Part shown: in pieces, positions 1 to 62,172 of the stretch
How positions within the stretch are numbered: position 1 is the first letter of the stretch
How the letters are laid out: each line of letters opens with the position of its first letter
DNA from: Nitrospira japonica
GTDB taxonomy: Bacteria; Nitrospirota; Thermodesulfovibrionia; UBA6902
Reading direction: 5' to 3'
DNA: 62,172 bases
Assembly (NCBI GenBank): GCA_020723105.1
Contig: DYJL01000008.1
Coordinates: 74,564-136,735, forward strand
Notes under the pieces: generated by a model
Database searches by the model: none
What the model was told of the DNA's origin: nothing
Seen by the model: the letters and a program-made list of their open reading frames with translations, nothing else
Program-made: the position numbers and the translations under genes

Positions 1-212
1 TTCATAAGCTGAGGATATCTGCTGGCAAGTAAGGCAACCGTAAAAAAAGTCGCCTTGTTGTCTGTTTCTTTCAATAATTTAAGGATTTCCTCAATTTGAG
101 GTTCAATTCTGCCCTCACATTTGTCCCACTCTTTTTCAGGAATGTTTAAAAAGGTGCAATGATACCAGTCCTCGATGTCAAAGGTAAGTATATTTAAACT
201 GTTATCTGTCAT
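1..212 (-). CDS. Polysaccharide deacetylase, DUF3473 type (partial, N-terminus only)
   Basis: The first 70 residues are visible; the gene runs off the left edge. The start ATG is at 212..210, three bases after the stop of the radical SAM gene, so the two are probably translationally coupled. The segment LTFDIEDWYHC, followed by a helix and KATFFTVALLASRYPQL, is the start of a NodB-like carbohydrate esterase fold; the Asp pair in FDIED normally binds the metal. This spacing is typical of the subfamily found in XrtA/PEP-CTERM exopolysaccharide clusters, which fits the FemAB-like gene at the other end of the locus. The catalytic His residues lie outside the window. Confidence 0.8.
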   Translation of the reverse strand, partial: MTDNSLNILTFDIEDWYHCTFLNIPEKEWDKCEGRIEPQIEEILKLLKETDNKATFFTVALLASRYPQLM

Positions 213-215
213 ATC

Positions 216-1607
216 TCAGGAGATGTGTTTTTGCTGCCTGCGGCGAAATCGAAAAAAATGACCAAGGAACCCTAATGCTTCGGACCGGTATTGAGAGGCG
301 AAACGGAAAAAATCCATAATTCGCCCATTTCTGAGATAGAAATATACATACCCAAAAAGTTGAAAAAATTCTATCATCCTGCGGGACAGGTTTTTCAGTT
401 CTATAGCATTGCCTATCTGCTTGTTATAATCTTTCCAGTCTTGAGCAATAATTTTGTAACCGCCCTCGCCGACTGCAGCCATACGGGCGATTTCTGTCCC
501 GGGATACGGTACTATGATCCCCAAAGCTATATATGTTGAATTAAGACTAGCAGCAAAACTGATAGTGCGCAGCATAGTTCGTATTGTTTCATGGGGAAAA
601 CCCAGGATAAAGAAGGTATGACTTTCCATGCCGGTATCACGGATAAATGTTATTGCACGTTTTACTTGTTCAAGAGTAATGCCTTTACGAATTGATTTCA
701 GTATTTCCGGATCTCCTGACTCCACCCCGATTCCCACGCCAAAACACCCTGACCGTTTCATCTTATGCAGCATTTCAGGGGAAACTATATGTGCCCTTGT
801 AGTTACGAACCATGGCACAGTGAGCTTACGCTCAATAATAAGGTCCAGAAATTCCATGGCCCGTTTTTTGTGAAAACCGAATGATTCGTCATGCACATAG
901 ATCATTCGTGGGGAATAAGTAGTAGCGGTGTGTTCCCATTCGTCAAAGATATTTTTAGGGCTGCGCTCACGTATGGCGTGTCCATGCAACTGAGTACAGA
1001 AGATACAATGTGCAGGGCAACCTCGTGCAGTTATTATTGGATATTTACTGGCTGGGGGGAAGAGATGCCAGGCTGGAGGAGAAAGCGAGTCAAGGTTATC
1101 GATAAAGGGGCGTTCGGGACTAAGTTGTATGGTCCCATCGCCGGTACGAAATACGACCCCCGGAATATCTGCAAAGTTCTTTTCCTTATTACTGACGACG
1201 CTCTCAGAAATCTCAACAATAGTGTATTCTCCTTCGCCTATCACCCCAGCATCAAAGTTCGGGAACTCCAGGAGTGTTCTTTCAGGGAGAGCGGTAATAT
1301 GCACACCACCGATAAGCATAATGGCATTGCATCCCATATTTTTAAGATGCGCAATAAAAGTATGGGCATAAGTAATCTCATGAGTCATAGCGGTCACACC
1401 AACTATATCGGGAGAAATTGATAAAATTCGTCCGACTGCTTCGTCAAAAGAGAGACGCTCCAGTTTGGCATCGACAACAATGGGAGAGAAACCTCTCAAT
1501 TCCAGAGATGATGCAAGATAGCCAATCCCGATATGAGGGTAATCCGGAGTATCATACTCTTCGATTATCTGTTCAGGCGGCGGATTGACAAGAACAATTT
1601 TTAACAT
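216..1607 (-). CDS. B12-binding domain radical SAM protein
   Basis: A 463-residue protein. Residues 1-150 form a cobalamin-binding Rossmann-type domain (start MLKIVLVNPPP; IGYLASSLELRGF; MLIGGVHIT). A radical SAM domain follows, with the CX3CX2C cluster motif at C197, C201 and C204 (GCPAHCIFC), and later IGVESGDPEILKSIRKG, typical of the B12-radical SAM superfamily. The C-terminal ~60 residues are a basic helical tail. Members methylate or rearrange lipids, sugars or other substrates; the substrate here cannot be read from sequence. It lies directly upstream of a polysaccharide deacetylase, which points to envelope glycan modification. Confidence 0.9.
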   Translation of the reverse strand: MLKIVLVNPPPEQIIEEYDTPDYPHIGIGYLASSLELRGFSPIVVDAKLERLSFDEAVGRILSISPDIVGVTAMTHEITYAHTFIAHLKNMGCNAIMLIGGVHITALPERTLLEFPNFDAGVIGEGEYTIVEISESVVSNKEKNFADIPGVVFRTGDGTIQLSPERPFIDNLDSLSPPAWHLFPPASKYPIITARGCPAHCIFCTQLHGHAIRERSPKNIFDEWEHTATTYSPRMIYVHDESFGFHKKRAMEFLDLIIERKLTVPWFVTTRAHIVSPEMLHKMKRSGCFGVGIGVESGDPEILKSIRKGITLEQVKRAITFIRDTGMESHTFFILGFPHETIRTMLRTISFAASLNSTYIALGIIVPYPGTEIARMAAVGEGGYKIIAQDWKDYNKQIGNAIELKNLSRRMIEFFQLFGYVYFYLRNGRIMDFFRFASQYRSEALGFLGHFFRFRRRQQKHIS

Positions 1608-1800
1608 ATTGAATTATAACTTATCAATAAGGAATTTCCAATTTCATGTGCCAGTTTCTGACAGCAATATTTCTATTTATCTTTATACGGTTAAGTAAGG
1701 CAAATGTGTCTATAAAAATTAATCCATACCATGTTAAAATATAAAACTTTTTTAATAAGAATAATATTGGTAGTTGAAACAAATTCACAAATGATTAACT

Positions 1801-2736
1801 ATGTATAAAAATAATCGGATTACAGTTGTCATCCCCGCATATAACGAGGAAGAATTCGTCGGAGGAGTAATAAGTTCCATTCCGGATTTTGTTGATGAAA
1901 TAATCGTTGTGGACGACTGCAGTCAGGACAATACCTTTAATACTGCTAAAGGCATAGATGATAATCGTGTGATCGTACTTAAAACCCCAGCAAACCAGGG
2001 AGTCGGTGGCGCCACAATTAACGGCTTTAAAAAGGCACTGGAAATGGGAAGCGATATTGTGGTCAAGATGGATGGGGACGGACAAATGCCTTCTGAATAT
2101 ATGCCTAAATTGCTGGACGCTCTCATAAAGGATAGTTATGATTATGCAAAAGGAAACCGATTTTTAAGCAATGAAGAACTGATGACTATGCCAAAACACC
2201 GGCTTCTGGGGAATATCATTCTTACCTTCATGAATAAATTAGCCTCAGGACAATGGCATATCTTTGACCCGCAAAATGGCTATATTGCAATTACAGCAAA
2301 GGCGTTACGCTCAATCAAGTTAGACAGCATTTATAAAGGCTATTTCTTTGAAAATGATATGCTGTTACAACTCAACCTGCATAACTTTCGTGTTAAGGAT
2401 GTATCTATCCCTGCAAAATATGGTGATGAAGAGTCCCATATAAAACTTTCCAACATTATTGTGACGTTTCCATTATTATTTTTTAAGAGATTCATTTATC
2501 GTATTTATCATAAATATATATTAACGGATTTTTCTCCAGTAGCCCTCTTTCTGATTGTTGGTTTGATGCTTTTTGGATGGGGAGTGCTTTTTGGCTCTTA
2601 CACCTGGATAAAAGCCCTCCTCACAGAACAGGAAACACCTCTTGGAACACTGATGCTGGTTGTAGTACCGCTTATACTGGGTTTTCAATTGCTGCTACAG
2701 GCTATTGTTCTGGACATTCAGGAAACTAAGAAGTAA
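1801..2736 (+). CDS. Family 2 glycosyltransferase with C-terminal membrane segments
   Basis: A 311-residue dolichol-phosphate-mannose-synthase-like GT2 enzyme. The N-terminal GT-A core has VVIPAYNEEEFV, EIIVVDDCSQDNT and the metal-binding MDGDGQMP motif near residue 93. FDPQNGYIAIT and FENDMLLQL match the acceptor-side motifs of this family. After ~residue 240 there are two hydrophobic segments (FSPVALFLIVGLMLFGWG; LMLVVVPLILGFQLLLQ) that anchor it in the inner membrane. It probably transfers a sugar to a polyprenyl carrier or a growing glycan. It is divergently transcribed from the radical SAM gene across 193 bp and converges on the next gene. Confidence 0.9.
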   Translation: MYKNNRITVVIPAYNEEEFVGGVISSIPDFVDEIIVVDDCSQDNTFNTAKGIDDNRVIVLKTPANQGVGGATINGFKKALEMGSDIVVKMDGDGQMPSEYMPKLLDALIKDSYDYAKGNRFLSNEELMTMPKHRLLGNIILTFMNKLASGQWHIFDPQNGYIAITAKALRSIKLDSIYKGYFFENDMLLQLNLHNFRVKDVSIPAKYGDEESHIKLSNIIVTFPLLFFKRFIYRIYHKYILTDFSPVALFLIVGLMLFGWGVLFGSYTWIKALLTEQETPLGTLMLVVVPLILGFQLLLQAIVLDIQETKK

Positions 2737-2750
2737 ACTGGTGAATATCC

Positions 2751-4733
2751 TTATTCCTTTTCAATAAGACCTCCTTTTAATTTACATATATATATATAAT
2801 TGTCATCAAAATTAAACTTTTTAGTCATAATAAAATCACCATATTTGTCTTCTTTAAGAAACTTCATTATTCGTTTTGCTTTTGGCGAACTATAAGGATG
2901 CATTATTTCTGCTTCAGTAACAGGAAATACAATATATGATATCTTCAACTTTTCACACTGCTCCCTTAGCATTTTTCTGAAGGTCGTAAGATTGTCATCA
3001 GACCATAAATCAAGCAAACCTCCTAAACTGAGGAAATAGAACCGTTCTTTTGAAACTTGTTTTTGCCTCTGATCAAACTCATCACTTCTTCTTATAAGGA
3101 ATAATGCCCGTTCATCACTACTGATTTCATTCAGAATCCATTCCTCAGCCATATTGTGAGGAAAACTCTGATTCTCAAAATCCGTATACCTGAATGTAAT
3201 AAGTTTTGTGCTGGAGCGAGGAATGATACATAATACGGCCAGGTAGATTATTAAAACTGAAAATATTATCTTGAAAGCATGTTTCCATCTGACTTTCTGA
3301 GAAATACTGTATATAAATTGCGACAGAAAAACAGCAATAGTCGGATAAAAAGCCATTGAATAGCGATGCACTGTTTGCTGTTCTAATGCTGAGTATAAAA
3401 CATAATATGTCACAAAGACACACAGAAAAAATAAAGGTAGCTTTTCTCTTTTATTGAATAATATAAAGATTATCGAAAGCAGAAATAATGAGAAGATGGA
3501 CCAGGACAACTGTGTTGGAATCAGTAATAAAGCTGAAAACAGATTGTCTCTGGTAGAAATGTGTGACAAAACTATTTTATCAGCTCCTCTTGTACCAATA
3601 AAATACCATGGCAGGAAAGATAAAAGAGATAAAGATAATATCTTTATCTGAGTTGTCTGTTTTTTTAATGTGAAATCTTTCTGCTTTATTTTATTAACGA
3701 TTAAATATGCACTGCAAATAACTAACATCAATATAATTTCTCTTTTGTACAATGAGCCTACGCTTATAAAAAAGGCTGTTAATAACAAATCTCTATTATG
3801 TCCGTCTCTGATGAATTTCAGAAAAAAGTAAGATGTAATAATTATGAAAAAGACAACGCCGCTCTGTAAGTGGCCCAATGTTGCATAAGTAAAGATAATA
3901 GGTGAAAACAGATAGATAGATGCTCCTAATAAAGCTGTTTGCTTCTCACAGAATAAACTAATTGTCTTGTACAAAAAAACACCACTCAAAATATAAAATG
4001 AAAATTGTACTATTACCGGTGCCAAATAAATATTTCCTGCCCCAAACAGCAAATAGATAATAAGATGTAAAACCGTTCCAAGAGGAGGTTCTCCTGTAAT
4101 GAAAAGGTGGTCCCAAATGGAATAATCAGGAATTAACCGGGTATAAAAATAAAAAATGCCAAATGCGAAGGCCATCAAAAGAAGTTTCATAAACTTGTTT
4201 GACTTGTATACTAAATACATTGAGTTAAAATTGCCTGATAATGAACCTGCAGTTTTTTTCTGCTTTACTATAACAATCAATAAGAATATAAATAACCAGA
4301 TGATATACTGAATCGAAAAGTCAAACAATTGATGCCAATAGGAATTGATAAAGTTATAGATCCATAAAGAGTAATCAGCATTTCCGATAAGAGGAGGTGA
4401 AGAGAAAAAAATATGAAGAACCGCAGCTATGCAACAAGCCAGGACAAGCAATAAGTTCTGCCTGAGAAATTCAACCCAGCCATTTGAATGCTTGATCAAC
4501 GGAGCATCAACAGAACTGTCTTTAAAACAATAATCAAGGAGATACGCTGCAATAAGGAAATAGACAAAATACCCGATAATCCTCGGCCCGAAAGGTACGC
4601 CTATTAATGTATTGGCAAATGAAATATAAATCTGGGGAAAGCGCCATGCCGGAAAGATAAAATAAAGAACAATCCATGAGAGATAAAATAATAATTCATA
4701 CTGACTGATATAGTTCTTTGGAAATTCTTTCAT
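2751..4733 (-). CDS. Polytopic membrane protein, GT39/ArnT-like glycosyltransferase
   Basis: A 660-residue protein with about a dozen strongly hydrophobic helices and a ~150-residue soluble C-terminal region. The layout, long alternating helices with a first loop containing NADYSLWIYNF and a later SIWDHLFITGEPPLGTVLH, is that of integral-membrane glycosyltransferases of the PMT/ArnT (GT39/GT83) superfamily, which use polyprenyl-phosphate sugars. A catalytic acidic residue in the first periplasmic loop is expected but not certain here. Its place between a GT2 enzyme and a sugar oxidoreductase supports a glycan role. A Wzy-like polymerase is the main alternative. Confidence 0.65.
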   Translation of the reverse strand: MKEFPKNYISQYELLFYLSWIVLYFIFPAWRFPQIYISFANTLIGVPFGPRIIGYFVYFLIAAYLLDYCFKDSSVDAPLIKHSNGWVEFLRQNLLLVLACCIAAVLHIFFSSPPLIGNADYSLWIYNFINSYWHQLFDFSIQYIIWLFIFLLIVIVKQKKTAGSLSGNFNSMYLVYKSNKFMKLLLMAFAFGIFYFYTRLIPDYSIWDHLFITGEPPLGTVLHLIIYLLFGAGNIYLAPVIVQFSFYILSGVFLYKTISLFCEKQTALLGASIYLFSPIIFTYATLGHLQSGVVFFIIITSYFFLKFIRDGHNRDLLLTAFFISVGSLYKREIILMLVICSAYLIVNKIKQKDFTLKKQTTQIKILSLSLLSFLPWYFIGTRGADKIVLSHISTRDNLFSALLLIPTQLSWSIFSLFLLSIIFILFNKREKLPLFFLCVFVTYYVLYSALEQQTVHRYSMAFYPTIAVFLSQFIYSISQKVRWKHAFKIIFSVLIIYLAVLCIIPRSSTKLITFRYTDFENQSFPHNMAEEWILNEISSDERALFLIRRSDEFDQRQKQVSKERFYFLSLGGLLDLWSDDNLTTFRKMLREQCEKLKISYIVFPVTEAEIMHPYSSPKAKRIMKFLKEDKYGDFIMTKKFNFDDNYIYICKLKGGLIEKE

Positions 4734-4775
4734 ATGATATGTGTCAGTTAATGTGACTGAACCATTAATAATATA

Positions 4776-5735
4776 TCATGTAACCTGTAATCTAACCGGC
4801 TTTTTAATCGCTATCGCCTTATACACCGAAAGAGCTGTTTCGAGAGAATGCAATCCATCTGCTGCATCTGCAATGATTTCTTCTTTTTTATTTATCGCTC
4901 TGACCAGATTGTTGAGTATGGCTTCAAAATCATAACCGGCCGGACAATTAATTTCATCAATATGATGAGCATTTGAAACTATGATTTTCTTTTCAACATA
5001 ATCGGCTGACAAAGAGCCTTTGCTTCCGGCACAGGTTATAACACTTTTCTTCAGCTTCTGATTTCTAAGCAGAACTAATGAAACATTAATATCTTTACAG
5101 ACAAGATTGATAAACCCGCTGTTTTCATTCTCAGTTTTTTCACTGAAAGCGCTGATGATTATTTCCGGCCTGCACCCTGTCAAAAAGGAAATCAAATCAA
5201 AATAATGGCTTCCAAGGTCCAGGATTACACCACCATTTGAAAATTTCATGTCCAATTGCCATTTATTACGCACAGGACCATGGCTTACAAATATCTGTAT
5301 TTGTTTCAGCCTGCCAATTTTTTTCAGGTTGCTCTTCAGGGTTCTTGTAACAGGGTTGACTCTGAGGGGAAAATTCATTGCAACCATAAGATTGTTTTTT
5401 TCTGCAAGAGAGCGTATCTTTCGGCCTTCTTCAGAAGTGGAGGCAATAGGTTTATCTATCAGGACATGTTTTTTTGACTTTAACGCATCAAGGGCCTGAA
5501 TGCCGTGCATGTTACTTGGAGTTGTGATTATCACAACATCTATATCTTTGTTTTTCAGTAGCTCATGATAATCGGAATAATATCTGACACCGTGTTCTTT
5601 TGCATAGTCATTGCCAGCTTCTGAACGGCGACATACTGCAATAAGCTTACCGAATTTTATATCCTTCCCGATATGTTCTGAGAGTCTGAGTCCCTGCCTC
5701 CCAAGGCCTATAATGCCAAAACCAACCGTTTTCAT
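4776..5735 (-). CDS. Gfo/Idh/MocA family NAD(P)-dependent oxidoreductase
   Basis: A 319-residue protein. The N-terminal Rossmann fold opens with GFGIIGLGRQGLRLSEHI, and DVVIITTPSNMHG then KKHVLIDKPIAST is the family's conserved nucleotide-binding and EKP-like segment (here DKP). The C-terminal half has GGVILDLGSHYFDLISFL, the usual site of the catalytic His/Asp. Members oxidise or reduce sugar hydroxyls, often on UDP-sugars or inositols. Its start overlaps the end of the upstream radical SAM/SPASM gene by four bases (ATGA), so the two probably act in one modified-sugar pathway. Confidence 0.9.
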   Translation of the reverse strand: MKTVGFGIIGLGRQGLRLSEHIGKDIKFGKLIAVCRRSEAGNDYAKEHGVRYYSDYHELLKNKDIDVVIITTPSNMHGIQALDALKSKKHVLIDKPIASTSEEGRKIRSLAEKNNLMVAMNFPLRVNPVTRTLKSNLKKIGRLKQIQIFVSHGPVRNKWQLDMKFSNGGVILDLGSHYFDLISFLTGCRPEIIISAFSEKTENENSGFINLVCKDINVSLVLLRNQKLKKSVITCAGSKGSLSADYVEKKIIVSNAHHIDEINCPAGYDFEAILNNLVRAINKKEEIIADAADGLHSLETALSVYKAIAIKKPVRLQVT

Positions 5736-6763
5736 ATTGAATATATATGCATCTTATCTCTGACAAATACGTCCCTTATGACCTCATCGTATTCTTTCAT
5801 TTTGCAGGTATATTTGGCACAATATTCAGGATCCTGGGAATCATATACTTCATAGTGTTTCCTACTTCCCCATAAATCAATAAAACGTTCTTCATTGACA
5901 TTACCTATTCTATAAGCTCCGTCAGCATGGTCCATGAAGCCGCACAGATACATATCTCCGTTTGCCGATATGGTTCCGATCAGGGGGTTAGAGATGCATT
6001 TCGGTGTCTTCTGAGGCTTTTTATAAAATGAATGAGAGATTTTAATATGTGTTTTTTTCTTCAATTCTTCAATTTTTTTGTGGGCAGTATCAATAATATT
6101 TTTTGAAGCAGCGAATTCCCAGAGGACTGCGGCAAACATAATGTAATCTACTTTCAGTTTCTCTGCAAGACTAATCATGTCTTCTATCTCATGGGCATTT
6201 TTATCATGAATTGCGTTCCTTATTCCTATCAGCATATTGGCGCCAATCTCATCACGATGTCTCCTCAGTTTTTCAATATTGCTGATAATCCGCTCAAACT
6301 GACTGCTCTTAGGCGCATTAATAATATTGTGAGTCTCAACGGAAGCAGCATTTAAGCTGACCCTGATATATGTTGAAGCACGAACGATCGTGTCAATTTC
6401 AGAGTCTTTAAATGCTGAACCGTTTGTTGTAATTGAGATCAGAATGTCATTTTTATGAAACCAATGAATCAAATCATAGATTGCAGGATGGATCATCGGT
6501 TCCCCGCCACCGACAAGTGAAACCGATTTAACTCCCAGCTTTTTGAAGTCTTCAGCCAGCTCAAACAACTTCTCGGTAGACAGGAATACTTTATTTTCAT
6601 TTCTGAAGTTTGTGTATCCACAGAAAAAACAATTATGGTTGCATAAATTTGTAGGTTCCAATACTATCCTGACAGGTGCGGGGATCTTCCCATGCAATAA
6701 TTCGTGGATTTTATCGGAATGAGCGATTATTTTTAATTTATTAAAGGGGGTTATTGCAGTCAT
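5732..6763 (-). CDS. Radical SAM protein with SPASM-like C-terminus
   Basis: A 343-residue protein. EPTNLCNHNCFFCGY supplies the CX3CX2C iron-sulfur site, and SLVGGGEPMIHP is the GGE motif contacting SAM. The C-terminal region has several further Cys residues (CISNPLIG, MYLCGFMD, EYCAKYTCK), consistent with a SPASM or twitch auxiliary-cluster domain. Such proteins modify peptides or small carbohydrates. The four-base overlap with the downstream Gfo/Idh/MocA gene suggests a two-enzyme step on a shared sugar substrate; that coupling is inference from position. Confidence 0.88.
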   Translation of the reverse strand: MTAITPFNKLKIIAHSDKIHELLHGKIPAPVRIVLEPTNLCNHNCFFCGYTNFRNENKVFLSTEKLFELAEDFKKLGVKSVSLVGGGEPMIHPAIYDLIHWFHKNDILISITTNGSAFKDSEIDTIVRASTYIRVSLNAASVETHNIINAPKSSQFERIISNIEKLRRHRDEIGANMLIGIRNAIHDKNAHEIEDMISLAEKLKVDYIMFAAVLWEFAASKNIIDTAHKKIEELKKKTHIKISHSFYKKPQKTPKCISNPLIGTISANGDMYLCGFMDHADGAYRIGNVNEERFIDLWGSRKHYEVYDSQDPEYCAKYTCKMKEYDEVIRDVFVRDKMHIYSI

Positions 6764-6962
6764 TTAAATAATTCTAACAATAATATCAAAACAACTGCAA
6801 GATTTTCACACAGATTCAGAAATCCCCCGGCATCTTTCACTGCTAATGAGAATAGCACACATCCTTGAAGAGATAAAAAATGTATAATATAGCAATGCAT
6901 AAAACTTTCAACATGCAATCATAAATTTATGAGGCTTTCGTTTTTTTACATATTCTGAAACA

Positions 6963-7889
6963 ATGAAACGAATCATGATAACCGCTGCCGGAGGTCCCGC
7001 AGGATTTTGTCTGGCAAAATACTTACAAGGCAAGGCTTATCTGATAGGGCTTGATGGAAGCTCAAAAAGCCCCGCACAATTTTTCTGCAATGAATTACAT
7101 CTGGTCCCATTTGCAGGAGCCCCGAATTACAAAGAGGAGATGCTGGATGTCATCAGGAATGCCAGTCCTGATCTTATTGTTCCGACATTTGACGAAGACC
7201 TGCTTTTTTTTGATAGTGTCAGAGATCAAATTGACTGCTTCGTACTTCTGTCTCCTCGTGCAACAATTCGTATTTGTGATGACAAACGAAAAACAGCTGC
7301 AACATTCCCTGAGATATCAGCAAGGACTTTCTCGGTAGAAGAAGCACTAAACCAACATCCATATCCTCTATTCATAAGGCCCTCCATAGGACGTGGCAGC
7401 AAAGTCGGCTTTAAAGTAGAAAACAATGATGACTTCAATTATGCACTCAGCAAGATAAAGGAACCTTTCATACAGGAGTGGCTTCCGGAAACCGAGATCA
7501 CGGTAGATACGTTTGCTGATCTTGAAGGAACACTGCTCGGCATCGCCCCGAGAATCAGGGAACAAACAAGAGGCGGCATCTCAACAAGAGGACGTTTCAT
7601 CAGGGATAAACAGATAGAGAAATTCTGCAGAATCATTCACAAGCGTTTGAAGATTATCGGACCAGCCAACATCCAATTCATGAAGGACCGTTCTGGAAAC
7701 TGGAAACTGATAGAGATCAATCCAAGATATTCCGGCGGTCTGGGACTTTCCTATCAGGCTGGATTCGACAGCATCACCCCGCTCCTGACCATTGATCCAG
7801 AACTGAAAACTATCAAAACGGAGAAGATGACACCTGACTATGAGATTACAGTTGTACGGTACTGGGAAGAACGGATTGCAGATGGTTAA
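6963..7889 (+). CDS. ATP-grasp enzyme (carbamoyl-phosphate-synthase-like)
   Basis: A 308-residue protein. The N-terminus MKRIMITAAGGPAGF is a pre-ATP-grasp Rossmann segment, followed by a nucleotide-binding region (HPYPLFIRPSIGRGSKVGF; PFIQEWLPETEITVDTFAD) and the metal-binding end (WKLIEINPRYSGGLGLS). ATP-grasp ligases join a carboxylate to an amine or thiol through an acyl phosphate; the substrate is unknown. It overlaps the PHP gene by eight bases, so the two are co-translated. A TATAAT hexamer at 6883-6888, in the 199-bp divergent spacer upstream, could be its -10 box. Confidence 0.88.
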   Translation: MKRIMITAAGGPAGFCLAKYLQGKAYLIGLDGSSKSPAQFFCNELHLVPFAGAPNYKEEMLDVIRNASPDLIVPTFDEDLLFFDSVRDQIDCFVLLSPRATIRICDDKRKTAATFPEISARTFSVEEALNQHPYPLFIRPSIGRGSKVGFKVENNDDFNYALSKIKEPFIQEWLPETEITVDTFADLEGTLLGIAPRIREQTRGGISTRGRFIRDKQIEKFCRIIHKRLKIIGPANIQFMKDRSGNWKLIEINPRYSGGLGLSYQAGFDSITPLLTIDPELKTIKTEKMTPDYEITVVRYWEERIADG

Positions 7890-8490
7890 ACTTGCATGGA
7901 ATTATCACTGCCATACAAATTATACTGACGGCTCTAATACAGTGGAGCAGATAGCAAAATACTGCGATGACAGAGGCATAGAGGAAATTGCCATCACCGA
8001 GCACGTAAGAAAAAACCTCTCATATAATTTTGACAATCTCCTTCTGGACATAGAGAGGACCAATAAATTGTATAAGGTGCAAATACTCTCTGGAATAGAA
8101 GCAAAAATTTTACCTGCTGGCAGCCTCGACTGTTCTGAAGAAATCAAAAAAAAAGTTGATATCATTATCGGCAGCGTACATGGCCTTAATGGTATGGCTG
8201 AGCGCGAGGCTTATGAGATGCTTGCAGAATCAGATTGCACGATTATCGGTCATCCTCAATTCTTCAGTAATAAGTTTATAAACTCTCTGGTAACAACTGG
8301 CAAGGTAGTTGAACTCTCCAGCCGATATGAACAATCAGACGAAATGCTTCTGGCTTTTAAAGACGCTGGGTTACTCTTCAGCATAGGATTAGACAGTCAT
8401 ACACTTGGAGATTTCAATGATTTCGGAAAAATGGAAGATTTGATTAAAAGACTCGGTTTGCAAGAACAGTTATGGAGGTATGCTCCCTGA
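7882..8490 (+). CDS. PHP-domain phosphoesterase
   Basis: About 202 residues from the ATG at 7882, which lies inside the last codons of the ATP-grasp gene and follows an AGAACGG purine stretch. An upstream start at 7840 is possible but would add residues that do not fit the family. NYHCHTNYTDGSNTVEQIA is the first PHP metal-binding motif, followed by AITEHV, GIEAKI, GSVHG, IGHPQF and IGLDSH, which together supply the His/Asp ligands of a trinuclear site. PHP proteins hydrolyse phosphate esters; the histidinol-phosphatase-like version is closest. Together with the ATP-grasp gene it suggests synthesis of a modified sugar or amino-sugar precursor. Confidence 0.88.
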   Translation: MVKLAWNYHCHTNYTDGSNTVEQIAKYCDDRGIEEIAITEHVRKNLSYNFDNLLLDIERTNKLYKVQILSGIEAKILPAGSLDCSEEIKKKVDIIIGSVHGLNGMAEREAYEMLAESDCTIIGHPQFFSNKFINSLVTTGKVVELSSRYEQSDEMLLAFKDAGLLFSIGLDSHTLGDFNDFGKMEDLIKRLGLQEQLWRYAP

Positions 8491-8498
8491 AGAAGTGC

Positions 8499-9251
8499 TT
8501 ATTTCTTCCTCAGGATACCAAAACCGTGAATTGCATATTCTTTCTGGTTATGTTTTTTAACGAAATGACGGAAAGCACGGTTCCAGTGTATGTCATGGCT
8601 CATCAGACAGGCCCCCTTCTGCAATTCAGGATAAACGGTTTCAAACTCATATGTCATATGTGAGTAGGTATGCAGACTATCATGGAAAAAGAGTGAAATA
8701 TTCTTTTCTTTTTTTAACACCTCAGGCAATAATTTCAGGCTATCACCAAGATACAACTGCCATCTGTCCCTGAGATATTCAGGAATCACCCATCCCGGTT
8801 GACAACCAGCCGGTAAACGTTTCTTGCAGGTCTCGCTTGTGCTTTCTTCTATACTTTCATAAGCCGGCAAATCTATTGAAATGAGCTTTCCGTCTATGGA
8901 AGAGTCCTTCTGATTATCATAAATTCCCTTCAGGAAACAGGCTGTATAGTATCCATGAAACACCCCTGTTTCTACAATCAGGGAAGGTTTTAAAATCCTG
9001 ATTAATGAATATAAAAAGTAATGATCAACATTATAATTAAAATCTTCATTTAGATATTTCTTGGTTTTTTCACGGAGTGCATTTAGAAAAACAGCATCAT
9101 GCTCAAGATCTCTTTTCAGCTCAAAAAAACGGCTTGCCGGTTCACCTGTCAAGGCATTGATAACCTTTTCCGGCTTACCATAAAAGAAAAGATAAAAATA
9201 TTTTGGACTTAACAGCAGATATTTAAACCGTCTGTAAGCCCATTTTATCAT
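8499..9251 (-). CDS. Class I SAM-dependent methyltransferase (Methyltransf_24 / CmcI-like)
   Basis: A 250-residue protein. SLIVETGVFHGYYTACFLKGI is the glycine-rich SAM-binding loop, GKLISIDLPAYE carries the acidic residue that holds the ribose, and LFFHDSLHTYSHM with CLMSHDIHWN matches the metal-dependent O-methyltransferase or cephalosporin-hydroxylase-like group. The N-terminal ~40 residues (FKYLLLSPKYFYLFFYG) are basic and aromatic, suggesting peripheral membrane association. Likely role: methylation of a glycan or lipid-linked intermediate. It converges on the PHP gene with an eight-base gap. Confidence 0.82.
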   Translation of the reverse strand: MIKWAYRRFKYLLLSPKYFYLFFYGKPEKVINALTGEPASRFFELKRDLEHDAVFLNALREKTKKYLNEDFNYNVDHYFLYSLIRILKPSLIVETGVFHGYYTACFLKGIYDNQKDSSIDGKLISIDLPAYESIEESTSETCKKRLPAGCQPGWVIPEYLRDRWQLYLGDSLKLLPEVLKKEKNISLFFHDSLHTYSHMTYEFETVYPELQKGACLMSHDIHWNRAFRHFVKKHNQKEYAIHGFGILRKK

Positions 9252-9380
9252 AAATATTTCTCTCTATACCAATATCGTTTTGCTAAAAAACGCTATAATT
9301 CTTTTAATTTTATATGCTATACTTTTTAAATATCAATAAGCAAATACTTATCATTATTCAATTAAGCAAGTGTATTGAAA

Positions 9381-10076
9381 ATGACTTTATCTAAAAAAAC
9401 ATTATTAATACTTGCACCACATCCGGATGATGAAATCCTGGGCTGCGGAGGCCTGATAGCAAAGGTAAAAAACCTTGGAGGAAAAGTATTTGTAATAATG
9501 TTTGCTGTCGGCAATGTAAAGCAGATCGGTGGGGAAAGCAAGACGGAAAAAAGGGTAGGAGAAGTTGAAAGGGTCATGGAGCACATGAAAGTTGATGGTT
9601 ATGAGATTGTCTATACGGATGACGATATTCATCTCAAACTTGATGTCATGCCAAGAAAAGATCTGATAGACATAATAGAAAGCAAATCGAGATATTCCAT
9701 TAATAAAATAAACCCTGACATAATAGCTATTCCCTCGCTTGTCTGCCAGAATCAGGACCATGAGGCTGTATTTCATGCCGCTTTTACGGCCTGCCGTCCC
9801 AGGATAAAAGAAGGCCTGAATAATGCAGCAACCGTGCTTGTATATGAACAGGTAGACAACCTGTGGTCTTCGAGAAATTTCAAACCCAATTTTTATGTTG
9901 ATATATCCGGGCATCTTGATACAAAACTCAAAGCGCTTGAATTATACGCCTCACAAATGAGAGATGAACCAAACCTGCGAAGTGCAGAGAATGTTAAACG
10001 ATTGTCAAAATTAAGAGGCAGCGAGATTTGTGTCGAAGCTGCCGAGGCTTTTGAATGCTATCGTTTTATCTGCTGA
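9381..10076 (+). CDS. PIG-L family N-acetyl-sugar deacetylase
   Basis: About 231 residues from ATG 9381; a TTG two codons upstream is an alternative start. The signature APHPDDE at residues 12-18 gives the zinc ligands and catalytic Asp of the LmbE/PIG-L superfamily, and NQDHEAVFHAA supplies the third zinc-binding His. These enzymes remove acetyl groups from N-acetylglucosamine-type sugars. In this locus it would deacetylate a glycan or nucleotide-sugar intermediate. The upstream spacer is AT-rich with no strong ribosome-binding site. Confidence 0.9.
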   Translation: MTLSKKTLLILAPHPDDEILGCGGLIAKVKNLGGKVFVIMFAVGNVKQIGGESKTEKRVGEVERVMEHMKVDGYEIVYTDDDIHLKLDVMPRKDLIDIIESKSRYSINKINPDIIAIPSLVCQNQDHEAVFHAAFTACRPRIKEGLNNAATVLVYEQVDNLWSSRNFKPNFYVDISGHLDTKLKALELYASQMRDEPNLRSAENVKRLSKLRGSEICVEAAEAFECYRFIC

Positions 10077-10111
10077 AATGTTATAACAGGCAGGGGCGTT
10101 ACATTTAACGT

Positions 10112-11824
10112 ATGTCAATTCCAACAAACTCATCTTCACAAGCGCCGCACAAGCATTACCTGGTAATAATCCTGATTTCATATGCAGTGTTTTCGTCGGT
10201 CTTTGGATTTGCCTATCGCTACGCAATAAACCCTGACGGATTGTCTCTGCTGCGTTTAGCCGGTTACATTGCCGAGGGGAATTTTCAACAGTCTGTAACT
10301 TCCGGCTGGCCGCCATTGATTATCTGGATCATATCTCCCTTTCTGTTTTTTGGATTTGACGGACTGACATCTGCAAGAATTGCGATAGCTTTGTGCGGAG
10401 CTGGACTGGTTGTGATCAGCTGGTTTTTAGCCTGCAGATTCAATCTATCAAATAATATAAAATTCCTTGCGGTCCTGATTGCAGCGTTATTGATTTCTTT
10501 CTGGACCATATACACTATAGCTACAGATGTATTAATAGCTGGCTTGATACTCTGCTATATTTATTTAGCTACAGAACCGGATATCTTAAGCAACAGGAAG
10601 GTTGCACTTTATTGTGGCATTATCGGAGGATTCTCCTATCTGGCGCATCACTCTGCCTTTCCTCTTTTTCTGTCTCATTTTCCCATGCTGCTTTTACTGC
10701 GGGCCTATATCGCTAAAGACAGGACAGGATTCCCTCTAAAAAAAGTATTAGTATCATGGGGTATAGGCCTCATAGGATTTTTTCTAATTGCATCAATGTG
10801 GATTGGCATTGTATCGCTTAAATATGGACATTTCACAATCAGCAGTGCCGGGTCTATTGCACACGCTGTAATGGGACCAAAAGATACTGACAGACGGCAT
10901 CCGTTCTTTACAGGTGGTTTATTCAAACCTCGCGAACCTTATCAGATCCATGTATTTGAGGACCCTTCGGCCGTAAAATTCAAGACCTGGTCCCCCTTTG
11001 AAAGCAAAGAATACTTTATGCATCAGATACGGTTAATTAAGGACAATGCTGTCTATATACTCAATCATTTTGTAAACAACAGTCCTTTTTTTGTCTATGC
11101 ATTTATCATTGCGGTTCTATGTATCATTCCAATGGCCCTGCTTCTGACTCCTTTAAACAATGAGAAGAAGTATTTATATCTGTGGGTCCTTATGACCTTT
11201 GCATTAAACTGTTCTATATTTCTATTGACTATTGCAAGATCTCCGAGACGCTTTTACGCACTTATGATCATTTTCATTCTTTCATCTTTTCATTTTGCAG
11301 AAGAATTAAGAAATGGAGTAAGCCATATTATCCCGAACCGGAAGATAAAGTTATTTACCTGTTACTTGTTAATGATTGTTGTTCCAGCTTTTGCGCTAAA
11401 ACCCGGAATGAACTTGCTCAAATCCATGAACAATATTGTCGCTGCTGAGCAGGTCAATCCATACAAAGAAATTGCTGAACAGCTTAACACAGTGGATTTT
11501 CAGGCACCTTATGCGGTCATACGTTCATCACAAAAACCCCATACGGATTACTATATAGCTTATTTTCTTAACAAACAGTTATTGGGACGACCATTATCCA
11601 AAGATGCCGAAGGAATCTCAAAAGAACTCAAGGACGCCGGCGTAAAATCACTTGTGATTTTTGATAATCCGGAGATTGTAGGAAAACTGGCAAAGGACCG
11701 AAACTATATACGGTTAGCTTCTATAACGCTAAAAAAAGACAGCAGATATTCAAGAGCAGTTAATATTAAGCAGGATGAAATCAAAGGATGGGATGAACAG
11801 GTAAATATCTTTTCGTTCAGATAA
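10112..11824 (+). CDS. Polytopic membrane glycosyltransferase (GT39-like)
   Basis: A 570-residue protein with roughly ten to twelve membrane helices and a soluble C-terminal part of about 130 residues. After the first helix, the loop FAYRYAINPDGLSLLRLAGYIA holds an acidic residue placed like the catalytic Asp of ArnT/PMT-type enzymes, followed by SGWPPLIIWI, a common GT39-like pattern. It probably takes a sugar from a polyprenyl-phosphate donor on the periplasmic side. It starts 35 bp after the PIG-L gene on the same strand, so the two may be co-transcribed. Confidence 0.7.
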   Translation: MSIPTNSSSQAPHKHYLVIILISYAVFSSVFGFAYRYAINPDGLSLLRLAGYIAEGNFQQSVTSGWPPLIIWIISPFLFFGFDGLTSARIAIALCGAGLVVISWFLACRFNLSNNIKFLAVLIAALLISFWTIYTIATDVLIAGLILCYIYLATEPDILSNRKVALYCGIIGGFSYLAHHSAFPLFLSHFPMLLLLRAYIAKDRTGFPLKKVLVSWGIGLIGFFLIASMWIGIVSLKYGHFTISSAGSIAHAVMGPKDTDRRHPFFTGGLFKPREPYQIHVFEDPSAVKFKTWSPFESKEYFMHQIRLIKDNAVYILNHFVNNSPFFVYAFIIAVLCIIPMALLLTPLNNEKKYLYLWVLMTFALNCSIFLLTIARSPRRFYALMIIFILSSFHFAEELRNGVSHIIPNRKIKLFTCYLLMIVVPAFALKPGMNLLKSMNNIVAAEQVNPYKEIAEQLNTVDFQAPYAVIRSSQKPHTDYYIAYFLNKQLLGRPLSKDAEGISKELKDAGVKSLVIFDNPEIVGKLAKDRNYIRLASITLKKDSRYSRAVNIKQDEIKGWDEQVNIFSFR

Positions 11825-11827
11825 TTA

Positions 11828-12877
11828 TTATCTCCACCAGCTCTTTAAAATTGTCTTGGCAAAATACAGCCCATATTTCAAATCAGGCCCCTTCTTGCTG
11901 GTACCGTATTTTCTTTCCAAAACAGTCATGGGAACTTCACCTATTCTCAAGCCTTTCTTGGCAGCTTCCAAGAGGACCTCGGTGGACTGAAACTGTGCCT
12001 CCCTGAGGTTTAACTTGCTCATCTTGCTTACATTGAATGCCTTAAATCCGGACGAGCAATCCGTCAGCTTCAATCCCGTAGCCAGATTGACTATTCTTGT
12101 GAAAAACTTAACTCCCGCCCTTCTCATTAAATTGCTTTTATATGTGGTCCCTAAAACTCTGGAACCGATCACGAGATCATATTCATTATTCAGTACCGGT
12201 TCTACGAGCCTCTCGATTTCTTCAGGCCTCTGCTGATTGTCCGCATCCATGGTTACCCCTATTTGTATATTGTTCCTTAACAAGATATCGTAGCCCAGTC
12301 TTGAAGCTGCACCCTGTCCCCGGTTGATCTTATTCTGAGCCACCAGGTGTCCGGCCTCAAGCACGACATCTTTTGTGTTATCCCTGCTCCCGTCATCAAC
12401 TACAAGGACGCCTATATTCCTTTCTTTTATTTTTGCCGGTATTTTTTTTAAAAGTTCTTTAAGATTTTCCTCTTCGTTATAGGCTGGTATAATCACCACA
12501 ATCTCCTTATCGGCGATTCCTCTTTTTAATTGCCCCTCCATTTCTTCACGTCCCAGCTTCCGAATCAGGAGATCAAATTGATACTTGTATTCATCCAGAT
12601 TTGATTTAAAGTATAAAAGCAAAAACCAGAGGATAATGTTTGAACCGATCAGAAGAGCCAGAATGCGCCCCCTTTGCTTCTGTTCCAGCTTTAAAAGATC
12701 GGCTGCAAGATTAACTGCATCTGGATTGGCTGACACAATAATAAGGCAAAGACTGAACATTCCAAAAAAAACAAAATTTTTCCTTTTCCATCTGGGTCCG
12801 CGATAAATTGCAAAGGTCACGAACAGCCCGATTACTCCAATAATTAAACCTGTAATTCTTAAACCCGACATTTCCAT
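11828..12877 (-). CDS. GT2 glycosyltransferase with N-terminal DUF2304-like membrane domain
   Basis: A 349-residue protein. Residues ~1-110 contain three hydrophobic helices separated by short charged loops, like the DUF2304 proteins often found next to DPM-like transferases. Residues ~125-349 are a GT2 core: VVIIPAYNEEENLKELL, GVLVVDDGSRDNT, QGAASRLGYD and the metal site MDADNQQRP. The fusion of what are usually two genes is noteworthy. Likely role: inner-membrane sugar transfer to a polyprenyl carrier. It heads toward the end of a minus-strand block of five closely packed genes. Confidence 0.88.
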   Translation of the reverse strand: MEMSGLRITGLIIGVIGLFVTFAIYRGPRWKRKNFVFFGMFSLCLIIVSANPDAVNLAADLLKLEQKQRGRILALLIGSNIILWFLLLYFKSNLDEYKYQFDLLIRKLGREEMEGQLKRGIADKEIVVIIPAYNEEENLKELLKKIPAKIKERNIGVLVVDDGSRDNTKDVVLEAGHLVAQNKINRGQGAASRLGYDILLRNNIQIGVTMDADNQQRPEEIERLVEPVLNNEYDLVIGSRVLGTTYKSNLMRRAGVKFFTRIVNLATGLKLTDCSSGFKAFNVSKMSKLNLREAQFQSTEVLLEAAKKGLRIGEVPMTVLERKYGTSKKGPDLKYGLYFAKTILKSWWR

Positions 12878-12880
12878 TTG

Positions 12881-13894
12881 TTATTTACACAGATTTTTCA
12901 GTTTAAAATACTCAAAGGTATTCTTCAGTCCTTTGTTTAAATCAAATGCTGGTGAAAAACCAAGCATCCTCTGCGCCTTTGAAATATCCGAATAGTTCTT
13001 TTTCACATCGCCGATTCTCGGTTCAGAATGGATAAGCTTTACTTTTTTCCCGGCCTCTTTTTCCATAAGTTCTATAATCTTGCCGGCTATTTCATTAACA
13101 GTTGTTTCCTTGTATGTTGCTATCTGAAAGGCTTCTCCGCCCACATCTGCTTTAACAGACAGCGCTATAGCCTGAATCAAATCATCTATATATATAAAAT
13201 CTCTCGTTTGATTTCCATCCCCGTAAATCTCCAGAGTTTCTCCGGAAAAGGCCTGTTTCAAAAATTTTGCCACGACACTGTTTTTATGCTTTGAGAGAGG
13301 TCCGTAAACATTGCCGAATCTCAACGACACAGTTCTAATCCCAAACGTCCTGAAATAAGCGGAGCAGTAGGCCTCTCCAGCCAGTTTGCTTGCGCCATAA
13401 GGCGAAACAGGTCTCGGCACTTTTTCTTCATGTATGGGCGGCTCAACTTCTCCTACTGCAGCAGCAGACGAAGCAGAAATAAATTTTATAATATTATTCT
13501 GTCTTGCGGCCTCAAGCATATTAAAAATACCTACCACATTGGCCTCCATATCATATCTTGGTTTTTCGATAGATGACGCAACCCCGGTATTAGCGGCAAG
13601 GTGAACGATAACATCAATTCCGCTGCAGCATTTATGGCATGTATCGTAATCCCTGATATCGCCTTCTATGACTTCCACTCCTTCAGGCTTCACTCCCTTC
13701 TCTTTTTCAATCAATGAAAGGACTTCTGACAGGTCCCCACTCGTTCCAACAGAAAAATTATCGAGAACCCTTATGCTCGTTTCAGGGTTCTTCCTTAAAA
13801 GGCAGGCAATCAGGCTTGTTCCGATAAAGCCACAGCCCCCGGTAACAAGCCAGCGAAGAGATGTAATATTTGAAAACTTATCTGCTATTTCCAC
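12881..13894 (-). CDS. NAD-dependent nucleotide-sugar epimerase/dehydratase
   Basis: A 337-residue extended short-chain dehydrogenase. WLVTGGCGFIGTSLIACLL is the NAD-binding loop, VHLAANTG follows, and YGASKLAGEAYC is the catalytic YxxxK motif. RFGNVYGP and GDGNQTRDFIYIDDL are typical of UDP-glucose 4-epimerase and related enzymes. The product sugar is unknown. Its start overlaps the end of the SQD1-like gene by ten bases and its end is three bases from the next GT2 gene, indicating one operon. Confidence 0.9.
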   Translation of the reverse strand: MEIADKFSNITSLRWLVTGGCGFIGTSLIACLLRKNPETSIRVLDNFSVGTSGDLSEVLSLIEKEKGVKPEGVEVIEGDIRDYDTCHKCCSGIDVIVHLAANTGVASSIEKPRYDMEANVVGIFNMLEAARQNNIIKFISASSAAAVGEVEPPIHEEKVPRPVSPYGASKLAGEAYCSAYFRTFGIRTVSLRFGNVYGPLSKHKNSVVAKFLKQAFSGETLEIYGDGNQTRDFIYIDDLIQAIALSVKADVGGEAFQIATYKETTVNEIAGKIIELMEKEAGKKVKLIHSEPRIGDVKKNYSDISKAQRMLGFSPAFDLNKGLKNTFEYFKLKNLCK

Positions 13895-15033
13895 TTGATA
13901 CCTTTATAAAAAATTGATTTGTTTATATTGTCTTTATATCTTTCAGCAATTGAGAAAAATTCTTCGATTATTTCGTCAGTCAGGTATACAGGGTTTAATC
14001 CCAATTTTGAGAGTCCGGTGTGATGTATATTGTAATAGTGGTCCTCTTTCTCCACCCTTGGGTTTTCGAGGTGTTCTATAACGACCTTGTAACCGCGTCT
14101 GTCGCCAACGGTTTTTACTTTCTGTGCGAGTTCATTCAGTGAGAACGGTTCCGTAAACTGATTAAACACTCTTAATTGACCCGTTTCAGCAGGATGCGTT
14201 GCAGCTAAATATACACATTGCATTGTGTCTTTTATATTCAGGAAACCTCTGGTCTGATTTCCCTTGCCATATATGGACAAAGGATATCCCACAACTGCCT
14301 GCACAATGAATCTGTTCATTACGCCACCAAACACTTCATCATAATTGTAATTAGGCATCAATCTGGCGTCCTGTCCTGTCTCTTCAGTAAACAAACCGTA
14401 TACTGGCCCCTGCATTAAATCCGTCACTCTAAGCCCCCACGTTCTGACATAAAACCAGAGCATATCCGTATCCTGTATCTTGGTCGTATGATAAAGTGAG
14501 CCAGACTGCCTGGGGAAAAGGAATTTATCCTTGCGTCCTTTATGCTCTATCTCCAACCAGCCTTCTTCAATATCAATGTTAGGCGTACCATACTCACCGA
14601 GGGTTCCAAGTTTTATAATATGGCATTCAGGATTTACCTCTCTCACAGCATAAACAATGTTTAACGTGCTCGTAAGATTATTATAAAGAGTAAATGCAGC
14701 TTTGTCCCTGTTAATCATTGAATATGTTGCTGAAGGCTGTTCCGCGTAATGTATCACGGCGTCCGGTTTATATTCTCTGAATACGGACAGGAGAAAATTA
14801 TAGTTTGTAACATCTCCGATATGGATTGAAATTTTTTTGCCCGTCTTCTCTTCCCATAACTTTGCTCTCTGAAAGAGATTGGGTGTTTGTATAAGCGGCT
14901 CACAATTAAGCTCTATTCCGGCATTGCGGCGAAAGTAATTATCAACTCCGATGACGTAATGTCCTCTCTGAGAAAAGTATAGGCAGGTAGGCCAGCCTAA
15001 ATAACCATCAGCGCCTAAAACCAAAACCTTCAT
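13885..15033 (-). CDS. SQD1-like NAD-dependent sugar epimerase (UDP-sulfoquinovose synthase family)
   Basis: A 382-residue protein. VLVLGADGYLGWPTCLYF is the NAD-binding loop. GTLGEYGTPNIDIEEGW, the YHTTKIQDTDMLWF segment with its YxxxK motif, and TDLMQGPVYG closely match plant and cyanobacterial SQD1, which makes UDP-sulfoquinovose from UDP-glucose and sulfite. The match at these SQD1-specific motifs is better than to ordinary GalE. Whether the product is a sulfolipid head group or a sulfonated surface glycan is not shown; the glycan locus favours the latter. No SQD2-type transferase is obvious nearby. Confidence 0.85.
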   Translation of the reverse strand: MKVLVLGADGYLGWPTCLYFSQRGHYVIGVDNYFRRNAGIELNCEPLIQTPNLFQRAKLWEEKTGKKISIHIGDVTNYNFLLSVFREYKPDAVIHYAEQPSATYSMINRDKAAFTLYNNLTSTLNIVYAVREVNPECHIIKLGTLGEYGTPNIDIEEGWLEIEHKGRKDKFLFPRQSGSLYHTTKIQDTDMLWFYVRTWGLRVTDLMQGPVYGLFTEETGQDARLMPNYNYDEVFGGVMNRFIVQAVVGYPLSIYGKGNQTRGFLNIKDTMQCVYLAATHPAETGQLRVFNQFTEPFSLNELAQKVKTVGDRRGYKVVIEHLENPRVEKEDHYYNIHHTGLSKLGLNPVYLTDEIIEEFFSIAERYKDNINKSIFYKGIKWK

Positions 15034-16265
15034 TCAGCACCTCCTGAATCGTGACTGTTATCTGAAAGATACTTTTCTATTTGTTCTGCAACAAATTTAT
15101 AACCTTCAGCATTGTAATGTCCATAAAGCCTGTAAGGGAAAAAAGAAAGCGGGTCCGGATGAGAATCAAAAGAGCTTTGGATGTCAATTACTGGTATTTG
15201 CAAGTCTTTAATGATCGCCAATACCTCATCCCTTCCTCCATCAAGGAAACGTTTTTTGCATTGATTAATTTTCTCTGCATATCTGTAATAAGAGGGAAGA
15301 TATACAAAAACAATCTGACCTCCCCATTCCTGAACAGTTCGATTCGCCTCATAAAAGATATCCTTCAACAGGGGATCAGATTTAAATGAACATTCTTCAT
15401 TAAAGAGTCCAATTCTCTTGCGCAGCATGGGCAGTTTTAGACTTGACAGAGATATGCTGAAGATACGTTGATTATTTTCATTGTTTCTTTCTTCAAACTG
15501 TTTTATCCGTTCTTCTGTTAAACCGGAAAATTCCGTTTCCAGATGTTTGATCAGTGTATCATCAATCAGCTTCTGTTTGCTAATAAGATCCCGGGAAAAA
15601 GCTCTATCAAGATATTTCATATAAATCGCTGAGCTCTTCTCAAAGGCCAACCCTTCATAATCATTTCCTTCATAAAACAGCCAAAATACGATTTTGGGCT
15701 TTGAAGATTCACCATACTCTTTCAATATTGCAAGCTCTTTGGGCGGTCCGCTGTTAAGCATACCTAAATTTAAAACTCTAAGCCCTGCAGTGGTTAATCT
15801 GCCAGCAATATTTTCCTCCCTCTTCACACAAGCTCCCTGTGCAAAAGAATCACCTATCAGCACATAATCCGTATTTTCCCTGTTATAGAGGCCCTCCGGA
15901 TTATTGAAACCATGTTCATCGGTCTTATAAATTACAAATTCTCCGCTTTCATTACAGGATATGATTGTTTTATCAGATACAAATCCAAGGGGCAGGATAT
16001 CTGTTTCACTAAGTTCCATATTGTCATAAGGGCTGTAAAGGGGATATGCATCAATTCCCTTATTTCTGAGATCCATCCAGACATGGGCTCTGTGCCGGGA
16101 GTCATAACGAATTCCCTGCTCTCTTGCCAGCTTTGCCAGAATATTTCCGTTATTACTTTTCACATTGTATGACAGGACAATCTCTATTGCATAAATACTC
16201 ATTATGATAGAGAGAACCAGCAAAGCAATCTTGCCCTTCATCTCTGCATTAGCGCCTTTGTTCAT
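15030..16265 (-). CDS. SGNH/GDSL-like hydrolase, membrane anchored
   Basis: A 411-residue protein with one N-terminal hydrophobic segment (IALLVLSIIMSIYAIEIVL) that should anchor or export it. TDYVLIGDSFAQGACV is block I with the catalytic Ser, LNLGMLNSGPPKELAIL resembles block II, FYEGNDYEG carries an Asn like block III, and YGHYNAEGYKFVAEQI supplies the C-terminal His. Related proteins (AlgX/AlgJ, DltD-like) move or remove acyl groups on glycans. It overlaps its neighbours by four bases at each end, so it is part of the glycan operon. Confidence 0.8.
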   Translation of the reverse strand: MNKGANAEMKGKIALLVLSIIMSIYAIEIVLSYNVKSNNGNILAKLAREQGIRYDSRHRAHVWMDLRNKGIDAYPLYSPYDNMELSETDILPLGFVSDKTIISCNESGEFVIYKTDEHGFNNPEGLYNRENTDYVLIGDSFAQGACVKREENIAGRLTTAGLRVLNLGMLNSGPPKELAILKEYGESSKPKIVFWLFYEGNDYEGLAFEKSSAIYMKYLDRAFSRDLISKQKLIDDTLIKHLETEFSGLTEERIKQFEERNNENNQRIFSISLSSLKLPMLRKRIGLFNEECSFKSDPLLKDIFYEANRTVQEWGGQIVFVYLPSYYRYAEKINQCKKRFLDGGRDEVLAIIKDLQIPVIDIQSSFDSHPDPLSFFPYRLYGHYNAEGYKFVAEQIEKYLSDNSHDSGGAE

Positions 16266-17296
16266 AGTTCCGGCAAATACCTGACCACTCTCGGCCCGAG
16301 AGTATTGGCTATTATCAGGGGCAGCTTTTTCCAGATATTTATTGCCAACTGATATCTGTTATTGTGGACATTATGTACCGGTATTTTCCTTGCTTTATTA
16401 AGGAAATATTGATAATTCAACTGCACCGGTTCCGCTCCCCACTGTTTTTTAAAATTATAAGTTCCGCAATTAATTGTTGAACGGCCAAAATCAAAACATT
16501 CAAAGCCACTCTTACAAGCATATTTAATAGCCTCCCAATAGAGAAGATTATTGGGGCATAATGTATTATACTTTTTTAATGAAGAAGCCCAGGGGTCAGA
16601 AAACACATTCCTGCAGTGAATATATAACATACCTGCAATGACTTTCTCCTGATATTTAACAACGATGAGTCCGGACATTTTATTTAATTCCTCAAGGACT
16701 TTTCTGAAAAATGCTTTTTTGTGCAAGGGAGTCCCAAAATCCCTGTGGTTAATTGCAAGCACCCTGTAAAAATCATCGAGGTACTTATTCCCGAAATCAA
16801 CAGTCAATCCCGATTTTATCGCTTTGCGAATCTGATTTCTTACCTTGGACTCCAAGGCATTTTTCCAGATAAACTCTTCGCCTTCCTTCAGCCTTAAAAA
16901 CATTGTCACAAAATCCTTCTTCGCAGGCAATGCATTCACCATACTGGCAAGTTGCCTGATTTCAAAATATTCCACATGATTTTCGACGGCAATATCCTCT
17001 GCCTTCAGGATCAATCTATCTTTAACATCATTATCTTCTGCACATATCCCGCCATAGCTTAAATAAGGATTGGATACCAAAAATTTTCTGCCGAATATAT
17101 CTTTCATCAGGAATAAAGGCAATATCCCCCTGATTCTGCCTGAGTCATCTATCGCAGCAATAGGGAATGACCTATGGCCGTACATCTCATAAACCTTACC
17201 CCACCCGGATAAATTGCTAAACGTACCTTCAGTACTGGACGCAATAAACTCATCCCACTGCCCCATATCCCGATTATCAAGCAGAACTGTTTTCAT
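16262..17296 (-). CDS. FemAB-like GNAT acyltransferase (XrtA/PEP-CTERM-associated type)
   Basis: A 344-residue protein of the duplicated-GNAT FemAB superfamily. TFSNLSGWGKVYEMYGHRSF and GILPLFLMKDIFGRKFLVSNPYLSYGG are hallmarks of the FemAB group in exosortase exopolysaccharide loci, and FECFDFGRSTINCGTYNFKKQWG is its conserved C-terminal motif. The known relatives are fatty-acyl or amino-acyl transferases; the function in these loci is unproven. It is the first gene of a closely packed minus-strand run (17296 to 11828) with short overlaps throughout. Confidence 0.85.
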   Translation of the reverse strand: MKTVLLDNRDMGQWDEFIASSTEGTFSNLSGWGKVYEMYGHRSFPIAAIDDSGRIRGILPLFLMKDIFGRKFLVSNPYLSYGGICAEDNDVKDRLILKAEDIAVENHVEYFEIRQLASMVNALPAKKDFVTMFLRLKEGEEFIWKNALESKVRNQIRKAIKSGLTVDFGNKYLDDFYRVLAINHRDFGTPLHKKAFFRKVLEELNKMSGLIVVKYQEKVIAGMLYIHCRNVFSDPWASSLKKYNTLCPNNLLYWEAIKYACKSGFECFDFGRSTINCGTYNFKKQWGAEPVQLNYQYFLNKARKIPVHNVHNNRYQLAINIWKKLPLIIANTLGPRVVRYLPEL

Positions 17297-17457
17297 TTAA
17301 TGAAGACTGAATGTTTTATCAGAACGGCACTCCTGCGCAAGTTGGAATAAGGTAAAAAAGGGCAATAGAACAGACTTTCTGTTTCATGTCTCCCTAAACG
17401 AAGTTTTAATTTTTTTTATTATAACACTATTCAGATTCAAGGGGATTGAAAATCTCT

Positions 17458-17832
17458 TCAGGAGCCGGAGCCATCAAGAACACTTCGCACTTTTTGTAAA
17501 AGTTTCATCGGAGACATCGGCTTGTAGATCAGTGGGGCGTCGTTTTCGAGTGATGCTTTCTGTCGGACCAGTTCAGGCGCGTATCCACTGGTAAAAATGA
17601 CTTTTATATCGGGTGTTATCTTCTTTATCTCTTCATAAGCTTTTTTTCCGTTCTTCTTCGGCATGATGATGTCAAACAAAAGAAGTTGAATTCTGTCCCT
17701 GTTAGCCATGAATTTTCTTACTGCATCCTCGCCGTCAGCCGCTTCAATCACAACATCACAGCCGTGATGTTCGAGATTGTACCTTAAAAGCCTTCTGTCA
17801 TCAGCAATGTCTTCAACGATAAGAATTTTCAT
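17458..17832 (-). CDS. Stand-alone response regulator receiver
   Basis: A 124-residue CheY-like protein starting at MKILIVEDIADDRR. A longer reading from 17907 adds 25 residues with no receiver character, so I prefer the inner ATG. The acidic pair is at E7/D8, phospho-acceptor D54 lies in LLFDIIMPKKNG, the conserved Thr/Ser is in VIFTSGYAPE, and the Lys in IYKPMSPMKLL. There is no output domain, so it should act by protein contact. The C-terminal pattern TSGYAPELVRQK resembles receivers of hybrid sensor kinases. No cognate kinase is adjacent. Confidence 0.88.
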   Translation of the reverse strand: MKILIVEDIADDRRLLRYNLEHHGCDVVIEAADGEDAVRKFMANRDRIQLLLFDIIMPKKNGKKAYEEIKKITPDIKVIFTSGYAPELVRQKASLENDAPLIYKPMSPMKLLQKVRSVLDGSGS

Positions 17833-17910
17833 AAAAACTCTAAAAAAGAGAGGTTCAAGGAAAGACTTTATACGGGCGCTAAAGGGATTGTCGGGCTTGC
17901 GTAGCAATAT

Positions 17911-18126
17911 CTAAAAGACTCTTACTTTTCTGCGCCTTTCGCCTGCTGAAGTGAAATCATCCTTTTCCTTTTCCTCAATCTTTTTTAAGCCGAGAGTCAG
18001 GAGAATTTTTCTCTTTTCCTTATCTCTTTTCGCGCGCTTCCGGTATCTGCCGAGGCCGAGTTTTTCCCTGAGCAGCAGCATTTCTGCCGGAGATGACTCT
18101 TCATACTTCCTGATTCTATCTCTCAT
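17911..18126 (-). CDS. Small basic hypothetical protein
   Basis: A 71-residue protein, mostly Lys, Arg and Glu (RKRAKRDKEKRKILLTLGLKK), predicted helical. It overlaps the end of the nucleotidyltransferase-like gene by four bases (ATGA), so the pair is translationally coupled. I do not recognise a family. Coupled small charged proteins are often antitoxins or binding partners, but nothing in the sequence proves this. Confidence 0.6.
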   Translation of the reverse strand: MRDRIRKYEESSPAEMLLLREKLGLGRYRKRAKRDKEKRKILLTLGLKKIEEKEKDDFTSAGERRRKVRVF

Positions 18127-18716
18127 TCTTCAGCCCTTCTTCTTAACTCAGCAAGTTCGGACAATGAATTATTTTCAGGCATGGCAGCTTTTTTCTCAAG
18201 ATATGGCCAATCCATTTCCTTCCAATATCTGGCGAGAAGAAGTTCCACCATCTCGCAGTCTATCTCGGATTTCCAGTATTTGCAGGCATTAAGCCTGTCT
18301 ATCACAAGATCTTCAATACCGATAATCCTGCACCTCATATCCTCTCCGAGTTCAACAATCTCTGCGGGCGACTCCTCGCCGGCAAGCACCCCCGCAGGAA
18401 CCTCAATCACAATTTTAAGCCCGTAGTTAATCCAGTATCTGCTCTCTCTCTCAAAACCTATCCCGCTTAAAACTTTATCCAGCGCTTCTCTGTCAGAATA
18501 TGAGAGGTCTATGTCAGAAGTAAAATAAACTTCCCGCGAATAATAGGACAAGGCGCAGCCGCCGATCACCGTCGGGATATCTTTACCTTGCTGTTCAAGC
18601 ATCTTCGTGATGAGACCGACAATAAGAAGCTGACGCTTTAACGGCGACTCCGTATTCCTGATAATTTCAAGTATCTTCCGTGTATCCATGCTGTTAAATG
18701 ATAACAACAATCCCAT
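18123..18716 (-). CDS. Nucleotidyltransferase-fold protein (DUF6036/AbiEii-like)
   Basis: A 197-residue protein. VIGGCALSYYSREVYFTSDIDLSY has the G(G/S)-x-D-x-D arrangement of minimal nucleotidyltransferases used in toxin-antitoxin and abortive-infection systems, followed by VIEVPAGVLAG and IIGIEDLVIDRLNACKYW, which resembles the tail of AbiEii or DUF6036 proteins. An inner start at 18689 is possible. Together with the 71-residue coupled gene it forms a two-gene module, possibly a toxin-antitoxin pair. The function is not established. Confidence 0.65.
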   Translation of the reverse strand: MGLLLSFNSMDTRKILEIIRNTESPLKRQLLIVGLITKMLEQQGKDIPTVIGGCALSYYSREVYFTSDIDLSYSDREALDKVLSGIGFERESRYWINYGLKIVIEVPAGVLAGEESPAEIVELGEDMRCRIIGIEDLVIDRLNACKYWKSEIDCEMVELLLARYWKEMDWPYLEKKAAMPENNSLSELAELRRRAEE

Positions 18717-18793
18717 GACATTACAAGCAGGATTCTCCTATGAATATCCGGTTTAGAGAGTAATTTTACCCGGGAGGCAGCAAAACTTTTAAC

Positions 18794-18950
18794 TAATACA
18801 AACGCAATTATTATGTTTACGAACTCGCAACAGAATGTCACTTCAGCTTGCCTGGAGTCCTCTATTGAAAGATTCTCGAAGTGAGTCTCCGCGAAGAGTC
18901 GCTCCGACTGGACAAGCCGAAATAACATCCCACTTAATGCGTTTGTATTA
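18794..18950. repeat. MITE-like element with TAATACAAACGCA terminal inverted repeats
   Basis: A 157-bp non-coding segment. Its left end (TAATACAAACGCAATTA) is the reverse complement of its right end (TAATGCGTTTGTATTA) over 13 bp. The same terminal repeat bounds another element at 52404-52539. No transposase is encoded. It fills most of the 361-bp gap between the nucleotidyltransferase-like gene and chrB. No other feature was seen in that gap. Confidence 0.7.
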
Positions 18951-19077
18951 AATTACAAGTGGAGTAATTGTCTCAAGTTTTCCATGCTCTTTCATATGTC
19001 ACATTCACTCTTTCTCTTGACATTATTTGTTATGAGTGTTACATTTGAATCACATATAACATCTGATAAAGAAAGGC

Positions 19078-20103
19078 GTGAGGAATCTGACAAAGAGAGA
19101 TAAAAAGACTCCGCAAAACGATGTCGACAACAGACAAGGCTGGCTTTTGTTCTTTTACAGCATACCTTCAAAACCTGTCAGCGGCAGGATGAAGATATGG
19201 AGAAAACTTGCCAGAGCCGGTGCGGTTCAGCTTAAGGGGGCAGTCTATATCCTTCCTCTGACTGATGAGCATTACGAGTTCTTTCAGTGGCTTGTTTCTG
19301 AAGTTGAGAGTTTGGGCGGAGAAGCAGCATTCACAAGTGTCGGGAAAATAGATTCCATGCCGGACAAGGATATCATTGATTTTTTCGCTACTCGCAGGAA
19401 TGAGGAATATCAGGCTATCACCAGGACTGTTGAAGACATGGAAACACGGATAAACAGTTTGAGGAAGGGATCCAGGTCCCAGAATCTCAAGCATCTCTCA
19501 GAGCAAATAACCAAAGTTTACAGGAGTTTCGAAGAAGTACAAAAAACAGACTTCTTCCTATCCAGTAAGGGCAAGGCGCTTCGAGCAAGGATTGATACCC
19601 TTAATGCCGTCATAAAAGGTTTTTCCGATACGCGGTCGGCAAAAGGAATACCATCGGTAGTCCGAAAAAGACTTGAGGACTATCAGGGCAAGATATGGGT
19701 AAGCCGTAAGAAACCTTTTGTAGACCGGATGTCGTCAGCATGGCTTATAAGGCGGTTTATTGACAGAAGCGCATCCTTCTATCTCGTTGATGAAAAAGAG
19801 GTCGCACCCTTTAAAAAAGATCATGTCACTTTTGATGTCAGCGGAGGGGTTTTCACTCATATGGGGGACCTGTGCACCTTTGAGACGCTTGTGAGGGCAT
19901 TCGGAATAAAAGACAAGGCGGTCAGAAAGATCGCCGAGATTGTCCATGAGCTCGACATTAAGGACGAAAAGTACCGGAACCCGGAAGCAGCCGGCATTAA
20001 GGAAATGCTTTCCGGCCTGAGAAAGGCTGTAAAAGATGATATAGAATTGTTAGAGAAAGGCATGTCGGTCTTTGAGATGGTGTACCGTTCAAAAGCAGGT
20101 TAA
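19078..20103 (+). CDS. chrB: Chromate resistance protein ChrB-like
   Basis: A 341-residue protein beginning with GTG. The N-terminal part (GWLLFFYSIPSKP; RAGAVQLKGAVYILPL) is the ChrB N domain, and from ~residue 205 the ChrB C domain follows (PFVDRMSSAWLIRRFID; FDVSGGVFTHMGDLCTFETLV; IVHELDIKDEKY). ChrB is known as a chromate-responsive regulator or auxiliary of the ChrA efflux pump. No chrA is visible here, so the role may differ. The start is uncertain: the purine-rich AGAAAGG lies very close to the GTG, and no ATG occurs in the conserved N-terminus. Confidence 0.85.
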   Translation: MRNLTKRDKKTPQNDVDNRQGWLLFFYSIPSKPVSGRMKIWRKLARAGAVQLKGAVYILPLTDEHYEFFQWLVSEVESLGGEAAFTSVGKIDSMPDKDIIDFFATRRNEEYQAITRTVEDMETRINSLRKGSRSQNLKHLSEQITKVYRSFEEVQKTDFFLSSKGKALRARIDTLNAVIKGFSDTRSAKGIPSVVRKRLEDYQGKIWVSRKKPFVDRMSSAWLIRRFIDRSASFYLVDEKEVAPFKKDHVTFDVSGGVFTHMGDLCTFETLVRAFGIKDKAVRKIAEIVHELDIKDEKYRNPEAAGIKEMLSGLRKAVKDDIELLEKGMSVFEMVYRSKAG

Positions 20104-20165
20104 TAAATATGTTATTAAGATGTCAATGTAATAGTCGGGAATCCAATTCCTGTGTAAAAACTTGG

Positions 20166-20185
20166 ATACCCGCCTTCGCGGGTAT
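20166..20185. repeat. Short extragenic palindrome
   Basis: ATACCCGC and GCGGGTAT form an 8-bp perfect stem around a CTTC loop in the chrB to PEP-synthase-like spacer. This is the widespread GGATACCCGC...GCGGGTATGAC type of dispersed repeat. It has no run of T, so it is not a classical terminator. Confidence 0.6.
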
Positions 20186-20331
20186 GACGAGTGGTAGTCT
20201 TTTCACGATAAGCAGACATTGGAACAGAGTTCACCATGAATACGCAGGTATCTTTCAGCGGTTGCTGCATCCGTTGTGCTTATTCTGTCTGCAGGCGTAT
20301 TTCATATAACCGTCATGAGGAGGGCATATTT

Positions 20332-23300
20332 ATGAAAAAGAAGAATATCTGCATGCCTCTAACCGATTTCCGGGGGGCGGTCGCCAAAAAATACCTCTTT
20401 TTTAAAAATTATCTGGGTCACAATCAGGCTGCTCTGAAGGCAATTGCCGAACTGGAACAGTTGTATTACAGGGGGGCGCCGTTCGATCTGTCTTCAGTAA
20501 AGTGCAAATACGAGGAGCTCCTCGAAGCGGCGTATGGCGCTGTCTATACTCTCGGATTCATATCGCGGAAAGACTATCATCTGCTCGAAGGTTCCCTGAG
20601 CAGAATAGACAATTCGATTTTGGAAGAGATGAAACCGAGATACTCTTACATATCCAGACATTTTGTCTTGCCTTTTGAAAATATAATCCCTGATTTGAAA
20701 CAGATGGTCGGGGCAAAAGCGGCAAATCTGGCCTTTCTGAAAAACGAGCTCGGATTGCCTGTCCCCGATGGTTTTGCTGTTACTACATATGCCTTCGAGA
20801 AGTTCCTTGAAGAAAATGACCTTCCGGGCCGGATAGAAAATGAATTATCGAAAATACTCCCTGAGTCGCTGGAGGGCCTCAAGGATATAAGCCTTGAACT
20901 CCAAAGTATGATTAATGATTCCGTTGTTCCGGAGTATATAATTGATGAAATAATGAGGGCTTACCACAGCCTCGAAGATAAAACCCGTAAAGGCGTCCGC
21001 ATAGCGATGAGGAGCAGCTCTATCGGGGAGGACACCGATGCAACATTTGCCGGCCAGTATGCAACAATGTTGAATGTTACAGAGGAAAACATAATAGACG
21101 CCTATAAAACGGTGATAGCGTCTAAATATTCCGAGAGGTCTGTATATTACAGGCTTCAACACGGCTTTGACGACAAAGAGACCCCTATGTGCGTAATAGG
21201 GATTGCAATGATTGATTCAAAAGCAAGCGGCGTCGCCTATACGGGCGACTCTTTCGGCAGTGATGCGGTCAAAATAAATTCCATATGGGGTCTGGGGGAA
21301 TATCTTGTAGACGGCAGGGCTACAGCAGACACCTACTCCGTTGAAAAAAAAGTACCGGCAATCACGATAAAAGAGATAAGAAGAAAAGAACATATGCTAA
21401 AGGCGCTTGACAACGGCGGTACGACAATCGAGGAAGTTCCGGAGGATCAAAAAGAGGTCCCGTCCATCAGCGATTCCCTGGCATTCAAGATTACATACTA
21501 CGGGACAATGCTGGAAGAGGCCTTTGCCGGTCCGCAGGACATTGAGTGGGCAGCAGATAAAGATAATAACCTGTATCTCCTGCAGGCAAGACCTCTGAGC
21601 ATTTCGCGGGCCGGCGTTTATAAAGAAGCTTTTCAGCAAAGATCACCCGAACATCCTCTTTTGATTTCAGAGGGTCAGACAGCCTCCGGGGGCATTGCCG
21701 CAGGAAAGGTTTTTATGCCGCAGGAAGGATCGGAAATCAACAGTGTTCCGGAAAATTCCATACTGGTAACAAAAACAGCATCACCAGATTACGCAAGATT
21801 GACTGGAAAAATAAACGGGATTATTACGGATCTCGGCAGTATTACGAGCCATTTGGCCTCTGTTGCACGGGAATTCGGAATACCGTTTATAGCAGGCGCA
21901 AAAAACGCAACCCTCGTCTTGAATGACGGGGAGTTGATCACAATGTCTGCCTCCGACATAACTGTATACAAAGGAGAGGTTAAAGAACTTATAGCAAACG
22001 CAAGGCCCCCGAAGAAACTCGTATTTGAGAGCCCTGTTCATCGAAGGATGAGGCGGATTCTTGACCATATCTCTCCCCTGAATCTGACTGATTCCAGGGA
22101 CGCGGCATTCTCTCCTGAGGGGTGCAGGACCCTGCATGATATCATACGCTACACACACGAAATGGGAATGAAGGCCATGTTCGGCATAACGGACGAGGCT
22201 GAAGAGGTACGGTCCATAGAACTGTCTGCGAAAATCCCCCTGACGTTCCGTTTCATAGACCTGGGGGGAGGGCTCAGCCGGGGCTTAACCACCTGTCATA
22301 CTGTTACGCCTGAGCATATCGAATCAGTCCCCATGAAGGCCATATGGAGAGGCTTAACCCATCCCGGCATCTCGTGGTCAGGGACAATCTCTGTTGATGC
22401 CAAAAAGCTTATGACCCTCTTTGCCGTCAGCGCTGCTTCCGGGGCCGGTGAATCACCTGGCGGGACCAGTTATGCGATACTCTCCGGAGAATATATGAAC
22501 CTTAGCGCCAAATTCGGCTATCATTTTGCGACTATTGATGCCCTCTGCAGCGAAATCAGCAATCAGAACTATATCTCTCTTCAGTTTTCGGGCGGCGCGG
22601 GAAATTACTACGGCAAGTCCTTAAGGATTTCTTTTCTCGGCAATGTGCTTAAAAAACTCGGGTTTCAGATATCCCTGAAAGGTGACCTTATAGAGGCATC
22701 TCTCACTGGTTATGATAAAACCTCGGAGGAGCGAGTACTTGATCTCATAGGAAGACTGCTTGCCTCATCCCGCCTTTTGGATGTGGCTATATCGGATCAG
22801 GGTGACGTGGAGCTTTTAACTAATGCCTTTTTCGAGGAAAGCTACGATTTTCTCTCCAAAAGGCGGGATGACGGACTAAGGAATTTCTATACTCACGGCG
22901 GCTATTGGAAACGCATGGATTCAGAAGGTCATACATATTGCGTCCAGGACGGTTCGAAGGAATACTCTATCGCGTCCGGCGCCGCGGGCATCGCGGGAAA
23001 ATTCATCGGACAGAAGGTGCAGGAACTTCTTGACAACATCGAAGCGTATTATTACTTTCCCCTTGCAATAGCGAAGAACTCTGAAATGTCGGATGGAAAG
23101 GTGAGCGTCAGGGTCAAGCCGGTCAGAGGGCATATTGACAGGGCGGGAGGCATCGCCTTCGGCATACTAAACAGCAGCTATTATTACGTCATACGTATAA
23201 ACGCGCTCGAAGACAATATAATCCTGTTTGAATACGTCAACGGCAAAAGATACCAGAGGGCGGCGATCAATGAAAAGATCCATCCCGACAGGTGGTGTGA

Positions 23301-23484
23301 ACTTTCGGTTGAGGTCCGGGGAAAACGCATCAGGGGATTCCTGGACGGCGACCCTGTCATCGAATACACCGCAGACAAAGATGTCCGGGGGTTCATAGGT
23401 TTATGGACAAAGGCGGATTCGGTAACATGGTTCGATGCATTGACGGTTGATATAAACAACAAAAAGAAGACAATCCCGTTTTAG
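20332..23484 (+). CDS. PEP-synthase/PPDK-like multidomain protein with C-terminal lectin-like domain
   Basis: About 1,050 residues from ATG 20332, preceded by GAGGAGGG at 20317; an upstream frame from 20236 lacks support. Residues ~100-450 are a PEP/pyruvate-dikinase ATP-binding domain (VGAKAANLAFLKNELGLPVP; IAMRSSSIGEDTDATFAGQY; ending LLQARPLS). Residues ~500-590 are the swivelling phosphohistidine domain, with the likely His in LGSITSHLASVAREFGIPF. Then comes a ~300-residue region I do not recognise, without an obvious PEP-binding TIM barrel. The last ~140 residues (GGIAFGILNSSYYYVIRI; DRWCELSVEVRGKRIRGF; FIGLWTKADSVTWFDAL) resemble a LamG/DUF1080 beta-sandwich. Likely a phosphotransfer enzyme with an unusual target. 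Confidence 0.85.
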   Translation: MKKKNICMPLTDFRGAVAKKYLFFKNYLGHNQAALKAIAELEQLYYRGAPFDLSSVKCKYEELLEAAYGAVYTLGFISRKDYHLLEGSLSRIDNSILEEMKPRYSYISRHFVLPFENIIPDLKQMVGAKAANLAFLKNELGLPVPDGFAVTTYAFEKFLEENDLPGRIENELSKILPESLEGLKDISLELQSMINDSVVPEYIIDEIMRAYHSLEDKTRKGVRIAMRSSSIGEDTDATFAGQYATMLNVTEENIIDAYKTVIASKYSERSVYYRLQHGFDDKETPMCVIGIAMIDSKASGVAYTGDSFGSDAVKINSIWGLGEYLVDGRATADTYSVEKKVPAITIKEIRRKEHMLKALDNGGTTIEEVPEDQKEVPSISDSLAFKITYYGTMLEEAFAGPQDIEWAADKDNNLYLLQARPLSISRAGVYKEAFQQRSPEHPLLISEGQTASGGIAAGKVFMPQEGSEINSVPENSILVTKTASPDYARLTGKINGIITDLGSITSHLASVAREFGIPFIAGAKNATLVLNDGELITMSASDITVYKGEVKELIANARPPKKLVFESPVHRRMRRILDHISPLNLTDSRDAAFSPEGCRTLHDIIRYTHEMGMKAMFGITDEAEEVRSIELSAKIPLTFRFIDLGGGLSRGLTTCHTVTPEHIESVPMKAIWRGLTHPGISWSGTISVDAKKLMTLFAVSAASGAGESPGGTSYAILSGEYMNLSAKFGYHFATIDALCSEISNQNYISLQFSGGAGNYYGKSLRISFLGNVLKKLGFQISLKGDLIEASLTGYDKTSEERVLDLIGRLLASSRLLDVAISDQGDVELLTNAFFEESYDFLSKRRDDGLRNFYTHGGYWKRMDSEGHTYCVQDGSKEYSIASGAAGIAGKFIGQKVQELLDNIEAYYYFPLAIAKNSEMSDGKVSVRVKPVRGHIDRAGGIAFGILNSSYYYVIRINALEDNIILFEYVNGKRYQRAAINEKIHPDRWCELSVEVRGKRIRGFLDGDPVIEYTADKDVRGFIGLWTKADSVTWFDALTVDINNKKKTIPF

Positions 23485-23548
23485 TGCGCGATAATTTTGC
23501 AGAAGACGGAATTTATCAAAGCTCGACGGGAAAAAGGAGGAAAAAGAG

Positions 23549-24103
23549 ATGAAAGAAGTATCAGAAATTGCAGTAAAGCTTATGGCGGCGTCGGCAAGGA
23601 CAGCGCCGAAGGCGGGTGGAAAGGATTTTCTTGAGATTGCAGTGATTACAAAGGACGAAGATCTGAAGAAAATAGCTGAGGCAATGAAGGAGTACGCGCC
23701 AAAAAGCACAAACGAAGCGTACTGGCTGAGGGACGCATCTAACATCGAAAACTCTCAGGCGCTGCTCCTTGTTGGATTGAGCAAGCCTGTAACAGCAGGT
23801 TACGACTGTGGTGCTTGCGGTTACCCCACATGCGGTGAGTTTTCAAAGAACAGACAGTTGAAAGAAAAGGAAATGGGTTATTCAGGACCGCATTGTGTTA
23901 TGAGAATGATAGACATTGGTGTTGCCCTCTCATCGGCGTCAAAGACTGCAAGCATTCATAATGTTGACAACAGAGTGCAGCAGAGGGTCGGTGCAACCGC
24001 GCGCACACTTGGACTAATCAAAGGAGAAGTCGTTCTCGGAATACCGGTCAGCATCACTGGAAAGAGCATCTATTACGACAGGCAGACGCCGGTGAAGCAT
24101 TAA
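23549..24103 (+). CDS. DUF2148 ferredoxin-like protein
   Basis: A 184-residue protein. GYDCGACGYPTCGEF is the CX2CX4C motif typical of DUF2148, and a further Cys sits in GPHCVMRMIDIG, which could complete a 4Fe-4S site. AVKLMAASARTAPKAGGKD is the conserved N-terminal helix. The function of DUF2148 proteins is unknown; they occur mainly in anaerobes. The start has a strong ribosome-binding site (GGAGGAAAAAGAG). It follows the PEP-synthase-like gene by 64 bp. Confidence 0.85.
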   Translation: MKEVSEIAVKLMAASARTAPKAGGKDFLEIAVITKDEDLKKIAEAMKEYAPKSTNEAYWLRDASNIENSQALLLVGLSKPVTAGYDCGACGYPTCGEFSKNRQLKEKEMGYSGPHCVMRMIDIGVALSSASKTASIHNVDNRVQQRVGATARTLGLIKGEVVLGIPVSITGKSIYYDRQTPVKH

Positions 24104-24230
24104 AAATTAAGCTGACAGGATATGGTATTTGAGGGGTTTCTTTTACCGATAGACCTCAGATGCAACATTTAAAAAATCATGAGGCAAAAGCCTCGGAGTC
24201 CCGATACCCTTCATACCTAATAAGTTTACA

Positions 24231-25433
24231 ATGCAAAATATTCTTTCACCATTTACAGCACTATGCACAGTGGGCTTTTTCGCAAGGCTCTCCTATGCCC
24301 TTGCAAGAAGCCCTGTGCTTCCTCTTTTTGCTCTTTATCTAGGAGCAGGGCCTGAGGCCATAGGTTTTGCAGTAGGTATTTCTACAGTGACTGGCATATT
24401 CTTAAAGCTCCCATCGGGCGCGTTGTCAGACGTTATCGGCAGAAAAAAGACGATGCTGATAGGTCTCGTTGTATTTGCGGTCATGCCTTTTACCTATCTC
24501 TTCGTCAAGGACTATCAGTTGCTCATAGTGATAAGGTTTATCCATGGTCTCGCAACGGCTGTCTATGGGCCTGTTTCAATGGCAGTTGTAGCAGACGTGG
24601 CAGGAGCCAGAAAAGGAGAACTGCTTTCATGGTTTTCATCAGTGACAATTATCGGAAATCTCCTCGGCGCCCCACTTGGCGGCTTCATTCTTCACAGAAT
24701 ACCAGATGCCGGCAGTCCGACACTTGGTGACTTTCAGACTGCATATCTTGTTAGCGGCTTTGCAGGACTAATGTCACTTCTTCTGGCTCTCGGCATTCTG
24801 AAAGGTAACAATTCTTCAGAAAAACATAATGGATTGAGTGAGGCTTACAAAAAATTCATATCAGGCATAAAGGAGGTAATAAGCGACAGAAGAGTCGTTG
24901 TCACATCGAGTATGGAAGGATTGCAGAACATGACCGTTGGCGCGCTGGAGGCCTTTCTCCCCATCTACGCCGTGACGGTTGCCGGGCTAAATGAATTCCA
25001 GGCCGGCCTTCTCTGGGGTGTGCAGGTAATCATCACTATTGTCTCAAAACCGGTCATGGGAAAAATCTCCGACAGGTACGGAAGGAAACCGTTGATCACA
25101 ATTGGGTTGTTGCTCTGTGCAATTTCTTTTGCGGCAATACCGCTTTTGAAAGACTTTTATCTCCTGGCAGCGGCTGCTATTATATTCGGACTTGGTGAAT
25201 CATTTGTAACCTCATCCTCGGCTGCTCTTGTTGCAGATATATGCCGGGAAAAACATTTCGGCACTGCTATGGGAACTTTTGGAACGATATTTGATATCGG
25301 CCACGCCTCCGGGCCTATTGTTGCCGGGCTCCTGCTGGCAAGCCACGGTTATCTTTTTTCATTCTGCGTGCTGGCAGCAATACTTTTACTTGCGATGCCG
25401 GTATTTCTTATTACCGTAAAAGTCAGTAAATGA
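24231..25433 (+). CDS. MFS transporter
   Basis: A 400-residue protein with about twelve membrane helices in two halves. SGALSDVIGRKKTMLIGLVV is the loop 2-3 motif A (G-x-x-x-D-x-x-G-R-R/K), repeated in the second half as GKISDRYGRKPLITIGLLL. This matches the drug or small-solute efflux branch. The substrate is unknown. It starts 127 bp after the DUF2148 gene; a short GAGGC/GCCTC stem lies at 24181-24194 between them. Confidence 0.9.
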   Translation: MQNILSPFTALCTVGFFARLSYALARSPVLPLFALYLGAGPEAIGFAVGISTVTGIFLKLPSGALSDVIGRKKTMLIGLVVFAVMPFTYLFVKDYQLLIVIRFIHGLATAVYGPVSMAVVADVAGARKGELLSWFSSVTIIGNLLGAPLGGFILHRIPDAGSPTLGDFQTAYLVSGFAGLMSLLLALGILKGNNSSEKHNGLSEAYKKFISGIKEVISDRRVVVTSSMEGLQNMTVGALEAFLPIYAVTVAGLNEFQAGLLWGVQVIITIVSKPVMGKISDRYGRKPLITIGLLLCAISFAAIPLLKDFYLLAAAAIIFGLGESFVTSSSAALVADICREKHFGTAMGTFGTIFDIGHASGPIVAGLLLASHGYLFSFCVLAAILLLAMPVFLITVKVSK

Positions 25434-25575
25434 GAAAGAAAACACGGGATACTCAAACGGTGACGGATAAGCATCATAAGTAACTGATGGACTGGCTGAT
25501 TTGAAATATGATTCCTGAAACTTATGAATGCCTTTGTAAAGCCTGTCCATTTACCTAACGCTCGGGCACTACAGT

Positions 25576-26013
25576 TTATCTTAACTGGTCGGACTCTGTC
25601 TGGCTGAGTATGCGTCTGGCCTCAACAAGCTTTTTCAGTTTTGACTCAATCTTTGCATGATCTTTTGCTATAAGGGCCTTGAGCAAATCTCCCTCAAGTT
25701 CAGCCACTTCAAGTCGTTTGTAATAATCGAGAGATTCTTTAAGGTGCGCCAACACAATTTTTCCGGTCAGCACCGGATGATTATTTGTAACATTCGCATC
25801 CTTAAACCTTATGCCGTGTTCGAGCTCAACTTCGAGCCCCGCGCTAAAATCATCAATATCGATGTTCAGGCCTCCTGAGTTGACCTCTTTTAAAATGATC
25901 TTTGCCTCCCTGGGCAATATTTTGATCTCTTTCAGTCTGCTCCAGTCCCTTATCTTAAGTTCCCTGCAGACCCTTTTGACTTCATTAACGGTTACATATT
26001 CCGGCAATTTCAT
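25576..26013 (-). CDS. Conserved hypothetical protein, DUF5661-like
   Basis: A 145-residue soluble protein. The segment GLEVELEHGIRFKDANVTNN, followed by HPVLTGKIVLAHLKESLDYY, is similar to what I recall of DUF5661, a small helical family of unknown function. The start has a good ribosome-binding site (GGAGGCGTT before ATG). It is bordered by the IS remnant at 26091. The family assignment is from memory of the motif and needs a profile search. Confidence 0.65.
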   Translation of the reverse strand: MKLPEYVTVNEVKRVCRELKIRDWSRLKEIKILPREAKIILKEVNSGGLNIDIDDFSAGLEVELEHGIRFKDANVTNNHPVLTGKIVLAHLKESLDYYKRLEVAELEGDLLKALIAKDHAKIESKLKKLVEARRILSQTESDQLR

Positions 26014-26090
26014 AACGCCTCCTCCATATTTATCAGGAAAAGCAGTTTAAGGTCAAGGCTGCATTATACTATCAATGCAGATACAAAGAC

Positions 26091-26605
26091 TGGTCTTCCC
26101 CCGTTTTCACGTACACTCAGTTAGGTTAGGCCGCCATAGCTTCCAGCTCGAATGATACCGGTGACCGATACCCCAACGCTGAATGCCGCCTCTGCCAATT
26201 ATAAAACATTTCGATATAATCGAAAATACTCTGTCGGGCTCCTGCCCGTGTTTCATACCGATGTTCATACACATGCTCTGTCTTGAGCGTATGGAAAAAG
26301 CTCTCTGAAACAGCATTATCATAGCAATTGCCCTTCCTGCTCATACTCTGGATAAATCCATAAGCTTTCAGTACATCTCTGAAGTCAGCGCTCGCATACT
26401 GAACGCCTCTGTCAGAATGAAAAATGCATACTGAAGCCGGATGCCGCCTACCTACAGCCTGATACAAAGCTTTCACAACAAACCCGGACGTCAGGCGATC
26501 ACTCATGGCCCACCCCACTACTTGCCGGGAAAAGAGGTCAAGAATCACCACCAGATACAGCCAGCCTTCCAGTGTCGCTATATATGTAATATCTGACACC
26601 CATTG
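26091..26605 (-). mobile_element. IS3-family insertion sequence remnant
   Basis: The end at 26091 begins with TGGTCTTCCCCCG, an IS3-type terminal repeat, 35 bp outside the transposase stop. The opposite end is missing: the element stops abruptly at about 26605, where DUF748-like coding sequence begins on the other strand. OrfA and the start of OrfB are absent, so it cannot move by itself. A related end, with conserved spacing to an AGGTTAGG block, lies at 62122-62172. Confidence 0.85.
26126..26605 (-). pseudogene. Truncated IS3 transposase OrfB (integrase core)
   Basis: Only the C-terminal ~160 residues remain. [20 protein letters not shown] carries the first Asp of the DDE triad, [12 protein letters not shown] the second, and [20 protein letters not shown] the Glu, followed by the usual [15 protein letters not shown]. 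In frame upstream, WVSDIT is preceded by TAC CAA and a TAA stop, so the 5' portion has been lost. The catalytic triad is intact, but the DNA-binding part is gone. Confidence 0.85.
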
Positions 26606-28489
26606 GTATTAAGCAAGACCTGGGGGCATGGAAAAGGACCACCCTGAGGATGGCGGGCTATTCACGCGGGGAGATATCGTCAACCGAGGCAGAGAAAGGT
26701 GCCGAGACCTTTGTTGCCTTTGATGAGCTTTACCTGAATCTCCAGACCGTTTCGATATTTAAAAGAGGTGTGATACTCAGTGAGCTGCGCATTGAGAAGC
26801 CCTATGTAAAAATAGTCCGCAATGAAGATCTGACCTACAACTTCTCCGACCTTGTACAAAGCAAAGAACCAGAGCCGGAGCTGGCAACAAAATCAGAGCC
26901 TCTGAAGTTCTCTCTAAACAACATCAGCATCAGTAACGGCAAGGTAAGCTTCTCAGACCTGCCGAAGCATACGGAGCATTCCGTAAGCGACATCAATGCC
27001 GCGCTTCCTCTCATATCCAACCTGCCTTATTACGTGGATACGTATGTGACTCCGTCATTTGAGGCAAAGCTCAACGGCAGGCCGGTCGCATTGAAGGGAC
27101 AGACCAAGCCCTTCATGGATACGCTTGAGACCACATTTGATGTGAATATTAAAAACATGGACATTCCCTATTACCTTGAATACGTCCCTGTAAAAATGGA
27201 TTACAAGATCCTCTCAGCATATCTCGATGTGAATTCAACCATCTCGTACTCGCAAATAAAGGATCGCCAGCCTCTTGTCTCTCTGAAAGGGAATATTGTT
27301 TTAAAGGATATAGATATTGCCGACAAAAAAAATAATCGCCTTGTGAAACTACCGGCGTTTGATATTACTGTCGCAGACTCAGACCTTTTAATGAGCAAAA
27401 TACATTTTGCGAAAATACTATTGAATGCGCCTGAATTGAATGTTATCAGAGATTCCTCAGACAGGATAAATTTCCTACAGAGACAAAATCCTCTTTGACA
27501 TTGATGACGCCGTGCTGGACTTAAGCACGTCATATGGATTTAAAAAAGAAGCCGATGCTCCTGATATCAAACTATCGGGACTGGCTGCGTCATTGAATTC
27601 CCTTAAACTCCGGAAGCGCGGCGAGGACAAGGCCTTTCTGACTATTGCCGAAATCCGTGTTAAGGATACGGATATTGACCTGACCGGCAAAGACATAGCC
27701 GTCGGGGAGCTTGCAACAAGCAAGGGGGTCCTGAATTTAATCCGCGTGAAAGACGGCACACTGAATGTTCAAACCCTCCTGCCGCCTTCACACATGGATG
27801 AGTAACAGGCTGTTGTTACTCCTCCCCGGGAGGAAAGACAATTTGTTTCTACATTGAAAAACCTGCTTGTTGAGCAATACACTGTGAACTATGAAGATAT
27901 GGTTCCCGCTGATCCGGTCAAGCTTGCGGCGTCACAAATAAAGATCAAAGGTGAAAATCTTTCCACCGCGAAAAAAACTAAAGGCAAGCTGTCACTGTCA
28001 CTGAAGGCAAACAAGAGCGGCTCAGTTTCCTTAAACGGTATACTGGCACTTGATCCTCTCTCTGCCAATTTCTCTTTGAACATAAAGGACCTTGAGCTGA
28101 CCCCTTTTCAGCCTTATTTTACAGACAGGATAAATATCATCGTCACCGGCGGCAGCATTATGACAAAAGGAAATATTGCAGTCAGCAAGACCGGCGACAG
28201 CAACATCAAGGCGGCGTTTAAAGGCGACGCGGCCATAACAAAACTTGCGACTGTCGACAAGTTGAACTCAGACGATTTCCTTAAATGGCAGTCGCTTTAT
28301 TTCAGCGGCATTGACGCCGCATATAATCCGTTGTACGTGAATATAAAAGAGATTGCGCTGACCGACTTCTACTCAAGGTTGATAGTCAATCAGGACGGCA
28401 CGCTCAATGTGCAGGGAATTATTAAAGAGACAAAGCCTGAACAGATGGAAAAGGTAAAAGACAGCCGGGTTGATTTTAGGTTGAAATGA
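26606..28489 (+). pseudogene. Broken DUF748 (AsmA-like) outer-membrane biogenesis protein
   Basis: Three open segments (26650-27498, 27512-27805, 27854-28489) join into one DUF748-type protein. Repeated motifs such as LSELRIEKPYVKIVRNEDL, FSLNNISISNGKVSFSD, LKDIDIADK and RLIVNQDGTLNVQGI are typical. The second and third segments share a frame and are split only by a TAA at 27803; between the first and second there is a frameshift near 27480-27510. The 5' end is lost at the IS remnant, and no signal peptide remains. Intact relatives are large inner-membrane-anchored periplasmic proteins. This copy should be non-functional unless the disruptions are sequencing errors. Confidence 0.8.
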
Positions 28490-28571
28490 CGCTTTTAAAA
28501 AATAGACGTCTGAATCACAGAGAGCCTTTTTATATATTCAATTATTAGCAAGCTGTGATAATATTTACCAT

Positions 28572-29312
28572 ATGAACCATTTCAGATGGCAAATCATCTT
28601 AGGCTTACTGCTTATTGCCCTCTCGGCTGTTTTGTATTTTATTCATTATTTCATCTTCAGGGATGCCCATCACATAATCCTGTACTTGATCGGGGATATG
28701 GCTTTCCTGCCCATTGAAGTCCTGCTCGTCACTATGATCATTCACCGGCTTCTGGATGCAAAAGAGAAAAAAGCGAGACTTGAAAAGCTGAATATGGTGA
28801 TAGAGGCGTTTTTTAGCGAAACAGGGACCAGTGTTCTGACTTATCTCTCGGATTTTGACCCAAAACTCGACAGGATTAAAAAAGACCTGATTATTACCAA
28901 CGAATGGTCTGATGATGATTTTATATCGGTCAGCAGGCGTTTAAGAGAGTATGATTATATGGTTGATATAAAAAAGGTAGACCTGCTTCATTTACAGAGT
29001 TATCTAATCGGGAAGAGGAGTTTCCTGCTCCGACTGCTTGAAAACCCCGTATTGCTGGAGCACGAATCATTTACAGAACTGTTGAGGGCGATTTTCCATC
29101 TGACTGAGGAATTGGCAAACAGAACAGATATCAACCAACTGCCGGATACGGATTTGCAGCATCTTGCAGGCGATATAAAAAGAGTATACGGCCTGCTCGT
29201 TTATCAATGGCTGGATTATATGAAATATCTGAAGGTGAATTACCCTTATCTGTTCTCCCTTGCAATGAGGATGAACCCCTTTGACAGGACTGCATCGCCT
29301 GTTGTGAAATGA
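28572..29312 (+). CDS. Membrane protein of unknown function
   Basis: A 246-residue protein. Two N-terminal hydrophobic helices (IILGLLLIALSAVLYFIHYFIF; IGDMAFLPIEVLLVTMIIH) are followed by a charged linker (LLDAKEKKARLEKLNMVIEAFF) and a soluble helical domain of about 170 residues. No catalytic motif stands out, and I do not recognise a named family, though the layout resembles conserved hypothetical proteins of delta-type bacteria. It follows the broken DUF748 gene by 82 bp. Confidence 0.65.
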   Translation: MNHFRWQIILGLLLIALSAVLYFIHYFIFRDAHHIILYLIGDMAFLPIEVLLVTMIIHRLLDAKEKKARLEKLNMVIEAFFSETGTSVLTYLSDFDPKLDRIKKDLIITNEWSDDDFISVSRRLREYDYMVDIKKVDLLHLQSYLIGKRSFLLRLLENPVLLEHESFTELLRAIFHLTEELANRTDINQLPDTDLQHLAGDIKRVYGLLVYQWLDYMKYLKVNYPYLFSLAMRMNPFDRTASPVVK

Positions 29313-29423
29313 TTTAATGTACCGTTGACAACTTAAAAGGAAATAGTGTCACCGACACTTCCCTCTTCGCCTAATCGCATTTACTATTGCATTTAGTAGC
29401 ACTATGTGATATCATCACTGCGT

Positions 29424-30566
29424 ATGATCCAGAGGCAATTTTGGCTGAATAAGATTAAGGACAGATTACAGGAGCGATCGATTCTCTGGTTATCGGGAGT
29501 TCGGCGCGTTGGTAAGACAATGCTCTGTCAGAGTATTCCCAAAATCGAATACTTTGATTGCGAATTGCCAGGGGTACGTACCATGATGGAGGATCCCCAG
29601 TCTTTCCTCGAAGACATGAAGGGACGCACAATAATACTGGATGAAATCCATCGCCTTTCCAATCCATCCGAAATCCTTAAAATTGCGGCAGATCATTATC
29701 CTGACATAAAGATAGTAGCCACTGGATCTTCTACACTCGGAGCTTCTGCGAAATTCAAAGATACGCTGACCGGAAGGAAACATGAACTATGGCTGACACC
29801 CATGAACTCACAAGACCTTATTGGTTTCGATCGACCGGAACTCCCTCATCGCTTTATCCGTGGCGGGCTTCCTCCATTTTTCTTGGCTGCAAGCTTTCCT
29901 GAGCGTGATGTGCAGGAGTGGATGGAGGCGTATTGGGCCAAAGATATTCAGGAGTTGTTCAGACTTGAGCGAAGACACTCTTTTTTAAAGTTTGCTGAAC
30001 TTCTTATGATTCAAAGCGGAGGGATATTTGAAGCTACCAGTTTTACCCGCCCTTGCGAGGTCAGCCGTACAACTATTTCCAATTACCTTGCTGTTCTCGA
30101 AGCTACTTTTGTGATGCATGTGATACGACCTTTCAGTTCATACCGTCAGACCGAGATCATTTCGGCTCCCAGGGTGTATGCTTTTGATACCGGGTTCATG
30201 TGCTATTACCGTGGATGGCAAACATTAAGACAGGATGATTATGGAACATTGTGGGAGCATTATGTCCTCAATGAACTGCATGCGCAGACACAATTCCGAA
30301 AAATTATGTACTGGAGAGACAAACGCGGCCATGAAATAGATTTCATCCTGACAAAACGTCAGTCTGAACCTGTAGCAATAGAGTGTAAATGGAAAGCTGC
30401 TGACTTTGATGCAACTAACATAAAATCATTCAGAAGGCAGTATCCGAAGGGAAATAATTTTGTTGTCTCATCGGATATAAAAAAATCTTTCTCACGTTCC
30501 TATGATAATGTGCAAGTTAGATTTGTAAGCCTTGCAGAGCTGATTAAAACATTGTTAACTTTATGA
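29424..30566 (+). CDS. AAA_14 / DUF4143 family ATPase
   Basis: About 380 residues from ATG 29424; a GTG at 29406 is the alternative start. Walker A is LSGVRRVGKTMLCQS, Walker B RTIILDEIHRLSNP, and VATGSSTLGASAKFKDTLTGR is the sensor region. The C-terminal DUF4143 domain has RDKRGHEIDFIL and PVAIECKWK, a PD-(D/E)XK nuclease-like D-x-n-E-x-K pattern. These proteins are widespread and often mobile; the function is unproven. Confidence 0.88.
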   Translation: MIQRQFWLNKIKDRLQERSILWLSGVRRVGKTMLCQSIPKIEYFDCELPGVRTMMEDPQSFLEDMKGRTIILDEIHRLSNPSEILKIAADHYPDIKIVATGSSTLGASAKFKDTLTGRKHELWLTPMNSQDLIGFDRPELPHRFIRGGLPPFFLAASFPERDVQEWMEAYWAKDIQELFRLERRHSFLKFAELLMIQSGGIFEATSFTRPCEVSRTTISNYLAVLEATFVMHVIRPFSSYRQTEIISAPRVYAFDTGFMCYYRGWQTLRQDDYGTLWEHYVLNELHAQTQFRKIMYWRDKRGHEIDFILTKRQSEPVAIECKWKAADFDATNIKSFRRQYPKGNNFVVSSDIKKSFSRSYDNVQVRFVSLAELIKTLLTL

Positions 30567-30674
30567 CAGATAGACGAGCATGCTTGGTATCTTTACAAAA
30601 GATCGCTATCCGCCGTCCGAAGTAAAATAACAATTTGAAAACTATCTTTTTCCACTCATAGAATAAGATATTTT

Positions 30675-32207
30675 TTAAACCATTCCCCTGTCCAGCGTCC
30701 TGTACTGAATGGCCTCGGAGATGTGCTCCGCCTGAATGTGTTCTGATTCCGCAAGGTCGGCGATTGTTCGCGAGACTTTCAGAATTCTTGTATACGCGCG
30801 GGCGGAAAGACCAAGCCTGTGCATCGCGACTTCGATAATGCCTTGCGCGTCTGCATTGAGCCCGCAGTATTTTCTGATATGCTTTGAGCGCATCTTTGAA
30901 TTTGAATAGATGCCGTCTTTTTTGAATCTTTCAATTTGAAGTTGCCGCGCCTGTTGAATCCTATTGCGGATCGTCTCTGAAGATTCTCCGCAATGCTCAT
31001 TTGAAAGGTCTTTATAAGGCACAGCCGGAACTTCAACATGGATATCAATCCTGTCAAGGAGAGGCCCTGATATTTTTCTTCTGTAACGGTCAATTTGCGC
31101 GGGAGTGCATGAACAAGAGTGCTGGGGATGCCCTGCGAACCCGCAGAAACACGGGTTCATGGCGCATACGAGCATAATTGATGCGGGATAAGTGATTGAA
31201 CTCAGCGCCCTCGATATTGTGACGGTTGAATCTTCAAGCGGCTGCCGCAGGACTTCGAGCACGTTTCTCTTGAATTCCGGTAATTCATCGAGGAACAGCA
31301 CGCCGTTGTGTGCAAGGCTTACTTCTCCCGGTTTTGGGAACTGCCCTCCGCCGACCATCGCTACATCTGAAAGTGTATGATGCGGTGAGCGGAAAGGTCT
31401 GGTTGCAAGAAGCGATTGACCGGATTTAAGAATGCCGACAACGCTGTGAATGCGGGTAGTCTGCAGGGCTTCTTCAAAAGTCATGTCGGGCAGTATGGTC
31501 GGGAGTCTCTTTGCGAGCATTGTTTTCCCGGAGCCGGGCGGGCCGATCATCAGGAAATTATGGCTGCCTGCCGCTGCGACTTCGAGCGCCCGTTTGACGT
31601 GCTCCTGCCCTTTTACGTCGGAGAAATCGTCCTGGTAGACGGAGTTTTCTTTCATGACCGCGGATATGTCCGTACGAGCCGCTTCTTTTCCGTTTATGCC
31701 TCTGAAGAATTCGATCAGCTCGGGCAGGTCATTAAAACCGTACACTGGAATTCCGTCCACAACCGACGCCTCATTCGCGTTCTCCCCCGGAAGGATCAGC
31801 CCCCTGAGTTTATCTTCGCGCGCCATGATAGCCATAGACAGCGCGCCTTTTACAGGTTTGATCCTTCCGTCGAGAGACAGCTCGCCGGAGATCAGATAGT
31901 CTTTGATCGCGTCAGGCTCAATTATGCCTTCCGACACCACAATCCCTATCGCTATCGGGAGGTCGAATGCAGAACCTTCCTTTTTTAAATCTGCGGGCGC
32001 GAGATTTACAGTTATCTGTTTCAGGGGGAAATTGAAGCCCGTGTTCTTGAGGGCGGCCCGCACCCGTTCTTTGCTTTCCCTGACAGCGGCGTCCGGCAGT
32101 CCTACCGTGGAGAAATGAGGCAGTCCTTTTGAGGTAACATCAACCTCAACTTCCACAAGATGTGCGTCAATGCCGATTAATGTTGCGCTAAGAATTTTGG
32201 ATAGCAT
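30675..32207 (-). CDS. comM: YifB/ComM family Mg-chelatase-like AAA+ ATPase
   Basis: A 510-residue, full-length protein. The N-terminal ChlI-like domain (GLPHFSTVGLPDAAVRESKERV) precedes Walker A in LMIGPPGSGKTMLAKRLP and Walker B in GVLFLDELPEF. The C-terminal Mg_chelatase_C domain ends [19 protein letters not shown]. In naturally transformable bacteria ComM is a branch-migration helicase for integrating incoming DNA. The last ~110 bp recur in diverged form at 36045-36161. Confidence 0.92.
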   Translation of the reverse strand: MLSKILSATLIGIDAHLVEVEVDVTSKGLPHFSTVGLPDAAVRESKERVRAALKNTGFNFPLKQITVNLAPADLKKEGSAFDLPIAIGIVVSEGIIEPDAIKDYLISGELSLDGRIKPVKGALSMAIMAREDKLRGLILPGENANEASVVDGIPVYGFNDLPELIEFFRGINGKEAARTDISAVMKENSVYQDDFSDVKGQEHVKRALEVAAAGSHNFLMIGPPGSGKTMLAKRLPTILPDMTFEEALQTTRIHSVVGILKSGQSLLATRPFRSPHHTLSDVAMVGGGQFPKPGEVSLAHNGVLFLDELPEFKRNVLEVLRQPLEDSTVTISRALSSITYPASIMLVCAMNPCFCGFAGHPQHSCSCTPAQIDRYRRKISGPLLDRIDIHVEVPAVPYKDLSNEHCGESSETIRNRIQQARQLQIERFKKDGIYSNSKMRSKHIRKYCGLNADAQGIIEVAMHRLGLSARAYTRILKVSRTIADLAESEHIQAEHISEAIQYRTLDRGMV

Positions 32208-32225
32208 GTCCCCTCTTAAGCTACC

Positions 32226-32285
32226 AGCAATCAGCCGTCAGCGTTCAGCTAAGAAAACCACTGTCGGAGCTGAATGCTGATTGCT
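32226..32285. repeat. Imperfect inverted repeat upstream of comM
   Basis: AGCAATCAGC...TTCAGCT on the left pairs with AGCTGAATGCTGATTGCT on the right, leaving a small bulge in the left arm and a loop of about 25 bases. It lies in the 178-bp gap between comM and the antitoxin gene. It looks like a dispersed hairpin repeat rather than a terminator, since there is no T-run. Confidence 0.55.
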
Positions 32286-32385
32286 GAAAGCTGTTATTTG
32301 TGCTTTTGAAATTACTCCAGCCGGTTCCCGCTACAATATAGCATAAGAGTATATTAAATTGGTATGGGAAACATGCTCGTCAGGC

Positions 32386-32643
32386 TCAGGCGGCTCCTTT
32401 TTCCTGTTTTACCCGCTCATGCAGCCATATTTTTATCAGGGCCCCCCTATCAACACCAATCGTACGCCGTATTTCATCTATCTCATTCACAAGCGATTCT
32501 GTAATATCCAGTGTGATGCGGACTTTTTTCCCGCCGCGTAAAATTTTCGCTCTCGACATGTCTATCAGGTCATGGATGTCCTCACCCCTGTCAAACCGCT
32601 GATCAAATTCCTTTGTGTCTTTAGCCGTTTTTATCTTTTTCAT
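32386..32643 (-). CDS. BrnA/CopG-like antitoxin
   Basis: An 85-residue protein. The basic stretch ILRGGKKVRITLDITESLV, followed by a helix pair (NEIDEIRRTIGVDRGALIKI), is a ribbon-helix-helix DNA-binding fold as in BrnA and CopG-like antitoxins. Its start overlaps the end of the BrnT-like gene by 23 bases, the usual toxin-first order of brnTA. It should bind the toxin and repress the shared promoter. Confidence 0.8.
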   Translation of the reverse strand: MKKIKTAKDTKEFDQRFDRGEDIHDLIDMSRAKILRGGKKVRITLDITESLVNEIDEIRRTIGVDRGALIKIWLHERVKQEKGAA

Positions 32644-32893
32644 ATAATTTCACCTCCTTTTTCCTCGAACGTCTTACCGAAATGATCCGGACAGCATCAC
32701 CTCTCATGGTATAAATAGCCGTCCAGAGTTTTCCATGGATCTGTCCGATAATGACGCCTCTGTTTTCGATGGGGTGCGGAGCATTAATTTGTATGAGACG
32801 TTCATCGCGCCATAGTCCCAGAGCCGTATTAAAATCAATGCCGTGTTTTTTCCTGTTTGACTTGCTCTTTGCGGCATCCCATTCAAATTTCAT
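32621..32893 (-). CDS. brnT: BrnT-like ribonuclease toxin
   Basis: About 90 residues from MKFEWDAAKSKSNRKKHGID at 32893; an ATG at 32920 would add nine unrelated residues. The WDxxKxxxNxxKHGI start and the end RIISVRRSRKKEVKLYE are diagnostic of BrnT, a RelE-fold RNase that cuts mRNA under stress. It is paired with the antitoxin gene that overlaps its 3' end. Confidence 0.88.
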   Translation of the reverse strand: MKFEWDAAKSKSNRKKHGIDFNTALGLWRDERLIQINAPHPIENRGVIIGQIHGKLWTAIYTMRGDAVRIISVRRSRKKEVKLYEKDKNG

Positions 32894-32942
32894 TATCAAA
32901 TTGTTACATATATTGAACATTTATGCAACAAATATTATACAT

Positions 32943-33290
32943 TTAAGGATAGTCGAGGCGGGATTGGATCAGCAGGGGGTAGCCGGAAGACAGTATTTCC
33001 TCAAGAAAAGTTCCCTTCGTATTTTTTAATTCTTCCTCTGTATAGCCGATAGCTTCAATAGGCTCGAAAACCCGTCCTGCGGCGAGGCCGAGGGTCTCAA
33101 GCCTTTCACGAAGATTCATGTGGGTGAAATCGTCGGAGATAACAACCAGGTCAATATCGCTGTCCTCCCGGGGATTGCCCCCTGCGTATGAGCCATAAAG
33201 AATGATATCTTTAGGCGCGATACCGAGTTCCCTGAGAGCTGTTTTATAACGTTCAATTATGTCTTTAATTTCTCGTTCTGTTTTAGCCAT
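32943..33290 (-). CDS. MNT-type minimal nucleotidyltransferase
   Basis: A 115-residue protein. ILYGSYAGGNPREDSDIDLVV holds the GSxxxG-x7-DxD motif. In HEPN-MNT modules this protein is the antitoxin that AMPylates the HEPN RNase. Its start lies inside the 3' end of a truncated HEPN-like reading frame (33257-33412), with a 34-base overlap, as in such modules. Confidence 0.85.
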   Translation of the reverse strand: MAKTEREIKDIIERYKTALRELGIAPKDIILYGSYAGGNPREDSDIDLVVISDDFTHMNLRERLETLGLAAGRVFEPIEAIGYTEEELKNTKGTFLEEILSSGYPLLIQSRLDYP

Positions 33291-33412
33291 TCCAAAACCC
33301 TTTCAGTATATTCAAGATATTCTTTAACGATTTTCTCAGGATAGCTTTCTATAAGTTTGCTGAAATCTTCAGGATACCTCGTGACCACGCCCGCCCACCA
33401 CTGCGCAGGCAT
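33257..33412 (-). pseudogene. Truncated HEPN-domain toxin
   Basis: A 51-codon frame too short to be a full HEPN protein (usually ~120-140 residues). TRYPEDFSKLIESYPEKI, then VKEYLEYTERVLEWLKQNE, is the typical C-terminal helix pair. A stop in frame lies just upstream at about 33430 and the RX4-6H catalytic motif is absent. It overlaps the MNT gene start, the normal order. The remaining antitoxin would have no partner. Confidence 0.65.
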
Positions 33413-33469
33413 ATGGATGTCACAGACATCTTAAGGATAGGAACTGGCGGAAAACCATATGTTAGACGT

Positions 33470-34201
33470 CTATTGATTTTGATTGAAAATCTCTTCAAAC
33501 AGAGGCGCGACTTCTACAAATGACTTGAGGACTGCAGGATCGAAATGCCCGGGCAATGTCCTTCCGTCCCCCTCGGTAATAATCCTGCGTGTCTTGGGAT
33601 GGTCAAAAGCCGGTTTATATGGTCTTTGACTCCGCAGGGCATCATACTGGTCGACGAGCATGACAATCCGTCCCTCAAGCGGTATTTCCTCTCCTTTGAG
33701 CCCCTCTGGATATCCCCCGCCATCCCACCGTTCGTGATGGCTCAATGCAATGGAAGTTGCCATTTGAAGCCTTGGATAGGCTGAATTCGAGAGTATCTTC
33801 CCGCCGATAACCGTATGCGTTTTTATGATTTCAAATTCTTCCCGTGTAAGCGGCCCTGGTTTTAGAAGTACATGGTCCGGCATACCTATCTTTCCTATAT
33901 CATGCAGCAGGCTTGCAAAAGTTATTCTCTCAACAAATTCGTTTGACATATTCATAGCCTCTGCTATTTTGTTCGAATAAAAGCCTATTCTGGATATATG
34001 AACGCCTGTGTCCATATCCCTGAATTCAGCGGCAGCAGTCAATTTCTGCACTATTTCGTTGCTCATATTCCTTAGCTGATGAAAAGCATTGTCAAGTTCC
34101 TGCGTCCTTTTCTGAACCTCCTCTTTCAGTATCTGGTTATGTTTGAACATAAAGTCTTCAAATGCCTTTATCTTGAGAAGGTTTTTAACACGTATGGTCA
34201 A
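33470..34201 (-). pseudogene. HD-GYP response regulator lacking most of its receiver
   Basis: The HD-GYP domain is complete: [46 protein letters not shown] and [15 protein letters not shown] give the HD, metal-binding and GYP motifs of cyclic-di-GMP phosphodiesterases. In the same frame up to 34279 the sequence reads [18 protein letters not shown], the end of a receiver domain, but its start is missing; a TGA at 34280-34282 separates it from the PAS gene. The phospho-acceptor Asp is lost. The open frame begins with TTG. It may still make a catalytic HD-GYP protein, but without phospho-control. Confidence 0.75.
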
Positions 34202-34279
34202 CTCAGATTTGTCAATGGGTTTAGTAAGAAAATCGTTTACGCCGGCTGTAAGTCCCTCTTGCAGTAATCTGATGCTTTT

Positions 34280-35860
34280 TCATTTGTCAAGAATTTCTCG
34301 TACCTTATTCAGAAGGTCTTTCGGCAAGACAGGTTTCTGAATGAAGTTCATTCCCTCTTCGATCAGTTCCTGCCTGTCGATAGTACCCATTGTATATCCG
34401 CTTGTATATAATGTTTTGATGCCAGGGCTAATTTTTCTTATCTCATCAAGGATGCTTTCAAGGATGTCCTTGACTCCAGTAGTAGTAGTAGTAGTAGTGA
34501 TAATCCTGTTAATAGCAAGCAGCTCTTTATTGGTTATATGAAGTTCTTCCTCCGCCAGTTTGCGCTCGTGTATGACCACCGCGGACGGCACGAGAAACGC
34601 GATGTTGCCCGATCCATCCCGCACCGGTTGCACAGTGAAAGCAACCCAGATCAACTGGCCCTCAGCGACACGGATTTGTTCGTCGTAGCGCACGGTTTCC
34701 CCTCGAGTCGAGCGTTGGACCGCCGCGCGAAATCTTTGAGACACGTCGTCTGAGTAGGTAAACCAGTAGGTTTCGTGGACCGGCTTGCCGAGGACATCCT
34801 CTAAGCGCAACCCGGCGGCCTCCAGCGCGGGCCGATTGGCCGCCAGGATAACACCTTCAGTATCCAGCAAACCCACGAACATGTGCGGCCCCAGGCCGTC
34901 AATCACCAAGTGCAGTCGTTCCTCGCTCTCGCGAAGAGCCTCCTCCGCCCGTTTACGCCCGGTGATGTTCCTGAAATACCCAATCAGGCCGCTGATCCGC
35001 CCTTCAGAATCAACCCTGGGGACGTAAGTCCCGTCGAAATACTCCAGCTCTCCTGACATGGACATCAAAGACGTCTCAAAATATACAGGCTTGCCGGTCT
35101 CAAGCACTTGTCTTTTGACTTTGGTGAGCCTGTCCGCCTCATCCTTTGACAAAAAATCGTGGTCCGTCTTTCCGATCATGTCCCTTTCAGTCAGACCCAA
35201 CTGAGGATTTACAACAAACTGGTACCTGAGCCCGCTGTCCTGCATCAGAACGTGGTCCGGCGTGTTGGAGGCTATCGCCCTGAATCTTTCCTCAGTCTCC
35301 CTCAGCGCCAGCTCTGTTTTCTTGCGCTCTGTCACGTCCTGAAAAAAAATGGACAGTCCCTCTTTTGACGGATAGATGCGGTTTTCAAACCAGCGGTCAT
35401 AAGGCGGATAGTATTCCTCAATCTGAATGAATTTCTGCTCTTCCATCGCCCTGTAATATGCCTTATAGAACGGCTGATCTATGCCTTCGGGGAACTCGGT
35501 CCAGATATGCCTGCCGATCAGGTTCTCCGGTTTTCTGCTGAACATCTCCGCGGCCTTCTTATTTACATAAGTGTATCGCCAGTTATTATCCAGTGCTACA
35601 AAGCCATCTGTGATGCGTTCAAAAACATTTACAAACTCTTCCTCTATTTTTTTGCGCTCATATGCAAATCTACGGATAAGCCAATAAAGCAGGTATGCAG
35701 TCACAATTACATAAACCCAGCCCTTAATAATTGCAATTCGGGTGAATGCTTCGGGATCTCTGACAATCGCCATCAACGCTGTATCAGAAAATAAAATCCA
35801 TAGCCCGCCGAGGATGGTGTAAAGTAAAACAATTTTAAAAGGTGTAAGCTTATTATTCAT
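34280..35860 (-). CDS. PAS-domain sensor lacking kinase core, ending in a partial receiver
   Basis: A 526-residue protein. Two N-terminal hydrophobic helices are followed by three PAS domains: ~80-195 (VFERITDGFVALDNNWRYTYV), ~195-320 (FVVNPQLGLTERDMIGKTD) and ~325-450 (VGLLDTEGVILAANRPALEA). A coiled segment leads into a GAF-type start (LLAINRIITTTTTTTGVKD). There it jumps to SPGIKTLYTSGYTMG...FIQKPVLPKDLLNKVREIL, the C-terminal half of a hybrid-kinase receiver. The GAF, HisKA and HATPase domains are missing, consistent with an in-frame deletion. A run of seven Thr codons (ACT/ACC type) lies at the junction. It cannot autophosphorylate. Confidence 0.75.
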   Translation of the reverse strand: MNNKLTPFKIVLLYTILGGLWILFSDTALMAIVRDPEAFTRIAIIKGWVYVIVTAYLLYWLIRRFAYERKKIEEEFVNVFERITDGFVALDNNWRYTYVNKKAAEMFSRKPENLIGRHIWTEFPEGIDQPFYKAYYRAMEEQKFIQIEEYYPPYDRWFENRIYPSKEGLSIFFQDVTERKKTELALRETEERFRAIASNTPDHVLMQDSGLRYQFVVNPQLGLTERDMIGKTDHDFLSKDEADRLTKVKRQVLETGKPVYFETSLMSMSGELEYFDGTYVPRVDSEGRISGLIGYFRNITGRKRAEEALRESEERLHLVIDGLGPHMFVGLLDTEGVILAANRPALEAAGLRLEDVLGKPVHETYWFTYSDDVSQRFRAAVQRSTRGETVRYDEQIRVAEGQLIWVAFTVQPVRDGSGNIAFLVPSAVVIHERKLAEEELHITNKELLAINRIITTTTTTTGVKDILESILDEIRKISPGIKTLYTSGYTMGTIDRQELIEEGMNFIQKPVLPKDLLNKVREILDK

Positions 35861-36044
35861 GGCATCTTACACATCCATGATTTTTTCTTAATTTTTGATA
35901 CGCCCTTTAAAGAAAGCCAGATACATTTATATGATTCTCTGTTATTAAATTCATTATACAACATTTTCAAGGTTGAGATAAGTAAGTATTTTCTGCGGAA
36001 CTTTATTGATATTATATACGCATAGCCGCCAGGATTTGCTTCCT

Positions 36045-36161
36045 CTAAAACTGTCCTCTATCCAGCGTTCTGTATTGTATTGCTTCGGAGATGTGTTCTG
36101 CCAGTATTTGTTCTGACTCCGCAAGGTCGGCGATTGTACGGCTGACTTTCAGTATTCTCGT
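36045..36161 (-). pseudogene. Second copy of comM 3' end (fragment)
   Basis: In frame, this segment reads [20 protein letters not shown], then [18 protein letters not shown] and a TAG stop. The intact comM at 30675 ends almost identically (...SEHIQ, DRGMV). The DNA match runs for about 110 bp at high identity. Everything upstream of this point is sensor-gene sequence, so the fragment marks a recombination junction. Confidence 0.85.
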
Positions 36162-36894
36162 TCATTGTATTCAGTTTCGTTGCCATGTTATTGAAGGCAT
36201 TAGCCATAAAGCCTATCTCATCCTGGGCCTCAACGCTTACCCTCTGTGAAAAATCCCCTGAGGCTATTTTCTGAATCCCCTTTATCAGAGAATCCACAGA
36301 AGAAGTAATACCCCTGATTATCCATATAAATATGACCAAAGAAGAAATAATGGTTAAGGAAATAGTAAGGAATATCGTCATGCGGGACCTGGTTATGAGC
36401 ATATTCCTCTTGTCCTTAATGTCGCTCCTCATCTTATCTGCTGCATGCCGCACCTTTTCAATCATCTCTACAATGACAATACCCCTCTGAGCCGCATTAT
36501 CCTCTAACAGCCTGGTTTGGTTTACGTCGTTACTGGTTAAAATGATACTGACATCTTCTTTGTAACTTTTTATAAGTTGTTTTACCTCCGAAAATATCCC
36601 TGTCAGAGATGTCAATCTCTCTTCTATCTTTCCGTGACACTGCATACATGCGACATCATGCAGATGGCCTGTATATTTTCTGGAGAGGAATTCCAGTGAT
36701 TCATCAAAAGACTCAATATAGTTTACGAGGTTATTAATATTTCTTGAATAGCCTGCCTGATGCCTGTAAAGTTCCGCCTGGGCCCCTTTTATCTGGAAGA
36801 GCATCTCATTGTAGCTGCATGTTCCGGTGCAAATAATAACATTAAGATTTGTTATAATATAGCCCGTAATTATTAATGGTGAACTCTGTTCCAA
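36058..36894 (-). pseudogene. Truncated CXXCH-HAMP sensor, fused out of frame to comM fragment
   Basis: The body resembles the sensor kinase at 60489: a helical region with CMQCHGKIEERL (one CXXCH), a membrane helix (IFLTISLTIISSLVIFIWII), and a HAMP domain (GITSSVDSLIKGIQKIASGD; VEAQDEIGFMANAFNNMATK). After MNEN the frame runs into the comM fragment, giving a meaningless tail, so no kinase domain remains. The expected first membrane helix is also missing; the N-terminal ~30 codons lie in the promoter region of the conserved block at 36876. It is a decayed paralogue of the downstream kinase. Confidence 0.8.
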
Positions 36895-36944
36895 TAATTG
36901 CAGATATGGGAGATTGTGGAAGAATTTCTATACGACACCTTTAA
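36876..36944 (+). other. Conserved 22-codon block, copy A
   Basis: Reads MVNSVPIIADMGDCGRISIR plus HL and a TAA stop. A TATAAT hexamer at 36853-36858 lies just upstream. A second version at 62057-62122 keeps 15 of 22 residues with several synonymous changes, suggesting it was coding. Both adjoin a minus-strand CXXCH-HAMP sensor gene, and in both the similarity ends at the same codon. I do not recognise a family. The rest of the 36895-37124 gap holds heptamer repeats (about 36948-36975) and the xseA upstream region. Confidence 0.55.
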
Positions 36945-37124
36945 AAAGGGATTAGGGGATAGGGATTAGATAAGAAGAAATAAAAAAACAGCTTGAAGCA
37001 AAAATATAATATGTAGTTTGTCGATTATAGAAATTCTGAAACAGGCTGCCATGTCGGCCAAAAGATCTTAAATAACTTTTACAGATAATGTGGATAACGA
37101 TATAAACACAACCAGGAAAAAACA

Positions 37125-38366
37125 GTGGGGATACTATCTCTTTTTGAACTTAATAAGCTTATCAGGTCTGTCATTGATGATGCCTTTCCGCAAACACTTC
37201 TCATCACTGCTGAAATAGCATCATGCGATGTGAAAAATCATTGCTATCTGACTCTCGTTGATAAAGAGGAAGAGACTATCCGCGCTGAAATAAAAGCCGT
37301 CATCTGGGCCAGCACCTTTAAAACAGTGTCTGCAGAATTCAGAAGAACTGCAGGCATTGAACTCGGCAAAGGGATCAAAATATTATTTGAGGCTGAGGTA
37401 AGTTTTCACGAGAGATACGGGCTGAAGCTGAATATTCTAAACATTGACCCTTCTTACACTATCGGAGAACTTGCGGTGAGGAGAAAAGAGATTCTGGAAC
37501 GCCTCGCCAAAGAGGGGCTGAAGGACCGGAATAAAAAACTTGAATTCCCGCTCGTACCCCAGAGAATCGGGATTGTCTCATCTGCAACAGCAGCAGGTTA
37601 TGAAGACCTGATGACACATTTAACAAACAATTCCTATGGGTATAAATTTACCTGTAAACTATATGAGGCAGCCATGCAGGGCGACAAAGCAGAACCATCC
37701 ATTGTCAGAGCTCTCAACCAATGCATGCAGGAAGCTCAGCAATTAGATATCGTGGTAATAGTAAGAGGCGGCGGCGGAACAGCAGACCTCCATTGCTTTG
37801 ACAGTTACGAAATTGCAAAGGCCATCGCCTTTCTGCCCCTTCCGGTTATTTCAGGTATTGGACACGAAAGGGACGTCACTGTAGTTGATGAGGTATCAAA
37901 TATACGGGTAAAGACACCGACTGCAGCCGCAGACTTGATTATTACAAGGGTCAGGGATTTTGAAGACCGGATAGATTCTTTAACACACAGCCTGGTGCAT
38001 GGAACTCATTATCTGACAGCAGATGAAAGAGAGAGGATTTCTTCTCTTGCAAAACGCCTTGACACTTCGGTCAGGAAAAACCTGCTTGATGAAGCGCACC
38101 GGCTCAATTTTTTTATAAAGGGACTTAAGTTTTCCCTCAAGCTGATACAGTTTCAACAGGAAAAGCTTCATGCAAAGGAAAACAATATCAATCATCTGAA
38201 TCCACGGAAGGTGCTCGCAAGGGGCTACAGCATAACATACTGTAACGGCCGGGCCGTCAAATCCATTTCAAATGTGGAAATCGGAGACAGCTTGCGGACC
38301 GTGTTGCATCAAGGGGAGCTGATGAGTAAAGTGGAAAGAAAAAATACCGGGAGGAAAGATGAATGA
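37125..38366 (+). CDS. xseA: Exodeoxyribonuclease VII large subunit
   Basis: A 413-residue protein starting with GTG at 37125, with AGGA ten bases upstream. The N-terminal OB-fold is ILSLFELNKLIRSVIDD...VTAEI-like, with CYLTLVDKEEETIRA. The nuclease core has RIGIVSSATAAGYEDLMTHL, VVIVRGGGGTADLHCFD and ISGIGHERDVTVVDEVSNIRVKTPTAAA, all typical XseA blocks. The C-terminus is a coiled helical region. The enzyme degrades single-stranded DNA with XseB, whose gene overlaps the end by eight bases. Confidence 0.95.
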   Translation: MGILSLFELNKLIRSVIDDAFPQTLLITAEIASCDVKNHCYLTLVDKEEETIRAEIKAVIWASTFKTVSAEFRRTAGIELGKGIKILFEAEVSFHERYGLKLNILNIDPSYTIGELAVRRKEILERLAKEGLKDRNKKLEFPLVPQRIGIVSSATAAGYEDLMTHLTNNSYGYKFTCKLYEAAMQGDKAEPSIVRALNQCMQEAQQLDIVVIVRGGGGTADLHCFDSYEIAKAIAFLPLPVISGIGHERDVTVVDEVSNIRVKTPTAAADLIITRVRDFEDRIDSLTHSLVHGTHYLTADERERISSLAKRLDTSVRKNLLDEAHRLNFFIKGLKFSLKLIQFQQEKLHAKENNINHLNPRKVLARGYSITYCNGRAVKSISNVEIGDSLRTVLHQGELMSKVERKNTGRKDE

Positions 38367-38574
38367 CGCCATAAATTATAAAAATGCAATTGCGGAAATA
38401 GAATCAATTGTCGAAGAGATTGAGAACGAAACCGTTGACGTGGACGTACTTGCGGAAAAGGTAAAACGGGCTGCTCATCTCATCAAATTCTGCAAGGCAA
38501 AACTCAAAACTACCGACAATGAGATTAAAAAAGTCCTTAAAGAATTTGAAAAAGAAGACAATGCATCTGGATAA
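38359..38574 (+). CDS. xseB: Exodeoxyribonuclease VII small subunit
   Basis: A 71-residue helical protein. NYKNAIAEIESIVEEIENE and VDVDVLAEKVKRAAHLIKFCKAKL match XseB, which forms a hairpin bundle on the large subunit. The ATGAATGA overlap with xseA indicates coupled translation. Confidence 0.93.
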   Translation: MNDAINYKNAIAEIESIVEEIENETVDVDVLAEKVKRAAHLIKFCKAKLKTTDNEIKKVLKEFEKEDNASG

Positions 38575-38596
38575 GCAATATCTGCAAATCATTACC

Positions 38597-38732
38597 TCCG
38601 AAAAATAGAATGAGAAACACTATATTCTACCTGTCATTGCGAGAACCCGAAGGGTTCGTGGCAATCTCATTGAAAAAGACGAGATTGCTTCGCTTTGCTC
38701 GCAATGACAACCCTCTATCTCTATTTTTCGGA
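38597..38732. repeat. Nested inverted-repeat element (136 bp)
   Basis: The outer ends TCCGAAAAATAGA and TCTATTTTTCGGA are 13-bp perfect inverted repeats. Inside, TGTCATTGCGAG pairs with CTCGCAATGACA, and GGCAATCTC with GAGATTGC. It lies in the 219-bp xseB to hldA gap. It shares the TCATTGCGAG/CTCGCAATGA core with the element at 52404, but not its terminal repeat. It could fold as a long hairpin. Confidence 0.7.
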
Positions 38733-38793
38733 TACCTGTTGCCAAATCAAAAGCTTAAATGCTAAATTTATTGCGGACCCATCCACATAATAT

Positions 38794-39762
38794 ATGAAAG
38801 AACTTTTCAATAAATTCAGGAATACAGGCATTCTCGTAATCGGCGACCTCATGATTGACAGGTATATCTGGGGTAAAGTAAGAAGGATATCCCCTGAAGC
38901 TCCGGTCCCGGTGGTGGAAGTAACAAATGAGGAACTGCTCCTGGGCGGCGCAGCAAACGTAGCTCACAACATACTGTCTCTTGGGGGGAAGGTTTATGTT
39001 GCAGGCATAATCGGCAGTGATGATGCAGGCAGAATCTTAATAGACAAATTCAGGGAAAGCAGCATCAGCACAGACGGCATCGTTATAGACAGCGACAGGC
39101 CTACAACCGTAAAAACCAGGGTCATTGCACACAGTCAGCAGATGGTCCGCTTTGACAAAGAGATAAAATCGGATATAAGGCCTTCAACACTGTCGTTAAT
39201 TCTGGACTATGTAAAATCCTGTCTGCCCAGAATAAAAGGCATCATTATATCGGATTACTGCAAGGGGCTGATTACAGAGGCCCTGATAAAAAAAGTTCTC
39301 ACCCTCGCAGATTCAAAAAAATTCATTTCTGTGGATCCCAAGATCGGCCATTTCGATTATTATAAAGGCGTAAGTCTTATAACCCCTAACATTAATGAGG
39401 CCTCTCTCGGGTCAGGCCTCGAAATAGTTGATGAAAAAACACTGATCACCGCAGGGAAAATACTTCTAAAAAAACTGCACTGCAAGGCCGTAATTATTAC
39501 ACGGGGAGACGAAGGCATGAGTCTCTTTGAGAAAAACGGCAAAGTCACTCATATTCCAACCTGTGCAAGAGAAGTGTATGATGTAAGCGGCGCAGGAGAC
39601 ACAGTAATAGCGACCCTGACTCTCAGCCATTCAGCAGGCGCACCTTTAAAAGACGCAGCTATAATCGCCAATCATGCTGCAGGCGTTGTAGTCGGCAAAA
39701 TAGGAACCGCGGTTGCCACCTGTGAGGAAATCTTAGAAAGCATGAAAATATGCAAACCATAA
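38794..39762 (+). CDS. hldA: D-glycero-beta-D-manno-heptose-7-phosphate kinase
   Basis: A 322-residue PfkB-family kinase. VIGDLMIDRYIWGKVRRISPEAPVPVVEV is the RfaE domain I signature, GGAANVAHNILSLGG the substrate-binding region, and DVSGAGDTVIATLTL the ATP-site signature with the catalytic Asp. There is no adenylyltransferase domain, so this is the single-domain form. It phosphorylates heptose-7-phosphate at C1 for lipopolysaccharide inner core. Confidence 0.92.
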   Translation: MKELFNKFRNTGILVIGDLMIDRYIWGKVRRISPEAPVPVVEVTNEELLLGGAANVAHNILSLGGKVYVAGIIGSDDAGRILIDKFRESSISTDGIVIDSDRPTTVKTRVIAHSQQMVRFDKEIKSDIRPSTLSLILDYVKSCLPRIKGIIISDYCKGLITEALIKKVLTLADSKKFISVDPKIGHFDYYKGVSLITPNINEASLGSGLEIVDEKTLITAGKILLKKLHCKAVIITRGDEGMSLFEKNGKVTHIPTCAREVYDVSGAGDTVIATLTLSHSAGAPLKDAAIIANHAAGVVVGKIGTAVATCEEILESMKICKP

Positions 39763-39801
39763 ATGAATGAATAATTACTAATTTTTTATCGAGGTGCAAA
39801 A

Positions 39802-41001
39802 ATGAGACTGTCAGAAAGAGCAAAGGCAATAAAACCATCACCAACCCTGGCGATGGATGCAAAGGCAAAAGCGCTTAAGGCTGCAGGTAAAGACATCGTC
39901 AATTTCGGCGTAGGTGAACCCGATTTTGATACTCCCGACAACATCAAGGAAGCTGCAATAAAGGCAATAAGGGACGGCTTCACAAAATATACGCCTGTTG
40001 GCGGAACAGATGAGTTGAAAACAGCCGTCATTGAAAAGTTCAGAAAAGACAACAATCTGTCCTTCGAGAAAGAGGAAATCATTGTTTCCTGCGGAGCCAA
40101 ACACAGCCTCTATAATATTGCTGAAGCGCTTTTTGGCGCAGGCGATGAAGTCATAATTCCGGCCCCATACTGGGTAACATATCCGGATCAGGTAGTTTTA
40201 AATGACGCAGTTTCTGTTATTGCAGCAACTGACGAAAAAACTTCATTCAAGATAGAGCCGGAACTTCTGAAGACTAAATTATCAGCCCGAACCAAGGCTC
40301 TGATACTCAATACTCCTTCAAACCCGACAGGGCTTGCATATGACAAAAAGAGCCTCGAGGCAATAGCTGAACTGGCTGTCAAACATGACTTTTATATTAT
40401 TTCTGATGAAATTTATGAAAAACTCACATATGACGGATTCAGCCATATCAGTATTGCATCTCTCGGCGAAGAAATACGGAAGAGAACCGTCGTTGTCAAC
40501 GGACTATCGAAATCACATGCAATGACAGGCTGGAGGGTGGGCTTTGCTGCCGGACCTAAGGATATTATCAAAGCTATGACGAATATTCAGAGCCAGTCCA
40601 CATCAAACCCGACGTCAATAACACAGAAAGCCGCTGTCGAAGCGCTGACCGGGCCGCAGAATTTTATCCCTGAAATGGTCTCTGAATTCGACAGGAGAAG
40701 AAAATATATGGTTGACAGACTGAACAATATAAAAGGCGTTTCATGTTTAACACCGGTCGGCGCCTTCTATGCATTTCCAAAGGTCTCATCCTGCTACGGT
40801 AAAAAATTTAATGGCAACCCAATTAACTCGTCTCTGGATCTCTCCGCATATCTTCTGGAGCAGGCCCAGACAGCCCTTGTTCCCGGAATTGCATTCGGAG
40901 ATGACAGATATATAAGGCTTTCATATGCGACTTCTATGGAGAATATAAAGAAAGGCCTCGACAGGATAGAGGATGCTCTGTCAAAACTTGACAACAATTA
41001 A
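39802..41001 (+). CDS. Class I pyridoxal-phosphate aminotransferase (aspartate type)
   Basis: A 399-residue protein. NFGVGEPDFDTPDNI, YTPVGGTDELKTAV, ILNTPSNPTGLAY and ISDEIYEKLTYDG are class I motifs; the PLP Lys lies in VNGLSKSHAMTGWRVGF. RLSYATSMENIKKGL carries the C-terminal Arg that binds the substrate carboxylate. This pattern belongs to the bacterial aspartate/prephenate aminotransferase group, commonly labelled AspC or AspB. The gene has a good ribosome-binding site (GAGGTGC). Confidence 0.92.
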   Translation: MRLSERAKAIKPSPTLAMDAKAKALKAAGKDIVNFGVGEPDFDTPDNIKEAAIKAIRDGFTKYTPVGGTDELKTAVIEKFRKDNNLSFEKEEIIVSCGAKHSLYNIAEALFGAGDEVIIPAPYWVTYPDQVVLNDAVSVIAATDEKTSFKIEPELLKTKLSARTKALILNTPSNPTGLAYDKKSLEAIAELAVKHDFYIISDEIYEKLTYDGFSHISIASLGEEIRKRTVVVNGLSKSHAMTGWRVGFAAGPKDIIKAMTNIQSQSTSNPTSITQKAAVEALTGPQNFIPEMVSEFDRRRKYMVDRLNNIKGVSCLTPVGAFYAFPKVSSCYGKKFNGNPINSSLDLSAYLLEQAQTALVPGIAFGDDRYIRLSYATSMENIKKGLDRIEDALSKLDNN

Positions 41002-41032
41002 TAATTAACAATGAACAATTAAGAAGTATTTT

Positions 41033-41058
41033 CAGTAATTGCTAATTATCAATTACTG
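41033..41058. repeat. Nested hairpin downstream of aminotransferase
   Basis: CAGTAATTG and CAATTACTG make a 9-bp perfect stem with an 8-base loop, inside a wider imperfect inverted repeat (AATGAACAA at 41010, TTGTTCATT at 41060). It has no T-run. It may cap the upstream transcript. Confidence 0.5.
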
Positions 41059-41165
41059 GTTGTTCATTATCCTGCCCACATAATCCCCTGAGTATTTATA
41101 GAAAAATTTTTCATCAATAAGGTATCATATTAAAACAAATTTAGCAGACAAAGGGGTATCACGAA

Positions 41166-41621
41166 TTGGTGAAGCAAATGAAGATTGAAGGGCTGTTGTT
41201 TGATCCGAGAAGCAATATGTATATCCTGCTTCTCAAGGAAGTTGACGGACATAATACACTGCCTATCTGGATAGGAAAACCCGAGGCCGATTCCATTGCG
41301 CTCGCATTGGGGAAAATAGTCACACCCCGCCCTCTTACACATGACCTCATCAAGAATGTAATCAAGGGGGTCAAGATGAAAGTAACAAAGGTTATAATAA
41401 GCGAAATAGTTGACAACACATATTATGCAGGAATTTATATTGACAAAGGTGACGGCATCGAGGTCCCGATTGACTCAAGGCCCAGTGATGCAATCGCTGT
41501 AGCGATAAGAATAAATGCTCCGATATTTGTAGATGAACAGGTTATCGAACACAGGAACAATGATGAACTTGAAGACTGGCTGGAAAAATTGAAACCTGAA
41601 GACTTTGGAAACATCATGTAA
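41166..41621 (+). CDS. Bifunctional nuclease family protein (DUF151)
   Basis: About 150 residues. MKIEGLLFDPRSNMYILLLK, LPIWIGKPEADSIALALG, RPLTHDLIKNVIKG and IDSRPSDAIAVAIRINAPIF are the DUF151 blocks seen in plant and bacterial bifunctional DNase/RNase proteins. TTG 41166, GTG 41169 and ATG 41178 are possible starts; AAAGGGG at 41150 favours one of the first two. It ends three bases before recO. Confidence 0.9.
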   Translation: MVKQMKIEGLLFDPRSNMYILLLKEVDGHNTLPIWIGKPEADSIALALGKIVTPRPLTHDLIKNVIKGVKMKVTKVIISEIVDNTYYAGIYIDKGDGIEVPIDSRPSDAIAVAIRINAPIFVDEQVIEHRNNDELEDWLEKLKPEDFGNIM

Positions 41622-41624
41622 GCT

Positions 41625-42380
41625 GTGCTGACAAGAACAGAAGGCATAGTCCTCAAGACGCAAAAATACGGTGAAGCCGACCTCATAGTGACTTATCTGA
41701 CCTCTGACAGAGGGATAATCAAAACCTTTGCAAAAAGCCCGAGAAAAACCAGAAGCAGATTCGGAAGCAGCCTGGAGCCGCTCACTCATGCAAAGATATC
41801 CCTGTGGGGAAAAGAGCAGGCCCACCTGCCTAAAATTACCCAGTCAGACATTATCAATTCTTTTCACCAGATAAGAGAATGCTTTCAGGACTTCATCAGT
41901 ATATCGAAACTTGTTGAGATGCTGATGGCGCTAATACCCGAAGGTATTATAAATAAAAAGCTGTTTGCCTTCTTCCTTAATATCCTCCACACCATAAAAT
42001 TGTCGGAACAGGAATCAAAAGACGCACTGCACTTGATTACGAGGATTCGCCTGCTGGCAACAATAGGATATGCCCCTCGGCTGAACGGATGCGGCAGATG
42101 CGGCAGAGAAGGTTTAAATTTCTACCCGGCATCAGGAACCATACTTTGCAATAAATGCGCACGGCCCCCTGTAAGCGCACAATCTCACTTTAAAATATCC
42201 AGCAATACCATACAGTTTTATACACACAGCATAGAATGGCCTATTCATATCTCAAACCGGCTTAAACCCCGTCAGGAGGTGCTCACCGAACTATCCGCTC
42301 TCCTCGATAAGCATTTGACCCATCTGCTCTCAAGAAAGTTTCAGTCCCCGGAATTTAAGAATTTAGCAAAGCGCCTTTAA
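41625..42380 (+). CDS. recO: DNA repair protein RecO
   Basis: A 251-residue protein with a GTG start. TEGIVLKTQKYGEADLIVTYLT, then GIIKTFAKSPRKTRSRFGSS, is the N-terminal OB-fold. A four-Cys zinc site (GCGRCGREG...ILCNKC) lies in the helical C-terminal domain. RecO helps load RecA with RecR. Confidence 0.93.
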   Translation: MLTRTEGIVLKTQKYGEADLIVTYLTSDRGIIKTFAKSPRKTRSRFGSSLEPLTHAKISLWGKEQAHLPKITQSDIINSFHQIRECFQDFISISKLVEMLMALIPEGIINKKLFAFFLNILHTIKLSEQESKDALHLITRIRLLATIGYAPRLNGCGRCGREGLNFYPASGTILCNKCARPPVSAQSHFKISSNTIQFYTHSIEWPIHISNRLKPRQEVLTELSALLDKHLTHLLSRKFQSPEFKNLAKRL

Positions 42381-42514
42381 AATTTATTTAAAATTTATTT
42401 ATTTAAAATTTATTTAGTGAATGATTATCAAGAGATAGGTTATAATATCTGGAAATTTTTATAAAACTTGACGTCAAACGAAGTTGTATTTTCCCGGAAA
42501 CAGAGAACATCAAA

Positions 42515-44248
42515 TTGAAATCTTCAACAGGGAAGAAACAAAAAACTGCATATATGCCATTTGGCACAATTCTCTTCATTGTTTGTTTCCTTATAAGCCT
42601 TTTAATTTCCCCGACTGATTCCTCAGCCCAGATGAGAACTTTCTTTCAAAAAAGACATTTTCTTTATGGTTCTCTTGAGTTGGATTATGATGAACGCTGG
42701 GGTAAAAATGTTGTTGACTTTAAAGAAGTTTCCCAGAACTACACCCTCGGCTTCAGGAGTTATATATTAGACCCCAGATTAATCAATTACAATACACTTC
42801 TCTCCTTTACACGAAAAAGGGATGATCAGGAAAATGCATCGTCTCTTACAGGTTTAAACTTCAACATGAATATACTGGAAACCCCTCCGCGCAGATGGTC
42901 TGGTTTCAGGAAATATATTCCTGGCCCCCTGATGTTAAGGTATTCCGATTATTCAAATGATTACAATTACAGAAGTTATGGTATCGGATTAATATATTCA
43001 ATTCCAGAAGAACAACTTAAAATCTCCGCCAAAGGTAAAAAAGACAAAAAAGATAAAACGGAAAAAGACTCTATTATGCCTATCCCTACAATGTACTTTG
43101 ATTATGATAAGACAACGTATGACACAGGAAATTATAACAGCATTACAGATCTATACAATTTTAGAGCAACATTACGCAGAAACAATTATAACTATGAATT
43201 TAATTACGAGAATTTCGCGCAAACCGGAACCTCGGAATCCAACAGGAGTACTATGAGATTCAGTCCTGATTACAGCTTCTATGATAAAGAAACCAAAAAA
43301 AGAATAGATATTAACAATTATATAAAGATAGAAAAGCTTGATGAAACAAAACAGTTTTTTCTTGCCAGCAACCTGAGCCTGCGCAAACCTATAGATAACG
43401 ATACTCTCAATCTCTCCGGTGGAATCGAATATACCAACTCGGTCACCAACACAGAAAGGCATGAACGCTATCATACTATGGGTTCCGGCTCATATACCAA
43501 AGTCTTCTCTACAAGGCTAAAAAATACTACTTCCCTGTCCCTGTCATATGGACAAAGCACATCAAAAACCAGTCATTCTGAGCGTATAAGTGACAATGTA
43601 ATATTTGAGGTGTCCAAAATACTCACATCTTCAAGCGGAGTATTTCTTGGAGAAAATGAAAACGGTATAGAATACGGCCTTCAAACCCAGTTATCTACAA
43701 AGACCAAAATAAGGTCTACAGCCGGATATTCATATACCTTCCTGTCCTACGAAGACGGTGATAAGTCGGCTCATACTGTTAATCTGTTGGCATCGGGGCC
43801 TCTGAAAGAAAATATCAGCTTTAATGCAGGTGCCGCATATACTAAACAGGACGTCTCTGATGCAATCACACAATATTCTGAAAATATTTATTCCACTTCT
43901 GCAAATCTGTTTGGACGCTTCTATGATGCTTCTCTTTCACTTGGCGGCAATTATGTACATACTTCAAGAAATGCTGTTCAGGCGGAAGCCTCAACCCTCG
44001 TGTCGCTTAATGGCAACCTGTCAAAGGCCCTTGCCAGAAACATTTTCTTCAATCTTTATTCAACCTGGACCAGTGAGCCTGATGACAAAACAACCCTTGA
44101 AATCCGGCCCATACTATTATGGAAACTAAGACAGATTTCTATAGACGCCGAATATAAATATTTGTCTACAACATCTTCAAAAACACTCCCTGTAACAGAA
44201 CATAGAATATTTCTTAAACTCATCAGAAGATTCTACAGATTGTTCTAA
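42515..44248 (+). CDS. Outer-membrane beta-barrel protein
   Basis: A 577-residue protein starting with TTG. An N-terminal signal peptide (FGTILFIVCFLISLLISPTD, cleavage near SSAQ) is followed by many short amphipathic strands rich in Tyr, Asn and Ser, with no helices. The last residues are FYRLF, a terminal Phe typical of BAM-assembled porins. The alternating pattern (YTLGFRSYILDPRLINYNTL; LNLSGGIEYTNSV) suggests 20 or more strands. No family name is certain. Next to NHL and multiheme genes it is a candidate for the barrel of a porin-cytochrome conduit. AT-rich repeats and a TATAAT-like sequence lie upstream at 42381-42450. Confidence 0.78.
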   Translation: MKSSTGKKQKTAYMPFGTILFIVCFLISLLISPTDSSAQMRTFFQKRHFLYGSLELDYDERWGKNVVDFKEVSQNYTLGFRSYILDPRLINYNTLLSFTRKRDDQENASSLTGLNFNMNILETPPRRWSGFRKYIPGPLMLRYSDYSNDYNYRSYGIGLIYSIPEEQLKISAKGKKDKKDKTEKDSIMPIPTMYFDYDKTTYDTGNYNSITDLYNFRATLRRNNYNYEFNYENFAQTGTSESNRSTMRFSPDYSFYDKETKKRIDINNYIKIEKLDETKQFFLASNLSLRKPIDNDTLNLSGGIEYTNSVTNTERHERYHTMGSGSYTKVFSTRLKNTTSLSLSYGQSTSKTSHSERISDNVIFEVSKILTSSSGVFLGENENGIEYGLQTQLSTKTKIRSTAGYSYTFLSYEDGDKSAHTVNLLASGPLKENISFNAGAAYTKQDVSDAITQYSENIYSTSANLFGRFYDASLSLGGNYVHTSRNAVQAEASTLVSLNGNLSKALARNIFFNLYSTWTSEPDDKTTLEIRPILLWKLRQISIDAEYKYLSTTSSKTLPVTEHRIFLKLIRRFYRLF

Positions 44249-44251
44249 ATA

Positions 44252-44310
44252 CAGGGGGTAGGGAATAGGGTGTAGGTGATAGGGATTAAGAGGTATGGAG
44301 ATAGGGAATC
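44252..44310. repeat. Heptanucleotide repeat tract (GGNNTAG type)
   Basis: Successive 7-bp units GGGGTAG, GGAATAG, GGTGTAG and GTGATAG, then degenerate copies, follow the barrel gene. The same family recurs in at least ten places between 36.9 and 59.1 kb. Confidence 0.75.
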
Positions 44311-44337
44311 AATAAAAGGTTGTGTTATAATTTAAAA

Positions 44338-45447
44338 ATGAAAATGCGGACATCATTCATAAAAAAACTCCTACACCCTACACGCTACACCCTACACCCT
44401 ATTCCCTACACCCTGTATTTGTTACTTGTAACTTGCCTCTTGCTACTTTTATCTTCCTGCGCTTCTCCAAAGGCTTATATTGACAAAACGGCCATGAGAC
44501 AGATTATCTGGCCCGGCCCTCCGGAGAGGCCCCGCATTCAATATTTATGGAGCCTTACCCATATATCCACCAGAGTAGAAGGCAGAAAACAGGGACTTAT
44601 TGATTTTATTATAGGGAATGTTTCTGAAGACATTACAGATCCCAGAACTTCAAATGTGCTTATGAGGCCTTATGGAGTATTTCATGATTCAAAAGAAAAA
44701 CTCTACATTACAGACCCCGGCGCTTACAGGGTTACAGTTGTTGATATGAAAACAGCAGAGGTCCTGAATATTTTTGGCGCTGGCAAGGAAGAATTTTTAT
44801 TTCCTGTAGGAATAGTTGTTGATTTAAACGGGCGTATTTATGTATCTGACTCTGAATTAAGAAAGGTCTTTGTTTTTAACGAAAAAGGCAAATATCTTTT
44901 TCAATTCGAGGGCGACTTTAAACGGCCCAGTTGTATGGCGATAGATACAAAAAATTCCAGAATATATTTATCAGACACAATTGAACACAGAATTTATATA
45001 TATTCGTTTGAAGGCAAACGCCTTGGAAGCTTAGGCACACCTGGCTCTCTGCCCGGCGAACTTAATTATCCTACACATATGTTTGTTGATAATGATGGCA
45101 TTCTTTATGTCACTGATGCAATGAATTTCAGGGTACAGATGTTTGATGAAAAAGGAATATTACTTGGAAGCATGGGAAGCCTCGGAGACGATTACAGTAA
45201 CCTTGATAAGCCAAAAGGTATTGCAGTAGACTCAGAAGGTAATATTTACGTGGTTGACTCTATCAAAGATACGGTAAAACTATTCAACCGCAAAGGCGAG
45301 TTCCTCATGTTTTTAGGAACTAAAGGAAGGAAATATGGAGACTTTTATTTACCGTCAGGCATATTTATTGATAATAAAAATACAATATATGTTGCCGATA
45401 CCTATAATATGAGGGTGCAAGCCTTTCAGTATATAAAAGGAGAATAG
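44338..45447 (+). CDS. NHL-repeat lipoprotein
   Basis: About 369 residues from ATG 44338; a TTG at 44320 is unlikely. The signal peptide ends in a lipobox (LLLLLSSCASPK), so it should be lipid-anchored. Six or so NHL blades follow, e.g. RPYGVFHDSKEKLYITDP, FPVGIVVDLNGRIYVSDSEL, KPKGIAVDSEGNIYVVDS and LPSGIFIDNKNTIYVADTYN, giving a beta-propeller. The n-region and hydrophobic core of the signal peptide are partly encoded by the CCCTACA heptamer repeat (HPTRYTLHPIPYTLY). A paralogue lies at 47528. Confidence 0.85.
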   Translation: MKMRTSFIKKLLHPTRYTLHPIPYTLYLLLVTCLLLLLSSCASPKAYIDKTAMRQIIWPGPPERPRIQYLWSLTHISTRVEGRKQGLIDFIIGNVSEDITDPRTSNVLMRPYGVFHDSKEKLYITDPGAYRVTVVDMKTAEVLNIFGAGKEEFLFPVGIVVDLNGRIYVSDSELRKVFVFNEKGKYLFQFEGDFKRPSCMAIDTKNSRIYLSDTIEHRIYIYSFEGKRLGSLGTPGSLPGELNYPTHMFVDNDGILYVTDAMNFRVQMFDEKGILLGSMGSLGDDYSNLDKPKGIAVDSEGNIYVVDSIKDTVKLFNRKGEFLMFLGTKGRKYGDFYLPSGIFIDNKNTIYVADTYNMRVQAFQYIKGE

Positions 45448-45489
45448 AAAAATCAGGGAATAGGGATAAGGGTGCGGGGATAAGTAGAA

Positions 45490-46329
45490 ATGATGAAGAA
45501 TACAAAGACGTTGCAAATTTTAAATTTCAGATTTCAAATTTTAAATTTCAAGAATATGCGCAACCCTGTCTCCTACCTCCTGATTCCTATCATCTCCACC
45601 TTGATTTTTCTATTATTTTACCTCCTACTCCCTACCCCCTACTCCCCAACTTCCGCTCATGCTGACGTTAAAAATACAAAACACAATCTTTCAACTTCTG
45701 GACCCGGGCCTGTAAAGGCAACTACAGAAACACGGGTTTGCATCTTCTGCCATACCCCTCACGGAGCTGTCACTACTCCGCTATGGAATCACTCGCTCTC
45801 CCAAGCGTCATATACTTTACCTTCATCACTGTTAATGGAGGAATGGTCTACATTGCTATCGCATCCCCAGACACCACCTGATGGGGATTCCAGGCTCTGC
45901 CTTAGCTGTCATGATGGAACTATAGCATTAGGCGCTATTGTTAATCTCAGCAACGCTGCCACAACCGTTACCATGCAAGACTCTGGTACAGGGCATATTA
46001 CGCCTGAGGGAGTACTGACATCTGCTTCACCTGCTTATATCGGGACCGAACTCAGCGGGCAACATCCGGTATCTATTGAGGTTAATTTGTCGCTTATTAA
46101 TGATAAAAATACACAGTGTGGTACCAATGAGGTTTCATTCGGACTGATTTTCCCTCAAAGACCTATTAAACTGACGCCTACCGATAACCGCTATGGAATA
46201 GGACCATCCACCGGTGTCGGGGTGCAATGTGCATCATGTCATGATGCGCATGAGGACACCATTCCTTACTTTTTAAGGGTGCCAAGTGACGGGCTATTTT
46301 GTGAGAGCTGTCACCAACTCTGTCCGTAG
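45490..46329 (+). CDS. Tetraheme c-type cytochrome
   Basis: Up to 279 residues, with four CXXCH sites: VCIFCHTPHG, LCLSCHDG, QCASCHDAH and FCESCHQ. The signal peptide (YLLIPIISTLIFLLFYLLL ... SAHA) better fits a start at ATG 45556; the first 22 codons derive from a YAAATTT heptamer repeat. The doubled CXXCH layout with CHTPHG matches the tetraheme protein at 57060, so the two may be paralogues. Probably periplasmic. Confidence 0.85.
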   Translation: MMKNTKTLQILNFRFQILNFKNMRNPVSYLLIPIISTLIFLLFYLLLPTPYSPTSAHADVKNTKHNLSTSGPGPVKATTETRVCIFCHTPHGAVTTPLWNHSLSQASYTLPSSLLMEEWSTLLSHPQTPPDGDSRLCLSCHDGTIALGAIVNLSNAATTVTMQDSGTGHITPEGVLTSASPAYIGTELSGQHPVSIEVNLSLINDKNTQCGTNEVSFGLIFPQRPIKLTPTDNRYGIGPSTGVGVQCASCHDAHEDTIPYFLRVPSDGLFCESCHQLCP

Positions 46330-46404
46330 AAAGGCAGGGAGCATAGAATAGGGTGTAGTGGGTAGGAAAATCTTATACATATTATAGTTAAAGGAAAAAA
46401 GTAT

Positions 46405-47484
46405 ATGAAAAAAAGAAATAATATTCTATTGTTATTAGCAGCCTTATTTTTTTTCATTGTAAGTTTTAGCCTTGCCCATGCCTTAAACGAAACCCACCTT
46501 GACAGATCTAAATTACCGCTGGGCTGCGTCTCATGTCATAAAAACCACGGCACCAGCTCTACAGTAATGTTAGAAAGGCCCAAAAACCAGTTATGCTTTA
46601 AATGTCACGGGAACGTTAAAACAGGCGCACCCGGAGAAGCCTCAACCGACATATACAGCGTCCTTCTAAAGCAATCCAATCACCCGATTATACAGACAAC
46701 ACAATATCATTACCGGGGAGAAAGCCTCCCTGAAAGGTCCACCACAACTACAAGACATGCAGCCTGCTTTGACTGTCACAATCCGCACCTGTTAACATCC
46801 AGCAATCCACTTAATGGAGCCAAGGGATATTCAGGAAGAGGATTGCAGATTAATAAAGCTCAATATGAATATCAAGTTTGCTATAAATGTCATTCTGACA
46901 GCGCCAATCTTCCCTCAAGCGCAAGTGATATAGCAAGTAAATTTGAAGCAGGCAATGCCGCTTTCCATCCGGTAGAAACAGTTGGGAAAAACAACAATGT
47001 TCCAAGTCTCGTAGCCAGCCTCTCTACGGTCAGCATTATAACCTGCTCGGACTGTCATAATAATGATGATATCAGTGGTGCTAAGGGCCCTCACGGCTCT
47101 AACTATGACTATATTCTAAGTGAAAATTATACAATGGATACTGGTGCAGAAAGTCCTTATGCCTACGAACTTTGCTATAAATGCCACAGGAGATCGAGCT
47201 TACTCAACGATGACAGCTTCCAGGCTCACAAAAAGCATATAGTTTATGAAAATGCTTCCTGTTTTGCCTGCCATGATGCCCATGGCACTTTAAACTATGC
47301 CAACCTTATAAATTTTGATACCACGATTGTTACACCAAACTCATTGGGTGAGTTAAACTATCTAAAGGTTGTAGCGGGGAAGCCGCGGTGTTTTCTGACC
47401 TGTCATATAAGTTCACAAACGTATGAACATAAAATAACGGGGGGGCTTTACTGCATAAACAGCAATTGCCCGCCAGGCTGGTGA
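46405..47484 (+). CDS. Octaheme c-type cytochrome (seven CXXCH, one CXXXCH)
   Basis: A 359-residue protein with a clear signal peptide (ILLLLAALFFFIVSFSLAHA). Heme sites are CVSCHKNHG, CFKCHG, CFDCHNPH, CYKCHS, CSDCHNN, CYKCHR and CFACHDAHG, plus CFLTCH near the C-terminus, an unusual CX3CH that may still bind heme. Two more Cys follow (YCINSNCPPGW). Doubled-CXXCH proteins of this size form linear electron wires. The start has AAAGGAAAAA upstream. Confidence 0.88.
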   Translation: MKKRNNILLLLAALFFFIVSFSLAHALNETHLDRSKLPLGCVSCHKNHGTSSTVMLERPKNQLCFKCHGNVKTGAPGEASTDIYSVLLKQSNHPIIQTTQYHYRGESLPERSTTTTRHAACFDCHNPHLLTSSNPLNGAKGYSGRGLQINKAQYEYQVCYKCHSDSANLPSSASDIASKFEAGNAAFHPVETVGKNNNVPSLVASLSTVSIITCSDCHNNDDISGAKGPHGSNYDYILSENYTMDTGAESPYAYELCYKCHRRSSLLNDDSFQAHKKHIVYENASCFACHDAHGTLNYANLINFDTTIVTPNSLGELNYLKVVAGKPRCFLTCHISSQTYEHKITGGLYCINSNCPPGW

Positions 47485-47490
47485 GAAGAC

Positions 47491-47544
47491 AGGGTATAGG
47501 GAATAGGGCATTTCTACACCCTATTCCCTAATTCCCTATACCCT
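47491..47544. terminator. Repeat-derived hairpin between convergent genes
   Basis: AGGGTATAGGGAATAGGG pairs with CCCTATTCCC and CCCTATACCCT on the right arm. It sits between the octaheme gene (+) and the NHL gene (-), and the NHL stop codon lies within it. It is made of heptamer repeat units. It probably acts as a two-way transcription barrier, though without a long T-run. Confidence 0.5.
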
Positions 47545-48598
47545 TCTCTTTCAGGTACTGAAAAACCTGCACTCGGCGATTCATCGTATCTGCAATGTAT
47601 ATCCTGTCCTGTTTATCTATGTACATACCTTGCGGCAGATAGAACTCGCCGGGTTTCCTACCACCGTTTCCTATATTCAGAAGTAATGCTCCGTCTTCTG
47701 CAAATATCTGAAAATTGTTAAAAGCAGAGTCAACAACATAGACATGTCCTTCTGAGTCAAGGCCTATGCCGTAAGGCCTTGTGAAGGTGCCTGAAACATC
47801 TCCAAGCTTGCCAAACTTATTAACGAATTTTCCTTCCGGATCAAATATCTGAACCCTGAAGTTAAGTGTATCAACTACAAAGAGACGCCCCTTCTTATCC
47901 AGTGCCAGATAGCTTGGGAAATTAAGCTCCCCATCCTGAAATCCTCTGCTGCCAAATTTAAATAACGGCCGGCCCTCTTTGTCAAAAGTCTTTATGGAAT
48001 GATGTTGTGTGTCTGAAACATATAATATTTCTCTCTCTTCATCATAGACCATTCCAGATGGATTACTGAGTTCTTTAGGCATTCCTATAGTCACCATTAC
48101 GTTGCCTGTGTTTTTATCCAGGCCGAAAACCTTATCAAGCCTTGAGTCTGATACATATACAATCCCTCTCTTATTGTCTATAGCCAGGCCGACAGGTCCT
48201 GCAAGGGTACCATCCCCTAAAAATCTAAGAGTGTTCTTCTCCTGATCAAATACGAACACCATACCTTGTTCCCCATCAGTAACATAGACATTCCCCGCAG
48301 AATCCGCCACAACTGCAGTGGGCCGTCTCAGAGCCTCTGTCTTTTCCTCACCTATTAAAAAAGTCATCAGAGGGTTCGGAGATCCAAAATCATAACGGTT
48401 AGACCATTGGGTAAGCCACTTAACTCTCGGAATTTCAGGTAAAGGCGGCCAGACATACTCGCTTGCAGGCTTGGGAGGAGGCGCAGCACAACCCAAAATA
48501 AATATAGCGAGTAGCATAATAGCGTATAGCGGGTAGCGGGTAGCGGGTAGGGAGTAGGGAGTAGGGAGTAGGGAATAAGGTGTAGAATGTAGCTTCAT
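47528..48598 (-). CDS. NHL-repeat lipoprotein (paralogue)
   Basis: A 356-residue protein. The lipobox is IFILGCAAPPPKP. NHL blades include RPTAVVADSAGNVYVTDGEQ, GPVGLAIDNKRGIVYVSDS, NPSGMVYDEEREILYVSDT and RPYGIGLDSEGHVYVVDS. The segment before the hydrophobic core (TPYSLLPTPYSLPATRYPLY) is pure heptanucleotide repeat translated, so the true start may be the Met at MLLAIFILGC. Its 3' end is also repeat-encoded. It resembles the protein at 44338 in layout and blade motifs. Confidence 0.85.
   Translation of the reverse strand: MKLHSTPYSLLPTPYSLPATRYPLYAIMLLAIFILGCAAPPPKPASEYVWPPLPEIPRVKWLTQWSNRYDFGSPNPLMTFLIGEEKTEALRRPTAVVADSAGNVYVTDGEQGMVFVFDQEKNTLRFLGDGTLAGPVGLAIDNKRGIVYVSDSRLDKVFGLDKNTGNVMVTIGMPKELSNPSGMVYDEEREILYVSDTQHHSIKTFDKEGRPLFKFGSRGFQDGELNFPSYLALDKKGRLFVVDTLNFRVQIFDPEGKFVNKFGKLGDVSGTFTRPYGIGLDSEGHVYVVDSAFNNFQIFAEDGALLLNIGNGGRKPGEFYLPQGMYIDKQDRIYIADTMNRRVQVFQYLKEKGIGN
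48507..48592. repeat. Heptanucleotide repeat tract within a signal-peptide region
   Basis: Units TAGCGGG (x3), TAGGGAG (x3), TAGGGAA and relatives run tandemly across the 5' end of the NHL gene. Three 7-bp units equal seven codons, so the tract is translated as a PTPYSLL-like heptapeptide repeat on the minus strand without stops. Confidence 0.8.
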
Positions 48599-48969
48599 TT
48601 ATTTTCTCCATTTTTAATTTTATATATAATTGCTCCGAGCATCTTTGAGACTTCCTCCTGTAAGGAGTAAATATTCTCGAATTTTTCTTTATCTGAAACA
48701 AATCCTAAATCTTTTGATAATGAAAGTTGAGTCTCAAGCTCTGCGCATGAACCATATGCAATCTTCAAAAACTGAACATATTCCTTCTTTCCTCTTCTGT
48801 AACCTTCGGCAATGTTAGAAGAAATGGAAATGCTGCCCCTTCTTATTTGTGATATCAATCCATATCTTTCAATATCCGGAAAATCTTTAGTCAATTTATA
48901 AATATTCAATACCACGTCATACGCCTTTTGATATACAATCAAGTCCTTATAGCTTTTGATTTTCTCCAT
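48595..48969 (-). CDS. Four-helix bundle protein (23S rRNA IVS-like)
   Basis: A 124-residue protein. YKDLIVYQKAYDVVLNIYKLT, QIRRGSISISSNIAEGYRRG and FLKIAYGSCAELETQL are the standard motifs of the S23/IVS four-helix bundle family. In some bacteria these are encoded inside rRNA insertions; elsewhere they are free-standing and of unknown role. It overlaps the start of the NHL gene by four bases. It seems out of place in a respiratory cluster. Confidence 0.9.
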   Translation of the reverse strand: MEKIKSYKDLIVYQKAYDVVLNIYKLTKDFPDIERYGLISQIRRGSISISSNIAEGYRRGKKEYVQFLKIAYGSCAELETQLSLSKDLGFVSDKEKFENIYSLQEEVSKMLGAIIYKIKNGENK

Positions 48970-48992
48970 CCTGCCCCCTACACCCTTTTTCC

Positions 48993-50024
48993 CTAATACT
49001 TATGGCACTTTTTGCATATACCCTGCTGATAAAACAGCTTGTCAAAATCGGCCCCGTGAGGGTTATGGCAGCTTGAACAGCCCATATCCTTTCCTTTTCT
49101 GCTCGGATCCGGAGTGCCCTCTTTTATTGGATGGGACCCTCTGAGTCCTGCCAATACGTGCGTACCTGAGGCCTGTGTCTTATGACAGCTTGTACAAAGC
49201 ACAAACATGGGTTTTACAAGCAGCGCCATGCTGCTGCTTGCATGAGGCCCGTGACATGTCAGACATAATCCAGCCGCAACCGGCATATGTCCTTTTCTCC
49301 TGTCAAAAGTGGCTTTATCATGGCAGGTAAAACATAAATCCGGCACCTTGGACAGAAGCAGTTTATCCGTATCACTTGCATGCGGATTATGACAGCTTGT
49401 ACACATGCCGCCCATTACAGGCGGATGCACAGTGCTGCCGTTAAATTTTGTCTTGTCATGGCAAGTAAAACATAAATCCGGCGGCTCTGCAACAAGGATT
49501 TTATTGTTCTTTGAGGAATGAGGGTTGTGACAGCTTGTACAGCCCATGCTTAATGCAGGATGAACCACCTTCTTTGAAAATGCAGACTTGTCATGACAGT
49601 TAAAACATAAATCCGGCGGCTCTGCAACAAGGATTTTATTGTTCTTTGAGGAATGAGGGTTGTGACAGCTTGTACAGCCCATGCCCAATGCGGCATGGAA
49701 GACACTTTGTGTAAAAGCAGATTTATCATGACAGCTATAGCACAAATCGGGCTGATCTGAGGAAAGCCCCTTTGCTATATTATTTGTCTTTTTATGAGGT
49801 ACGTCTTTGGCATCAATCGCAGTATGGCAAGTCGGACAGCCCATTTGTAACGCCATATGCACAACCTTCTCCTTTGTAAGCGGTTCGTGACACATCGAAC
49901 AATCCGGTTGCTCGGCAAAAGACAGGCGCAAGTCTGCAAGTCCGAAAGTCAGTAAAAACGATATGAAAATCAGCGTGTAGCGTGTAGCGTGTAGCGTATA
50001 GTGGTTTAAAAATTTAGCTTGCAT
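48993..50024 (-). CDS. 13-heme c-type cytochrome
   Basis: A 343-residue protein with thirteen CXXCH motifs (CSMCH, CPTCH, CYSCH, CTSCH, CFNCH, CTSCH, CFTCH, CTSCH, CFTCH, CLTCH, CTSCH, CSSCH, CKKCH). They alternate as a CHDK unit and a CHNPH unit with 40-45 residue spacing. The signal peptide begins with repeat-derived residues (YTLHATRYTL) then FISFLLTFGLADLRLSFA. About one heme per 26 residues is high density. Likely a periplasmic or outer-surface electron wire. The start has GGAGGTAATAATT. Confidence 0.9.
   Translation of the reverse strand: MQAKFLNHYTLHATRYTLIFISFLLTFGLADLRLSFAEQPDCSMCHEPLTKEKVVHMALQMGCPTCHTAIDAKDVPHKKTNNIAKGLSSDQPDLCYSCHDKSAFTQSVFHAALGMGCTSCHNPHSSKNNKILVAEPPDLCFNCHDKSAFSKKVVHPALSMGCTSCHNPHSSKNNKILVAEPPDLCFTCHDKTKFNGSTVHPPVMGGMCTSCHNPHASDTDKLLLSKVPDLCFTCHDKATFDRRKGHMPVAAGLCLTCHGPHASSSMALLVKPMFVLCTSCHKTQASGTHVLAGLRGSHPIKEGTPDPSRKGKDMGCSSCHNPHGADFDKLFYQQGICKKCHKY
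49466..49684. repeat. Direct 84-bp identical repeats inside the 13-heme gene
   Basis: Positions 49466-49549 and 49601-49684 are identical as read, offset by 135 bp (45 codons). Each encodes a CHNPH-to-CH segment with SSKNNKILVAEPPDLCF. The rest of the gene's repeats are diverged, so this is a recent duplication or gene conversion. Confidence 0.85.
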
Positions 50025-50081
50025 AATTATTACCTCCGATTTAAAACATAATTAAAACATTTTCTACAAGACTATTTCAAT

Positions 50082-50140
50082 ATAGCGTGTAGCGTATAGC
50101 GAGTAGCTGGTAGAAAACAAAAATTCATGCTACACGCTAT
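50082..50140. repeat. Inverted heptamer repeat between isomerase and 13-heme gene
   Basis: ATAGCGTGTAGC and GCTACACGCTAT are 12-bp perfect arms around a 35-base loop. It lies upstream of the cytochrome start and just after the isomerase stop on the minus strand. Confidence 0.7.
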
Positions 50141-50141
50141 C

Positions 50142-51236
50142 TTACTCCTTGCTGCTTACTTCCTGTTTCTTGATTTCTATCAGCTCTATCTTGGCCTTAC
50201 TCCTCAGGATGCCAATCCATTCTCTTCTTTTATCTTCTCTCCGCTTTCTTTCTATCTCTCTTTTTATCCTGTCTTTCATCTCATCAAAAGAAAACTGTTT
50301 TTCCTGCTTGTGATCTTCTATCTTTATGATATAAAAACCTTCCCCAGCCTCTATAGGCCCTATTATTTCCCCAACCTTTGTGTTGAAGGCTACTTCTTCC
50401 AGTTCCGGCTGCATCCGGCCTCTGTGAACATATCCCAGGTCCCCGCCTTTGACCTTGTACGGATCGTCAGAAGATTCATAAGCAATAGATGCAAAATCGC
50501 CCCCTTCTTTAAGCTTAGCCAATATCTCCCCGGCTTTTGTCTTTGCTTCTTCTTTGCTCCTTGTGACTTTTGACTTGAAACTCGTCATATGCTCATGGCC
50601 ACTTATCACTTGATCCTTGTCACTCGCCCCTTGTTCCTTTTGACTTGCTAATTGCTCCTTGTCACTTGTCACTGTCTTTCCGTCTTTATCGAACTTAACC
50701 ATTATATGGCGCATCCTTATCTGCTCAAGCTCTTTGTATCTTCGCATATTGCTTTCATAATGAGCCTTTGCTTCTTCATCATTAGCCTTAATCTTATCCT
50801 CAATTTCCTTTTGAAAGATTTTTCCTATGATAATATCTTTTTCTATCTGTGCTTCCAGATTTTTCAGGGTCATATTGTTTTTCTTCAGAGCGTCTTTAAA
50901 ATCACTGTTGGACGGAAACCTGTTTTTTATTTCCTCCACCATATCCTTTATCTCGCCTTTTTCTGCCTTCATCCCCTGCTTCTTTCCTTCCTGAAACTGA
51001 ACTTCCTTGTCAATGAGTCTCTCTACTGCTTCTTTTTTAAAGGCCTCCATTCTCTCTGGAGATACATTTCTGTGAAATAATGTTTGCGGGACGGCCGTGG
51101 CTACTTCCATATCCACTTCTCTCTGGATAATCTCTGAACCATTAACTTTGACTAATACCGCAGAAGCCTCATCAGCAAAAGATATCCCTGACCCTGATAG
51201 CAGAACAATAGATAACAATAAAACAATTCGATACAT
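50142..51236 (-). CDS. PpiC/SurA-type periplasmic peptidyl-prolyl isomerase
   Basis: About 364 residues from MYRIVLLLSIVLL at 51236, which has GGAAGGCGAGG upstream; a reading from 51329 is unlikely. Signal peptide to ~22, a SurA-N-like helical domain (VNGSEIIQREVDM), then a PpiC domain: RMRHIMVKFDKDG...GGDFASIAYESSDDPY, GGDLGYVHRGRM and GPIEAGEGFYIIKIE. An insert of ~35 residues (TSDKEQLASQKEQGASDKD...) splits the parvulin domain and is encoded by an ACTTGTC-type heptamer repeat. Likely folds or matures the nearby cytochromes or barrel. Such isomerases are common in Geobacter-type cytochrome clusters. Confidence 0.88.
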   Translation of the reverse strand: MYRIVLLLSIVLLSGSGISFADEASAVLVKVNGSEIIQREVDMEVATAVPQTLFHRNVSPERMEAFKKEAVERLIDKEVQFQEGKKQGMKAEKGEIKDMVEEIKNRFPSNSDFKDALKKNNMTLKNLEAQIEKDIIIGKIFQKEIEDKIKANDEEAKAHYESNMRRYKELEQIRMRHIMVKFDKDGKTVTSDKEQLASQKEQGASDKDQVISGHEHMTSFKSKVTRSKEEAKTKAGEILAKLKEGGDFASIAYESSDDPYKVKGGDLGYVHRGRMQPELEEVAFNTKVGEIIGPIEAGEGFYIIKIEDHKQEKQFSFDEMKDRIKREIERKRREDKRREWIGILRSKAKIELIEIKKQEVSSKE

Positions 51237-51264
51237 AATAACCTCGCCTTCCAAAAAATTAATT

Positions 51265-52389
51265 TTATTTGTCATTCCCTGCAATCTCCTGCTCCTCTTC
51301 ATCAATTGTGTCATGATCCTCTTCGTCAAGCATCACCCTCCTGACACATTTAATCCTGAAAGGGTTATCTCCTGAAAAACCCTGTTTGATATTTATTAAA
51401 CTATTCATGCAAAATTCTGAACAAAGACCACACCCAACACACAAAACCGAGTAGAAAAACAACTCCTGTTTCTCAGAGTCTTCGGATTGATTGCTTTCCC
51501 TGTTATTAGTTTCATAATGACTCTTCAAGGCGCCTGTAGGACACATGCCAACACATGCAAAACACATATCGCAACTGTCAGCGACTTCAACGTCATAGTA
51601 ATAATTTTTGATCCTGTCTTTTACTGATTTCTCTGAGACCGCTGAATATATTTTATTTAATAGTTGCTGTCTTGAAGGCAACAACTTCTCGGAAAATTGT
51701 TTCTTCTCCTGCTCTGCCGCGCTTTCAAAAAAGGTTGCGGCGCTTTCCATTGTAAGACTCTTGACTATATTAAAAAAACCCCTTCGGTCGCATGGTATAT
51801 CCTGAAATTGTAAAGAGGCCTTGTCTTCGACAAGCGATATATTAGTCAGGGTGTAGGGAGTAGGGAGTAGGGGGTAGTCGCAGGCTTTAGCCTGCGTTGA
51901 GAATAACTTTTCCTCAACTGATTTAAGTCTCTTTTTTAAAACATCCACAATAAAGCTGTTTTTACAGGAGTTGCATTCGGTCAGATTAATCTGTAATGGC
52001 TTATTAAGAACTACCATAAGCGCTATCAAGTGTTCTTCAGACAAAAAACCCAGGCAAAAAGAAGCAGCATGGGCCTCCACATTCTGCCTGACATTACAAC
52101 CAAGAACAGGCTGAGGGGACTTCTTCAACTTTGACAGGAGAAAATAAAATTCCTTTGGATTAATCTCAAATCCCCCCACGGGGCATGCTGATATGCACAG
52201 CATGCATTCAGTGCAGGTTTCAAGATTTATTTTCAGACCTTCTTCAATCCGGATAGAGGCCTGAGGACAGCAATCCGCACATTTACTGCACTGATTTGTA
52301 TTTAAACGCATGCGTGAGCAAAGGGATTGGTAAATCCTGATATTCTCTGTGTGGCTGGTAAGCCTGTCAATTATTTTGCTTTTTAACAT
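51265..52389 (-). CDS. Polyferredoxin-like 4Fe-4S protein
   Basis: A 374-residue protein. Ferredoxin motifs at the N-terminus (CSKCADCCP; CTECMLCISACP) and C-terminus (CDMCFACVGMCP; CVGCGLCSEFCM) could hold four clusters; a middle section has more Cys (LTECNSCKNSF). No signal peptide, so cytoplasmic or membrane-associated. Residues ~180-190 (DYPLLPTPYTL) come from an inserted heptamer repeat. Next to a TorD-like gene it may serve molybdoenzyme assembly or electron supply, as in NapF- or DmsB-like proteins, but this is inferred. Confidence 0.82.
   Translation of the reverse strand: MLKSKIIDRLTSHTENIRIYQSLCSRMRLNTNQCSKCADCCPQASIRIEEGLKINLETCTECMLCISACPVGGFEINPKEFYFLLSKLKKSPQPVLGCNVRQNVEAHAASFCLGFLSEEHLIALMVVLNKPLQINLTECNSCKNSFIVDVLKKRLKSVEEKLFSTQAKACDYPLLPTPYTLTNISLVEDKASLQFQDIPCDRRGFFNIVKSLTMESAATFFESAAEQEKKQFSEKLLPSRQQLLNKIYSAVSEKSVKDRIKNYYYDVEVADSCDMCFACVGMCPTGALKSHYETNNRESNQSEDSEKQELFFYSVLCVGCGLCSEFCMNSLINIKQGFSGDNPFRIKCVRRVMLDEEDHDTIDEEEQEIAGNDK
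51847..51896. repeat. Heptamer repeat plus palindrome inside the polyferredoxin gene
   Basis: GTGTAGG, GAGTAGG, GAGTAGG and GGGTAGT units are followed by the perfect palindromic hairpin CGCAGGCT-TT-AGCCTGCG at 51879-51896. Both are translated in frame on the minus strand. Confidence 0.75.
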
Positions 52390-52403
52390 CTTCCCTGGCT
52401 TTT

Positions 52404-52539
52404 TAATACAAACGTATTAAGTAAAGTGTCATTGCGAGGAGTGAAACGACGAAGCAATCTCGTTTCTAATTTTGAGATTGCCACGTTCCTATTAGTCGCT
52501 CGCAATGACAATGTAACGATATCTAATGCGTTTGTATTA
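52404..52539. repeat. MITE-like element (136 bp) sharing ends with 18794 element
   Basis: The ends TAATACAAACGTATTA and TAATGCGTTTGTATTA are near-perfect inverted repeats. The core holds GTCATTGCGAG / CTCGCAATGAC and GAAGCAATCTC / GAGATTGCC. The right end provides the stop codon (TAA) of the TorD-like gene at 52537-52539. Confidence 0.75.
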
Positions 52540-53196
52540 GTTGCCTCCGCCTTTCAGCACGTTTTTGAGATACTCCATATCAGCTTTAATAATGGTGTGC
52601 GTACAGTCGGCAAGGTTTTTATAAAATGAATTTCCTGCGCCGTCTTTTACCTGCCTGGCAAACTGCGGCACCCAGGCGCCAAGATGCTGCTTCATAAAAT
52701 CGTTCTGTATCTGAAGATTTTTTTGCGCCTCATCCTGATTTGAATTGCGATAAGCCTCAATCTCTCTGGATATCAGATAGTACATAAACTCCAGCTCTAC
52801 AGATATATGATCAGGTATATCTTTCTGGTCCGGATCCATTTCAACTCCAGCCCGTCTGTAATATCTCACTGCATCAACAGTTGTTTCACCCATGACAGTC
52901 CTGACTCCCTCAAGATATGTTGAACCGTATGGAGGGGCAATGAGCTGCAATGGTCCTACAAACAATGCAGAATAATCAATAAGTATATCCTGGACAGAAT
53001 GTGCCGCAAGTGCCTCATCCATATTTTTTGCGAGAGATACGGCTTCACTATAAACAGGTTCTAATGCGGCAGCCAGATTTTTTGCCAATCCTTCTTCAAT
53101 AAATTCCTGGCCAGGCTTGCAATAACATGCTGACAGGAGCCTGTAAACATCCGCTCTGTAGGCCTCGTTTTGAATGAATTCATCAGTAAGCTGCAT
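52537..53196 (-). CDS. TorD/DmsD-family molybdoenzyme chaperone
   Basis: A 219-residue helical protein. RADVYRLLSACYCKPGQEF, DILIDYSALFVGPLQLIAPPYGSTYL and DHISVELEFMYYLISREIEA are the conserved TorD segments (the Y..LF.GP...PYGS region and the E-L-x-F-M helix). Such chaperones bind the Tat signal of their enzyme and aid cofactor insertion; the likely client is the catalytic subunit at 54334. It lies after that operon's terminator, with its own ribosome-binding site (GGGAGGTTTTTAG). Its stop codon lies in a mobile-repeat end. Confidence 0.9.
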   Translation of the reverse strand: MQLTDEFIQNEAYRADVYRLLSACYCKPGQEFIEEGLAKNLAAALEPVYSEAVSLAKNMDEALAAHSVQDILIDYSALFVGPLQLIAPPYGSTYLEGVRTVMGETTVDAVRYYRRAGVEMDPDQKDIPDHISVELEFMYYLISREIEAYRNSNQDEAQKNLQIQNDFMKQHLGAWVPQFARQVKDGAGNSFYKNLADCTHTIIKADMEYLKNVLKGGGN

Positions 53197-53317
53197 CTAA
53201 AAACCTCCCTCTTAAAAAAATAATTTTCTTCCAATTTCCAATATATTATTAAAATAACAAGCAACAATGCAAGACCGAAAAATAGAGATGTCAAGACAAG
53301 AGCAGAATCAACAGACA

Positions 53318-53349
53318 AAAAAAGGGGCAAGTAATGCCTTGCCCCTTTT
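53318..53349 (-). terminator. Intrinsic terminator of molybdoenzyme operon
   Basis: On the minus strand AAAAGGGGCAAG, loop GCATTA, and CTTGCCCCTTTT are followed by further T residues. It lies 26 bp beyond the FeS-subunit stop, ending the cytochrome-catalytic-FeS transcript. Confidence 0.85.
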
Positions 53350-53374
53350 GAGGTTAGTTCATTATCCTTATGTC

Positions 53375-54268
53375 TTACCTGTTGCTGAATTTGCCGACAT
53401 AGAATACGTTTGGTCTGCTCTTTCCTGTTGTGGTTGGGGTTGTAAGAACCACTTTTCTCAGGTAAGTGTAAGACTTTCCTGCCAGAACTTTTGCTCCACT
53501 GATAGCGCTGCCATCAATGATAAGCTCTCTGGCCTGTGCAGGACATGCCATAACACAATAAGGCCTTCTGTCGCCTGCATTCTCTGTTGCACCGAGTGTG
53601 GCATCCTTAAGTCTGTGGATACAGAAATAGCACTTCTCAACATTACCCGGAGTCCTCAGGTCATTTACATCAACACCGGTTACTGGAGTATAAGTCCAGC
53701 TGTTCCTGTAAGCAGGTGCGATATCTGTCATGGTTACTGCATCTCTTACTTCAGATTCAGATGCTGTACAGTCCAGAACAGCCTGCTGACTGCTGGTCAG
53801 ATATCCATAAGGCTCAGATAAGGTTGGGTTATAGCTTATTACGCTAAACTGTGCTCTCTGTGCTCCGACATTTGCTGTGCTATAGGGGCAGGCCCTCTGG
53901 CACAGACGGCAGCCAATACATCTGCTGTCGTCATGGAGAACGATACCGCCATTGGCAGCATTGAGTTTATACATGGCCTTTCTTCCACCACTTGGAAGGC
54001 CGGGCTGAGGCTCGCAGGTAGTATCTGCTACAGGCGCTACAGGACATGCTGCTACGCATGCAGGATTTGTGCAGTGATTGCAGTTGACCGGCAGGGCGGT
54101 CCACTTTGTGTTTGGGAAAGACCCTGTTGTTTCTGTAATGAAGTCAGCCCTGTTAAAGGTCTGTCCTGAGCCTCTCTTGGGTGTATTGTTTCCAAGCTTA
54201 CAGGATATGGCGCAAGTTCCGCAGCCTACGCACTTTGATAAATCAATTTTCATTTTATATTGTGGCAT
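53375..54268 (-). CDS. Four-cluster 4Fe-4S subunit of molybdopterin oxidoreductase (DmsB/NrfC-like)
   Basis: About 297 residues from MPQYKMKIDLSKC at 54268, which has AAAGGAGATAAGATT upstream; the ATG at 54286 is part of that leader. Cluster motifs: CVGCGTCAISC, CNHCTNPACVAACP, CIGCRLCQRACPY, and CYFCIHRL...CVMACPAQA. It has no signal, so it would be exported with the Tat-dependent catalytic subunit. It passes electrons between the catalytic subunit and the next redox partner, here probably the tetraheme cytochrome. Confidence 0.92.
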   Translation of the reverse strand: MPQYKMKIDLSKCVGCGTCAISCKLGNNTPKRGSGQTFNRADFITETTGSFPNTKWTALPVNCNHCTNPACVAACPVAPVADTTCEPQPGLPSGGRKAMYKLNAANGGIVLHDDSRCIGCRLCQRACPYSTANVGAQRAQFSVISYNPTLSEPYGYLTSSQQAVLDCTASESEVRDAVTMTDIAPAYRNSWTYTPVTGVDVNDLRTPGNVEKCYFCIHRLKDATLGATENAGDRRPYCVMACPAQARELIIDGSAISGAKVLAGKSYTYLRKVVLTTPTTTGKSRPNVFYVGKFSNR

Positions 54269-54290
54269 AATCTTATCTCCTTTCATTTTA

Positions 54291-54320
54291 ATCCTGCATC
54301 CCCTTTCAGGGATGCAGGAT
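54291..54320 (-). promoter_or_regulatory. Intercistronic 12-bp hairpin
   Basis: ATCCTGCATCCC and GGGATGCAGGAT form a 12-bp perfect stem with a CTTTCA loop, between the catalytic-subunit stop and the FeS-subunit ribosome-binding site. There is no T-run. It may stabilise the upstream mRNA or set subunit ratio by partial termination or processing. Confidence 0.65.
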
Positions 54321-54333
54321 TAGATTATTTAAC

Positions 54334-57030
54334 TTATACTTTTACTATTTTTACCTTGGTACAGGCATTCCTTACAGTAGCGCCGCTTAAGCGTTCATAT
54401 TCTGCAGGAATTACTGCGTTATTATTACCACCATTAGGTACGCTGCCAAAGGTCTTTGCAGCATATCTTCCGGTTGCCCAGTGTCCCTGACCATAGGCTT
54501 TTGCAACAGTTCCCTGTCTTACGCCGTTCCATACCTTCACCTTACAGGTAATACCAACTGTATTTGAAGGGGATGTAATCTGAACTGTATCACCGGTTTT
54601 CACGCCGATTGCAGCTGCGTCAACAGGGTTAATCTTGACAACATCTTTCCACTTCTCATCACCAGGATCGCATGACTTGAATTCATGGTACCAAGGAGAG
54701 TTCTGGCTTCTGCCTTCACGGTTAAGTCTGGACTTGTAGTCAATGAAGGTGTAGTTGTATCCTGATGCAGAAGCGATCTTTGGACTTTCCCAGTGCGGCA
54801 TAAGGGCATACATATCGCCTATTCCAGATCCAATACCGGCTGCTGTGTCCGTATAGTTAATTGCCGTCATTATACCTTGATAAGTGGTAGAGTGAGATGT
54901 CTTATGTGCAGTAAGAGCTGTTGCAAGTTTGCTTGAGGCATTATAGAACTCGATCTTTCCGCTCTTTGTGCCAAAGGACTTGGTCATAGTTGTATCACCA
55001 ACTGCATATCTCCACATTACGCCTCTTCCATTAGAATCGAAATCAGAGGAGCCATATGTCACCTGGACTATACCGTTACCAGCGCCTTTACCTGTGCCAT
55101 ATGCAGTAGGATTATATGTAGTTGATGTGATATTGGACCATTGGGTATTCCTGTTTGATGAAGAGCCGGAAGTTGCAATATACTTCTGAACATTTGCCTC
55201 AAATTCATCTTCATTTGTCGGAATAGAAGTAAATCCTGACACATAGAATTTATCTTTCAGATAATTGTACATGTTGGCATAGCCCTTGTCGTTGAGCTTT
55301 GACGCCAATGCCCATGTAAGCGCTGTCTCTGATGTCTTTTCCTCCCAGAGTGCAGGAACTGCATCATTCATTAATCCATGTACCATAGATTTTCTTGCCT
55401 TCTGGGCTGTAGATGCCTTAGCCTGCAACATATCGTGCTTTGCAGGAAGAACGATATCAGCAAACATCGCAGTCTCACCTACATGAGTTCCGATAAATAC
55501 GAAATAAGGAGCACCGTTTGGATTTGTTGAGCTAAGCGCCTGTTCCCATATGGTTGCTCCGCCGCAGGAATGAGCAAAGTTACCATGGTTGGTAAGAAGC
55601 ATCTTACATGCATAAGGCATGGCATCCAGTGCATTCTGTGCGATCCTGTTCGTTGACTTAGTGCCGCCGACTGCTATACCGCTTCCAATCTGAGGCATGG
55701 CAAGCTGCACGCCAGATGTTGCATACAGGTCAAAACGCTGTTTTTTGTACGCTGTATAGCCGACAGCATCGGTGTATGCACTTGTTAATGGAGTACCGCT
55801 CTGATAAGCGCTGACGGACGGTAAGTTTGGAAGCGATCCACCGGTATGGTCAAAAGAACCTACAAGACCGTTTAATGCAAGAATCGCCCATCCTGAGTAG
55901 GCTGCTGCTGGAGCCATTGAAACGCCAGGCCCTAACCATGATATGGATTTTGCCTTATCGTCATCAGTGGCTGCGCCTGCGAATTCCTCTGCTACAGTCT
56001 TAATCGTTGAAGCTGATATACCTGTAATTGGTTCAGCCCATTCAGGAGTCCTGTTCTTGAGTTCTGTATTCCACCAGTCTACAAGACCCTTAGTGCCTTT
56101 TTCAGAAAATGTACCTGTTGCGTTAGATCCAGCTGTAAACACATAATCATCAAGACCTACAAAGGTCTTGTTCCACAGGCCTTTTACCAGTATATGATGT
56201 GCCATTGCCAAAGCCATGGCGCCGTCTGTGCCGGGCTTTACAGGAAGCCATCTGTGTGCCTTTGCAGCAGTTGTATTGAGTCTTGGGTCAATTGCAACAA
56301 CCTTCATGCCTGCATTCATACGGGCGCCAAGTTGAGCAATGGCTCCTGCAACCATTCTGTTGGATGATGTTGGATCTACACCCCAAAGCAAAAGATATTT
56401 AGCATTGTCAATATCATAGTCATCATAACCCCATTGACCATTACAATTCTGCCTTGAGAAATTTTCAGCCTCTGCGCAGATAGCGCTATGAGTGATGAAG
56501 TTAGGTGTGCCGTATACAGCATAGATACTGTCAAAAAGCGCTGTCTGTACAGAAGTGTACCTTCCTCTGATCATTACAAGCTTGTGGCCTTCATTCGTGC
56601 TTCTTAAAGCCAGCATCTGTGTGGCAATCAGATCCATTGCCTCATCCCATGAAATTGGCACAAAATTAGGATTATCATTTCTTCCTTTTGTAGCATTGGT
56701 CCTCTTCATAGGTGTCTTTATTCTGTCTGCATCATAGACTTCCTGCAAAGCCATACGGCCCCTTGGACATACATAGCCGTTATGAGTATTGGCATTCTGA
56801 TTTCCTCTTACATCAACAGCTCTCTTGATCCCTGTATCAGTCTGAGTCTTGATTTCTACTGAACACCAGGTGGTGCAACCAAGACACATGCTTGGTGTCC
56901 ATGTAGCGGTTGATTCACTTGCATGAGCCGTTGCAGGCTTCAGAGTATTAAGCAAGGTACCGCTTAAGGCTCCAGCTACGCCGATAGCGGCTGAACCCTT
57001 TAAAAACTCTCTACGATTTATTTTTATCAT
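54334..57030 (-). CDS. Tat-exported DMSO-reductase-family molybdopterin oxidoreductase, catalytic subunit
   Basis: An 898-residue protein. The Tat signal is NRREFLKGSAAIGVAG. The 4Fe-4S site uses C49, C52, C56 and C88 (CLGCTTWC ... YVCPRG). The likely Mo ligand is C185 in HSAICAEAENFSRQ, a pattern I recall from arsenate/selenate/polysulfide-type enzymes rather than formate dehydrogenase or DMSO reductase. WGVDPTSSN and the C-terminal cap (INPVDAAAIGVKTGDTVQI) complete the family. The substrate cannot be assigned; ArrA/ArxA-, PsrA/PhsA- or TtrA-like activities are candidates. Periplasmic. The operon contains a tetraheme cytochrome and FeS subunit but no NrfD-type membrane subunit. Confidence 0.92.
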   Translation of the reverse strand: MIKINRREFLKGSAAIGVAGALSGTLLNTLKPATAHASESTATWTPSMCLGCTTWCSVEIKTQTDTGIKRAVDVRGNQNANTHNGYVCPRGRMALQEVYDADRIKTPMKRTNATKGRNDNPNFVPISWDEAMDLIATQMLALRSTNEGHKLVMIRGRYTSVQTALFDSIYAVYGTPNFITHSAICAEAENFSRQNCNGQWGYDDYDIDNAKYLLLWGVDPTSSNRMVAGAIAQLGARMNAGMKVVAIDPRLNTTAAKAHRWLPVKPGTDGAMALAMAHHILVKGLWNKTFVGLDDYVFTAGSNATGTFSEKGTKGLVDWWNTELKNRTPEWAEPITGISASTIKTVAEEFAGAATDDDKAKSISWLGPGVSMAPAAAYSGWAILALNGLVGSFDHTGGSLPNLPSVSAYQSGTPLTSAYTDAVGYTAYKKQRFDLYATSGVQLAMPQIGSGIAVGGTKSTNRIAQNALDAMPYACKMLLTNHGNFAHSCGGATIWEQALSSTNPNGAPYFVFIGTHVGETAMFADIVLPAKHDMLQAKASTAQKARKSMVHGLMNDAVPALWEEKTSETALTWALASKLNDKGYANMYNYLKDKFYVSGFTSIPTNEDEFEANVQKYIATSGSSSNRNTQWSNITSTTYNPTAYGTGKGAGNGIVQVTYGSSDFDSNGRGVMWRYAVGDTTMTKSFGTKSGKIEFYNASSKLATALTAHKTSHSTTYQGIMTAINYTDTAAGIGSGIGDMYALMPHWESPKIASASGYNYTFIDYKSRLNREGRSQNSPWYHEFKSCDPGDEKWKDVVKINPVDAAAIGVKTGDTVQITSPSNTVGITCKVKVWNGVRQGTVAKAYGQGHWATGRYAAKTFGSVPNGGNNNAVIPAEYERLSGATVRNACTKVKIVKV

Positions 57031-57059
57031 AGTTATATCCCTCCTTTATAAATTTTATA

Positions 57060-57818
57060 TTACCTGTTAACATGACAATCCATGCACATTCCGGAGCCTG
57101 TATTGTCGCCTCTAAGGAAGTAAACCTGTGTACCGGCTGATATACCATCATCCATGGACTTGCCAGGATAATCAACGGTATCATGTACTGAATGGCATGT
57201 GGCGCATTCAAACTGGGTGTAGTTTAAGCCATCTGCGGTAAACAGCGGGTAAGTGCCCTGTGCTCCATAGATTGCCTTTCTGCTTCCACTTCCATAAGGT
57301 AAAGAATCCCTGAAGCCGTTGTTGTCAGCATCTTTTGTCGGATCATATGTAAAGCTTACAGGATGATCGTCCTTCATGCTGCTGCCAAGATTTGACTTGC
57401 CAGACTGAAGCAATGTGCTGGTAAAATCGTATTGAGTGTTTACAGGGGATCCCGGTCCGGGATAATTAACAAGCGAACTTGTTACGCCGTTATGGCAAAC
57501 CATACAGTGAGTTGTGGCATAATGATCGTTATTTGCAGTCCCTACTGGATACTCTTCGTTTACAGTACCCATTGTCATATCAAAACTTGGGCTTGCATAC
57601 AATTGATAGGCAGCAACACCTGTCTGTGTTCTGTTCCATAATGGATATGACCCTTGTCCGGAGTGCGGTGTGTGGCACATTGCACATCTTTCAAGGTCAT
57701 CTCCCGTATCCCTCATAACGTTTACGTCATGAGGAGTGCCTGCAATGATAGCCCAGCCGGAAACGGCAAAGCCCATTGTCAGCATTAAAGCTATTGCTAT
57801 AATGAATGTTTTCTTCAT
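57060..57818 (-). CDS. Tetraheme c-type cytochrome, first gene of molybdoenzyme operon
   Basis: A 252-residue protein with a signal peptide (FIIAIALMLTMGFAVSGWA) and four CXXCH sites (CAMCHTPHSG, CMVCHNG, CATCHSVHD, CMDCHVNR). TPHDVNVMRDTGDDLERC is followed by PLWNRTQTG, a pattern shared with the tetraheme at 45490 (PLWNHSLSQ). It is probably the periplasmic redox partner of the catalytic subunit, whose gene follows by 29 bp. It sits ~200 nt downstream of a sigma-54 promoter and overlaps two short frames. Confidence 0.88.
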   Translation of the reverse strand: MKKTFIIAIALMLTMGFAVSGWAIIAGTPHDVNVMRDTGDDLERCAMCHTPHSGQGSYPLWNRTQTGVAAYQLYASPSFDMTMGTVNEEYPVGTANNDHYATTHCMVCHNGVTSSLVNYPGPGSPVNTQYDFTSTLLQSGKSNLGSSMKDDHPVSFTYDPTKDADNNGFRDSLPYGSGSRKAIYGAQGTYPLFTADGLNYTQFECATCHSVHDTVDYPGKSMDDGISAGTQVYFLRGDNTGSGMCMDCHVNR

Positions 57819-57844
57819 AGTTTATACCTCCTTATTTTTTTCAT
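57815..57844 (-). CDS. Candidate nine-residue leader peptide
   Basis: ATG at 57844..57842 encodes MKKIRRYKL and ends in a TGA that overlaps the cytochrome start (ATGA). The ribosome-binding site AAGGAGGTTCAAGA is excellent. It may couple translation into the cytochrome. A short frame can arise by chance, so this is tentative. Confidence 0.4.
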   Translation of the reverse strand: MKKIRRYKL

Positions 57845-57974
57845 TCTTGAACCTCCTTGATAGTAAGTCTGCTTCTGTTGTTTGCTGAATTGTTAATCTT
57901 TCTTTCCTAACCACCTCCTTTTGTTTTAGCGAGTTGAGTAATGCATTTAAAAAATCTTTCACTTCCTTAACCAT
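57822..57974 (-). CDS. Candidate 50-residue small protein upstream of the cytochrome
   Basis: Reads MVKEVKDFLNALLNSLKQKE, a further 30 charged residues, and a TAA six codons from the cytochrome region's ribosome-binding site. The sequence is amphipathic and helical. GCGAGG abuts the ATG, closer than ideal. It lies in the transcript driven by the sigma-54 promoter at 58033-58047. No family recognised. Confidence 0.4.
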   Translation of the reverse strand: MVKEVKDFLNALLNSLKQKEVVRKERLTIQQTTEADLLSRRFKNEKNKEV

Positions 57975-58032
57975 CCTCGCTTTCTTATTAATATTGGATT
58001 TGTCAGAGTCCTCTGAACTTAACTTTTACAAA

Positions 58033-58047
58033 GCAAAGGGTATGCCA
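58033..58047 (-). promoter_or_regulatory. Sigma-54 promoter for molybdoenzyme operon
   Basis: On the minus strand TGGCAT-ACCCT-TTGC: GG at -24 and GC at -12 with exactly ten bases between. It points to the tetraheme cytochrome ~215 bp downstream. An NtrC-type activator is encoded nearby. Confidence 0.82.
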
Positions 58048-58112
58048 ACAGATAACTACTTAAAATGATGGTATTTTTTTCAAAGAGTCTATTATGCAGG
58101 CTATCATTAATT

Positions 58113-58146
58113 GGTGAAATCACCGACCTAATTTGGTTATTTCACC
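58113..58146. promoter_or_regulatory. Pair of dyad sites, likely activator-binding (UAS)
   Basis: Site 1 GGTGAAATCACC (58113-58124) and site 2 GGTTATTTCACC (58135-58146) are short dyads with centres 22 bp apart, two helical turns. They lie ~65-115 bp upstream of the leftward sigma-54 promoter and ~150-180 bp upstream of the rightward one, proper enhancer distances. The two also form the larger inverted repeat TGGTGAAAT...ATTTCACCA. Confidence 0.7.
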
Positions 58147-58149
58147 AAA

Positions 58150-58192
58150 TTAGGGGGTAGGAAAAAGATAGCGTATAGCGGGTAGCGTGTAG
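58150..58192. repeat. Heptamer repeat tract in the control region
   Basis: TAGGGGG, TAGCGTA, TAGCGGG and TAGCGTG-type units follow the dyad sites. A second short tract (ATTCCCT, ATTCCCT, ACACCCT) lies at 58264-58286. They separate the activator sites from the rightward promoter. Confidence 0.65.
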
Positions 58193-58292
58193 AAATAGAG
58201 TCTGTTTCTGTTGAAAATCGTTTAGTTAATTTGTATGATAACGACATGAAAGCAACTACACACTATTCCCTATTCCCTACACCCTACGTTAG

Positions 58293-58308
58293 TGGCATGT
58301 TAATTGCA
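58293..58308 (+). promoter_or_regulatory. Sigma-54 promoter for receiver-PilZ gene
   Basis: TGGCAT-GTTAA-TTGCA matches the -24/-12 consensus with ten bases between GG and GC. The gene starts ~53 bp downstream. TTAATTGCA is directly repeated just after it. Confidence 0.82.
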
Positions 58309-58360
58309 AGTTAATTGCAAAGTATTTTTTATTTGTAATAAACTTCTGTGAGAAATTAAT

Positions 58361-59047
58361 ATGAAAAAGAAAATCCTTATTGTTGATGACGAAATGCTTA
58401 TACTCAACGGCTTGTCAAAATGCCTCGCTGCCAACGACCATGTTGAAATAAAAACAGTCTCAAACGGCACGAATGCGCTCCATGAAATCAACTCGTATCC
58501 TTATGACCTGTGCTTTCTCGACATCTGCCTGCCTGACAGCAACGGCCTGGACATCATGAAGCAGATAAAGGACACTTCCCCTCAAACCAAGGTCGTTATC
58601 ATGACGGCCTATCATATAAGCGGCGACATGAAGAAGGAAATTGAAGACAATGCCTTTCATTTCGTTGGAAAACCCTTTGACCTGGCGCAGATAAAAACCA
58701 TTGCAGAGTTGGCATTAGGTCCTGAAAAGAGTCCGGAAGATAATAAAATTCGCGAACAGGACTCCAAAACAGGCAGGCAATTCAAAAGGAAATCCTTTAC
58801 AAAGCCTCTGGACTATTTCGCAGGGGTATTTGAAGACGGCGAGTTGAAGCTGCTGACGCTCAGAGGAGATATAGTTGACATAAGTGACGGCGGCATCGGC
58901 ATTAAAACAGACTACCATCTCAGGCCGGGTTATATGATAAGGTTCTCCTCAGAGATAATTTCTCACGAAGTGGGAATCGTTAAATGGTGCACTCCTCTTA
59001 ATAAAGAGGCCTACAGAGCCGGTATCGAGTTCATGAAAAGAGCATGA
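58361..59047 (+). CDS. Response regulator with PilZ domain
   Basis: A 228-residue protein. Receiver: DD at residues 9-10, phospho-acceptor D54 in CFLDICLPDSNG, VIMTAYH and VGKPFDLAQ. After a charged linker, residues ~140-228 resemble PilZ: RGDIVDISDGGIGIKTDYHL (the D/NxSxxG motif) and AGIEFM. The upstream RxxxR part is seen as RQFKRKSF. It may bind cyclic-di-GMP. It has a sigma-54 promoter and likely shares control with the molybdoenzyme operon. Confidence 0.85.
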   Translation: MKKKILIVDDEMLILNGLSKCLAANDHVEIKTVSNGTNALHEINSYPYDLCFLDICLPDSNGLDIMKQIKDTSPQTKVVIMTAYHISGDMKKEIEDNAFHFVGKPFDLAQIKTIAELALGPEKSPEDNKIREQDSKTGRQFKRKSFTKPLDYFAGVFEDGELKLLTLRGDIVDISDGGIGIKTDYHLRPGYMIRFSSEIISHEVGIVKWCTPLNKEAYRAGIEFMKRA

Positions 59048-59106
59048 AAAAGAAAGCGTGTAGCGTGTAGGTTTTTTGTTTTTATACCTGCTACACGCTG
59101 TCTTTT
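59048..59106. terminator. Bidirectional terminator made of heptamer repeat
   Basis: AGCGTGTAG (59055-59063) and CTACACGCT (59091-59099), flanked by AAAAAGAAA on the left and TCTTTTT on the right, sit between two convergent genes. T-rich tracts follow the stem in both directions. Confidence 0.7.
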
Positions 59107-60483
59107 TCATTCCAGTCCAAACTTCTTTATCTGATATCTCAGGGAATCGTAACTGATCTTAAGCAGTTTTGCAGTGAGGGTCTTGTTATTTCCGGTCCTC
59201 TGAAGCGCCTGCATAATCAAATCCTTTTCAATCTCATCAAGTGATACGCCTTCATCAGGGAGAATGCATCTGTTATTTGTGTAGCAAACTGTTCTCGTGG
59301 CCTCCAGAGGCAATTGCTTGTCGCTTATGAACTCGGTGTTTTCAAGCACCACAAGCCTTTCTACTACATTCCTTAATTCCCTGACATTGCCGGGCCATGT
59401 ATAGGAAAGAAGGACCTTCTCTGCCTCCGGAGCGAACCCCTTGGGATTGCTCTTTTTATATTCCGCTGTAAAGTATGAAAGGAAATGCGATGCAAGGGTA
59501 AGTATGTCCTCTTTCCTTTCCCTCAAGGGAAGTATGTGCAGGGAAAACGTATTCAGCCTGTAAAATAAATCCAGCCTGAAGTCTCCTCTATCTACAGCTT
59601 CCTGGAGGTTTCTGTTTGTGGTGGCAATTATAGTGACCTCTATCGGCATCTCCTGTTTGCCGCCAATGCGCCTTATAGTCCTTTCTTCAAGCACTCTCAG
59701 AAGTTTGCTCTGCAAACCTATCTTCATGTCGCCTATTTCATCCAGCAATATAGAGCCGCCATTAGCCAGTTCAAAGAGTCCCTTCTTATCTGTTCTGGCG
59801 TCTGTAAAGGCGCCCTTCTCATAGCCAAACAATTCGCTCTCAAGGAGAGTTTCAGGCAGGGCCGTGCAGTTAATTGTAATAAAAGGCGCGCACCTCAAGG
59901 TGCTGTCCCTGTAAATCAATGAATGAACAAACCGTGCCATGCGCTCCTTACCAGTACCGCTTTCTCCCGTGATAAGGACTGTTGAGACACCTGCCATTGC
60001 CAGCTTTGCAGCCTTCTCCTGTAATTCCTTTATGACCTTTGACTCGCCCACGATATCTTTTTTAAATGTCTCCAGATATACCTTTCTCAGATAATCAACT
60101 TCGTGCCTAAGCCTTCCCTTCTCAAGGATTTTCTCTATGACAATCTTTACTTCTTCTATATTAAGAGGCTTTGTCAGGTAATCTGTTGCGCCAATTTTCA
60201 TGGCCTTGACTGCGGTCTCTGCAGTGTCGTCTGCAGTAAGCATAATAACCTCTGTGTCTATTCCTTTATCCTTGATCTCCTGAAGGATGTCCAGGCCATT
60301 TGTTTCAGGCATGTTGACATCCAGCATTACTATGTCAGGCGCCCAGGTGCGTATTTTTTCAAGGACCTCTACGGGACGGGTCTCTGCCATTACATTATAC
60401 CCCTGCTTTTTCAGAGACCTTGAAAGCATTGAAACGATAAGCTCCTCATCATCAAGGAGAAATATTTTGCTATTGTTTTTCAT
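59107..60483 (-). CDS. NtrC-family sigma-54 response regulator
   Basis: A 458-residue protein. Receiver with phospho-acceptor D55 (IVMLDVNMPE). AAA+ domain: Walker A GESGTGKE at 173-180, GAFTDA at 224-229 (variant of GAFTGA), Walker B GGSILLDEIGDM. C-terminal Fis-type HTH (IMQALQRTGNNKTLTAKLLK). It should activate the two sigma-54 promoters at 58033 and 58293. Its start is five bases from the kinase stop: one operon. Confidence 0.95.
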   Translation of the reverse strand: MKNNSKIFLLDDEELIVSMLSRSLKKQGYNVMAETRPVEVLEKIRTWAPDIVMLDVNMPETNGLDILQEIKDKGIDTEVIMLTADDTAETAVKAMKIGATDYLTKPLNIEEVKIVIEKILEKGRLRHEVDYLRKVYLETFKKDIVGESKVIKELQEKAAKLAMAGVSTVLITGESGTGKERMARFVHSLIYRDSTLRCAPFITINCTALPETLLESELFGYEKGAFTDARTDKKGLFELANGGSILLDEIGDMKIGLQSKLLRVLEERTIRRIGGKQEMPIEVTIIATTNRNLQEAVDRGDFRLDLFYRLNTFSLHILPLRERKEDILTLASHFLSYFTAEYKKSNPKGFAPEAEKVLLSYTWPGNVRELRNVVERLVVLENTEFISDKQLPLEATRTVCYTNNRCILPDEGVSLDEIEKDLIMQALQRTGNNKTLTAKLLKISYDSLRYQIKKFGLE

Positions 60484-60488
60484 ATAAA

Positions 60489-61940
60489 TTACTCTTCACC
60501 TGCATCCTCTCCCCCGTCTCTGCTTATCGGCAAAACTATCCTAAAAGTCGTCCCTTTATCAAGAAAGCTTTTCATACTTATAAAGCCTCCATGCTCTTCC
60601 ACAATCCTTCTCGTAATTGCCAGGCCCATTCCTGTGCCTTTTGTTTTTGTAGTGAAGAAAGGCTGAAAGACTTTAGTTATCACGTCCTGATTAATTCCTC
60701 TGCCGGTGTCAGATACCTCAATTATAATTGAAGTCTCATCCAAAGGGGAGGTATTGATAGTTAAAATGCCTCCGTTCGGCATGGCGTCAACCGCATTTAA
60801 TATTAAATTAAGAAACACCTGCTGCAACTGCATCTGATCCGCCATTATCATCGGGATATCTTTATCAAAATTCTTAACGACAGCAATCTCCCTGGAATTA
60901 TTACTGGAAGCGCCTGACGGGACCCTTACTGAAAACGTCATACAGATGTCAATGATGTTATTTACATTTGTAGGCGTAAACTGCGGGACCGGCGGCTTTG
61001 CAAAATTAAGAAGCCCTTTTAACAGAGCCTCTATGCGCCTTACCTCGCCAATGACCTGTGACAAGACATCCTTGTCATCTTTTGAAAGATTGGAATCCTC
61101 TGATAAGACCTCCATTGACACCTTGATGCCTGCGAGGGGATTTTTAATCTCATGCGCCAAACCTGTTGCTATCTCTCCGCACACCCTTAATTGTTCGGTC
61201 CTCTGTATATTCAGCAACTGTTGTTTTAGGGCGCCTGCCATCTCGTTAAAAGACTCAGCGAGTTCACCAAATTCGTCTTTCAGGGCCTGAACTCTGTAAT
61301 CCAGGTCGCCTGCCTTCAGTCTGCGTGTGGCCTCAAGGATTGTACTTAGAGGACTTGTAACGGCCTTTATAAAAATCAAAGATAAGACAGCAGCCAGCAC
61401 AGGCCCAAGCGCCAGGATGATATACAGCGTGCTTTTTGTGTCGGCTATCTTTCTTAATGCAAGCCGGGTCTTCTCGTCAAGCCTGTTGCTCGTCATGGTT
61501 ATCATATTGTTAACTTCAATAATGAGGTCTTCGCCAATGCTGAAGGCATGGTCTATTTTCACAGGTGTGGCAATTAGTTTGTTGCCGGTAATTAATGCCG
61601 ACGTCACAGATTCTTTATATTCCTGAATATGGTTTCTTAAATCAACAAGCTTACTCTTCACACTCTCATCGTGGTGACAACTGAAACAGGCGTCTGCAAC
61701 TTTTCCCATATTGTTTATTGTGGTTATTATGGCTTTATGGTCTTTCTCCTCTGCCTTAAGAGCGGATTGCACCCGTGAGATATGTATGAGCAGGTGCTCC
61801 CTGAGTATCTCGACCTGATGAAGCTTTATGAGGTTGTCAAGCCTTGAGGTCGTGGTCTCTATGTTAAAAATTATGTAAACAGTCGCTAAAAAAAAGATGA
61901 GGGTAAAAAGGGATAACCCTATGATTATTTTTTTCTTCAT
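60489..61940 (-). CDS. Sensor histidine kinase with CXXCH (heme-c-like) sensory domain
   Basis: A 483-residue protein. TM1 (IIIGLSLFTLIFFLATVYIIF), a ~145-residue extracytoplasmic helical domain with CFSCH at 85-89, TM2 (~172-194), HAMP (195-245), HisKA with H263 (LAHEIKNPLAGI) and HATPase motifs (LNLILNAVDAMPNGG; DTGRGINQDV; GTGMGLAITRRI). The single CXXCH suggests a covalent heme that senses redox or a gas. Partner: the downstream NtrC-type regulator. The decayed sensor at 36058 shares its layout. Confidence 0.93.
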   Translation of the reverse strand: MKKKIIIGLSLFTLIFFLATVYIIFNIETTTSRLDNLIKLHQVEILREHLLIHISRVQSALKAEEKDHKAIITTINNMGKVADACFSCHHDESVKSKLVDLRNHIQEYKESVTSALITGNKLIATPVKIDHAFSIGEDLIIEVNNMITMTSNRLDEKTRLALRKIADTKSTLYIILALGPVLAAVLSLIFIKAVTSPLSTILEATRRLKAGDLDYRVQALKDEFGELAESFNEMAGALKQQLLNIQRTEQLRVCGEIATGLAHEIKNPLAGIKVSMEVLSEDSNLSKDDKDVLSQVIGEVRRIEALLKGLLNFAKPPVPQFTPTNVNNIIDICMTFSVRVPSGASSNNSREIAVVKNFDKDIPMIMADQMQLQQVFLNLILNAVDAMPNGGILTINTSPLDETSIIIEVSDTGRGINQDVITKVFQPFFTTKTKGTGMGLAITRRIVEEHGGFISMKSFLDKGTTFRIVLPISRDGGEDAGEE

Positions 61941-62056
61941 CTTGTAGAGTGGTTAATATACAGGCTTTACCGAAACTTTGCTCCGGCTGATTTGATTTAT
62001 AATAATAATCTCTTGCTCTTTTCTGCAAGTGGGAAGTGTTGGAAGGAGGGCAATTA

Positions 62057-62122
62057 ATGATGAACTCCGTTCCAATGCTTGGCGACATGGAAGGTTGTAG
62101 AAGGATTTCTATACGACACCTT
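62057..62122 (+). pseudogene. Start of a gene interrupted by an IS end (conserved block, copy B)
   Basis: GGAAGGAGGG at 62041-62050 precedes ATG 62057, which reads MMNSVPMLGDMEGCRRISIR plus HL; the frame then enters an IS3-type terminal repeat. TTATAAT-like sequence lies ~55 bp upstream. It matches copy A at 36876. The family is not known. Confidence 0.55.
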
Positions 62123-62172
62123 GGACTTCCCCCGAAATAGCGGACACACCGAAAGGTTAGGTAAAATACAAA
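62122..62172 (-). mobile_element. IS3-family terminal repeat, element runs off the window
   Basis: TGGACTTCCCCCGAAATAGC starts the end. An AGGTTAGG block 32 bp further in and a TTA stop at the same distance (35 bp) as in the 26091 remnant indicate the 3' end of a related transposase on the minus strand. Confidence 0.75.

Follow-up and report, generated by a model that had tools for sequence, protein, structure and literature searches.

The locus raised the question of whether one regulator could control two divergently transcribed units from a single shared enhancer. An earlier note on the window (the whole stretch of 62,172 nucleotides that was analyzed) had described two σ54 promoters that face away from each other with ideal spacing, two 12-bp dyads between them with centers 22 bp apart, and an NtrC-type activator and sensor kinase close by. 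It had proposed that one activator could switch both a molybdoenzyme operon and a receiver-PilZ gene. All of these elements were present; the sequences and positions of the dyads were verified, and the promoter positions were right to the base. The DNA elements that we started with are as follows.

58033..58047, minus strand: leftward -24/-12 promoter TGGCATACCCTTTGC, an exact match with GG-N10-GC, which would serve the cytochrome/molybdoenzyme operon (predicted start, approximately 58021).
58293..58307, plus strand: rightward -24/-12 promoter TGGCATGTTAATTGC, an exact match with GG-N10-GC, which would serve the receiver-PilZ gene (predicted start, approximately 58319).
58113..58146, no strand: 34-bp putative enhancer array (dyad 1, a 10-bp spacer, and dyad 2), assigned from exact positions and conservation.
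58113-58124: dyad 1, GGTGAAATCACC, 12 bp.
58135-58146: dyad 2, GGTTATTTCACC, 12 bp.

The two promoters were the only exact matches to TGGCAYN5TTGC in the 62-kb window, where 0.55 matches were expected; 10 of 100 shuffled windows contained at least two. A genome-wide scan of the promoter pattern, which the earlier note had suggested as a check, yielded 25 matches to TGGCAYN5TTGCW versus none to the reversed pattern. The note had also named a lack of rpoN as an argument against σ54 control, and a single rpoN gene was found in the source genome. The leftward promoter was kept in five relatives (G005, G009, G002, G042, and G045), and the rightward promoter was kept in the first three of these and, with one mismatch, in G042.

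In the case of the dyads, the pair rather than the single site was informative. Single GGT-N6-ACC sequences were not significant in the window (8 found versus 7.35 expected), and a lone dyad was rejected as evidence because GGTGAWATCACC with up to one mismatch gave 38 mostly imperfect matches, versus 5 for the reversed control. Additional 11-bp arms flanking dyad 2 (CCTAATTTGGT...ACCAAATTAGG) were dropped since they were not kept in relatives. The pair at its fixed spacing occurred in only two places in the 3.13-Mb genome when up to 2 to 3 mismatches were tolerated, and the reversed pair had no matches there. Among four congeners (the source genome, G005, G009, and G002), identity was 93% in the dyads, 58% in the 10-bp spacer, and 40% in 60 flanking bases; the corresponding values with G042 and G045 included were 92%, 48%, and 36%. 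Both promoters were preserved next to the dyads in relatives, while most of the intervening sequence was not. The commonest second dyad among arrays was GGTGATTTCACC, so the 34-bp array is usually a near-palindrome made of two palindromes.

The genes on either side of the control region are listed below.

57060..57818, minus strand: gene for a multiheme c-type cytochrome at the head of the leftward operon (its translation contains CxxCH motifs and matches Cytochrome_C7 weakly).
54334..57030, minus strand: ArrA-like molybdoenzyme catalytic subunit with a Tat signal (molybdopterin domains; best PDB match, 6cz7 ArrA).
53375..54286, minus strand: Fe-S subunit, ArrB/TtrB/DmsB-like (Pfam and NCBIfam).
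52537..53196, minus strand: TorD-type chaperone (PF02613, 106 bits).
58361..59047, plus strand: receiver and PilZ-like domain gene, the predicted output of the rightward promoter (Response_reg, 89 bits).
59107..60483, minus strand: NtrC-type σ54 activator, the proposed reader of the array (receiver PF00072, 94 bits; AAA+ PF00158, 210 bits; Fis-type helix-turn-helix PF02954, 49 bits).
60489..61940, minus strand: sensor histidine kinase with HAMP and a periplasmic CFSCH at residues 85 to 89 (Pfam).

The molybdoenzyme was closest to ArrA, though it scored 683 bits against an ArrA NCBIfam equivalog cutoff of 1600. Beyond torD, the minus-strand neighbors encoded a ferredoxin-like protein, a peptidyl-prolyl isomerase, and another multiheme cytochrome. 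On the right, the receiver-PilZ gene was followed by the convergent regulator and kinase genes. Its PilZ-like domain scored 20.2 bits against a Pfam cutoff of 22.5, and the RxxxR (RQFKR) and DxSxxG (DISDGG) motifs were both present.

Two features of the cytochrome leader were observed in passing. A 9-codon open reading frame (ORF), MKKIRRYKL (57815-57844, minus strand), has its own GGAGG site, and its TGA overlaps the cytochrome ATG; a short ORF of 8 to 9 codons with this overlap was kept in G005, G009, G002, G042, and G045 and may encode a coupled leader peptide. A conserved GGAGGTGG block at approximately 57908-57921 (minus strand) had no obvious start codon.

Response regulators of the NtrC/AtoC type activate σ54 promoters from two-site upstream activating sequences, which consist of paired dyads upstream of the -24/-12 elements. 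The system described here shares the receiver-AAA+-Fis activator, the paired dyads placed before -24/-12 promoters, and a kinase encoded next door. It differs in the dyad sequence GGTGAAATCACC, in the 22-bp separation of the centers, in an array common to two divergent promoters, and in the σ54 contact loop of the regulator, which is GAFTDA where the NtrC-type test motif is GAFTGA. Nearly all homologs of the regulator had GAFTDA, and a few had GSFTDA. The regulator also scored far below the NCBIfam equivalog cutoffs for NtrC proper (355 bits versus 558.6) and AtoC (429 bits versus 714).

The CxxCH c-heme motif of the kinase was found at the equivalent place in 19 homologs. The sensor may bind heme and sense redox state or a gas. 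Such a motif is known from sCache_heme (DUF3365/Tll0287) sensors, which are found on histidine kinases among other proteins (PMC12889525). The sensor region here, unlike sCache_heme, matched no Pfam family and was outlined as helical rather than Cache-like in a low-confidence structure model (three sequences; pLDDT, 59); therefore, it is not obviously the known heme-Cache domain (PMC12889525). A PDB sequence search with this region returned nothing significant.

Based on these features, we propose that two dimers of the adjacent regulator use the 34-bp double dyad as their upstream activating sequence. The neighboring kinase, with heme redox state or a gas ligand as its putative signal, would phosphorylate the regulator, which would then assemble on the array and loop to σ54-RNA polymerase at the divergent promoters. 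Induction would follow leftward for the cytochrome/ArrA-like molybdoenzyme operon and rightward for the receiver-PilZ gene.

The comparison with other genomes indicated that the array is inherited with the kinase and regulator, which fits this proposal. A scan of 120 relatives yielded array matches in 20 genomes and no match to the reversed pattern in any of them. For the co-occurrence test, only genomes with matches on both strands were counted as array bearing; one-strand-only matches (G001, G012, G021, and similar genomes) were set aside as likely chance. Across 61 genomes, 8 had the array and a close kinase ortholog, 1 had the array only, 1 had the kinase only, and 51 had neither (Fisher p = 2.7e-8, a value that overstates independence because the genomes are related). 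In the array-bearing exception, G050, the kinase is longer and the regulator is 61% identical; the exception with a kinase and no array, G013, has no regulator in the 19 kb around the kinase. An exact collection-wide scan for the 30-bp core produced 31 hits, and 17 of these were full arrays with at most one mismatch. Thirteen of the 17 were in genomes with a regulator homolog of at least 57% identity (11 cases) or a kinase ortholog (2 cases, G041 and G045, in which the contig ends at the expected regulator position). None of the 14 remaining, poorer core hits was in a genome with such a regulator homolog (best, 46%) or its kinase, and several were inside coding regions.

The architecture was also conserved. 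The promoter-array-promoter layout was found in G005, G009, G002, G041, G042 (plus-strand promoter with one mismatch), and G050, as well as in the Syntrophus/Deltaproteobacteria group of the Desulfobacterota (L103, L106, L112, and L115), and kinase and regulator homologs often adjoined it in both the Nitrospirota relatives and the Desulfobacterota. In two Syntrophus contigs (L103 and L112) and a deltaproteobacterial bin (L115), the order was nearly identical: kinase, regulator, receiver gene, σ54 promoter, array, and σ54 promoter. The named contigs that carry arrays include Thermodesulfovibrionia and Nitrospirota bins. Separately, an additional array with dyads 24 bp apart and a 12-bp spacer lies in this region of the G041 contig C43 (L083:7516-7551), between its own divergent σ54 promoters.

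The layout bears on the possibility that the array serves one promoter only and that something else drives the other. Such an arrangement could explain G045, in which cytochrome genes take the place of the rightward promoter and receiver gene, and G053, in which the array has a promoter on a single side. However, the array is flanked by both promoters in four congeners and in Syntrophus, with its sequence conserved, and we consider service to a single promoter unlikely.

The genes behind the arrays were mainly those for multiheme c-type cytochromes; others encoded receivers, an NHL-repeat protein, a cytochrome b561, and a protein with a weak porin match. In L103, the downstream genes comprised a weak porin match and multiheme cytochromes. 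Other targets were DUF3466 proteins beside secretion genes (L079 and L086) and a PAS protein (L089). Respiration is the common theme of the array targets, and the circuit may have a role in extracellular electron transfer.

The earlier note had predicted that the dyads would recur only near σ54 respiratory promoters. This was largely true across genomes but only partly so in the source genome, where the sole other array (contig C54, L003:1501-1534) lies downstream of a 47-codon Cys-rich ORF and of the -24/-12 promoter of this ORF (L003:1745..1731), which is the σ54 promoter nearest to the array. The ORF has a Shine-Dalgarno site and no Pfam match. A downstream enhancer is possible in this case; a small number of downstream enhancer sites have been reported for Desulfovibrio vulgaris (PMC4641369). 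In addition, arrays that read GGTGAAATCACC-N10-GGTCATTTCACC were found in four genomes of Desulfobacterota that lack the regulator (L102, L105, L108, and L119). The position of the C54 array and these four cases count against an enhancer read by the adjacent regulator.

In two of those four genomes and in L099, the array lies next to a complete or fragmentary dCache-PAS activator. Because arrays occur without the regulator and dCache-PAS activators occur beside arrays, a second activator family may read the same array sequence. Arrays with GGTCATTTCACC as the second dyad form a subclass (L099:4345-4378, L105, L108, and L119). In L099, L108, and L119, the array is upstream of dCache-PAS proteins, with a complete σ54 activator in L099, and L099 and L105 have a promoter-like TGGCACA-N5-TTGAT nearby, with TTGA replacing TTGC.

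The source genome itself contains a paralogous circuit (G000 contig C34, L123:8408-12420) with its own 613-amino-acid kinase with CSGCH, a regulator that is 59% identical, and a receiver-PilZ protein that is 41% identical; there was no window-type array beside it. The array could be an enhancer whose main reader is another σ54 activator, either this paralog or a one-component activator like the dCache-PAS protein found beside a similar array in some Desulfobacterota. The distribution of the array argues against this: this array is missing from the congeners that have only the paralog (G003 and G008), in which altered arrays are found instead, and the array tracks the window-type kinase across genomes. 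We regard a different main reader as somewhat less likely again than an array that serves one promoter. The recognition helix SYDS(L/F)RYQ(I/L)KKFG was common to the Nitrospirota and Syntrophus regulators that have this array, and altered arrays, such as GGTCAAATGACC-N10-GGTCATTTAACT, were found near some regulators with another helix (TYDAFRSHLKKYG).

Helical phasing provided a further line of evidence. Gaps of less than 100 bp between the array edge and the promoter element clustered near 64, 75, 87, and 95 bp, and they fit a period of 10.5 bp (R = 0.73; permutation p ~0.001) when one value was taken per orthologous promoter group. The leftward promoters of relatives differed by about 10 bp in this gap (64 to 65 versus 73 to 75 bp), and steps of about one helical turn are what short-distance DNA looping demands. 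Longer gaps (at least 139 bp, including the 146-bp rightward gap here) were not informative on phasing. The elements therefore have the form of an upstream activating sequence, with paired dyads in a fixed register that are upstream of, and phased with, a promoter. Compact palindromes are also typical of many operators, and the dyads could in principle belong to an unrelated repressor or activator, with the σ54 promoters independent of them. The constant 22-bp pairing, the helical steps in promoter distance, and the coinheritance with a σ54 activator system make such an operator very improbable. Individual short patterns do arise by chance in 62 kb, but the matches in 20 genomes against none for the reversed control over 120, together with the island of conservation at the dyads, leave chance matches with almost no probability.

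The comparative evidence from dyad and promoter conservation, kinase and regulator coinheritance, and helical-turn spacing moved the shared-enhancer reading from plausible to well supported. Specifically, it is very probable that the double dyad is an enhancer bound by the adjacent NtrC-type regulator and that it activates both divergent promoters, as the earlier note had proposed for the molybdoenzyme operon and the receiver-PilZ gene.

A literature search found no description of such a σ54 enhancer circuit; among the papers searched, the text GGTGAAATCACC appeared only in an unrelated Aspergillus mycotoxin study, and motifs shown only in figures are unsearchable. Two D. vulgaris systems are similar in part (PMC4641369). 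DVU2106 is a σ54 activator listed with GAFTDA, and its targets, DVU2105-2103 and DVU2107-2109, flank it. The loop and the two flanking target operons resemble those found here, but DVU2106 is a one-component regulator of cell division genes, whereas the system described here is two-component and respiratory. DVU3142 activates the octaheme cytochrome operon ohc, from which it is reported to be divergently transcribed, and thus also controls a neighboring multiheme cytochrome operon; however, it is a one-component σ54 activator, and the available text describes no shared double-dyad enhancer for ohc (PMC4641369).

We consider it somewhat more probable than otherwise that these circuits form an undescribed family in the Nitrospirota and Desulfobacterota, in which a GAFTDA regulator, paired with a kinase whose helical periplasmic sensor carries a c-heme and belongs to no established class, acts through a palindromic enhancer of two dyads on divergent σ54 promoters of multiheme cytochrome genes, and that related circuits have shifted their dyads and kept the 22-bp register. 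The general kind, a σ54 enhancer circuit, is well known; conservation across two phyla, the heme-linked kinase, and the cytochrome targets add interest. The paralogous circuits provide a natural series in which changes in the dyad sequence seem to accompany changes in the recognition helix while the two-turn array architecture is fixed. For uncultured bacteria in which regulation has been little studied, these results provide an operator that is defined to the base and can be tested, together with a candidate for its cognate regulator, for genes of respiration and possibly of extracellular electron transfer.
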